A program made the position numbers and the translations under genes. Under the pieces are notes generated by a model, which did not search any database, was not told the DNA's origin, and worked only from the letters and a program-made list of their open reading frames with translations. This document shows, piece after piece, positions 1 through 34,193 of a stretch of 34,193 nt of DNA (position 1 is the stretch's first letter; each line of letters opens with the position of its first letter). Origin of the DNA: a virus; the IMG/VR virus record IMGVR_UViG_3300010885_053334, positions 1 to 34,193 of that record, one strand, 5' to 3'.

Positions 1-53
1 GGGACGCTTTTTACAAGTTTCTATGAGTAGCCTTCAAAATTTAAGTTAACAAA

Positions 54-566
54 ATGAAAATCGAATCAATCGCAGTAGAGAAGCTCATCCCGTACGCCCG
101 GAACGCCCGGAAGCATTCAGACGAGCAGGTTGCGCAGATTGCGGCGTCGATCCGGGAGTTTGGATTTAACAACCCGGTATTAATCGACAAGGAAAACGGG
201 ATCGTTGCGGGGCACGGGCGGGTTCTCGCGGCCCGGAAGCTGGAACTCGAAAAGGTCCCGTGCGTTCGACTCGATCATCTGTCCGACTCTCAACGCCGGG
301 CTTATATCATTGCTGACAACCGGCTAACTGAAACCGGCGGCGGATGGGATGACGAAATGTTGGCTGTTGAATTAAGCGAACTGCGGGAAATCAATTTTGA
401 TTTGGACCTGACAGGATTTGACGCTTCAGCGATTGAGCGGTTCTTGAATCCTCCGGAGCCGGAAGAAAAGACAGCACCAGAAGACTTCCCGGAGGTCGAT
501 GAATCAATCGAAACAGAACACGAATGCCCAAAGTGCGGCTATGAGTGGAGCGGAAAATCGAAATGA
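54..566 (+). CDS. ParB/sulfiredoxin-fold (ParBc) domain protein with C-terminal CxxC
   Basis: A 170-residue protein. Residues 1-130 match the ParB N-terminal/nuclease-like domain: an opening strand with LIPYARNARKH (11-21), then the signature GHGR at 53-56, the nucleotide-binding box of this fold. The tail from about residue 132 is acidic and proline-rich and ends in CPKCGYEW (158-165), a single CxxC that could bind metal only as half a site. Phage ParBc proteins of this kind commonly sit next to or are fused to DNA methyltransferases and terminase genes, as here, and some are nucleases or CTP/ATP-binding proteins. Its stop overlaps the next start (ATGA at 563), so it is probably co-translated with the methyltransferase. 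The exact activity is not known from the sequence. There is no clear Shine-Dalgarno site; the leader is A/T-rich (gttaacaaa). Confidence 0.85.
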   Translation: MKIESIAVEKLIPYARNARKHSDEQVAQIAASIREFGFNNPVLIDKENGIVAGHGRVLAARKLELEKVPCVRLDHLSDSQRRAYIIADNRLTETGGGWDDEMLAVELSELREINFDLDLTGFDASAIERFLNPPEPEEKTAPEDFPEVDESIETEHECPKCGYEWSGKSK

Positions 567-1906
567 AGATTTGGGTTCAAAAATCATTAGGGCTCCAGGC
601 CCCCAATCTCCGCTTTTTCCCGGGATACGCGCACGGCTTCACTGACGAGACAAACAGCCCGTGTCCGACCATCGACACAAAACCACGAAACATTGTGATC
701 GAACATTCCGCTTCCCCCAATCCCATGAAATCTGAAAAGCCGCCCTACATCGTCCCGTCTATGGAGGAGGTTCGGAACCTCCCGTGGAACGGCTTCACAG
801 TTGCCTCGACATTCTCCGGGTGCGGCGGATCTTCGATCGGCTACCGCATGGCGGGGTTCAAAGTCCTTTGGGCATCCGAGTTCATTGACGCGGCGCGGGA
901 AGCGTACAAAGCAAACTGCGCGCCTTATACCGTAGTCGATGGTCGGGACATACGCGAAGTGCAGGCAAAGGATATACTCGACGCCTCCGGGATCGGGGTT
1001 GGAGAACTTGATCTGTTTGACGGTTCTCCACCGTGCGCTTCGTTTTCTACCGCGGGAAGCCGGGAAAAGGGATGGGGGAAGGTGAAGAAATACAGCGACA
1101 AAGCGCAGCGGACTGACGATCTGTTCTTTGAATACGCCCGGCTGATTCGAGGCATTCAGCCCAAGACCTTTGTTGCGGAAAATGTAAGTGGGTTGGTGAA
1201 AGGAACGGCAAAAGGATATTTTCTGGAAATCCTGCGGGAATTAAAATCCTGCGGCTATCGGGTTTCTTGCAAGGTCCTCGACGCTCAATGGTTGGGCGTA
1301 CCTCAGGCGCGCCAGAGGACAATCTTTGTCGGTGTTCGCGAAGACCTCGGGCTTGACCCCGTACATCCGAAGCCGCTTCCATTTCGGTACAGCGTGAAAG
1401 AAGCGTTGCCGTGGATTGAATCTTTGGTTCACGATACTTCAGAAAAATATGGAGCCGGAGATGTAACAAACAGACCTAGCCCAGCAATTACGGTAGGAGT
1501 GAACTCCGTCAACAGTTTGCATTTTAAGGTTCAAGGTTTAACAATTGACGATGAAACGGACATTAGCCGATACGCAATCGGCGCGGAGTGGGAGAAAATG
1601 GGAAAGTCCGGAACGCAATCGGAAAAATATTTTCAACTTGTGCGACCTGCTCTTAATTTACCTTGTCCAACGATTACTGCAACCGGATCTGTACTCGGGG
1701 CCGCTTCTGTTGTGCATCCTACAGAAAAACGAAAATTCACAATTAAGGAGCTCAAACGCATCTGCGGATTTCCTGACGATTTTATTTTGACCGGAACCTA
1801 TGCGCAGCAATGGGAGCGTTGCGGGCGAGCTGTTCCGCCGGTAATGATGAGCCATATCGCCGCGGCGGTCCGGGATGGTATTTTGAAAAATCAAAAAAAT
1901 TCATGA
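563..1906 (+). CDS. DNA C5-cytosine methyltransferase with variant motif X (GRAVPP)
   Basis: A 447-residue protein counted from the ATG at 563, which overlaps the previous stop; an in-frame ATG at 545 would add six residues. C5-methyltransferase motifs are in order: motif I FSGCGGSSIG (84-93), motif IV GSPPC with catalytic Cys158, motif VI FVAENV (203-208), motif VIII QARQR (248-252), a motif IX-like LPCPTITA (366-373) and motif X CGRAVPPVMM (420-429). Two oddities stand out. Motif X has Arg422 where almost all family members have Asn (GNAV/GNSV). The N-terminal 75 residues before motif I carry an extra SPCPTID (32-38), resembling motif IX, and a further PSPAIT lies at 305-310. It is an orphan enzyme with no restriction endonuclease beside it. 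The next gene is a CmoA-like SAM enzyme overlapping by four bases. It may transfer methyl, or possibly carboxymethyl, to cytosine in phage DNA; the latter is inference. Confidence 0.93.
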   Translation: MKIWVQKSLGLQAPNLRFFPGYAHGFTDETNSPCPTIDTKPRNIVIEHSASPNPMKSEKPPYIVPSMEEVRNLPWNGFTVASTFSGCGGSSIGYRMAGFKVLWASEFIDAAREAYKANCAPYTVVDGRDIREVQAKDILDASGIGVGELDLFDGSPPCASFSTAGSREKGWGKVKKYSDKAQRTDDLFFEYARLIRGIQPKTFVAENVSGLVKGTAKGYFLEILRELKSCGYRVSCKVLDAQWLGVPQARQRTIFVGVREDLGLDPVHPKPLPFRYSVKEALPWIESLVHDTSEKYGAGDVTNRPSPAITVGVNSVNSLHFKVQGLTIDDETDISRYAIGAEWEKMGKSGTQSEKYFQLVRPALNLPCPTITATGSVLGAASVVHPTEKRKFTIKELKRICGFPDDFILTGTYAQQWERCGRAVPPVMMSHIAAAVRDGILKNQKNS

Positions 1907-2553
1907 ATATCCCAAGAGATTGGACATTCAAAGACGCCGGTATCGCTGAAGGGTTTGACCGCCACGTGCGCGAACAACTCCCGTGGTACGACCTCACGAC
2001 CGGAGTGATTGCTCACATTGCGCGCCACTACGTTTCGGAGAACGGGTTGGTGTACGATATAGGCGCGTCGACAGGGAACGTCGCAAATGCAATCTCTGAA
2101 ACCCTGAGCAGCAGGAACGCAAAATTAATTGCGATTGAAAACTCAGAACAGATGGCAAAGCTGTACTCCGGACCCGGAGAAGTCGTTGTTGCAGACGCTA
2201 CGGAATTTCAATTTAAGAAGTGCGATTTTGTTGTCTGTTTTCTGGTGTTGATGTTCATCAAGCCCTGCTTGAGGGCGGAGTTGATTTCTAGGATCCTTGA
2301 AAGCCTCAACGCCGGCGGCGCTCTTGTGGTTCTTGATAAATGCGTCCCGGTTACAGGTTACCCTTCCGTGGTTTTGCAGCGCCTTGCTTTGGCCGGGAAA
2401 GTCGCCGCAAAAGTAAAGGCAGATGAAATTGTGAAAAAGGAACTCTCGCTTGGCGGCGTTCAACGCCCTTTGAATCCAAAGGAATTGCCTGAAACGGCCG
2501 TCGAGTTTTTCCGGTTTGGAGATTTTGCCGGATGGTTGATTGAGAAGCTATGA
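1903..2553 (+). CDS. CmoA-like class I SAM-dependent enzyme
   Basis: A 216-residue protein starting at the ATGA overlap at 1903. The first part aligns by eye with carboxy-SAM synthase CmoA: RDWTF (5-9), then a helix ending LPWY (26-29), then SAM-binding motif I YDIGASTGN (51-59), acidic residue E79 after the second strand, ADATEF (97-102), and the FIKP...LNAGGALVVLDK region (118-146). The end FFRFGDFAGWLIEKL (202-216) matches the CmoA-family C-terminus. CmoA converts SAM and prephenate to carboxy-SAM. E. coli CmoA uses Arg199 for the carboxylate; by my hand alignment (IVKKELSL, 176-183) that position is Glu180 here, with Lys178 and Lys179 beside it, and the preceding C-terminal part is shorter. 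It could therefore be a diverged carboxy-SAM synthase or an ordinary methyltransferase. The tight coupling to the C5-methyltransferase with Arg in motif X suggests a shared role. Confidence 0.85.
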   Translation: MNIPRDWTFKDAGIAEGFDRHVREQLPWYDLTTGVIAHIARHYVSENGLVYDIGASTGNVANAISETLSSRNAKLIAIENSEQMAKLYSGPGEVVVADATEFQFKKCDFVVCFLVLMFIKPCLRAELISRILESLNAGGALVVLDKCVPVTGYPSVVLQRLALAGKVAAKVKADEIVKKELSLGGVQRPLNPKELPETAVEFFRFGDFAGWLIEKL

Positions 2554-3113
2554 ACCTGACCGAACAAGCTATGAAAGCGCAGGTCGCGAATATCATCGCG
2601 GCGTTGAAATCCGGGAAACGAATATCTCGCGCGGAACAGGCAATGATCGCCGCGTACGATTCCGGCCGGGCTCCAAATTTTACACTTGAGCAGGTTTCTA
2701 AGCACTACGGAATAAGCCGGCCGGCCGCGTTGAAATGGAAGCGGGCGATGGAAAAAGAGGGGTTGGATTTCAATTCCTTCGACACGATTGACGAATTTCG
2801 CGCCCGGAAAATTTCCGAAAAAAATAATCCGGAAGACCATTCCGACGCAAAGCTGCGGAAAACGCTTTTGGAGGTCGAACGCTTAGAGCTTCAAGTGGCG
2901 CAAATCCGGGGCGATTACGTCAGTAAAGCCGAAGTGGTAGAACAGGGAATTGCTATCGGCGCCGCACTATCCGCGGAACTGGGATCTATGATGACTGACA
3001 TGCCGGGCGTTCTTGCCGGGCTGGATGAAATCGGCGTCCGAGGACGTTTGCAAACCCGCCTCGATTTAATGCTGGAAAGGACAAATGATCGACTCCGGGA
3101 AACCATTAATTGA
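2550..3113 (+). CDS. Terminase small subunit (Nu1-like)
   Basis: A 187-residue protein starting at an ATGA overlap with the CmoA-like gene. It has an N-terminal helix-turn-helix: FTLEQVSKHYGISRPAALKWK is centred near residues 50-70. After a variable linker comes a helical segment LRKTLLEVERLELQ and then GDYVSKAEVVEQG, a phrase typical of Nu1-type small terminases. In lambda-like phages this subunit binds the packaging site and stimulates the large subunit. Its position directly before, and overlapping by 29 bases, the GpA-type large terminase fits. The cos or pac site was not identified; in lambda-like phages it would be expected near or upstream of this gene. Confidence 0.8.
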   Translation: MNLTEQAMKAQVANIIAALKSGKRISRAEQAMIAAYDSGRAPNFTLEQVSKHYGISRPAALKWKRAMEKEGLDFNSFDTIDEFRARKISEKNNPEDHSDAKLRKTLLEVERLELQVAQIRGDYVSKAEVVEQGIAIGAALSAELGSMMTDMPGVLAGLDEIGVRGRLQTRLDLMLERTNDRLRETIN

Positions 3114-4860
3114 CGGGTGGCTGGAAGGCGCCAAGCCCGGCTACCGCGGAGATCCTTTGCGGTGGCTCGAACGTTGGGTCCGGCTTCCGCATTCCGCGCG
3201 CTCGACGCAATTTGATTCCGAGTTGGCGCCGTGGCTGAATGACGTCATCCGCGCCGTTTGCGACGACCACGTCAAATCAATTATGGTCCGGCTTCCGACC
3301 GGAGCGGGAAAAACGACGTTTCTGGAATTGATCACCTGCTGGATCGTCGCTCAACAACCCGGCCCAATGCTTCTTGTCGAGCAAACCGACGACACCTCAA
3401 AAGATTGGGCCGAGTCGCGGTTGATGCCCGTCTTTGAAGCCTGTGATCCGGTTGCCCGCCTATTCCCGGAAGACCGTCACCAGAAACGAAAGTCGTCGAT
3501 CATCTGGCCGCATATGGCAATGTTTATGAGCGGCGCAAACATGAGCGGGCTTCAGGGGAAGTCGATGCGCTATGTTTACTGCGACGAGGTTTGGCAGTTT
3601 AAACAAGGAATCCTCGGCGAAGCGGTAAAGCGTCTGCATGACCGCTGGAACCGGAAATTTATCTGCTGTTCTCAGGGGTGGGATTCATCACATGACGCGG
3701 AAGAAATTTGGAAAATTGGCCGGACTTTCGAGTGGGGGTTCACTTGCGCGGGTTGCGACAATTGGTCCAAATGGGCTTGGCTCGATATCAAATACGCCGA
3801 ACTCGCCGAGGGCGAAACCGAATGGAATTGGCAAGCGTTGCGGGAAAGCGTTTATCACGAATGCCGCGGGTGCGGTCATCAAACTCCGAACACGACCGCG
3901 GGCCGGCGGGCTATGGCCGCGGCGTCCTCTTACGAAGGGCAGAAGACGGGGAACTGGGTCGACGGGCACGTCAATTTTACGCTACCAGCGTGGGCGGTTT
4001 GGTGGATCGACTGGGCCGACCTAGTCGTTGAGTGGGTCAAAGCAAACACGGCAAAACGACTCGGGAACGTCGATCCGTTGAAACAATTCATCCAAAAGCG
4101 CGGCGCTCAGATTTGGTCGGCGGAGGACGACCGGCCGAACGTCAACCTTTTGGCCGCAAACTATTCTTGGGTGGATTACGCGAACGGGCAAAAGATTGAC
4201 GGGGAAGCGACCCGGTTTATCACGGTCGACGTTCAGAAAGATCACTTTTGGGTGCTCTGCCGGGCGTGGACGTCGGTCGGAACTTCCAAGCTGATCCTTT
4301 ATCAAAAGGTTTTGGGCGTAGACGAAATCGTGGACATCCAGCAACGCCTTGGCGTTCGCGACAACCTAGTTTTCATGGATTCCGGTTACGAATCCGGGAC
4401 CGTGTACGACTATTGTTCCCGGTTCAGCAAATACAACGACGCCGGCTGGCTTTGGAATTCCGGGTGGACGGCGTTGAAGGGTTCAAAGCAGGAACGGTTC
4501 GCGCACTTCCCGGCGCAGGGAAAAAGAGTCGATCGCTTCTTTTCTCCGCCGGCAAAAGTTTTAGGGGCAAGCGGAAAACATTGCCGACTCATTAGTTGGT
4601 CAAACTTGATCGCCAAGGACAAGTTAACACATCTGCGCGCCGCCGGCCCGGACGTTTGGGCGTTCCCTTCGGATATCGGAGCGGCGTACATGAAGCAGCT
4701 TGTCGCGGAGGCAAAGCGGGACGTTATCGACAAAACGACCAAGGCGGTCACCCAGCGTTATGTCCCGATTTATTCCGAAAACCACGCTTGGGATTGCGAG
4801 GCGATGCAAGTCGTTGCCGCTTCCGTGACTAATATTTTGAGGGGCGCCAACTCGGAATAG
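3085..4860 (+). CDS. Terminase large subunit, lambda GpA family
   Basis: A 591-residue packaging ATPase-nuclease. The ATPase carries Walker A PTGAGKT (71-77), preceded by a typical GpA entry (MVRLPTGAGKTT), the GpA-specific SGANMSGLQGKSMRY segment (149-163) and Walker B YVYCDE (163-168). A C-x2-C plus C-x2-C pair (CAGC and CRGC) in the 215-270 region could bind zinc. The nuclease half contains FITVDVQKDHFW, with its first acidic residue, and the late HAWDCEAMQ motif near the C-terminus, both GpA hallmarks. The start at 3085 follows a purine-rich GGAAAGGA at 3074-3081. It translocates DNA into proheads through the portal and cuts it. The stop codon TAG supplies the first G of the repeated GCTTCAC element. 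Confidence 0.96.
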   Translation: MIDSGKPLIDGWLEGAKPGYRGDPLRWLERWVRLPHSARSTQFDSELAPWLNDVIRAVCDDHVKSIMVRLPTGAGKTTFLELITCWIVAQQPGPMLLVEQTDDTSKDWAESRLMPVFEACDPVARLFPEDRHQKRKSSIIWPHMAMFMSGANMSGLQGKSMRYVYCDEVWQFKQGILGEAVKRLHDRWNRKFICCSQGWDSSHDAEEIWKIGRTFEWGFTCAGCDNWSKWAWLDIKYAELAEGETEWNWQALRESVYHECRGCGHQTPNTTAGRRAMAAASSYEGQKTGNWVDGHVNFTLPAWAVWWIDWADLVVEWVKANTAKRLGNVDPLKQFIQKRGAQIWSAEDDRPNVNLLAANYSWVDYANGQKIDGEATRFITVDVQKDHFWVLCRAWTSVGTSKLILYQKVLGVDEIVDIQQRLGVRDNLVFMDSGYESGTVYDYCSRFSKYNDAGWLWNSGWTALKGSKQERFAHFPAQGKRVDRFFSPPAKVLGASGKHCRLISWSNLIAKDKLTHLRAAGPDVWAFPSDIGAAYMKQLVAEAKRDVIDKTTKAVTQRYVPIYSENHAWDCEAMQVVAASVTNILRGANSE

Positions 4861-4885
4861 CTTCACAAGGCGCGCATTTGTATGG
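4860..4885 (+). promoter_or_regulatory. GCTTCAC-N14-TATGG element, copy 1
   Basis: GCTTCAC at 4860-4866, 14 bases, then TATGG at 4881-4885, where ATG is the start codon of the following gene. It begins inside the terminase stop codon and fills the whole spacer. Two further copies with identical spacing occur at 7525 and 17416. The function is unknown; see findings. Confidence 0.45.
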
Positions 4886-5160
4886 TCCCCGGTTTTAGAC
4901 TTATCATTGAGGCGATGATCCTTCGGGACATTGCAGAATTGCGCGCGATCCGGGACGGGGCGTTCACCGTGACGGCTAACACGACCGGGCAGGGTTCGTT
5001 GATTGCGTCGACGGTCAACGGGTCGTCGTTCCAATTCGCGGTTCCGGGATCGTCAACGCTTTCGCCGATGCAGGTTCTCAGCGCCGTTCAGTTGGCGATC
5101 GACCACAAGGTCGCCGGGTTTTGTCGCCCGGCCACGAAAACGACCGTCCGATTCATCTAG
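4882..5160 (+). CDS. Small head-tail joining protein, gpW-like (putative)
   Basis: A 92-residue protein between the large terminase and the portal, the place of lambda gpW. It has an N-terminal helix (LIIEAMILRDIAELRAIRDG), a beta-hairpin-like centre rich in Thr/Ser/Gly, a helix (SPMQVLSAVQLAIDHK) and a closing GFCRPATKTTVRFI. This helix, hairpin, helix, basic tail order resembles gpW, which binds under the portal after packaging, but similarity is by layout only. The start at 4882 is preferred because it coincides with the repeated start-codon element; ATG 4915 is an alternative and gives 81 residues. Confidence 0.65.
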   Translation: MVPGFRLIIEAMILRDIAELRAIRDGAFTVTANTTGQGSLIASTVNGSSFQFAVPGSSTLSPMQVLSAVQLAIDHKVAGFCRPATKTTVRFI

Positions 5161-5162
5161 CT

Positions 5163-6623
5163 ATGCTGTCCAAACTCATCAACGGAGTCGCGCGGATTTT
5201 GAAGCCGCGGAGCGAATACAACCGGCCGCAGGATCAAAGGCTAATTGAAGCCGGGTGGTGGGCGCAGAAACCTTATTGGACGACGCACGCCCGGCCGATG
5301 TCTCAGGAAGTCAGCTTGACCGAGCACCGGACCCTGACATCAGCCGCAAATCGTATTTATTGGAACTATGGCCCTGTGCAAGCCGGGATCGACGCAAAAT
5401 CCGTTTACGCGGTCGGCCGCGCCTTCCGTCCTAAATTCGGCGGGCAGGATCGGGAATGGGGGAAACTCGCCGAAGCGTGGGTCGAAGATTGGTGCAACAT
5501 CGCTTTCGTCGACGGGGTCGATTGGACCACCGGACTTTGGAGACTCTCCGTTGCAATCGACCGAGACGGCGACCACGGGCTTCTGTTGACGGAATCGAAA
5601 AGCGGATGGCCCCAGATTCAGAGCATCCCTTGGCACGCGATAGGATATCGGAAATCGTCTCAAACGATTGAGGAAGGTCCCTTCCGTGGGCTTCGTCAGC
5701 ATTTGGGCGTGGCTATCAACGCGACCGGGCGCCCCGTCGGATTTTGCGTTTTAGGCGCGACCGAGGAACAGGACAAGTGGGTCCCGGCTCAGTCTTTGAT
5801 TTTGGTCCGAGATCACCCAAACGTGGATTTTTATCGCGGGCTTTCGTCGTTGACGTCCGGGATCATGGACCTTCGGGCCGCTTTCGAAATCGGGCGCAAT
5901 ATTAAGCAGGCCGCTCAACTTGCGTCCACGCTCGGGCTGATCGTCGAAAACGAAATGGGTATGGCCGACCCGCTGGAATCCTCTTTCGCAAACCCTGACG
6001 TTCCGCCTCCCGGGCAGAGCGGGCTGCGCGTCGAGGAAGCGATGAGCGGCACGATTCAATACTTCCGGGCCGGCGCTCAAGAAAAAATCTCTCAACTCAA
6101 AAACGAAATCCCGTCCGAAGCCACGGACCGACTTGTCGAGCGCCTCATCCGGCAGTCTTTGCTAGGCGCCGGGCTTCCAGTGGAATGGTTCTGGAAAAAT
6201 GAAAACGGTGGGGCCGACGTCCGGGCGACTACGGAAAAGGTCAACCGAATCGTCCGGGACCGTCAGGACGTTTTGCGGATGCACGCGAAACGAGTCATCG
6301 GCTACGTCGTTTCAAAAGCAATAAAACTCGGGCAGCTTCCCGAGTACAAAGGCCCGGACGTCGGAGGATTCTTGCGCTGGGGGTTTACCACGCCCCCGGT
6401 CCTAACGGTCGACGCCGGGCGCGTTTCTTCCGCGCAGCTAGAAGCCTACAAAGCCGGGATGATCAATATGACCGAGATTGCCGGCGAAGGCGGAAAAACG
6501 CTGGATGAGCACCTAGACGAACGCGAGGCCGAAATGCTGAACATTCGGAGGCGATGCGAAAAAAGCGGGCTTCCGTTTTCGGATTTCGTCCTTCAAACGC
6601 CAAACGGAAACCCGACTCAATAA
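5163..6623 (+). CDS. Portal protein, lambda gpB-like
   Basis: A 486-residue protein from ATG 5163, two bases after the preceding stop; an in-frame ATG 14 codons upstream lies inside the previous gene and is rejected. It has the features of lambda-family portals. The N-terminus reads RTLTSAANRIYWNYGPVQAGI, the part after residue 100 includes WCNIAFVDGVDWTTGLW, and the centre has PWHAIGYRK followed by a crown segment with SLTSGIMDLRAAFEIG. A long C-terminal helical part follows, containing LIRQSLLGAGLPVEWFWK and RIVRDRQDVLRMHAKRVIGY. It forms the dodecameric ring for DNA passage at one head vertex. The order terminase, gpW-like, portal, S49 protease is exactly that of lambda-type head operons. 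Its stop overlaps the protease start (TAATG). Confidence 0.92.
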   Translation: MLSKLINGVARILKPRSEYNRPQDQRLIEAGWWAQKPYWTTHARPMSQEVSLTEHRTLTSAANRIYWNYGPVQAGIDAKSVYAVGRAFRPKFGGQDREWGKLAEAWVEDWCNIAFVDGVDWTTGLWRLSVAIDRDGDHGLLLTESKSGWPQIQSIPWHAIGYRKSSQTIEEGPFRGLRQHLGVAINATGRPVGFCVLGATEEQDKWVPAQSLILVRDHPNVDFYRGLSSLTSGIMDLRAAFEIGRNIKQAAQLASTLGLIVENEMGMADPLESSFANPDVPPPGQSGLRVEEAMSGTIQYFRAGAQEKISQLKNEIPSEATDRLVERLIRQSLLGAGLPVEWFWKNENGGADVRATTEKVNRIVRDRQDVLRMHAKRVIGYVVSKAIKLGQLPEYKGPDVGGFLRWGFTTPPVLTVDAGRVSSAQLEAYKAGMINMTEIAGEGGKTLDEHLDEREAEMLNIRRRCEKSGLPFSDFVLQTPNGNPTQ

Positions 6624-7447
6624 TGAAACGCCAACGATTTTCACACGTCATCGAAAAGGTTTACCACCGGCCGTGGTTCATAACGCCGGGCGGATACAAA
6701 GCGGTCAGGCAAGTCGTCGACGGCCGGATCGCGCGCTCAGAAATGCCGGACCTTTCGGAAATGAGTTGCGAACGCGAGGAAATGGAAGTCGACGAAAACG
6801 GGATCGCGCACATCAGCGTCGAAGGGACGATGGCGCGCGGAATCTCGGCGCTTGAAGCTATCTGTGGGGGCTACGATTACGAGTGGCTGGAAGAGGACTT
6901 AGAAGAAGTGAAGAAAATCGGCGTCAATGGCGTTTTCATTGAATTTGATACGCCCGGCGGCGCCGTAGAAGGTTGCTGCGAGTGCGCGGATATGCTTCAG
7001 GAAATAGCAAAAAAAACGCCGATCGTCGCGTGGTCCGACGGGACGTGCGCGTCGGCCGGCTACAACCTCGCGGTGAGTTGCACCAAGTTGTACGGGTCTC
7101 AATCGTCGACGTGGGGATCGATCGGAACGATCATCCCTTGGTGCGATCAATCCGCCGCTTGGGACGAGGAAGGCATAAACTGGGAACCCATCACAAACGT
7201 GGAAGGCGTCCTCAAAGGCGCCGGAATGGGGCCGTCGCTAACCGAGGCACAACGCGCTTCCCTTCAGGAATATGTGCAGGACGCTTTCGATCAATTCAAG
7301 GGCAACGTTCTGCGAAACCGGAAAGTCTCCGCGGACGCTATGCGAGGCCAAGCGTTTTTCGCCCCTCGCGCGCTTGCAAATAATATAATCGACGCCATCG
7401 TCACCGAGCGCGCCGCTTACGACAAACTGCTTGCGATGACTAAATAA
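6623..7447 (+). CDS. Prohead protease, S49 family (lambda gpC-like)
   Basis: A 274-residue serine protease from the ATG at 6623 (TAATG overlap with portal). It shows the S49/SppA fold: IEFDTPGGAVEG (106-117), then the nucleophile segment DGTCASAGYNLA with Ser144, SSTWGSIGTI (161-170), and the Lys of EGVLKGAGMGPSLTEAQ as probable general base, followed by the typical helix with FDQFKGNVLRNR. Lambda gpC-type proteases cleave portal and scaffold during head maturation. Unlike lambda gpC, which is 439 residues with the scaffold Nu3 nested in its 3' end, this one ends after the protease domain, so the scaffold is probably the separate gene at 7547. An intrinsic terminator follows 36 bases after the stop. 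Confidence 0.92.
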   Translation: MKRQRFSHVIEKVYHRPWFITPGGYKAVRQVVDGRIARSEMPDLSEMSCEREEMEVDENGIAHISVEGTMARGISALEAICGGYDYEWLEEDLEEVKKIGVNGVFIEFDTPGGAVEGCCECADMLQEIAKKTPIVAWSDGTCASAGYNLAVSCTKLYGSQSSTWGSIGTIIPWCDQSAAWDEEGINWEPITNVEGVLKGAGMGPSLTEAQRASLQEYVQDAFDQFKGNVLRNRKVSADAMRGQAFFAPRALANNIIDAIVTERAAYDKLLAMTK

Positions 7448-7482
7448 TCGTGCGATAAACACCGCGCTGTTAGTTGTTGTGG

Positions 7483-7524
7483 CGCCCGCTCCGGTTTATG
7501 CTTTCCCGGAGCGGGCGTTTTTTT
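7483..7524 (+). terminator. Rho-independent terminator between protease and scaffold genes
   Basis: A perfect 12-base-pair GC-rich stem, CGCCCGCTCCGG (7483-7494) with CCGGAGCGGGCG (7506-7517), has an 11-base loop and is followed directly by seven T residues (7518-7524). It lies inside the head operon and would cut read-through from the packaging genes into the highly expressed coat genes. The GCTTCAC element begins at the next base. Confidence 0.9.
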
Positions 7525-7550
7525 GCTTCACGCCGCGCACATGGGTATGG
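7525..7550 (+). promoter_or_regulatory. GCTTCAC-N14-TATGG element, copy 2
   Basis: GCTTCAC at 7525-7531, 14 bases, then TATGG at 7546-7550 containing the start codon of the scaffold-like gene. It starts one base after the U-tract of the terminator. No Shine-Dalgarno sequence precedes this start. Confidence 0.45.
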
Positions 7551-7948
7551 ATACACCCGCAACCTTGGCCGACGCGCTGACGGCGCTCGCCGCCGCTAAC
7601 GTCCGCGCCACCGAATTGTCTGCCGAGGTTGGCGCTCTCAACGACCTACTCGCCGAAGCGTCGAACGCCGTTTCCGAACGGAACGAACTTCGCGAACAGC
7701 TCAAAACTCTTAACGCCAAACAGGCGGACCTTTCGCAGCAGCTTGCCGCTTACGCGAACTCCGCGAAAAGCGTCGACGAGCAGGCCGCTTTGCTGGTCGC
7801 TTCCGCCGGGCATCCTCCGCTGGAAATTACCCCGAATCCAGACGTCGCGCCGAAGGCAAAGACGCTGGCCGAAAAACTTCAAAATGTCTCAGACCCCTTG
7901 GAACGCAGCGTCATCCGCGCCGCACACACCGCTTCTCTCAACCCGTAA
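7547..7948 (+). CDS. Coiled-coil capsid scaffold-like protein (putative)
   Basis: A 133-residue protein, almost entirely helical. Residues 1-75 are alanine/leucine/glutamate-rich with heptad-like spacing (NVRATELSAEVGALNDLLAE, ERNELREQLKTLNAKQADLS). A short proline-rich linker (HPPLEITPNPDVAPK) and a final helix follow. This order (coiled coil, linker, small helical C-terminus) and its position between protease and coat protein fit a capsid scaffold, which assembles the prohead and is cleaved out by the S49 protease; no sequence family is recognised. An upstream in-frame ATG at 7541 and a TTG at 7523 are possible, but 7547 matches the repeated start-codon element. Confidence 0.7.
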   Translation: MDTPATLADALTALAAANVRATELSAEVGALNDLLAEASNAVSERNELREQLKTLNAKQADLSQQLAAYANSAKSVDEQAALLVASAGHPPLEITPNPDVAPKAKTLAEKLQNVSDPLERSVIRAAHTASLNP

Positions 7949-7966
7949 AAATAGAAAAACTGTCGT

Positions 7967-8860
7967 ATGTCCAACGTACTCGGAACTTTATCCTCTTCGC
8001 TGATCCTTCAGGAAGCCCTGTCCCTAATGTGGACCAAGCGCCCGATTTTGGGTGCAATCTCGAAAGACTTGTCGCCTATGGGCGCCAAGCAGAACCAGAC
8101 GGTGCTGACCCGTTTGAAGACCATCCCGGCCGTCGTTAACGATCTGGCAACCCTGCCCGATTTCACCACGACCGACGTCTCCGTGACGTTGAACCAAGTC
8201 AAGCGCGTCGGCGCGACGTTTACGTCCTCGGAACTCAACTCGACTTCCCGTAATCTGATTCAGGAACTCGCCGAACCCATCGCCATTGCGATGGCAAATT
8301 CGATCGTGGATTCGATCGCCGCCCTTTGGACCGCGTCAAACTTCACGAACGCGACCACCGACGCGACTCCCGGATTCGATACTTTGCTCACGATGCGCAA
8401 AGGGTTCATCGACCGCGGCGTTTGGGGGAACCGCTACCTCATCGTGAACCCGGCTTCGTACCTTTCGCTTCTGAGCGATCCTTTGATCACTCGCCCGAAT
8501 CGCTACATGATGCAGGGACAGGACATTATCCAGACCGGAGAAATGGCCGGAGTTGCGGGCTTCGAAAACACCTTCGAATATCCCCAGCTTCCGACGACTT
8601 CGAACATGATCGGGTTTGCTTGTACGCCAGAGGCGGTCGTCCTCGCTTCCCGTCCTCCGCAGGACCCGCGTGAAGCGTTTGGCGGTTCCGTACCGTTCCC
8701 CGGAAACTTCGAAATCATCACCGATCCGAAAACCGGATTCAGTGCCGCCGCGGTCGAATACATCGACCCGCTGACGCTCGCCGTGACCGTGTACCTGAAA
8801 TGGATTTACGGCGTGGCGGTCGGCAACGCCTCGGCCGGCCAGCGTTTGGTGAGCGCCTAA
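7967..8860 (+). CDS. Major capsid protein (HK97 fold, P22-coat-like)
   Basis: A 297-residue protein in the coat position. The N-terminal arm (SLILQEALSLMWTKRPILGA) is followed by paired strands with LTRLKTIPAVVNDL and VSVTLNQVKRVGATFTSSEL, then the long spine-like helix EPIAIAMANSIVDSIAAL, an A-domain region (WGNRYLIVNPASYLSLL) and a C-terminal sheet ending in YLKWIYGVAVGN. This pattern resembles the P22-coat group of HK97-fold capsid proteins rather than lambda gpE, so the head module looks mosaic. No decoration protein gene (gpD-like) is recognised beside it. The gene lacks a Shine-Dalgarno site; its leader is A-rich (taaaaatagaaaaac). Confidence 0.85.
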   Translation: MSNVLGTLSSSLILQEALSLMWTKRPILGAISKDLSPMGAKQNQTVLTRLKTIPAVVNDLATLPDFTTTDVSVTLNQVKRVGATFTSSELNSTSRNLIQELAEPIAIAMANSIVDSIAALWTASNFTNATTDATPGFDTLLTMRKGFIDRGVWGNRYLIVNPASYLSLLSDPLITRPNRYMMQGQDIIQTGEMAGVAGFENTFEYPQLPTTSNMIGFACTPEAVVLASRPPQDPREAFGGSVPFPGNFEIITDPKTGFSAAAVEYIDPLTLAVTVYLKWIYGVAVGNASAGQRLVSA

Positions 8861-8861
8861 T

Positions 8862-9074
8862 ATGGAACGCCTCCACCTGCTTCTGATTAAAGACGCTTCC
8901 GGCAAGATTCGCACCGAATACCTCGGTGCGGATCGCGGGAAGGTGAACGGGCTTTACGAAACCGCGGGAAAGCCGGGAGAAACGGTCGAACTTTATTCGT
9001 TCATCGAAATCACCCGGCGCCGGCAGGTTGCGGCGGCCCAGAAGCCGGCTTCAAAATCCGACGACCCTAAATGA
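8862..9074 (+). CDS. Small hypothetical head protein
   Basis: A 70-residue basic protein starting directly after the coat stop (taatATGG). The N-terminal 50 residues look like a small beta domain (RLHLLLIKDASGKIRTEYLG); the C-terminus is a flexible tail rich in Ala, Lys and Ser (AAAQKPASKSDDPK). No family is recognised. Its position between the coat protein and the head-tail joining gene suggests a head-completion or capsid-associated role, by location only. Its stop overlaps the next start (ATGA). Confidence 0.65.
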   Translation: MERLHLLLIKDASGKIRTEYLGADRGKVNGLYETAGKPGETVELYSFIEITRRRQVAAAQKPASKSDDPK

Positions 9075-9379
9075 GCGAGACAGCTTGGTTTACAACCGCC
9101 GCAACGGCCATAAACCAAGCCCTCGCTTTCATGGGGGAGGAATTCACCTACCGAGGGCAGGTTTTCAAAGGGGTGGTCAACGAATCGAACACCTCTGAAA
9201 TCCTCGCCCTCGGTGGCTTTGAACAGCACGCCTCAATCGACGTCGTCGTTTCCAAGACCGGGTTCCCCGATCCGGTCAAAGGCGAATTCGTTACAATCAA
9301 AGGCGTGCGTCGCCGGATTTTCAAAACGACGGACCACCCGGTGAGTTGGACGCTTTCGTTGGAGCATATCGAGCGATGA
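9071..9379 (+). CDS. Head-tail joining protein, gpFII-like (putative)
   Basis: A 102-residue protein. The central and C-terminal part has the beta-rich look of lambda gpFII-type connectors: ASIDVVVSKTGFPDPVKGEF, then VTIKGVRRRIFK and the closing SWTLSLEHIER, a pattern common to head-tail joining proteins that measure a strand of the connector barrel. It would attach the filled head to the tail. The call rests on gene order (after coat, before the tail-terminator-like gene) and on this C-terminal pattern. Stop and next start overlap by four bases. Confidence 0.6.
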   Translation: MSETAWFTTAATAINQALAFMGEEFTYRGQVFKGVVNESNTSEILALGGFEQHASIDVVVSKTGFPDPVKGEFVTIKGVRRRIFKTTDHPVSWTLSLEHIER

Positions 9380-9759
9380 GTTTGGACCTAGCTATCTGCA
9401 ACGCGATTCGGGAAAAGCTGCAAGACGCTTTCCCGGACGTTTTTGTCGGGCTGCCCCACGACAACGAGCGCGTGACGTTCCCGGCAATCATTTTGGATTT
9501 GCAAGGGAACTCCCTTTTGAGCAGTCCGCTTTGGACCGGGCAGTTGGCAATTTCTGTATCGCAACAAGCGGACGACTCAACCGCTCAACAGCACATCGAT
9601 TTTGTCGCGGGCGTTGCTTCCGAAATGGATGGTATCACGCTCGATTCGGACGTCGTTCAGATTTACGGGATCGTGTCAAAATCGTCGGACGGTCAAAACA
9701 CAGACCGGCATTGGACTACCACTTTAAACTACACAATCGGCTACGGCCCAACCACTTAA
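9376..9759 (+). CDS. Tail terminator / minor tail protein (gpU- or gpZ-like, putative)
   Basis: A 127-residue protein from the ATG at 9376 (ATGA overlap); the in-frame ATG at 9346 lies inside the previous gene. It begins with a helix (LDLAICNAIREKLQDAFPD), followed by VFVGLPHDNERVTFPAIILD, a layout shared by tail-completion and tail-terminator proteins. It ends with paired strands (RHWTTTLNYTIGYGP). Position between the joining protein and the tube-like genes supports a role at the head-proximal end of the tail. Family assignment is tentative. Confidence 0.6.
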   Translation: MSLDLAICNAIREKLQDAFPDVFVGLPHDNERVTFPAIILDLQGNSLLSSPLWTGQLAISVSQQADDSTAQQHIDFVAGVASEMDGITLDSDVVQIYGIVSKSSDGQNTDRHWTTTLNYTIGYGPTT

Positions 9760-9763
9760 CGTT

Positions 9764-10066
9764 ATGCCCGCAACTTTCGGAGTCACCTCAAATTTTGGAG
9801 CAACCGCGCCGGCCGGCTACGTTCAAAGCGCCGAGCAGTCAATCGACGTGGAAATCGCGACGATCAAAAACGCCACCGGACAAGTCGCCGAAGCGCAGGC
9901 AAAGCCGCGTTCGACCACGACCGTGACAATCAAGACGAAGGGGACCGCGGCGCTTTCTAGCGTTACGTCCGGGGACATGACCGGGTTGACGATTACGTCC
10001 GCAAAATTTTCTGAATCCAACGACGACTTCGGCACTAGCGAAATCGTGGCAACCCAATACGCCTAA
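9764..10066 (+). CDS. Tail tube-like virion protein, paralogue 1
   Basis: A 100-residue, Thr/Ser-rich, probably all-beta protein. It opens TFGVTSNFGA, has a central IDVEIATIKN, then TVTIKTKGTAALSSV, then LTITSAKFSESNDDFGTSEI. It is recognisably related to the next gene product. Its position before the tail chaperone genes is that of the tail tube (major tail) protein, though 100 residues is short for one. The two proteins may build the tube together, or one may be a tube protein and the other a cap or initiator; this is inference. Confidence 0.6.
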   Translation: MPATFGVTSNFGATAPAGYVQSAEQSIDVEIATIKNATGQVAEAQAKPRSTTTVTIKTKGTAALSSVTSGDMTGLTITSAKFSESNDDFGTSEIVATQYA

Positions 10067-10068
10067 AA

Positions 10069-10380
10069 ATGAGCACTTTCGGGATTACCAGCATCACCGG
10101 GTCCGGGATTTACGAATCCGTGGACGTCGAACACAAAGCCGACTTGAAGCAGTTGATCGGGACCGACGGAACGCATTCCGCGGCCCGGAAAGTCGACGAT
10201 TCGTTTTCGTTTTCCGTCAAAGGCAAAGGAACCTGTCCCGTTTCGGTCGGGCTGGCGACTTCCGGAATTCCGTCCGGAGTCAGCGGGAAAATTTTCATCA
10301 CCAACGTCACGACCTCCCAATCGAATGAGGATTGGGCCGGGTTCAGTTATAGCGGCGTTGGGTACTCTCACGCGACCTAG
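10069..10380 (+). CDS. Tail tube-like virion protein, paralogue 2
   Basis: A 103-residue protein starting two bases after paralogue 1. Shared landmarks by eye: STFGITS against ATFGVTS at the start, SVDVEHKADLKQL against SIDVEIATIKN, FSFSVKGKGT against TVTIKTKGT, and FITNVTTSQSNEDWAG against TITSAKFSESNDDFGT. The pair looks like an old tandem duplication that has diverged strongly. It is probably a beta-barrel virion protein of the tail tube or connector. No signal peptide or membrane segment. Confidence 0.6.
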   Translation: MSTFGITSITGSGIYESVDVEHKADLKQLIGTDGTHSAARKVDDSFSFSVKGKGTCPVSVGLATSGIPSGVSGKIFITNVTTSQSNEDWAGFSYSGVGYSHAT

Positions 10381-10403
10381 TTAAACCAACAAACAAAGAT
10401 GCC

Positions 10404-10847
10404 ATGAAAATAGGACAGAAGGTGGATTTCGTACGGGACGACCTCCCGCCGCTCAAAAGCCCAAACACGGACCTTATAAGCGCGTGGTTGACGTGCGGGG
10501 GCGAGTTGCTGGATGGGGACCCGTACGCGTGTACGGTGGAGGAAACCGCGGCCGGCCCAAAAATGACGACGACGTGGTGCGTCAACGGCGACAAGTCCGT
10601 TTCGTTTGGCGCCGAGGTCGTCAGTTTTGACGAGTTTCGGAAACGGTGGTTGCAACCGAGTTGGTGCGACGAAAACCCGGATCACCCGATTTCGTACCTG
10701 CGACTTCAGCGCGACAACAGCCACAAGCTGAAGGGCTGGATCAAAGCGCAAAAGCCGGCCGTTTTAATTCGCCGCGGGAACCGCGTTGCGGTCATTCACC
10801 CGGACCTTCCAGAAGCCCGGAAATCCCAAATCCTCGCCGAACTATGA
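10404..10847 (+). CDS. Hypothetical tail-region protein
   Basis: A 147-residue protein with no recognised family. The first 75 residues look beta-rich (VDFVRDDLPPL, SAWLTCGGELLDGDPYACTV, TTWCVNGDKSVSFGAEVVSF). A short helical stretch (DEFRKRWLQPSW) and a final basic segment (KAQKPAVLIRRGNRVAVIHP) follow. It is preceded by a 23-base CAA-rich leader (accaacaaacaaag) with no Shine-Dalgarno site. Its position between tube-like proteins and tail chaperone suggests a tail component or assembly factor. Confidence 0.6.
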   Translation: MKIGQKVDFVRDDLPPLKSPNTDLISAWLTCGGELLDGDPYACTVEETAAGPKMTTTWCVNGDKSVSFGAEVVSFDEFRKRWLQPSWCDENPDHPISYLRLQRDNSHKLKGWIKAQKPAVLIRRGNRVAVIHPDLPEARKSQILAEL

Positions 10848-11218
10848 ACGATTTCATCGACGGACCTAAAAAGGTTGGTGGGTTACATTTTCGCCCGTTC
10901 ACGGTCGGATCAAAAAACGCCTGCAAGCAGATGGGACTTTCGTTTTTCCTAACCGGAGAACAACTTTCCGAAGAGGAAATGGAACGGCAAATGATCGCAT
11001 TCAGTTGGCTGCATTCCGCCGAACCTTTGGAAGAAGTTTTGGCCGCTATCCGAAACGGAACGGCGGATATTGAAGCTCAAAAGTTTGGATTTCAAATGCC
11101 GATCGGAGCCAGCCCTGAACTCGTCAAAGAAATCAATCGGATTTCCAAAGCGGCCGCGGAAAATTCCGTTGAAGTGATGCAAAAACCGGGAACAAAAGAC
11201 GACTCGCCGGGAAACTAA
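10844..11218 (+). CDS. Tail assembly chaperone, gpG-like
   Basis: A 124-residue protein from the ATG at 10844 (ATGA overlap); the longer open frame upstream is within the previous gene. It is mostly helical and acidic, with LSEEEMERQMIAFSWLHSAE and LEEVLAAIRNGTADIEAQKF, typical of G-type tail chaperones that wrap the tape measure before tube assembly. The last codons are CCG GGA AAC TAA, placing a GGGAAAC slippery heptamer (11209-11215) in the reading frame required for -1 slippage. Lambda uses GGGAAAG in the same place. Some ribosomes should continue into the downstream frame to make the GT form, described in the next entry. Confidence 0.8.
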   Translation: MNDFIDGPKKVGGLHFRPFTVGSKNACKQMGLSFFLTGEQLSEEEMERQMIAFSWLHSAEPLEEVLAAIRNGTADIEAQKFGFQMPIGASPELVKEINRISKAAAENSVEVMQKPGTKDDSPGN

Positions 11219-11457
11219 TCAGGCCGGGGGACACGGAAAGTTTCGTGTATGCCTTGGCCCATCACTATCATTTTACCGAACACCAAATCCTGTGGGAAAT
11301 TCCCTATCAACGCGCGCTTCGGTATATCCACGCCGCCCTTTTTGCGAACGGGGCGTGGACCGTCAAGCCGCAGACGGCGCCTCAAAAAGTTTACCTCAAT
11401 TTGCAAAAAATTGCCGGGGAGGTTTACGCCGATGAGTGGGGTGAGGATGAGACTTGA
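10844..11457 (+). CDS. Frameshifted tail assembly chaperone, gpGT-like fusion
   Basis: Predicted -1 frameshift product: residues 1-124 as in the gpG-like protein to Asn124 (AAC, 11213-11215), then the -1 frame from CTA (11215-11217) to the stop at 11455-11457, adding 80 residues for 204 in all. The added part begins LIRPGDTESFVYALAHHYHF and contains QILWEIPYQRALRYIHAALF, a helical segment typical of T domains, which contact tube protein. The -1 frame has no independent ATG near its start, only GTG at 11245, and is open from 11173, so it can be entered by slippage. The downstream gene at 11432 overlaps its end by 26 bases. In lambda a few percent of ribosomes shift; the rate here is unknown. 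Confidence 0.75.
11209..11215 (+). promoter_or_regulatory. -1 programmed frameshift slippery site GGGAAAC
   Basis: The heptamer reads G GGA AAC in the gpG frame, so both tRNAs can re-pair one base back as GGG AAA. It abuts the TAA stop (11216-11218). Base for base it matches the lambda G/GT site GGGAAAG except the last position. Confidence 0.8.
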
Positions 11458-12145
11458 GGGGGTGCAGCGTTTTGAAAGGGCGCTGTATTCGCTCGCTGAA
11501 GTTGGCCGAAAAAGCGTAGCGGATGAAGCAAGGACGAATATCAAGGGCATGATAAACGTCGCTTATTCCATCACGCCTCCACTGGGGTCGAAAGGCGGTT
11601 CAGCAGATTCTTCCGGAAGACCGCGCTGGTCGGCCGGCCGGGAAGCGGGGAGAAACGCAATTCGAAAAGACTTGTCGAACGCGTTTGTGATCACCAAAGG
11701 CAAACGCTCAAAGGAAAATTTGATCGCGTGGTATTTATCCGTGCGCGATCCGAGGACAAAGCGCATCAAGGGAACTCAACTTCGGAGCGCCGAAGGGAAA
11801 TTTGCGGGCGCTCAATACATCAAAAAAAATGCTACAAAAGGCGACGTCGACGCGGTTCGAAAATTCCTTTTTGCAAGGCAGGGAACCGTCGCCAGCGGAT
11901 GGTCAAAAGCGGCCAGATTTTTAGGGATTAACCCCCCGGGATGGGTTGCTGCGTGGTCGAATAAGAATTCGCAATTTTTCTTTCGAAACGACCTTTTTAG
12001 CCTGCAAGTCTCCGCGACTAATATTACCTCCCACCAAGACGCGGACAAAATTCAGGGCAAACTAGACAGGGCTTTTGAAATTCAAACCGGAAAAATGGAA
12101 CGAAGACTTGCCGCAATTTTGGCAAAAAAAGCGAAGGAGATTTAA
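11432..12145 (+). CDS. Hypothetical tail protein (237 residues)
   Basis: The start at 11432 is chosen because GGGGAGGT (11416-11423) lies eight bases upstream, one of the strongest ribosome-binding sites in the window; the open frame extends further up through the GT region. The protein is basic and mainly helical, beginning MSGVRMRLEGVQRFERALYS and continuing with DEARTNIKGMINVAYSITPP. A glycine/serine loop (SKGGSADSSGRPRW) follows, then several Lys/Arg-rich helices, with FFFRNDLFSLQVSATN near the C-terminus. The N-terminal pattern (rule of a helix followed by a tyrosine-rich, proline-ended segment) recalls minor tail or neck proteins of the HK97 gp10 type, but this is weak. It sits between chaperone GT and the tape measure. 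Confidence 0.75.
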   Translation: MSGVRMRLEGVQRFERALYSLAEVGRKSVADEARTNIKGMINVAYSITPPLGSKGGSADSSGRPRWSAGREAGRNAIRKDLSNAFVITKGKRSKENLIAWYLSVRDPRTKRIKGTQLRSAEGKFAGAQYIKKNATKGDVDAVRKFLFARQGTVASGWSKAARFLGINPPGWVAAWSNKNSQFFFRNDLFSLQVSATNITSHQDADKIQGKLDRAFEIQTGKMERRLAAILAKKAKEI

Positions 12146-13404
12146 TGAGCCGCATCAACCTATTTCTTGACGTAAACTCCAAGGGATTCCAAGACGGAAT
12201 AAAGTCCGCCACAGACGCTCTGAAAGGGCTGGCAGCGGCTGTTAGCGTAGGGGCCGCAGTAAGGCAGCTTTACTCCGCAATGGAAGCCGGCGGAGCGCTT
12301 GTCGATTTGTCGTCGCAGACAGGAGTGGCAATCGACAAATTAATGATTTTGCAGGCTGCATTTAAGCAAGCCGGAATGGGAGCGGACGACGTTCAACCGG
12401 CAATCGCAAAGCTGCAAAAAACGATCGCAAACGCCAGCGTTGGAAATGCCGACGCGGTCAATAAATTTCGGATGCTCGGAATGAGCGTCAGTGAAATCCA
12501 AAACCTGACTCCCGACAAGCAATTTCAAAAAATCGGGGAATCGATTTCTAGCATTCAAGACCCGTCGCAACGCGCCGCGGTCGCAATGGAATTTTTCGGG
12601 AAAAGCGGATCAAAACTTTTGTCCGTTTTCAGCGCCGGTGGGATGGAAGACGTTGAAAAAAATATTGGCAACCAAGCCAAACTGATGATGGAAAACGCCG
12701 GTTATTTTGACCGCATAACCGACGTTCTTGGAACGGCAGGATCAAAGCTGCAAGGGTTATTTGTCGGAATGGCGAGCCGGATCGTTCCACCGATTCTTTT
12801 CGCGGTGGAACAGTTGAACGCAATGGACTTGAGCAAACTCGGAGAAACGCTCGGAGACGGTTTGAAAGCCGCTACAGACGCGTTCGAATGGTGGTTCGAT
12901 AATTTTTCTTCTGCTGGAGGGGACACTCTTTGGACGACGATGAAGCTTCAGGGCGCGCTCTGGATTAATGAAATGGCGAACGGGCTTCGGTCAGTTTTCA
13001 GAATGAACGCGGTCGAACTTATCGACACGCAACCTTTGATTGACAAGCTGCAAGCCAATCAAGACATGATCGACTTTAAAAAAACGGGACGAGATAGAGC
13101 AAAGTCGGAATTGATGGATAAATATAAATTCAATCAACCGGAATTTGATCCGAATAAATATTCCGGCGGGCTTTTGCCGACCGAGGCAAAAGTCGATATC
13201 GGTTCTCAACTAAGCTCTCTGCAAAAAGTCGGCGGCGCCTCGGGTGGAATCGGTGGCGGAATTGTTCAGGACCAACTCGGCTATCAGACGCTGCGAATTC
13301 AAACTGAAATCCGGGACTACATGCGCGACATGTTGAACGTTTTCAGGCAAGATTCTCAGGACTTCAACCTCAACGCCGGGCCCGGAATGGTCCTCAACGC
13401 TTAA
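12145..13404 (+). CDS. Tape measure protein (short)
   Basis: A 419-residue protein with an excellent ribosome-binding site (AAGGAG, 12134-12139, five bases from the ATG). Features of tape measures: long alanine/lysine helical stretches, the N-terminal FLDVNSKGFQDGIKSATDAL pattern, the LSSQTGVAIDKLMILQAAFK segment found in phage minor tail proteins, and the ISSIQDPSQRAAVAMEFFGK segment that repeats in tape-measure families. One hydrophobic stretch lies around GLFVGMASRIVPPILFAVEQ. At about 1.5 angstroms per residue this would give a tail of only about 60 nm. The C-terminus is glycine-rich, then helical (QTEIRDYMRDMLNVFRQ). Confidence 0.82.
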   Translation: MSRINLFLDVNSKGFQDGIKSATDALKGLAAAVSVGAAVRQLYSAMEAGGALVDLSSQTGVAIDKLMILQAAFKQAGMGADDVQPAIAKLQKTIANASVGNADAVNKFRMLGMSVSEIQNLTPDKQFQKIGESISSIQDPSQRAAVAMEFFGKSGSKLLSVFSAGGMEDVEKNIGNQAKLMMENAGYFDRITDVLGTAGSKLQGLFVGMASRIVPPILFAVEQLNAMDLSKLGETLGDGLKAATDAFEWWFDNFSSAGGDTLWTTMKLQGALWINEMANGLRSVFRMNAVELIDTQPLIDKLQANQDMIDFKKTGRDRAKSELMDKYKFNQPEFDPNKYSGGLLPTEAKVDIGSQLSSLQKVGGASGGIGGGIVQDQLGYQTLRIQTEIRDYMRDMLNVFRQDSQDFNLNAGPGMVLNA

Positions 13405-13407
13405 TTT

Positions 13408-14022
13408 ATGTCGACCGAAACACAAATCGAAGTTTCCCGTGATCCGACCGGACTTGTCACGCGGACGGTCACCTCGCAGTCGTTCGCGTGGGTCGATCCC
13501 GCGCCGAATTGCCGATCCTACAGGGTCACCCAAGCCGACGGCGTCGTCACGCGCGTGGAAGAGTTTTTCGACGACAATCCGCCCGTGTATTCTTTGGACG
13601 TCGCAACGTCTCAGGAACCGATCGAGTCGCACCCATATTTTTCCGGGCTTTCCCCGAACGACCGGGAAGCGTGGTCGAAGTGGAAACAGAATTCGTCAGA
13701 CCCGGCCCTCAACGGATGGGACCCCGGCCAACATGGAGACGCGACGTTTCAATTTCTGTACTACCTGTGGCAGAGGGGAATCACGAATTATTTTGCGCCC
13801 CGGATCGTCATCAAATGCACTACGCTTGAAACGTCGGAACCGGACGCGTCGAACGTTGGGAAAATCTCGGCAACCGGGTACAGCGGAAACACCGGATCGG
13901 TAAACTTTCTGCTCACCGGGCTTTCCGCTCAACAGGAAGGGACCAAGTTTCGCGTGACGAGGGAATATCTCGGCTCGGCAAATGGCACGGTCTGGGAAGC
14001 AAGTTTGTACGGGAGTCAATAA
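13408..14022 (+). CDS. Hypothetical tail-tip protein
   Basis: A 204-residue protein without a recognised family. The N-terminal third is beta-rich (RTVTSQSFAWVDPAPNCRSY, DGVVTRVEEFFDDNPPVYSL). The middle has HPYFSGLSPNDREAWSKWKQ and a helix with FQFLYYLWQRG. The last third (KISATGYSGNTGSVNFLLTG to the end WEASLYGSQ) looks like a compact beta sandwich. Location directly after the tape measure is where distal tail or tail-tip proteins lie. Its stop overlaps the next start (TAATG). Confidence 0.65.
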   Translation: MSTETQIEVSRDPTGLVTRTVTSQSFAWVDPAPNCRSYRVTQADGVVTRVEEFFDDNPPVYSLDVATSQEPIESHPYFSGLSPNDREAWSKWKQNSSDPALNGWDPGQHGDATFQFLYYLWQRGITNYFAPRIVIKCTTLETSEPDASNVGKISATGYSGNTGSVNFLLTGLSAQQEGTKFRVTREYLGSANGTVWEASLYGSQ

Positions 14023-16118
14023 TGGACCTTCCTTTTTTCAAACGTGGACTTGAGCTTGTTTCGTCGCAGTTAAATAAACTGTCGAACGCGATTCGTGCGT
14101 CGACGATCACAAGCGTCATTGGCGGGACTTTGATGCGTACGCCGGGTGGAACGACCCTAGTGATCGACCAACAGCCCGGAGGGGGCGGCGGAGGCGTCGC
14201 GCCGAGCGATTATTGCTTCTTCAAAGTCACGGACGTCAGCACCGATACGCAGCTTAAAATTCAGGTTCAATCGGACCAAGTCGAGGGGCGTTGGCCGGAC
14301 GGGATGGATGGCGTCGTCGATTACGTTTTGAACGTTCCTTCCGCTTACGCAAGCGGCGGGTGGTTCGCGGTGTACGCGCTTTTGAAAGTCGACGAAAACG
14401 GGATCATCCTTCCGGGTGACGACGCGATTTCAATTCAGTTGAAGCCGGACTTCCAAAAGGAAGGAAGCAGTTTGCAATGGTATTACATCGCCGGCGTGAA
14501 CGTTTCGCTGGATGAAACGAACGCGGCGTACATATCTCGCATCGACAACTCTTGCCCGGTTGTTTACGCGTGGCCGCCGTCTCCGTGCCCATTTGAAGTG
14601 GAAGATGCAACGGTCGTAGAAGGAACGCCTAGGATCCTTGTTCGGACTGGAAAAATAGAAGGCGCGTATCCAGCTGGAATGACGGAAGGAACGCACTTCA
14701 CGGTTGCGATCCCGGGGACAGTTGGCGATTGGTGCGCGGTTTATTCGAAGATTCTTCTGGCTCAAGGCGCCGTCGATTGGACGCAACAAAATCCAATCTC
14801 GATTCAAATCACGACGGACTATCAAACGTCAACAAGCAGCGTTCAATACGACCTGCTGGCGGAAGTGAATCTGGATTATGATGGTGGGAAAAAGTACATC
14901 TCTTACATCAACAAAAAATGCACGCAGCCATCGTTGGCGGATATAGCTGAACACTGCCCATTTCAGTTGACGGACGTCAGCACCTACAACCAAAGCGGCA
15001 ACCCCACAAACTGCCGCATTAAAGTTGAGTGTGACACGGTGGACGGGCGTTACCCGAACGGAATGGGCTCGGGCGTGAATTACGTTTTGGCGCCGACATC
15101 GGCAGACGTCAGTTCCGCTGGCGTGGGGTATGTTTATCTAAAGATTCTTGTCGACGAGTATGGAGTTCCATTTTCCTATGCGACAGCAATCACGATTGAA
15201 GTCGGGCCGGCGTTTATTCCGTCCGGGTCGTGTATTCAGCGGCACTTGATCGGAAAGTTCGAAATGAATCGAACGACACAAGCAATCGTTCCAAGAAAAA
15301 TCGTCAACATATGTCCAATCCCGACGCTTGGGATTTTGAGCAGTTGCCCGTTTGAAGTCGAAGACTCGTCCGAAGACGTTGCGACGGGGATGAAAGTTTT
15401 GGTCCGAACGGGATTCGTCGACGGCGACCGTTACCCTCAGGGGATGTCCTATCAAAGCCGATACCTGCTCACAATCCCCGGCGGTCAAGGCGATTGGCGC
15501 GGGGTCTACATGATTTTGGTTCTCGATTCAAATGGTGCGATCGCTACGGGCGCCACTTCGATCACCCTAGGAGTTTACAACACCGAAAAAGTAGACACGG
15601 CCACGCTTAAATATGTTTTGCTTGCCGACGTTTACACGGCTTACACGGCGGCAAGCGTCGAGTACATTTCGAGCATCGTGAACTATTGCGTCACACCCGA
15701 AGGAAACAAGACGCAAACGGTCACTAACTACAACTGTGTGCTCGAAGTCACCGATGAAAGCAGCGCCGGAAACCCTCTGCGGGTTAAAGTTTTGCAATCG
15801 ATGGTCGGATTGCAAAATTCCAGCGGAATTGGACGTTGGCCAACGGGGATGGGGGTCGGTTTCCCGGCTTACTATTTGACGCTTCCGGACGACACTTGGG
15901 GCTACATTTATGCCGCTGTTAAATACAACACCACGACGCTTGTCGAAGATACTAGCGCGGATATTTATATTGCCGTTGGTGATGTTAATGATCCAATAAC
16001 ATTGGGAGCGGGGTGGGGCGCTTTTGCGTTTTGCACTTTTGAAACTGCGGGCGGAAACGTTACGGTCATCCAAAATCAATGCCAATACATTTGGGGGTCG
16101 CCGTGCTTCATAAATTAA
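14022..16118 (+). CDS. Tail-tip protein with five Cys-bounded tandem domains
   Basis: A 698-residue protein. Residues 1-58 are a short N-terminal part ending in a polyglycine linker (PGGGGGG). The rest is five tandem domains of about 115 residues. Each opens with a Cys followed by a strand (CPFEVED type) and closes with a Cys: Cys65-178, 189-300, 312-431, 442-556 and 572-687. Each carries a signature about 25-35 residues in: GRWPDGM (89), GAYPAGM (214), GRYPNGM (342), DRYPQGM (469), GRWPTGM (604). Each also has a central tyrosine-rich strand (YVLNVP, YVLAP, YLLTIP, YYLTLP) and an ISI/ITI strand. The paired cysteines at fixed spacing suggest a disulfide or close contact per domain. No known family is recognised. 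Position and repetition suggest a tail-tip or side-fibre shaft that contacts the host. Confidence 0.8.
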   Translation: MDLPFFKRGLELVSSQLNKLSNAIRASTITSVIGGTLMRTPGGTTLVIDQQPGGGGGGVAPSDYCFFKVTDVSTDTQLKIQVQSDQVEGRWPDGMDGVVDYVLNVPSAYASGGWFAVYALLKVDENGIILPGDDAISIQLKPDFQKEGSSLQWYYIAGVNVSLDETNAAYISRIDNSCPVVYAWPPSPCPFEVEDATVVEGTPRILVRTGKIEGAYPAGMTEGTHFTVAIPGTVGDWCAVYSKILLAQGAVDWTQQNPISIQITTDYQTSTSSVQYDLLAEVNLDYDGGKKYISYINKKCTQPSLADIAEHCPFQLTDVSTYNQSGNPTNCRIKVECDTVDGRYPNGMGSGVNYVLAPTSADVSSAGVGYVYLKILVDEYGVPFSYATAITIEVGPAFIPSGSCIQRHLIGKFEMNRTTQAIVPRKIVNICPIPTLGILSSCPFEVEDSSEDVATGMKVLVRTGFVDGDRYPQGMSYQSRYLLTIPGGQGDWRGVYMILVLDSNGAIATGATSITLGVYNTEKVDTATLKYVLLADVYTAYTAASVEYISSIVNYCVTPEGNKTQTVTNYNCVLEVTDESSAGNPLRVKVLQSMVGLQNSSGIGRWPTGMGVGFPAYYLTLPDDTWGYIYAAVKYNTTTLVEDTSADIYIAVGDVNDPITLGAGWGAFAFCTFETAGGNVTVIQNQCQYIWGSPCFIN
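14214..16082 (+). repeat. Five degenerate ~380-base coding repeats
   Basis: The DNA encoding the five Cys-bounded domains. The signature codons recur every 125, 128, 127 and 135 residues. Nucleotide identity between units is low, so the array is old or has been held together only at the protein level. Confidence 0.75.
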
Positions 16119-16119
16119 A

Positions 16120-17193
16120 ATGACGGCAATCGATTTCAGATTTGCGCTGAACGTTGCTTATTCGTTCAACCTAAGCAACGTCGGCGGGCAATTTTATTGG
16201 GAAATTCCATATAATGTTGTTCCGAATTCTGTCAGAAAAATCACTCTGAACTTATCGACGTCGAGCGTTTTGACAACGGTTCCAAACGGCGCGTTGTCGT
16301 TGACTTACAAGGACAAACTTTGCGATCCGAACGGCGTGCTATGGCAGGACCCTTACACCACAGGTAGCGAATTCCACTTGGGTTACACAGCGCCAAATAG
16401 TTTTAGAGCAATTTCAGACGAACATTTTGACCCGCTTTTAACGGAAAATTCTTCGCAAGGGTTATTCCCCCAAGGTTCCCGGCTTACTTTTAACGGAAAT
16501 TCCAATATAATGGCCCGCCGGGATACGGGATGCCTCGGGCGTTGGCTGTTGGACGGTTTTCTAAGCATGCCCTACGGAACCGCAAATTGGACCTGCACGG
16601 TTGAAACTCCGAAAGTAGGCGGGGGAAGCACCACGGCGAATTACTCCGGAACAACCGGGCTGCGCTTTCAGTTTGCGCCTTACAGAATCGTTTCCGGGCA
16701 GCACGACTACAACCACCAGTTTTACTATTACGACCCGGCGCCCGGTTCCGATTATCCGTGGAACGGATATTACGCACAAACCTCAATATATTATCTAAAT
16801 TCGCAATTTTTTGCGGCGGGCAGAATCAACAGGTGGACTTCAAATGGGAAAGAATCGATGGGGGCCGGGCAAAGAGGATTGGGATGGGGGATCAAACCTT
16901 GGAACACAAACGATCCTTTTTATGGCAAAATGCTTGGGCTTTGGAACCGCGCCAGCGGGGAGGAAGGCGGGCCGCCGGGGTATTATTTGCAATGCGCGGT
17001 TTCTACCGGTCCAATGAATATAGGCATCACAAGCGTTTACGGGCTTTATAGGAGCAAAAATAATAATCAATATAAAACGGGCAATACAATTTTCCCGCTT
17101 TTCGGCCGTATGTACATGAGCAGCTCGACAAGTGCGTTGTCTTACACAAAAGAGGACGCCGGCAGCTTGTCCTTGAACCTTAGCATCACATGA
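16120..17193 (+). CDS. Hypothetical aromatic-rich tail-tip protein
   Basis: A 357-residue protein, probably all-beta. It is unusually rich in Tyr, Trp, Phe, Asn and Gly: DYNHQFYYYDPAPGSDYPWN, YYAQTSIYYLNSQFF. Asn-Gly and Ser-Gly turns are frequent, and only two or three cysteines occur. Such composition is typical of surface-exposed receptor-binding or tail-tip domains. The N-terminus (FRFALNVAYSFNLSNVGGQF) may be an attachment strand region. No family is recognised. It lies one base after the five-domain protein and its stop overlaps the next gene. Confidence 0.7.
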   Translation: MTAIDFRFALNVAYSFNLSNVGGQFYWEIPYNVVPNSVRKITLNLSTSSVLTTVPNGALSLTYKDKLCDPNGVLWQDPYTTGSEFHLGYTAPNSFRAISDEHFDPLLTENSSQGLFPQGSRLTFNGNSNIMARRDTGCLGRWLLDGFLSMPYGTANWTCTVETPKVGGGSTTANYSGTTGLRFQFAPYRIVSGQHDYNHQFYYYDPAPGSDYPWNGYYAQTSIYYLNSQFFAAGRINRWTSNGKESMGAGQRGLGWGIKPWNTNDPFYGKMLGLWNRASGEEGGPPGYYLQCAVSTGPMNIGITSVYGLYRSKNNNQYKTGNTIFPLFGRMYMSSSTSALSYTKEDAGSLSLNLSIT

Positions 17194-17414
17194 TCCCGTA
17201 TTGGATTGTTCAGAAGCGAACCCAGATTTGCGCGAGTTGCAAGCAGGGGCGCGATTGCGTCGAAAAACAAAAAGTCACCGAAGAGATAATGGCGTGCCCG
17301 AGGAAAGTGATTTCTTCCGCGGCGGTTGAAATTCAAATGAAAGCGTGGCCACCCCGGCGCGGCCCGATTTCCGGGTGCTGCGACTCTCCGCTGAACTATC
17401 CGCCCCCGGAGTGA
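17190..17414 (+). CDS. Small Cys-rich protein, putative metal-binding
   Basis: A 74-residue protein starting at an ATGA overlap. Cysteines are spaced ICASCKQGRDC (C-x2-C-x5-C) near residues 14-23, then one in MACPRK and a CC pair in SGCCDSPL. Six cysteines in 74 residues suggest one or two metal sites, or disulfides if assembled outside the cell. The sequence is basic with a proline-rich end (PLNYPPPE). No family is named. It could be a tail assembly factor; nothing in the sequence proves a role. Confidence 0.6.
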   Translation: MIPYWIVQKRTQICASCKQGRDCVEKQKVTEEIMACPRKVISSAAVEIQMKAWPPRRGPISGCCDSPLNYPPPE

Positions 17415-17415
17415 T

Positions 17416-17441
17416 GCTTCACGCGGGCCGCTAGAGTATGG
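17416..17441 (+). promoter_or_regulatory. GCTTCAC-N14-TATGG element, copy 3
   Basis: GCTTCAC at 17416-17422, 14 bases, then TATGG at 17437-17441 containing the start codon of the next gene. It begins two bases after the preceding stop codon and fills the spacer. Confidence 0.45.
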
Positions 17442-17746
17442 TGTATGCAGACGCATCGACGGTAATTCAGCGCGACGTTTCTTGGTCGCGAGGGATGCGT
17501 ATTATTCCGCGGGGGCGCGCGGTCGATTTGACCGAGTGGACGTTCACCGCCAAAATTATTTCGGCCGCCGGGCAAACCTTGCATCTGCTAACGGGAGAAA
17601 TTACGGCCGAGGATTGCATCCTCTTTACCTTGGCGCACGAATTGACGAACGAACTTACGCCGCAAACCGGGCGATGGGAGGTTTGGGGACTCCGCTCCGA
17701 CAACCTGAAAGTCTGCTTCGTAAAAGGGAGGGCGACCATCATATGA
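17438..17746 (+). CDS. Baseplate-upper-like N-terminal domain protein (BppU-type, putative)
   Basis: A 102-residue beta-sandwich-like protein. The pattern of a leading RDVSWSRGMRI strand, then VDLTEWTFTAKIISAAGQ, a short ITAEDCILFTLAHE strand pair, then TGRWEVWGLRSDNLKVCFVK and a final ATII is that of the small phage domain seen at the N-terminus of baseplate-upper proteins and fibre-anchor proteins. It would attach the fibre genes that follow to the tail tip. Start at 17438 coincides with the repeated element; no Shine-Dalgarno site is present. Confidence 0.65.
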   Translation: MVYADASTVIQRDVSWSRGMRIIPRGRAVDLTEWTFTAKIISAAGQTLHLLTGEITAEDCILFTLAHELTNELTPQTGRWEVWGLRSDNLKVCFVKGRATII

Positions 17747-18063
17747 GTTGCGAAATCGTTTGCTCCAGCGAGTGCGAAATCCTCGCCGTTGAATTGCTCA
17801 CCGGTCCTCCGGGGACGCACGGCGAACGTGGGGAAAAGGGCGATCAAGGCGAGCAGGGGCCAGCCGGCTCGGACGGCGTTTCCGGGACGCTAGGAAACGT
17901 CACCGGCGACATCTCTCAGACGCAAGGCGTCGGGACTATTATTTTCACGGTCGTCGCCCTTCAGGGGTTCGCCGTTAAGCAGCAGCAACCGACTTCCAAG
18001 CAGGCGCTGATTTATAACGGCGCCATGTGGGAACCCGTAACAATCACCGCAGGATCGTACTAG
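17743..18063 (+). CDS. Collagen-like tail protein
   Basis: A 106-residue protein from ATG 17743 (ATGA overlap). An N-terminal Cys-containing segment (CEIVCSSECEILAVELL) is followed by about nine Gly-X-Y triplets, GPPGTHGERGEKGDQGEQ and on to GSDGVSG, a collagen-like triple-helix shaft. A C-terminal domain ends in QALIYNGAMWEPVTI, a short module also present in the following fibre proteins. Phage collagen-like proteins form trimeric fibre shafts. The triplet run is short, so it is probably a connector between the tail tip and fibres. Confidence 0.8.
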   Translation: MSCEIVCSSECEILAVELLTGPPGTHGERGEKGDQGEQGPAGSDGVSGTLGNVTGDISQTQGVGTIIFTVVALQGFAVKQQQPTSKQALIYNGAMWEPVTITAGSY

Positions 18064-18065
18064 CC

Positions 18066-19061
18066 ATGCCGACCACACTCTTCCCTATCGTCCCAAAATA
18101 CAACCTTGACCCGGAATCAAGTTCGGCGCCAACAAACGCGGACTTGCAACTCGGGGAAGTCGGCGTCAACACGCTAACCGGCAAACTGTTTGTAAAAGGT
18201 AAAGACGGCGTTTACGAGGTCGCGTCTGACAGGGTTGCGAACACCCGGTTGACGGCAGCAGCAACTCCCGGGGGTGTTCCTTACTTGGACCTCGACGGGC
18301 ATATTAACTTGGTGCAGATCGCCGGGCTAACCACAACGCAGATCGCTGACGTCACGACCGAAGCGATTGCGAACAAAATTCCGAAGCTCGACGCAAACGG
18401 GAAAATTTCTACAGCACAGTTACCTTCGAGCGTGCAAGGAGCGTTGTCTTACAAAGGCAAATGGGACTTCAATACGTCTCCTGTTCTTGCGGAAGACGGA
18501 CACTACACCATTGGAACTGAAACGTTCATGGCGGCCAAGGGGGACTATTGGGTGGTGGGAACGTCATCAACGGGATTCCTCACCCCAGAAGATGTGTTTC
18601 CTCTAAACGAATTTGCCGGAAATACTCAGTACCTGACCGGGGACCACATGATTTGGAATGGTACATCGTGGGATTTGGTTCACGGTGCAAAAAGTGAAGT
18701 GATTTCCGTAAACCACCAAACGCCAATTGACGGAAACGTAACGCTCGGGCCGCTAAACATCGGCGCTTTTCCCTACACGTTCGTGGTTAGCGAAGCGACG
18801 CCAAACATGGCGCCGAAGCTGAACGCAAATGGACAAATTGGAGACGTTCAACTTCAAAAGGCAACGTCAGAACTCTTCGGAATTGTAAAAGTTGGCACTG
18901 GGTTGACGATCAATTCAGAGACTGGCAAGCTGAATGTCCTTCCCGGAACCGACACGATTCTCCCTGCAACTGCAACGCAGCTTGGCGGGATTAAAGTCGG
19001 AACTACACTTTCAGTCGACTCCACCGGCATTCTGAACGTCGCGACCGCAGGCACATACTAA
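18066..19061 (+). CDS. Tail fibre protein 1
   Basis: A 331-residue protein from ATG 18066, three bases after the previous stop. The N-terminus has LQLGEVGVNTLTGKLFVKGK, which matches fibre 2 (LMLGEIAVNTHTGNVYMGSD) and is probably an attachment module. Low-complexity fibre segments with LDANGKISTAQLPSSVQGAL follow, then the HMIWNGTSWDLVHG module. The C-terminus has an LGGIKVGTTLSVDSTGILNV repeat, typical of trimeric phage fibres, with an earlier related copy FGIVKVGTGLTINSETGKLN. No chaperone or peptidase domain is visible. Confidence 0.8.
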   Translation: MPTTLFPIVPKYNLDPESSSAPTNADLQLGEVGVNTLTGKLFVKGKDGVYEVASDRVANTRLTAAATPGGVPYLDLDGHINLVQIAGLTTTQIADVTTEAIANKIPKLDANGKISTAQLPSSVQGALSYKGKWDFNTSPVLAEDGHYTIGTETFMAAKGDYWVVGTSSTGFLTPEDVFPLNEFAGNTQYLTGDHMIWNGTSWDLVHGAKSEVISVNHQTPIDGNVTLGPLNIGAFPYTFVVSEATPNMAPKLNANGQIGDVQLQKATSELFGIVKVGTGLTINSETGKLNVLPGTDTILPATATQLGGIKVGTTLSVDSTGILNVATAGTY

Positions 19062-19062
19062 C

Positions 19063-21042
19063 ATGTCATTTCCAATCATTCCTCGTTACCGTTCCGGTGC
19101 TTCGGGTTACCCGGCGTCCCTGATGCTTGGTGAGATAGCCGTAAACACGCACACCGGCAATGTTTACATGGGCAGCGACGAAGGAGTGATTCAGGTGGGA
19201 ATCGTGGCGGCGGCAGGCACGATCACTACGGAAATCACAGGGGATGGAGAAACGAGTTTTTTTCCGATTAATGGGTACAACGGAAACTCGCCAGACGGAT
19301 ACATTGTTTCGGTCGGCGGGATTGATCAACCTCCCAGCAAATTCTCACTAACCACGGCGTCGGGCGGGACGATTCTTTTTGTAGAACCTCCACCACTCGG
19401 AGCGCTTGTCAGTGTTCGCGCTATCATATCGGGCGGCGGCGGCATAGGGGGCGGCATTACGACTGAACACGGCGGGGTCGCATGGAGTTCGACGAAATCC
19501 TACAGCGAAGGGGACATCGCTGTGATTTCTGGTTCGGAACATTCTTTCGTTTCGCAGAGCAACAGCAACGTCGGACATTACCCGGCGGACGACGTCACGG
19601 GAAACTTCTGGCAGTACCTGCACGCGGATGCGCTTTCGATTGCAAACAGAAAAGTTTCTGCCGTTGCCCCCACAGATGGGCAAGTTCTTGCATGGAGTTC
19701 GGTGCGTAACCAATGGGAGCCGACTACGCTCACGGCGGGCGGCGGAGGAAGTGCGCCAGTGGTCGCGCAACAGCCAATTTCGCAACTGATTTCCGGGAAC
19801 TCTGGTTCATATTTTGTCAGCGCAGCGGGAACAACGCCACTGAGCTACAACTGGCAGATCTCAAGCAACGGATCCACGTTCACAAGCACTGGGGTGACGA
19901 CAGACACTTACGTCACAACCGATGTTTCAAATGACACTAAATACGTTCGCTGTGTAATCACAAACGCTTACGGGTCAACCACTTCAAACTCCGCTTACAT
20001 AAAATGGGAACCGAGGATAACTTATTTCAGCGGTGATTTTTCCGTTTCGCAAGAATCAACCACCATTTCGGGTGTGACGGTTGTCGGCGACGGGGATATT
20101 TATTATCAATGGCAGCATTCTTACGACGGATCAAATTTTTCTGATTTATCCGGGGCCGTTGCTGCCTCGTTCACCTATCCGGTTTTGACAAACGCGACGA
20201 CGTATTATAGGTGCAAAATCACGACCGATTACGGCGTCGTTTATACCAACGCGGGAACCGCAACATTTGTCGGTAATTCGCTTACAATGTCTAGCACGAC
20301 CGGGGCCAGTTTCCGCGCGTGCGATCCGGGCTTTGCAATTTTTGTTTCCGGAAGCGCGGGGGCTGGCGCGAACGGCGGCAACGGGCAACGAGGCCAAAAC
20401 GGATATCTCGACCCAAATTCCGGATACGGAATTCAAGGAGATGACGGCGCGGACGGACAAGACGGGGCCGCTGGGAAAACAATTCTTCTTAATGGAAATC
20501 CGTTCATCGCCGGCGGCGCGGGAGGGGCAGGCGGTTATGGCGGCGGCGGCGGAGGCGCCCCATACGTTCCGGGGGCCGGAAACGACACCGTCTCTTACGG
20601 AAAGAACGGAAGAGGACCCAACGGCGGCGGTGGTGCCGGCGGCGCTGGTAACAATTACGGCGGGTATGGGGGCATCAACGGCGGCAGCCCGGGTGAAACC
20701 GTTTACGGAAGCAACGAAAATGGGGGCGCCGGCGGGGCGGGATATTCTGACGGGTCGGGGTACGGTTACGGGGGCAATGGTGGTGACGGAGGTTTCGGCT
20801 CGGGAGGTCCCGGCGCGGGCGGAGGCGGTGGTGGTGGCCCTCAAAGCGGCGGCGGCGGCGGCGGCGGATCGATCGGCGGCACGGCTGGGAGCGGCGGTTA
20901 CGGAGGCGGCGGTTTTGCGGGGCAGCCCGGCGGTTCTTTGTCCATCACGGAATCGTTCACAAATATTTTTATGAACGGTCTGCCTGTTACGATTTCGTTC
21001 ACCGGCGGAAACGGAGACGCGTCAATCACCATGTCTTGGTAA
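19063..21042 (+). CDS. Tail fibre protein 2 with carbohydrate-binding-like, Ig-like and glycine-rich adhesin domains
   Basis: A 659-residue protein. In order: attachment module (1-45), a fibre segment, a CBM5/12-like module (about 138-187; AWSSTKSYSEGDIAV then NFWQYL), the GQVLAWSSVRNQWEP module (206-220), two Ig-like domains (about 231-313 and 317-402; YNWQISSNG with YVRCVI, and YYQWQHSYDG with YYRCKI), then a glycine-rich domain (about 430-624) and a short C-terminal beta piece. The glycine-rich part, with GGNGGDGGFGSGG and similar runs separated by loops such as NENGGAG and YVPGAGNDTVSYGKNG, recalls the polyglycine-sandwich adhesins (gp38 type) of T-even and S16-like phages. In those, loop tips recognise host receptors. 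It is the best candidate for the receptor-binding protein. Confidence 0.83.
   Translation: MSFPIIPRYRSGASGYPASLMLGEIAVNTHTGNVYMGSDEGVIQVGIVAAAGTITTEITGDGETSFFPINGYNGNSPDGYIVSVGGIDQPPSKFSLTTASGGTILFVEPPPLGALVSVRAIISGGGGIGGGITTEHGGVAWSSTKSYSEGDIAVISGSEHSFVSQSNSNVGHYPADDVTGNFWQYLHADALSIANRKVSAVAPTDGQVLAWSSVRNQWEPTTLTAGGGGSAPVVAQQPISQLISGNSGSYFVSAAGTTPLSYNWQISSNGSTFTSTGVTTDTYVTTDVSNDTKYVRCVITNAYGSTTSNSAYIKWEPRITYFSGDFSVSQESTTISGVTVVGDGDIYYQWQHSYDGSNFSDLSGAVAASFTYPVLTNATTYYRCKITTDYGVVYTNAGTATFVGNSLTMSSTTGASFRACDPGFAIFVSGSAGAGANGGNGQRGQNGYLDPNSGYGIQGDDGADGQDGAAGKTILLNGNPFIAGGAGGAGGYGGGGGGAPYVPGAGNDTVSYGKNGRGPNGGGGAGGAGNNYGGYGGINGGSPGETVYGSNENGGAGGAGYSDGSGYGYGGNGGDGGFGSGGPGAGGGGGGGPQSGGGGGGGSIGGTAGSGGYGGGGFAGQPGGSLSITESFTNIFMNGLPVTISFTGGNGDASITMSW
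20350..20934 (+). repeat. Glycine-rich low-complexity tract
   Basis: About 585 bases of GGC/GGA/GGG-rich, in-frame low-complexity sequence encoding the glycine-rich adhesin domain of fibre 2. Long open frames on the other strand here are by-products of this composition. Confidence 0.8.
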
Positions 21043-21045
21043 AAT

Positions 21046-23913
21046 ATGCCTACTCTCAACAAACCTCAAGGTACAATGCTCGACGCTGCGGGGACGGTCA
21101 CCCCCAGCGCGCCCGGAACGGCGGCAGTCGGAACTTCAACCCGTTACGCTCGCGAGGATCACGTTCACCCGGCATCGGGTGGCACGGCGGATACTGGGGA
21201 CATCACGTTCTCGGGCACATCGATCATCGGCGTCACGAGTAACACGGAACTCAATAACATCGAACTGCATCCGAACCCGGCTTACGACGGCTACGGACAG
21301 TATGTCGTAATCCGTCCGACGTCGCCGCTGGAAGGAAACCATATTCACATCGACAAGGGCGGCATCAACGCGTCGCTGTTTCTTGGAAGCGACGACCAGT
21401 ATGTAAACCTTGCGTGGGATGGTTCGATTGAACTCGGCGTCCCGGAAACACAGACCACGCAGTCGTACACAATCGAGTCCACAGTAGGCGTCGGCAGTGC
21501 AAGCATGACGCTGGCTAGGGCATCGAACTTGTGGGCGCGCGACCTGACAAACGGATCCACGATCACGCGCGTTTCTCCATCTGGGCCGCCGATCACGATC
21601 AGCACGGCGTCGGTTTACGGCGACTACATCTACCTGACGTTTGCAGCGCCGATTACCGAGGCGCTGACCGCTGACGATTCGGTGTCGTTTACCTATCATC
21701 CTCGCAAAACGTGGAGATTCACGAACGACGGGGAAATGACGTTCCCGGATGGCACGCAGCAATTGACCGCTGCAACGGGTGGCGCGGCGCTAAGTGATGC
21801 AACGCCATCCGCTCTCGGAGTGGCCTCTGCCGGAGTTTCGACCCAAGCGTCGCGCGCTGATCACGTTCACGCCGCCCCTCGCGTCCTTGGGCGCCTTTGG
21901 GACGCTGCGGAATACTACAACGCGGGCGACATAGCCACGTCCGCCGGGATCGCTTACGTTTGCCTTCAAAACGGAACGGTCGGGCCCGCAGTTACCGATA
22001 CAAATTTTTGGGTTGTCGTTAAATCGAACGCGACGCAGCTTCAGGGGCAATCGGTTTCGGATACGGTCCCGGCAACCGGACAAACGCTTGTGTGGGACGG
22101 AACGACGTGGACCCCGGCAACCGGATCAACCGGAGGTGGCGGCGGCGCGAACGGGCTGACATACTATTTGCGCCAAGACGTGGCCGCAGACGCGCCGACG
22201 ACAAATCTCCCCGGCACACCGAAACAGCTTGGCCGCACGGGCTCGGCAACCGGCACGTCGATCACAACTGGCACGCTGACAAATGGCGCGTGGACGTTGA
22301 TGGCTGGCTACGTTTCCGAGCAGACGCCAATTGACCCTGACGTTACTGAATTACCCGCCGGGCTGTGGGATTTCAACGTCTGGGCGTATGGTAACGCAAA
22401 TAGCAACGCTGGAACCGTAATCCGTGCGAAGGTTTACATTTACAACGGCACAAACGCACCAACGCTTATTGGCACCTCTGGCGAGCAGGTGATCAACAAC
22501 GTCTCTGCGCAGTTTTCGCTGTCAGTTCTGATTGCGCAGACTGCCGTGACGCTGTCCACACGGATTTACGTTGAGATCGAGGTTAAAGCCTCGGCAAATA
22601 ATCACACAGCGACGCTTCAGTTTGGTGATGGCACTCCTTCGCACGTTCACACATCGCTTCCACTTGTGGGAGGCACTGGCATCTGGCATTCGGTCGCTGG
22701 TGTGCTGCAATCGCCGGCATCGCTGATTGTAAACGCGGACGTGGACGCTGCTGCGGAAATCTCTGCATCGAAGATTGCTGGGCTCGCTGCGTCTGCAACG
22801 ACAGACACGACCGATGCGTCAAATATCACGACAGGCACGCTCGCAGCGTCGCGAGTGGCAACGCTGAACCAGAATACGACCGGCACGGCAGTAAATGTGA
22901 CTGGCATAGTTGCTGTGGCAAATGGTGGGACTGGAGCAGCAACGGCTCAAGCTGCCATCTCGAACCTCGGCGTTGGCATGCGGATGGTTGAGTCACAGAC
23001 AACGGCCAACATTGTGGGAACCATGAACACTGGCGTATCTCCAAACACGTTTACGGTCGGCTCAGTGGGCGTGTTTGCAACCGATGGATACACTCCAGTG
23101 CTGGGTGACATAATTGCGTTTGCGCTTCAGACCACAACAACGCAAAATGGATTCTGGGAATTAACAACTCTTGGCACTGCGAGTGTTGCTGCTGTTTTTA
23201 CGCGCCCATCTTGGTATACGGGTACGGCTAGAAATGCGATGTACATGACCCGTTTTGGTTCAGCTCAAAACGGTTTTGTTCAGACATTTGTGTCCTCAAC
23301 GGGAACAGGAAACACTGAAATTACTGTTGGAATAACCAACATTTCAATGGTGCGCGTTAATTCAAGAACGTCACCTGCGAGTCTTGGTACAAACTTGTTT
23401 ACTGGATACCAAACCTTTCGGGCAAATGGTGCCAGCGCAAATCAAGCTCCGTTCTTTTTTCAGGGAGGTGTGTTGATGACCACCCCACAGGCGCATGCGG
23501 TTGAATGGGATGGCACAAACGAGTACGTCACAACTGGAGCCACATTTGCTGGCTCAATTGCCACGACTGTGTTGACCGTTACAGGCAGCCCAACCGGTGT
23601 GATTCAGGTTGGCATGCTCATCGCGGGCACAGGAGTCACCGCAGGTACGACCATCACGGCACTGGGCACGGGCACGGGCGGTGCGGGAACCTACACCGTT
23701 TCTGCGGCGCAGACCGTTGCATCCACGACCATCACGGGGCAAACTCGTTGCATTAAAGCCACATTCATCAACGGCGCAGCCGGGGGAACTGGCGCAGTGC
23801 CAGCCACTGCGACATCGGTAGGTCGCCCGGGGCAAATGGCGTTCGATGCAAATTTTATGTACATCTGCACTGCAAATAACACTTGGAAGAAAACCGCTTT
23901 GATCACTGTCTAA
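21046..23913 (+). CDS. Tail fibre protein 3 (955 residues)
   Basis: The largest protein in the window. Two copies of the fibre motif T.YAREDHVHP / SRADHVHAAP lie at about residues 39 and 275. They are followed by a CBM5/12-like module (AAEYYNAGDIATSAGIAYVC then NFWVVV), the TLVWDGTTWTP module, a polyglycine linker and then a beta-rich region of about 200 residues. A repeat-rich shaft has ISASKIAGLAASATTDTTDA and GIVAVANGGTGAATAQAAI, a hallmark of phage fibres. The C-terminal region contains the Thr/Gly-rich GTGVTAGTTITALGTGTGGA stretch common in phage fibres and a final GQMAFDANFMYICTANNTWK domain. Codon choice in the second half differs by eye from the first half, which suggests a mosaic join. 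It is a structural fibre and probable receptor binder. Confidence 0.82.
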   Translation: MPTLNKPQGTMLDAAGTVTPSAPGTAAVGTSTRYAREDHVHPASGGTADTGDITFSGTSIIGVTSNTELNNIELHPNPAYDGYGQYVVIRPTSPLEGNHIHIDKGGINASLFLGSDDQYVNLAWDGSIELGVPETQTTQSYTIESTVGVGSASMTLARASNLWARDLTNGSTITRVSPSGPPITISTASVYGDYIYLTFAAPITEALTADDSVSFTYHPRKTWRFTNDGEMTFPDGTQQLTAATGGAALSDATPSALGVASAGVSTQASRADHVHAAPRVLGRLWDAAEYYNAGDIATSAGIAYVCLQNGTVGPAVTDTNFWVVVKSNATQLQGQSVSDTVPATGQTLVWDGTTWTPATGSTGGGGGANGLTYYLRQDVAADAPTTNLPGTPKQLGRTGSATGTSITTGTLTNGAWTLMAGYVSEQTPIDPDVTELPAGLWDFNVWAYGNANSNAGTVIRAKVYIYNGTNAPTLIGTSGEQVINNVSAQFSLSVLIAQTAVTLSTRIYVEIEVKASANNHTATLQFGDGTPSHVHTSLPLVGGTGIWHSVAGVLQSPASLIVNADVDAAAEISASKIAGLAASATTDTTDASNITTGTLAASRVATLNQNTTGTAVNVTGIVAVANGGTGAATAQAAISNLGVGMRMVESQTTANIVGTMNTGVSPNTFTVGSVGVFATDGYTPVLGDIIAFALQTTTTQNGFWELTTLGTASVAAVFTRPSWYTGTARNAMYMTRFGSAQNGFVQTFVSSTGTGNTEITVGITNISMVRVNSRTSPASLGTNLFTGYQTFRANGASANQAPFFFQGGVLMTTPQAHAVEWDGTNEYVTTGATFAGSIATTVLTVTGSPTGVIQVGMLIAGTGVTAGTTITALGTGTGGAGTYTVSAAQTVASTTITGQTRCIKATFINGAAGGTGAVPATATSVGRPGQMAFDANFMYICTANNTWKKTALITV

Positions 23914-24398
23914 TGAGTTTCCTATCAAAACTGCTTCCCACAATCGGAAACTTGCTGGGCGGGCCGCTGGGCGGAATGGCCGTGTCAGCGGCGGCAGACG
24001 CGCTAGGGATGTCTGAGCCAACTCGCGAAAAGATTGAAGCCGCACTGACCGGCGGGCAGCTAACGCCCGAGCAACTCTCAGCGCTGCAATCTGCTGACAT
24101 GACGCTGAAAGCAAAACTGGCCGAGCTTGGAATCGAAGCGCAGAAGGTCGCCATGATGGATCGGGATTCTGCGCGAAAAATGCAAATCGCGACAGGGTCA
24201 ATGGTCCCGCACGTCATCGCCATTTTGTTTGTCGGATTCTACCTTGTGATTGTTGCGCTCTTATTGGACGGCTCAATGAAATTGTGGGAGAACAGCACAC
24301 TGACGATGATCCTTGGCACTCTCACCTCTGGGGTCGCCATGATTCTAGGCTACTATTTTGGAAGCTCCGCGGTGCAACCCTCGACCGATAAAAAATGA
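23913..24398 (+). CDS. Holin-like protein of the three-TM GTA-holin type
   Basis: A 161-residue protein from ATG 23913 (TAATG overlap). The N-terminal part has a glycine-rich hydrophobic stretch (LGGPLGGMAVSAAADALGM) and then a helix with REKIEAALTGGQLTPEQL, followed by VAMMDRDSARKMQ. Two strong membrane segments follow: VIAILFVGFYLVIVALLL and MILGTLTSGVAMILGYYFG. This order, with the DRDSAR phrase before the membrane segments, is typical of the family of holins with three transmembrane segments found in gene-transfer agents and phages. It would make lesions for the endolysin encoded downstream. Confidence 0.75.
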   Translation: MSFLSKLLPTIGNLLGGPLGGMAVSAAADALGMSEPTREKIEAALTGGQLTPEQLSALQSADMTLKAKLAELGIEAQKVAMMDRDSARKMQIATGSMVPHVIAILFVGFYLVIVALLLDGSMKLWENSTLTMILGTLTSGVAMILGYYFGSSAVQPSTDKK

Positions 24399-24709
24399 AT
24401 CCAGAAGACGACGGGCTCGGGTTGAATTTATCGTTCATGCTGGCCGGCTTGCTGGGCTCGCTGATGATGATGTCCCGGAATGCCAGTCAGTCAGTCGGAC
24501 GCACGCTATTTGCGACAATCGGCGGCGCGGCGAGCGCGAACTACCTGACGCCACTGATTTTAGACATCACAAAATTAGGACATGGTTCCAGTTACTCGCA
24601 CGCAATCGCGTTCCTGCTCGGCTTTGCCGGGCTGAAGGCAATCGACGGAATCACCGCACGTTTTATCTCAACCAATGAACCCGCTAACAGTCGCAAACGC
24701 AGTCGCTAA
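24395..24709 (+). CDS. Small membrane protein, putative holin/antiholin
   Basis: A 104-residue protein from ATGA overlap. It has three probable membrane segments: LSFMLAGLLGSLMMM, TLFATIGGAASANYL and HAIAFLLGFAGL. The N-terminus is acidic (MNPEDDG) and the C-terminus is basic (NSRKRSR), a charge pattern seen in holins. No family is recognised. It lies in a row of four small membrane proteins before the endolysin, so it is probably a holin or its inhibitor. Its last 35 bases overlap the next gene. Confidence 0.65.
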   Translation: MNPEDDGLGLNLSFMLAGLLGSLMMMSRNASQSVGRTLFATIGGAASANYLTPLILDITKLGHGSSYSHAIAFLLGFAGLKAIDGITARFISTNEPANSRKRSR

Positions 24710-25007
24710 CGTCATCGTGGCCGGCGCTGTGATGGACATGGCGATTCGCGTTTTTGGAGACAAAACGCATCGCATCCATCAGCACATTGAGCTGTTCTGG
24801 ATTCGCAAAACCATCTCATCAATCGTGATTTGTGGGGCTGTGCTAAATGTCATCACGCTCTCGACGCCAAGCTGGACCGAATGCCTTTTGAATTTTGGTT
24901 TTGCGGCTAACTATGCCTTCAGCAGTTTTTACGACAGGAGAACTGCAATTCAGAAGCCTGCACCATTGAAACCGGCGCCAAAAAAACGCAGACTGCCACG
25001 CAAATGA
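24675..25007 (+). CDS. Small membrane protein of the lysis cassette
   Basis: A 110-residue protein overlapping the preceding gene by 35 bases. Hydrophobic segments are VANVIVAGAVMDMAI, ISSIVICGAVLNVITL and CLLNFGFAANYAFSSFY. The C-terminal tail is very basic and proline-rich (KPAPLKPAPKKRRLPRK), which would sit in the cytoplasm. No family is recognised. It could be a holin, a holin regulator or a spanin substitute; no lipobox is seen. Confidence 0.6.
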   Translation: MNPLTVANAVANVIVAGAVMDMAIRVFGDKTHRIHQHIELFWIRKTISSIVICGAVLNVITLSTPSWTECLLNFGFAANYAFSSFYDRRTAIQKPAPLKPAPKKRRLPRK

Positions 25008-25183
25008 ACAACCAAGACCACGTTGCTGACATCGTGCAGGTAGGCGCCGCTAACATGGCAGCAATTGTCATTTCATTGACGGACTTTGAAACGGTGGTCC
25101 GCATCTCATCGCTGATTTTGGCTTGCGCCTACACGGTCGTGAAACTCTGGCAAGCACTCAAAGACGAACCGCATGACCACTAA
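25004..25183 (+). CDS. 59-residue single-pass membrane protein of the lysis cassette
   Basis: A small open frame starting in an ATGA overlap with the preceding gene and running 11 bases into the endolysin gene. The sequence begins MNNQDHVADIVQVGAANMAA and ends WQALKDEPHDH. One hydrophobic segment lies at VRISSLILACAYTVVKLW. The tight overlaps on both sides, continuous codon structure and membrane character support a real gene even though it is short. It may be a pinholin-like or regulatory protein; the function is not known. Confidence 0.6.
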   Translation: MNNQDHVADIVQVGAANMAAIVISLTDFETVVRISSLILACAYTVVKLWQALKDEPHDH

Positions 25184-25706
25184 CTTCGACCGCGCACTAA
25201 AATTTGTCCTTGAGCATGAGTGCGTTTTTAAAAAAGGACACTGGGGCGACTTTGATTACGTCGTTTCCGAAAACGAAGAAAACGATCCCGGCGGCGTGAC
25301 GAAATGGGGATTGGATGCTCGGACACACGGCCCGGACGTAGCTGATTTAAAACTGGCGGAAGCGACCGAAATTTACCGACGCGAATACTGGCACAAACAT
25401 CACTGCGAAGAACTAGAGTGGCCGCTGTGCGCAGTCCACTTTGACAACTGTGTTAACATGGGCCCGGGGCAGGCGGTTAAGCTCCTACAACGTGCTGTAG
25501 GTACCAGTGACGATGGAGCTTGGGGACCGCAGACGCGCGCCGCTGTGACCGCGGCATGCAAGGTTCGTTCTGTAAGCGTGGTCGCGCTTCAGGTAGTTGA
25601 AAAGAAGCGCGACTTTTACGAGTCGCTTTGTGAAATCCGCCCCGCGATGGAGCGGTTCAAGCAGGGCTGGCTTAACCGGGCGAACGATTTGCAGGCGATT
25701 TGTTAG
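25173..25706 (+). CDS. Endolysin, GH108 muramidase
   Basis: A 177-residue protein. The N-terminus has the glycoside hydrolase 108 pattern: FVLEHECVF (11-19), in which Glu16 is the probable catalytic acid, then ENDPGGVTKWGLDART in place of the family's DPGG-T-x-GI, then EATEIYRREYWHKHHCEELE. HFDNCVNMGPGQAVKLLQRA and DGAWGPQTRAAV follow, the latter resembling the peptidoglycan-binding segment at the end of this family. It would cut the glycan strands of peptidoglycan after the holins open the membrane. No signal peptide. The end overlaps the minus-strand gene by 35 bases tail to tail. Confidence 0.9.
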   Translation: MTTNFDRALKFVLEHECVFKKGHWGDFDYVVSENEENDPGGVTKWGLDARTHGPDVADLKLAEATEIYRREYWHKHHCEELEWPLCAVHFDNCVNMGPGQAVKLLQRAVGTSDDGAWGPQTRAAVTAACKVRSVSVVALQVVEKKRDFYESLCEIRPAMERFKQGWLNRANDLQAIC

Positions 25707-26187
25707 CCTGCTTCCACGCCTTTATCCGGGCAATCTCGGCCGCTTTGCGCTCCGGGCTATAGTTTGCCCTGTACGCCTTGCTTCGGGCCTTGCAGGCCGC
25801 TTTCTGCTCTTCCGTCAAAGGGTTCTCGGCGTCCCACTTTCTGCGATACGCAATGACGTGCGGGCGTTTGTGACGAGGTATGGCTGGATCGTATTTATAG
25901 CGAGGAGCACGCGGTTTTTTTGGTTTTGCAATGTCGCGCGGGACTTTGATTGCCGAAGGTTTCGGCGCCGGCTTTGGTTTCGGTTCCGGCTTCGGTTTGG
26001 TGAACTTCGGGCGTTTATCCGAAAAACCGTGGGACCCGAATTTTGGACGCTGCATTCCCTGTTTCTGTTCCCACCGCTTCAACGCTTCCCGCATCATTCC
26101 CATCCCACGGGTGCTGATGCCGGCGCACGCTGAATCCATCGGAGCACATCCTTGGAGATGCAGACTGCGTGAGATGTCGCGTCTCAT
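25672..26187 (-). CDS. Very basic protein with proline-lysine linker, unknown function
   Basis: A 171-residue minus-strand protein starting at an ATGA overlap with the helix-turn-helix gene, so the two form one transcript. After a Cys-containing N-terminus and a helix (MMREALKRWEQKQGMQ) comes a Lys/Pro linker (TKPKPEPKPKPAPKP). A basic helical C-terminus follows, with YRRKWDAENPLTEEQK and ARSKAYRANYSPERKAAEIA, rich in Arg, Lys and Ala. The charge suggests DNA or RNA binding. It is not a recognised family; the C-terminal pattern resembles short repeats seen in phage HNH-neighbour proteins, but no His-Asn-His motif is present. It could be a transcriptional partner of the helix-turn-helix protein. 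Confidence 0.6.
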   Translation of the reverse strand: MRRDISRSLHLQGCAPMDSACAGISTRGMGMMREALKRWEQKQGMQRPKFGSHGFSDKRPKFTKPKPEPKPKPAPKPSAIKVPRDIAKPKKPRAPRYKYDPAIPRHKRPHVIAYRRKWDAENPLTEEQKAACKARSKAYRANYSPERKAAEIARIKAWKQANKSPANRSPG

Positions 26188-26447
26188 TTGAGTCCCGCCT
26201 CCTTTGCAAGTGCCACGAGCAGATCCATTTTAGACACAGTGCCGCGCGGCTCATATGTTTCCCGCTGCGCTGCCGGCAATGGCAACCCGGCAGCTAAAAG
26301 TTTGCGACGACCCGCAAGCCACGCAACGCGAGCGGATTCCGCAGAGATTTCAAGCTGTTCGCCGATGTCAGGAAACTGCAAGCCAAGTGACCTAAGCCAA
26401 ACGGCTTGAGCCTGTAAGGCTGTGGGGTAGAGTTTTTTTGATACCAT
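26184..26447 (-). CDS. Helix-turn-helix DNA-binding protein, minus strand
   Basis: An 87-residue protein. Residues 25-49 (FPDIGEQLEISAESARVAWL) form a sigma-factor-region-4-like or response-regulator-like helix-turn-helix, with hydrophobic spacing typical of that fold. The flanks are basic, and a C-terminal helix reads KMDLLVALAKEAGLK. It is the first gene of the only minus-strand transcript in the window and is divergent from the early genes at 26502, so it could regulate them or the late genes. It is not a typical CI- or Cro-like repressor. The function is inferred from the motif only. Confidence 0.65.
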   Translation of the reverse strand: MVSKKLYPTALQAQAVWLRSLGLQFPDIGEQLEISAESARVAWLAGRRKLLAAGLPLPAAQRETYEPRGTVSKMDLLVALAKEAGLK

Positions 26448-26501
26448 AGGGGCGAGCAGTTTAGAGCTTTACAACCTAACGCGGAAAGCTAAAAGTGCGG
26501 C
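26448..26501. other. Divergent intergenic region between minus-strand operon and early genes
   Basis: Fifty-four bases between the helix-turn-helix gene and the early small gene. It must hold the promoter of the minus-strand transcript and part of that of the first early gene. I see no convincing -35/-10 pair; a TTTACA lies at about 26467-26472 on the + strand without a clear -10. Confidence 0.3.
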
Positions 26502-26642
26502 ATGAACCTAACTGACCACTGCCGACGCATCGGCGCTATCCGCACAGACAAAAAAGCCGCAGCGTCCCGCGAAAATGGGAAAAAAGGCGGACGCCCAAAA
26601 GGCTCAAAATCAACGACTTGTAAGAAAAGTGAAGAAAAATGA
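26502..26642 (+). CDS. 46-residue basic protein with KKGGRPKGSKS tail
   Basis: An open frame too short for most gene callers. It starts MNLTDHCRRIGAIRTDKKAA and continues ASRENGKKGGRPKGSKS, ending in CKKSEEK. The phrase A-S-R-x-N-G-K-K-G-G-R-P-K is a recurring signature of small phage and prophage early proteins, and the GGRPKGSK part resembles an AT-hook-like DNA-binding tail. It is probably a minor-groove DNA-binding regulator, or a partial HTH regulator reduced to its tail. The frame is uninterrupted. It lies first on the + strand, divergent from the minus-strand operon. Confidence 0.6.
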   Translation: MNLTDHCRRIGAIRTDKKAAASRENGKKGGRPKGSKSTTCKKSEEK

Positions 26643-26652
26643 AAAAAAAATG

Positions 26653-26680
26653 TTTACACTGAAACCGAACCTGCTAGGTT
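26653..26680 (+). promoter_or_regulatory. Possible sigma70-type promoter for early genes
   Basis: TTTACA (26653-26658), a 16-base spacer, then TAGGTT (26675-26680) preceded by TGC, an extended -10 pattern. It is preceded by an A-run (26642-26650). It would start the transcript for the small early genes from 26717. The -10 match is only moderate, so this is tentative. Confidence 0.35.
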
Positions 26681-26716
26681 TTCTTTCGTCAGCAACAACT
26701 AACTAACACACACAGC

Positions 26717-26953
26717 ATGAAAAACACATACACAGTCACAGTTTCCAAGCCGCTGCCAAGCTTGGCACAAATTGCTAAAGACCTGCTGCCTTTCCAGCTT
26801 AGGACGGGTTTTCCAATCCGCAAAGCGCTCGAAATTTACAAGCGCCCCATGACCTGGGAATTCACCAATCGCCGCGAAGCTCAAAAGTGGGAACGCATGA
26901 TGAACAATGATGGTACTGGTCGCATCGCAACATTTAGCGTTTCAGCTCGTTAA
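26717..26953 (+). CDS. Hypothetical early protein (78 residues)
   Basis: A basic 78-residue protein, beginning MKNTYTVTVSKPLPSLAQIA, with a helix LPFQLRTGFPIRKALEIYKR and a C-terminal beta-like TGRIATFSVSAR. The leader is a CAA/CTAAC-rich stretch (agcaacaactaactaacaca) with no Shine-Dalgarno site. No family recognised. It is the first gene after the putative early promoter. Confidence 0.6.
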   Translation: MKNTYTVTVSKPLPSLAQIAKDLLPFQLRTGFPIRKALEIYKRPMTWEFTNRREAQKWERMMNNDGTGRIATFSVSAR

Positions 26954-26954
26954 C

Positions 26955-27173
26955 ATGGACAAACAGCTACTCTCAAAATCCGCCCGCATTTTTAGCCGCG
27001 AAGGCTATGAAACTCAGACCAACGTTGAGGTCGCAATCTGGGAAGACCAGACACCAGAAGGCAGCGGCGACCACTACATCCGCGTCGGCTCAACCCTACT
27101 CTGGCGCGCAGACGTCATTCACGCCGGCGACCGCATCGAATGCCTTGCATCTGGAATGCTCATCCTACTGTGA
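26955..27173 (+). CDS. Hypothetical early protein (72 residues)
   Basis: A 72-residue protein from ATG 26955, one base after the preceding stop; the longer open frame upstream lies in the previous gene. Beta-rich: TNVEVAIWEDQTPEG, HYIRVGSTLLWRADVIHAGD, IECLASGMLILL. No membrane segment or known motif. The start lies in a run of very short early genes with minimal spacing. Confidence 0.55.
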   Translation: MDKQLLSKSARIFSREGYETQTNVEVAIWEDQTPEGSGDHYIRVGSTLLWRADVIHAGDRIECLASGMLILL

Positions 27174-27175
27174 TT

Positions 27176-27337
27176 ATGCGCGCCATTTCCCTTCTCACCG
27201 GCTTCTCGCTGCTCTCCGCGCTCGACGGCGTGATCCTAGCTACGGGCCGCCTGACCACAGCCGAAGCACTTATTGTCGCCGGTCTGGCGATCGTGAGCAC
27301 AGTCTACATCGTCCGCTCCGCTCAACTCTCTCGCTAA
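27176..27337 (+). CDS. 53-residue membrane protein
   Basis: A small hydrophobic protein from ATG 27176. It contains two probable membrane segments, AISLLTGFSLLSALDGVIL and AEALIVAGLAIVSTVYIV, and ends in a short basic tail (RSAQLSR). Its stop overlaps the next start (TAATG). It is in the early region, away from the lysis cassette, so superinfection exclusion or membrane-associated host takeover is conceivable; this is location-based inference only. Confidence 0.55.
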   Translation: MRAISLLTGFSLLSALDGVILATGRLTTAEALIVAGLAIVSTVYIVRSAQLSR

Positions 27338-28290
27338 TGAACGTCCGACCATCATCATTGCCAAAGCTTGCGCTCTGCGGGCAATTTGAAGGCGCCCCGG
27401 GAAACTCTCCAGCGGCTGCGCGAGGCACTATGCTTGACCGTGTATTTCGACACGTATGGGAAGGCGGAGCATGGCCGACCGACCTACTCCCTGAAGACCG
27501 AGAGGCTGTCGAGTGGGCGGTCGCTGAACTAACAAATCTGCCGGAATTTGATAAGGCGACCACGGACGAGGAGTTTTGCAAAATAGCAATCCCGGCGTTT
27601 GAGCGGCACGGGACAGCCGACGCTGTCAATGTGCTGGGCAATTGGATTGCTGATTTGAAGTCCGGGCAGCTGTACAATTACCGAGAGCAAATGGCTGCCT
27701 ACTGCCTAGGGCTGATGCACACTCACCTTGTGCCAGAGTGGACCGCTCACCTGCTATTCTGCGATCAGCGGCGCGTGGTGACGCATCATTTCACATACAC
27801 CGAAGCGCGCGATTTGGTAAACGCGGTGCTGGAAAACGTCGGCACGGCGCCGCGGCTGAACGATTACTGCGGGTGGTGCAAGCACGCCAGCACCTGCCCG
27901 CCGCGCGTTGCTGCGGCTGAATCGGCGCTGGCGACAACGGACAGGTCGATGCTTGCCATTCTTGAGGATCCAGCGAAACTCGGCGATTTCCTCGACCGCT
28001 GCCGCGTGTTTGATGATTTCCGCGAGCAGGCTGAAAAGCACGCACGCAGGCTGATGGAACAAGGGGAAAACGTGCCGGGCTGGAAGCTCGGGAAGGCCCG
28101 CCGCACTGAAACCGTCGAAGCGCAGGAATTGGTGAACTGGCTCGACCGGCTGAAGCCGGCGGACGTGGTACTGGCACAAGGAGCGCTGTCCGCGAAAAAA
28201 GCGCGCTCGCTGTTTGAAAGTGCCGGCGTGGAATTGCCGGCTGCAATCATCACCACGAAAGAATCCGCACGACCACTCACCAAACTATGA
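27337..28290 (+). CDS. Cas4-like PD-(D/E)XK nuclease with 4Fe-4S cluster
   Basis: A 317-residue protein from ATG 27337 (TAATG overlap). Nuclease core: HGTADAV with Asp95, then IADLKSG with Asp106 and Lys108, then a helix YREQMAAYCLGLM. An iron-sulfur cluster is suggested by Cys14 near the N-terminus and CGWCKHASTCPP (Cys178, Cys181, Cys187), the same one-plus-three arrangement seen in Cas4 and AddB-type nucleases. The C-terminal 100 residues are helical and basic (GWKLGKARRTETVEAQELVN). The next genes encode a RecT-like annealing protein and an SSB-like protein. A likely role is therefore the 5'-3' end-resecting exonuclease of a phage recombination pair. Confidence 0.8.
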   Translation: MNVRPSSLPKLALCGQFEGAPGNSPAAARGTMLDRVFRHVWEGGAWPTDLLPEDREAVEWAVAELTNLPEFDKATTDEEFCKIAIPAFERHGTADAVNVLGNWIADLKSGQLYNYREQMAAYCLGLMHTHLVPEWTAHLLFCDQRRVVTHHFTYTEARDLVNAVLENVGTAPRLNDYCGWCKHASTCPPRVAAAESALATTDRSMLAILEDPAKLGDFLDRCRVFDDFREQAEKHARRLMEQGENVPGWKLGKARRTETVEAQELVNWLDRLKPADVVLAQGALSAKKARSLFESAGVELPAAIITTKESARPLTKL

Positions 28291-28457
28291 GCGACGAACA
28301 GCAGGAAATTTACCGTACAGTTCACCGCGAACTGATTCGCGAACTGCAAGAAATTCAAAAACTGGCATTTACGCTTTCGCTTACAAGCCAACCGAAACCC
28401 GGCTATGAAACAGCATGGGCAGAGGCGATCGAAAAACTTGAGGGGCGCGACTTATAA
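28287..28457 (+). CDS. 56-residue helical protein between nuclease and RecT-like gene
   Basis: A short open frame from ATG 28287, an ATGA overlap with the nuclease gene. The product begins MSDEQQEIYRTVHRELIREL, continues with a helix QEIQKLAFTLSL, and ends WAEAIEKLEGRDL. It is acidic and helical, possibly a coiled coil. No family is recognised. Its overlap with the upstream gene and normal codon look support a real gene. Confidence 0.55.
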   Translation: MSDEQQEIYRTVHRELIRELQEIQKLAFTLSLTSQPKPGYETAWAEAIEKLEGRDL

Positions 28458-28480
28458 ACGCGCACAAACCAACAACTAAA

Positions 28481-29164
28481 ATGCAACTGATACCTATCAC
28501 AGAAATGGCCGTCATGGCCGAAGCAATCGCGAAGTCCGGACTGTTTGGAATTCGCACCGCGGACCAAGCCCTCGCGCTTGGCCTGCTTTGTCAGGCCGAG
28601 GGGCGCCACCCGGCGGAAGCCGCGCGGGATTATCACGTCATTCAAGGCCGTCCGACCCTAAAAGCGGACGCTATGCTCGCGCGGTTCCAAAATTCTGGAG
28701 GACGCGTCGAATGGAGTCGATATGATGACGAAGCAGTCACCGGCGTGTTCTCGCACGCACAGGGCGGCACGCTGACGCTGACGTGGGACGTGGAGCGCGC
28801 AAAACGCGCAGGGCTGATGTCCCGTGACACATGGAAAGCGTACACGCGGCAGATGCTACGCGCTCGCGTGATCAGCGAAGCGATCCGCACGGTGCTCCCC
28901 GGGGTGTTGAGCGGATGCTACACAGATGACGAAATCCGAGGTATTCCGGCGGAACCTGTGCCAGTGTACGCGAAAACGAACCCACTGCAACTTGCCGCTG
29001 GATATGACCATGCCGCTGCTGTGGCGAGCATCGAAACTGCTACCACACTCGACGAACTCCGCATTGCGTGGACCACAGCGCTGGCCGACTGCCAACGCTC
29101 TGGAACACCCGAAGAACTCGCCGAATTGACCGCAGCCAAAGACACCAAAAAATCCAACCTGTAA
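28481..29164 (+). CDS. RecT-like single-strand annealing protein
   Basis: A 227-residue protein. The pattern matches the RecT family: ADQALALGLLCQAEGRHPAE, then AARDYHVIQGRPTLKADAML, then VEWSRYDDEAVTG and LTWDVERAKRAGLM, then TWKAYTRQMLRARVISEAIR, and TVLPGVLSGCYTDDEIRG. Family members bind single-stranded DNA and pair it with its complement in phage recombination. The adjacent Cas4-like exonuclease and SSB-like protein are usual partners. The leader is CAA-rich (cacaaaccaacaactaaa) with no Shine-Dalgarno site. The C-terminal part, from about residue 175, is variable and may bind an SSB partner. Confidence 0.85.
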   Translation: MQLIPITEMAVMAEAIAKSGLFGIRTADQALALGLLCQAEGRHPAEAARDYHVIQGRPTLKADAMLARFQNSGGRVEWSRYDDEAVTGVFSHAQGGTLTLTWDVERAKRAGLMSRDTWKAYTRQMLRARVISEAIRTVLPGVLSGCYTDDEIRGIPAEPVPVYAKTNPLQLAAGYDHAAAVASIETATTLDELRIAWTTALADCQRSGTPEELAELTAAKDTKKSNL

Positions 29165-29170
29165 ACCACT

Positions 29171-29626
29171 ATGCCCTACAAATTTATCGTACCATCGACG
29201 CGCAAACCATCACCGGGCGACGGCGTTTATCAGGCGACCGTCTCCGCGGTGAGCACTAAAAATCAGGAGGGGCGACCGCTAATTTCGCGCAATGGCGACG
29301 TGCAGCTTCGCCTGACGCTGGACCTTGGACAGTTTGAATGCTCAGTCCTGCTCACGCTCCCATCGCTCGGAGACGACGGCAGTCCGGTGCATCCATCGGG
29401 AGAAACGCTGCTGCGGATCCTGACCGACGTGGTGCGTGCGCTTGGGAACGACATTGAAACCGGCGCACCGTTTGAAATATCAAGCGCGACGTTTTTGACG
29501 AAATCTGCGGAAGTGGAAATTGAGAACGTGACTGGTAGCAACGGGAAGACATATGCCCAGGTGAAGCGGTGGCGTCCCGTGCGGGCTGGGGCTGCGGCTG
29601 CGGATCCGAACGTGGTTCCGTTTTAA
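29171..29626 (+). CDS. SSB-like single-stranded DNA-binding protein (putative)
   Basis: A 151-residue protein starting six bases after the RecT-like gene. The core looks like an OB-fold: VYQATVSAVSTKNQEGRP, VQLRLTLDLGQFECSVLLTL, a helix HPSGETLLRILTDVVRAL and AEVEIENVTGSNGKTYAQVK. The C-terminus AAAADPNVVPF has the acidic-residue-plus-PF end seen on bacterial SSB (DDDIPF type), through which SSB recruits partners. It resembles DUF669-type proteins found beside phage annealing genes. Assignment is by layout and tail. Confidence 0.7.
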   Translation: MPYKFIVPSTRKPSPGDGVYQATVSAVSTKNQEGRPLISRNGDVQLRLTLDLGQFECSVLLTLPSLGDDGSPVHPSGETLLRILTDVVRALGNDIETGAPFEISSATFLTKSAEVEIENVTGSNGKTYAQVKRWRPVRAGAAAADPNVVPF

Positions 29627-29874
29627 TGTATGGCGTTCGGCATACGGCGTCCGGCATGTGGGTCGTTTTTGAGCGACCTCCTCGGGCGCTGTATGTCCGC
29701 CCAGAAGCGTACGCAACTACGTTTAAAACGTCACAGGCAGCGAACGCAGCACTCGCCGCTTCTTTTCTCAACAACTCACAGCACGCATGTCACCAACTCT
29801 CCGCGACTACCAGCAAACCGCAGTCGATGCGATTCGGGCTTCAATCCGCGCCGGGGCCAGACGACCTCTTTTAG
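29626..29874 (+). CDS. Possible small gene overlapping the helicase start
   Basis: An 82-residue open frame from a TAATG overlap with the SSB-like gene. It starts MYGVRHTASGMWVVFERPPR and reads YVRPEAYATTFKTSQAANAA, a plausible small domain. Its last 88 bases overlap the helicase gene in another frame, so only the first two thirds are free. It fills the otherwise empty 29627-29786 interval. It may be a real overlapping gene, or only its first part may be meaningful. Confidence 0.45.
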   Translation: MYGVRHTASGMWVVFERPPRALYVRPEAYATTFKTSQAANAALAASFLNNSQHACHQLSATTSKPQSMRFGLQSAPGPDDLF

Positions 29875-31154
29875 TCGCACCGACTGGCGCAGGAAAAACC
29901 GTTATTTTTTCCCATATCACCGCGGGCGCAATCGAGCGCGGAAACCGTGTTACTATTTTAGTGCATCGGCAGGAACTGGTGGACCAGACATCCAGGGCGC
30001 TGCAAGCGTACGGCGTACCGCACGGGCTGATCGCTGGGGGCCGCACGGACAACCGGGCTCAGTTATGTCAGGTTGCCAGCGTGCAGACGCTCGCGCGCAG
30101 GCTAGGCAGATTTGAAGCACCGAATCTGCTCATCATCGATGAAGCGCACCACGCGGCGGCCGGTACATGGCGGCGCGTTGTCGACGCTTACCCTGACGCG
30201 CGCGTTCTGGGAGTGACAGCGACCCCGGAACGACTCGACGGCAAAGGATTGGCTGACGTGTTTGACGACCTTATCCACGGGCCGCAGGTTGGCGAACTGA
30301 TTGACCGTGGTTTTCTGGCGCGTCCGAAATACTGGTCGAAACCGCTTATTGACACAAAAGCGATGCGGGTTTCGATGGGCGATTTTGCGATAGGAGATTT
30401 GGAAGCGGCGCTCACTTCCGCGGTCATGGGTGACGCAGTCACAGAATATCGGCAGAAATCAGACGGACTGCCGGCGATTGCATTCTGTCCGACCATCGCA
30501 AAAGCCCGCGCGGTCAGTGATGCGTTCCGGGCTGCGGGATATGCCTGGGATGTGATCGACGGCACGCTTACGCCGGCGGATCGGCGGGAGTTGGTGGCGA
30601 AACTCGGCGACGGCAGGCTGAACGGACTATCCGCGTGCGAGATCGTGAGCGAAGGGTTCGATCTGCCGGTAGTCACGACGGCGATTTTGCTGCGTCCAAC
30701 AAAATCGCTGGCACTCCATTTGCAACAAGTGGGCCGCGTGCTGCGGCTGCATCCAAGCAAAACGCATGCGATCATCCTCGACCACGCCGGGAACCTGCAT
30801 CGACACGGGCTGGCAGAGGACGATCGGGAGTGGAGTCTGGAAGGCAGGCCGAAAGCCAAGAAAGGCGCGCCGGCACCGACAAAAACATGCCCGGAATGCT
30901 TCTGCTGCTTGTCGCCAGCGGTGCGCATATGCCCGGAATGCGACCATGAGTTTGAGGTGAAGGATGCAAAACTCCGCGAGGTTGCCGGCAACTTGGTAGA
31001 GTTTTCTCGGGAGGAAGTGAAATTAGCGCTAAAGAAAGCGCGCACGCTTGCCGACTTTCAGGAGATCGGGAAGCAGATGGGTTACAAGCCCGGGTGGGCG
31101 CACTATCGATTTACGGCCAGAAATACACGTCCGACTTACAGTTACAAAATATGA
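29787..31154 (+). CDS. SF2 DEAD/DEAH-box helicase with zinc ribbon
   Basis: A 455-residue helicase. Motif order: Walker A APTGAGKT (31-38), VASVQTLARR (Ib region), DEAH box LIIDEAHHA (115-123), motif III VTATPER (143-149), motif V region ACEIVSEGFDLP, motif VI QQVGRVLR, all typical of type III restriction-like/UvrB-like SF2 helicases. The C-terminal part carries a zinc ribbon (CPECFCC then CPEC) followed by a helical tail. It unwinds or remodels DNA in replication or recombination. The next gene overlaps by four bases. Confidence 0.92.
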   Translation: MSPTLRDYQQTAVDAIRASIRAGARRPLLVAPTGAGKTVIFSHITAGAIERGNRVTILVHRQELVDQTSRALQAYGVPHGLIAGGRTDNRAQLCQVASVQTLARRLGRFEAPNLLIIDEAHHAAAGTWRRVVDAYPDARVLGVTATPERLDGKGLADVFDDLIHGPQVGELIDRGFLARPKYWSKPLIDTKAMRVSMGDFAIGDLEAALTSAVMGDAVTEYRQKSDGLPAIAFCPTIAKARAVSDAFRAAGYAWDVIDGTLTPADRRELVAKLGDGRLNGLSACEIVSEGFDLPVVTTAILLRPTKSLALHLQQVGRVLRLHPSKTHAIILDHAGNLHRHGLAEDDREWSLEGRPKAKKGAPAPTKTCPECFCCLSPAVRICPECDHEFEVKDAKLREVAGNLVEFSREEVKLALKKARTLADFQEIGKQMGYKPGWAHYRFTARNTRPTYSYKI

Positions 31155-31399
31155 ACGAACACATTGCAGCAGAGATTATTCTGCTTGAGGCAGAGCGAGA
31201 GATTGATCGCTTGAAAGCGCAGTTGAAAAACTGCACATGCAAAATGACCTATCTAGTGGAATGCGATTTTCGTCCGTTTCAACGCTGGGCCGTAGAAGCT
31301 GAATCCGAGTCCGAAGCACGGCTGATGGTATCGAAGACGCTCGGCGTGCCATATGAGCAAACAAATGCAACGATTGAGCGATTGGAGGACGTGAAATGA
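31151..31399 (+). CDS. Small coiled-coil early protein
   Basis: An 82-residue protein from ATG 31151 (ATGA overlap). The N-terminal half is a coiled coil (AEIILLEAEREIDRLKAQLK); the C-terminal half has two Cys and a beta-like WAVEAESESEARLMVSKTLG. No family recognised. It is the first of a run of small genes, three of which contain coiled coils. Confidence 0.6.
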   Translation: MNEHIAAEIILLEAEREIDRLKAQLKNCTCKMTYLVECDFRPFQRWAVEAESESEARLMVSKTLGVPYEQTNATIERLEDVK

Positions 31400-31554
31400 T
31401 CTGTGCAATACCGCCCGGCGACTACGACCCCAACTGCGAGCCAGAACCCGCTTGTAGCCAGCCAGAGTGTAACGACTTGCTTGAGCAGGATTTGTTGGGG
31501 GACTGGTTCTGCCCGAGTTGCCTGAAGCGTGAACAGGAGAAAGAAACAAACTGA
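31396..31554 (+). CDS. 52-residue zinc-ribbon protein
   Basis: A small open frame from ATG 31396, an ATGA overlap with the previous gene. Cysteines are arranged CSQPEC (Cys20, Cys25) and CPSC (Cys39, Cys42), enough for one zinc site. The N-terminus begins MICAIPPGDYDPNCEPEPA and the C-terminus is charged (LKREQEKETN). A short zinc ribbon of this type is common among phage early proteins and may bind DNA or a host protein. Confidence 0.55.
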   Translation: MICAIPPGDYDPNCEPEPACSQPECNDLLEQDLLGDWFCPSCLKREQEKETN

Positions 31555-31555
31555 C

Positions 31556-32026
31556 ATGAAGCCAGACACAGAACAAATCATTCACAACTTAAAGGCATGG
31601 ATGCCATTAAGTTCACCGCTCGACAAATTTATAAATCAAGCCGCTGACAGGCTGGAGGAGTTGCAGCGGGATTTAGATCAAGCCATCTCTGAACGCACGC
31701 CGCACGACTACGGCATCCTTAAAATGGAACGCGACGAAGCCCGCGCCAGACTTACAACATTTGAGCCAACAATCCGCAATCTTACCAAGGAGCGCAACGA
31801 AGCCCGCGCCGAGGTGGAGCGGTTGAAGACTGAACTACACGATACGATTGATTCCTACAAATTAAACAACCTGCAACCAAAGACAACCCGCCCAGAACCC
31901 TCCCGCCTTGAGATTGCGGCGATGGCAATGCAGGGGATGTTGGCGAGTGGGAACGCCATCATGGACATTCCCAACACGGCGTGCGAATACGCAGACACAC
32001 TCATCGCAGCAAGGGAGGGGAAATGA
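31556..32026 (+). CDS. Coiled-coil early protein with C-terminal conserved helix
   Basis: A 156-residue protein from ATG 31556. The central 80 residues are a long coiled coil: LEELQRDLDQAISER and RNEARAEVERLKTELHDTID. The C-terminal RLEIAAMAMQGMLASGN and ACEYADTLIAA pattern is common to small phage early proteins of unknown function. Next to it lies another coiled-coil gene. The function is unknown. Confidence 0.65.
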   Translation: MKPDTEQIIHNLKAWMPLSSPLDKFINQAADRLEELQRDLDQAISERTPHDYGILKMERDEARARLTTFEPTIRNLTKERNEARAEVERLKTELHDTIDSYKLNNLQPKTTRPEPSRLEIAAMAMQGMLASGNAIMDIPNTACEYADTLIAAREGK

Positions 32027-32301
32027 CCGACCACAACGAAATCCAGCTTTACGCAGCGCGCGCGGAAGCCGATCGACTGAAATCCGAAATTGAACGCGCG
32101 ATGAATGCGCTGACCCACGCACTCCGGGAGAACAGCCGCAATCGTGAACGCATGGTGACGGAACTTACGCGCACACGGGCTGAGCGTGATACCGCTGTGG
32201 ATGCCGGGATCCAGCTTTGCGTGCACGGCCAACCGCACGATCATCACGCAGAGGAGTGGCGAGCAGCGGCGCGCGTGATTAGCGGGATGCACGGCAAATG
32301 A
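32023..32301 (+). CDS. Coiled-coil early protein
   Basis: A 92-residue protein from ATG 32023 (ATGA overlap). Helix-rich with LYAARAEADRLKSEIERAMN and RMVTELTRTRAERDTAV, probably a coiled coil. The C-terminal third contains Cys and His (LCVHGQPHDHHAEEW) and could bind metal. The start is preceded by gggaggggaa, a usable ribosome-binding site. Stop overlaps the nuclease gene. Confidence 0.6.
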   Translation: MTDHNEIQLYAARAEADRLKSEIERAMNALTHALRENSRNRERMVTELTRTRAERDTAVDAGIQLCVHGQPHDHHAEEWRAAARVISGMHGK

Positions 32302-32672
32302 CCGAGTCGCAAATCCAATCGGCAATTCGTCTTCGACTCGGCGGGCGTCCGGACGTGCGGCTATTTCGCAACCACGTTGGCATGGTCCGCGATGAATCCG
32401 GGCGCACGCATACGTTTGGACTTCAGAAAGGCAGCGCGGACCTCATCGGCTGGGTCACTATTAACGGCGCAGCAATTTTCTTGTCGGTTGAAGTAAAATC
32501 AGCGACCGGCAGAACACGGCCAGAACAAACAGCCTGGGCCGCGGCAGTAAACAAAATGGGAGGGATTGCGTTCATTGCGCGCTCTCCTCAAGACGCAGAA
32601 CAACAACTAGATGACAACATACAGCGATTATATTCAGAGCAAAAAGAAAACAGTCAAAGACGCAGGATTTGA
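32298..32672 (+). CDS. VRR-NUC domain nuclease
   Basis: A 124-residue protein. The VRR-NUC pattern is clear: MTESQIQSAIRLRL at the N-terminus, LFRNHVGMV (22-30), FGLQKGSADLIGW with GSAD (45-48), LSVEVKS with Glu65 and Lys67, GRTRPEQTAWA with Gln77, and a final GGIAFIARSPQDAEQQL. These are the catalytic elements of the standalone viral VRR-NUC nucleases, which cut branched DNA such as Holliday junctions or flaps. Its end overlaps the start of the SNF2-methyltransferase gene by 62 bases, so the two are probably translated from one message. Confidence 0.88.
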   Translation: MTESQIQSAIRLRLGGRPDVRLFRNHVGMVRDESGRTHTFGLQKGSADLIGWVTINGAAIFLSVEVKSATGRTRPEQTAWAAAVNKMGGIAFIARSPQDAEQQLDDNIQRLYSEQKENSQRRRI

Positions 32673-34193
32673 GCCATTTCCGTTTATTGCGCCGCTGTTT
32701 GATTGGCAGAAGCACATTGTATCCTGGGCGGTTAGAAAAGGGCGTGCAGCGCTTTTTGAAGATTGCGGCCTTGGTAAAACAGCGCAGCAACTTGAGTGGG
32801 CATCTCAAGTGGTGAGACACACCGGAGGGAGTGTGCTAATTCTTACGCCGCTTGCAGTCGCAGCGCAGACTGCACGGGAAGCACAGAAGTTTGGGATCGA
32901 AGCTACTCAGATTTCTTCTGGCGACGAAATCAAAACCGCTGGAGTCTGGATTACGAATTACGAGAAGCTAGAGCATTTTGATTGCTCCGTGTTTGCCGGC
33001 GTCGTTCTTGACGAATCATCCATCCTGAAATCGTTCACGGGCAAAACTCGGAAAACGCTGACAGAATCATTTGCCCAGACGCCTTATCGCCTGGCGTGCA
33101 CAGCGACGCCATCACCGAACGACTACACAGAACTCGGGCAGCACGCTGACTTTCTGGGCATCTGCTCGCAGGCTCAAATGTTGGCGACGTTTTTTGTAAA
33201 CGACACGTTCAATACCGGAGACTGGCGACTGAAAAAGCACGCTGAATCCGAATTTTGGAAGTGGCTTGCATCATGGGCGGCGTGCGTTTCGAAACCGTCT
33301 GACATCGGATTTCAAAACGATGGATATGATTTGCCGCCGCTGAACATGCAGACAATCTTTGTCGATGCAGACATTAGCACGGATGCCGGAGAAGATCTGT
33401 TCCGAATTGCTACGTTGTCCGCAACAACCATGCATCGTGAAATGCGGATGACTTCCGCAGATCGTTCGGATGCTGTGGCAAGTCTTGTGAACGCATCAAC
33501 CGAACCTTGGATTGTCTGGTGCAACACAAACGACGAAGCTGACAATTTGAAACAGCGGATCCCGGATGCAATCGAAGTACGCGGATCAGATGCGCCATCG
33601 CGAAAGGAAACGCTACTTTCTGATTTCACGCAGGGACGTGCGCGCGTGATTATCACAAAGCCATCCATAGCAGGGTTTGGATTGAACTGGCAGCATTGCC
33701 GCAACGTCGCATTTGTAGGACTCAGCTACTCTTTTGAGGACTTCTATCAAGCGCTGCGACGCAGCTATCGGTTCGGGCAAACGAGAGAAGTCAACGCGTA
33801 CATCGTCCAAGCAAAAACAGAGGGAGCAATTCTCCAATCCATCAATCGCAAAATCGAACAGCACAAAACAATGCAGCAAAAAATGAAACTCGCAGCAGCT
33901 GAAATGACTTTTCAGAAGTCCGAAACAATAGAAGCAAAGATCGGAGTGGACACTTACTCAAGCAAGAATTGGACAGTGCACCACGGCGACTGTGTCCGCG
34001 TGGCGAAAATGATTCCAGATGGATCCATTGACTTTTCGGTTTTCAGCCCGCCGTTTGCGGATCTGTTTACCTACTCAAACGATCCGCAGGACATGGGAAA
34101 CTGTGATTCTATGGGTGATTTTATGGTGCATTTTGATTTCTTGATTCAGGAAATTAAACGGATCATGCAGCCGGGGCGCGAGGTCGCGGTGCA
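32611..34193 (+). CDS. SNF2-like helicase fused to DNA methyltransferase (partial, runs off window)
   Basis: At least 527 residues; the 3' end is cut off by the window. Start at ATG 32611, inside the VRR-NUC gene. Helicase motifs: DCGLGKTA (51-58, Walker A), LDESS (133-137, motif II), CTATPSPN (163-170), GFGLNW (355-360) and QALRRSYRFGQ (380-390, motif VI), as in SNF2/Rad54-type DNA translocases. Then a methyltransferase domain begins with HHGDC (457-461) and SPPF (479-482), a form of the catalytic (D/N/S)PP(Y/F) box of N6-adenine/N4-cytosine methyltransferases. The fusion of translocase and amino-methyltransferase recalls DarB of P1, which protects DNA in cis against restriction; domain order differs. 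It is probably a DNA-modifying anti-restriction factor. Confidence 0.88.
   Translation, partial: MTTYSDYIQSKKKTVKDAGFEPFPFIAPLFDWQKHIVSWAVRKGRAALFEDCGLGKTAQQLEWASQVVRHTGGSVLILTPLAVAAQTAREAQKFGIEATQISSGDEIKTAGVWITNYEKLEHFDCSVFAGVVLDESSILKSFTGKTRKTLTESFAQTPYRLACTATPSPNDYTELGQHADFLGICSQAQMLATFFVNDTFNTGDWRLKKHAESEFWKWLASWAACVSKPSDIGFQNDGYDLPPLNMQTIFVDADISTDAGEDLFRIATLSATTMHREMRMTSADRSDAVASLVNASTEPWIVWCNTNDEADNLKQRIPDAIEVRGSDAPSRKETLLSDFTQGRARVIITKPSIAGFGLNWQHCRNVAFVGLSYSFEDFYQALRRSYRFGQTREVNAYIVQAKTEGAILQSINRKIEQHKTMQQKMKLAAAEMTFQKSETIEAKIGVDTYSSKNWTVHHGDCVRVAKMIPDGSIDFSVFSPPFADLFTYSNDPQDMGNCDSMGDFMVHFDFLIQEIKRIMQPGREVAV

Follow-up and report, generated by a model that had tools for sequence, protein, structure and literature searches.

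A CmoX-like cytosine C5-methyltransferase and a CmoA-like protein form a predicted DNA carboxymethylation cassette in a phage genome record

Results

Gene order around the cassette

The virus record IMGVR_UViG_3300010885_053334 from IMG/VR is linear and 34,193 bases long; its entire length was analysed and is hereafter called the window. The following features lie at its beginning, and other genes on the record encode terminase, portal, protease, capsid, tail, lysis and recombination functions.

54 to 566, plus strand: ParB-like gene, 170 aa (Pfam ParB_N, E=2e-7; phrog_620, E=6e-59), with a C-terminal CPKC motif
563 to 1906, plus strand: predicted CmoX-like DNA cytosine C5-carboxymethyltransferase, 447 aa (Pfam DNA_methylase, E=2e-57; best PDB match 8YF3)
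1025 to 1039, plus strand: motif IV, SPPCA, read from the sequence, with catalytic Cys158 and with Ala159 at the position of Gln82 of M.HhaI
1826 to 1828, plus strand: codon CGA of Arg422 in motif X, predicted carboxylate binder (phmmer alignment to 8YF3 and column analysis)
1903 to 2553, plus strand: predicted CmoA-like carboxy-SAM synthase, 216 aa (TIGR00740; phrog_4752, E=3e-49), of the E180/R188 clade
2440 to 2442, plus strand: Glu180, aligned with Arg199 of E. coli CmoA
2464 to 2466, plus strand: Arg188, proposed relocated carboxylate-binding residue eight positions on (E/R versus R/V co-occurrence in 139 CmoA sequences)
2550 to 3113, plus strand: terminase small subunit (phrog_57, E=2e-6)
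3085 to 4860, plus strand: terminase large subunit, GpA type (Pfam GpA_ATPase, E=6e-26)

The ATG of the CmoX-like gene at 563 overlaps the stop codon of the ParB-like gene (translation could also begin at ATG 725), and the CmoX-like and CmoA-like genes overlap in turn by ATGA, the second ATG being at 1903 and its stop at 2553. The cassette lies directly upstream of the terminase genes in the window (54-4860) as well as in many related phages. The ParB-like gene is a conserved partner upstream of CmoX, and ParB-domain genes near CmoX have also been reported by Yang et al. (PMC12783734). A participation of ParB in the carboxymethyl chemistry was considered and rejected, because ParB also adjoins Asn-type methyltransferases and hence is not specific to carboxymethylation.

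The CmoX-like methyltransferase

The nearest characterized system comes from Yang et al. (Nat Commun, December 2025), who found that CmoA of the Synechococcus phage S-B43 makes carboxy-S-adenosyl-L-methionine (Cx-SAM) and that its partner CmoX (8YF3) moves the carboxymethyl group to C5 of cytosine, with Cys98 as the proposed nucleophile (PMC12783734). In this enzyme (SpCmoX), Arg350 stands in place of Asn304 of M.HhaI and contacts the carboxylate; the wild-type protein uses only Cx-SAM and not SAM, the R350N variant gained no use of SAM, and the enzyme acts in the GC context (PMC12783734).

The preliminary description of the window had placed GSPPC with Cys158 and CGRAVPP with Arg422 (residues 420-426) in the product of the open reading frame 563-1906, where both are present exactly as stated. 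By sequence, the best PDB match of this protein is 8YF3 (E=4e-67), followed by HaeIII (2e-23), and 8YF3 is also the first match of its AlphaFold model in a PDB fold search (E=2e-30); the model has a mean pLDDT of 80, with low confidence at residues 1-53 and 288-327. ERCGRAVPP of the window protein is aligned to ERVGRMVPP of 8YF3, so that Arg422 corresponds to Arg350 of SpCmoX and to Asn304 of M.HhaI. The Cx-SAM contacts of SpCmoX (F25, E47, F48, D69, C98 and R350) are matched by identical residues (F84, E106, F107, D129, C158 and R422). Thus, the gene product combines the C5-methyltransferase fold and the SPPC cysteine with the motif-X Arg, the contact residues and a linked CmoA gene, all of which it has in common with S-B43 CmoX (A0A514ABG7). 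On the other hand, the two proteins are only about 40% identical, and the residue that follows the catalytic Cys is Ala in the window enzyme but Ser in that of S-B43. The window enzyme is also longer: its N terminus is extended by a disordered stretch (residues 1-53, low pLDDT), and its C-terminal half contains a longer region that is partly disordered. A PCPTI-like motif in the low-confidence N-terminal extension (window 563-724) recurs twice in the C-terminal half of the protein, at residues 303-311 and 367-375 (PSPAITVG and PCPTITATG).

Within the CmoX family, four positions divide the enzymes with Arg in motif X from those with Asn without overlap, namely 159, 178, 184 and 422 in the window numbering. 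Position 159 is Ala or Ser in the Arg enzymes (64 of 64) and Gln or Val in the Asn enzymes (Gln in 16 of 17), position 178 is Ser versus Glu or His, and position 184 is Thr, Val, Ser, Ala or Cys versus Asn or Gln. Positions 159 and 422 are those of Gln82 and Asn304 in M.HhaI, the two sites that were enlarged in the engineered variant Q82A/N304A to accept bulky cofactors (PMC10666283); both differ in the window enzyme too. The motif-X site is also the one substituted in engineered M.MpeI N374K. These are laboratory mutants, whereas the window protein is a natural enzyme in which Ala159 and Arg422 occur together. The main text of Yang et al. (PMC12783734) makes no mention of the Gln. Its replacement at residue 159 may help to explain why SpCmoX R350N gained no use of SAM; it is not essential, however, since the GRSMAVP family described below keeps this Gln.

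Arginine in motif X and linkage to CmoA

Relatives were gathered from viral contigs and, as a second collection, from bacterial genomes, and linkage was scored when CmoA lay no more than about 5 kb away. The preliminary description had suggested looking for Arg enzymes that lack a CmoA partner. In viral contigs CmoA is nearby in 130 of 135 loci with Arg, compared to none of 26 with Asn, and two of the five exceptions (L054 and L162) end at a contig edge. After clustering at 80% identity the counts are 61 of 64 and 0 of 17 (Fisher 9e-15, a value that overstates the independence of the data within the CmoX family, because the R/N trait changes only twice on the tree); put differently, all 61 CmoA-linked cluster representatives carry Arg at motif X, and three further Arg representatives have no visible CmoA. 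In bacterial genomes, CmoA accompanies 33 of 37 Arg enzymes, but none of the 15 with Asn and none of the 18 with Met (GMSVPP). The tree was built without the motif-X column; one of its two R/N changes corresponds to a clade of 16 Asn rows with good support, and both changes accompany the absence of CmoA. A test on phylogenetically independent pairs yielded only one or two pairs, too few for power.

The CmoA-like protein

The CmoA hallmarks reported for the second gene (DWTF, LPWY, YDIGASTGN and FGDFAGWLI) are all found in the 216-aa open reading frame 1903-2553. The NCBIfam CmoA model TIGR00740 matches its product with E=1.7e-20 and 73.8 bits over residues 7-148 only, below the equivalog cut-off of 193.3 bits. 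The AlphaFold model (pLDDT 91) is nevertheless closer to CmoA than to other SAM methyltransferases in the PDB fold search, in which the first six matches are all CmoA structures (4gek, 4iwn and 1im8 among them). The overall fold (TM about 0.84) and most SAM-site residues are shared with E. coli CmoA (P76290; 4GEK, 4IWN), whereas Arg199, Asn132 and Asp89 of the latter are replaced by Glu180, Phe113 and Glu79, and the window cassette has no CmoB partner.

Arg199 of E. coli CmoA is a carboxylate ligand (PMC3663124). The preliminary description had correctly noted the Glu at this position and the shorter length (216 versus 247 aa), and had taken the former to speak against Cx-SAM synthesis. This argument falls, and with it the view that Glu180 rules out the synthesis of Cx-SAM: the active CmoA of S-B43 (SpCmoA) likewise has Glu at the Arg199 position, so the lack of the salt-bridge Arg does not disqualify the window protein, which instead has Arg188 eight residues on. 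Among 139 aligned CmoAs, 98 have a basic residue at the later site only, while in 34 Arg or Lys occupies the Arg199 site and the residue eight positions on is non-basic; in five neither site is basic, two are gapped, and in none are both basic. Exactly one of the two positions is therefore basic in 132 of the 137 sequences with letters at both, although the difference between E/R and R/V is mostly a clade-level one. SpCmoA has E/K at these positions, and phages outside these CmoA clades keep the rule of one basic residue in the combinations S/K, Q/K, A/R, E/K and R/V. From this pattern we infer that Arg188 is a relocated carboxylate ligand that would replace the Arg of the Arg199 type.

Within the CmoAs, the window protein falls into the E/R clade, which is also marked by M117, D145 and R160. 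It resembles the proven S-B43 CmoA (A0A514ABH6) in the Glu at the Arg199 position, in the basic residue eight positions on and in the phage context, but the two are only about 25% identical and fall into different clades, with M117/D145/R160/R188 in the window versus Q/E/F/K in S-B43. In the literature we found no published assay for a member of the E180/R188 clade. Because the TIGR00740 cut-off is missed and Arg199 is absent, we classify the protein as CmoA-like rather than as the bacterial equivalog; it probably works like CmoA. Window-type CmoA also occurs in records in which no C5-methyltransferase was found (L013, 1058-1804; L015, 2463-3200), although these contigs may be incomplete.

Other methyltransferase families and other contexts of CmoA

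A remote family of m5C methyltransferases (GSPCQDMS ... LGNSMAVPVM) contains members with LGRSMAVPVM (e.g. L021, 5627-6835; also L022, L023, L025 and L252-L260), and these have an overlapping upstream CmoA in eight of eight loci with intact flanks, compared to none of seven members with Asn; as several of these loci are nearly identical to one another, they should be counted as one further event and not as eight. The Arg members represent an independent Asn-to-Arg event and are likely carboxymethyltransferases. In this family the catalytic Cys is still followed by Gln and there is no SPPC, so the SPPC filter of Yang et al. would miss it.

The Met enzymes form a third class at motif X (GMSVPP, with PPCS; L221-L241, e.g. 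L227, 4911-6008), which shares about 30% identity with the window enzyme and comes mostly from Bacteroidota; its cofactor pocket appears to be modified but to contain no carboxylate binder. In Staphylococcus and Mammaliicoccus phages (L275, 4989-6688; L276, 4001-6519), CmoA neighbours an HhaI-like methyltransferase that has VVGGVIN, with no Arg, as its motif X, and in L276 CmoA is also accompanied by an Asn_synthase-type ligase. Since CmoA is paired here with a methyltransferase that lacks the Arg, the motif-X Arg is not the only solution, and the VVGGVIN enzymes are a possible third solution for the use of Cx-SAM. Gordonia phage Evaa (L278, 702-3952) has CmoA and no PF00145 C5-methyltransferase match in its complete genome; gp2, near CmoA, is a ParB domain fused to an uncharacterised region (phrog_5475). 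In Erwinia phage Yoloswag (L277, 3968-5626), CmoA has Arg at the Arg199 position and is followed by an Asn_synthase/QueC-like gene, and the only C5-methyltransferase matches are about 14 kb away.

Discussion

A probable two-gene carboxymethylation cassette

The two adjacent genes very probably constitute a phage DNA carboxymethylation cassette, in which the CmoA-like protein would make Cx-SAM and the CmoX-like enzyme would place the carboxymethyl group on cytosine. From the homology, the residues and the gene linkage observed here, the activity, the cofactor and the product in this phage can be inferred as follows. The CmoA-like protein would convert SAM and prephenate to Cx-SAM, the carboxylate being held by Arg188 instead of an Arg of the E. 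coli type. The CmoX-like enzyme would flip the target cytosine, and Cys158 would attack C6; carboxymethyl would be chosen over methyl by the pairing of Arg422 with the carboxylate, with Ala159 leaving room where methyltransferases carry Gln. The product would be 5-carboxymethylcytosine (5cxmC) in the phage DNA, presumably a protection against restriction. That the Arg binds the carboxylate and the second gene supplies the cofactor had been proposed in the preliminary description, and this proposal is supported, as the same mechanism has been demonstrated for homologues of both proteins (PMC12783734) and the linkage counts agree with it.

The final base

In S-B43, the ligase CmoY adds glycine, and the DNA contains 5gcxmC, while 5cxmC was undetected (PMC12783734). 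No match to the Asn_synthase domain (PF00733) typical of such a ligase was found in the 34,193 bases of the window, nor in the complete 40.7 kb genome of Moraxella phage Mcat8 (KR093632), nor in nearly all other records picked for the lack of a nearby ligase, whereas the known carriers of the ligase do match. Mcat8 shares with the window the order ParB-CmoX-CmoA-terminase and lacks the ligase throughout its genome; its CmoA and CmoX are 49% and 47% identical to those of the window, its motif X reads GRMVAP instead of GRAVPP, and these genes are unannotated in its record. We propose that the phage studied here, which appears to encode no CmoY, may stop at bare 5cxmC.

According to a rather unlikely alternative, 5cxmC is only the first step and is then amidated or otherwise converted by a ligase encoded outside the contig or by the host. 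Apart from the precedent of S-B43, this reading is favored by the presence of a CmoY-type ligase near 30 of the 64 Arg-type clusters, with 17 changes of the ligase state on the CmoX tree, and by the fact that the window is a linear contig, which may be incomplete, so that a ligase elsewhere is possible. However, among the cluster representatives, in which the orders ParB-X-A (28) and ParB-X-Y-A (21) are found, the ligase lies inside the cassette or close beside it and never upstream of ParB. The cassette of the window is complete from ParB to the terminase and has no ligase inside, and because no representative has one upstream of ParB, the absence of the ligase here is probably real. Together with the lack of PF00733 matches in the window and in Mcat8, this argues against a further conversion. 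A glycosyltransferase had also been considered as a candidate gene next to ligase-free cassettes but was dropped, as it was mainly a terminase family joined via one long open reading frame. The avoidance of restriction sites, considered as a sign of modification, was uninformative: the ratios of observed to expected counts in the window are 1.0 for GCGC and TGCA and 0.75 for GGCC and AGCT, with no clear pattern in GC-containing palindromes.

The cofactor

It is quite improbable that the window-type CmoA clade (M117, D145, R160, E180, R188) makes another derivative of SAM, from which CmoX would transfer a related acidic group. In favor of this scenario, a long branch (2.24 changes per column, support 98) separates the clade from the E. 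coli-like CmoAs, and several active-site residues of the clade are swapped. Nonetheless, nearly all CmoAs keep a basic residue at one of the two sites, and on the CmoX tree, in which many branches are weakly supported, the CmoA partner of Arg-type CmoX switches between the two clades at least 12 times; as either clade pairs with the same type of CmoX, we argue that they make one shared cofactor. Still more remote is the view that the first gene encodes an ordinary 5mC methyltransferase, with Arg422 and the CmoA-like neighbour (an unrelated SAM methyltransferase) being incidental: Pfam recognizes only generic domains and the CmoA equivalog cut-off is missed, but the Arg/Asn division follows CmoA linkage in three sets of sequences, wild-type SpCmoX with the same Arg takes only Cx-SAM (PMC12783734), and the fold of the second protein is best matched by CmoA structures.

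Conclusions

The carboxymethylation cassette is not a new kind of system, its chemistry having been published in December 2025 (PMC12783734). Particular features of the window are the E180/R188 clade of CmoA with its moved basic residue and the cassette without a ligase. A broader scenario, to which we give an even chance, is that phages of a ligase-free branch, to which the present one belongs, have bare, negatively charged 5cxmC as their end product, made with a CmoA clade with a rebuilt carboxylate site (Arg moved by eight positions), and that the change from Asn to Arg with the capture of CmoA occurred more than once in unrelated methyltransferase families (GRAVPP, and GRSMAVP of L021 and L252-L260).

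The prediction of DNA carboxymethylation from a motif-X Arg together with CmoA is confirmed here from raw sequence, in a test independent of Yang et al. Arg199 should be dropped as a requirement when calling Cx-SAM synthases, and Ala or Ser after the catalytic Cys, as well as the loop positions 178 and 184, are additional candidate predictive residues. The same switch has also turned up in a second methyltransferase family, which a search requiring SPPC would miss. Finally, the analysis points to phages without a ligase, among them Mcat8 of Moraxella, which has been isolated, as places where 5cxmC may be the final base.
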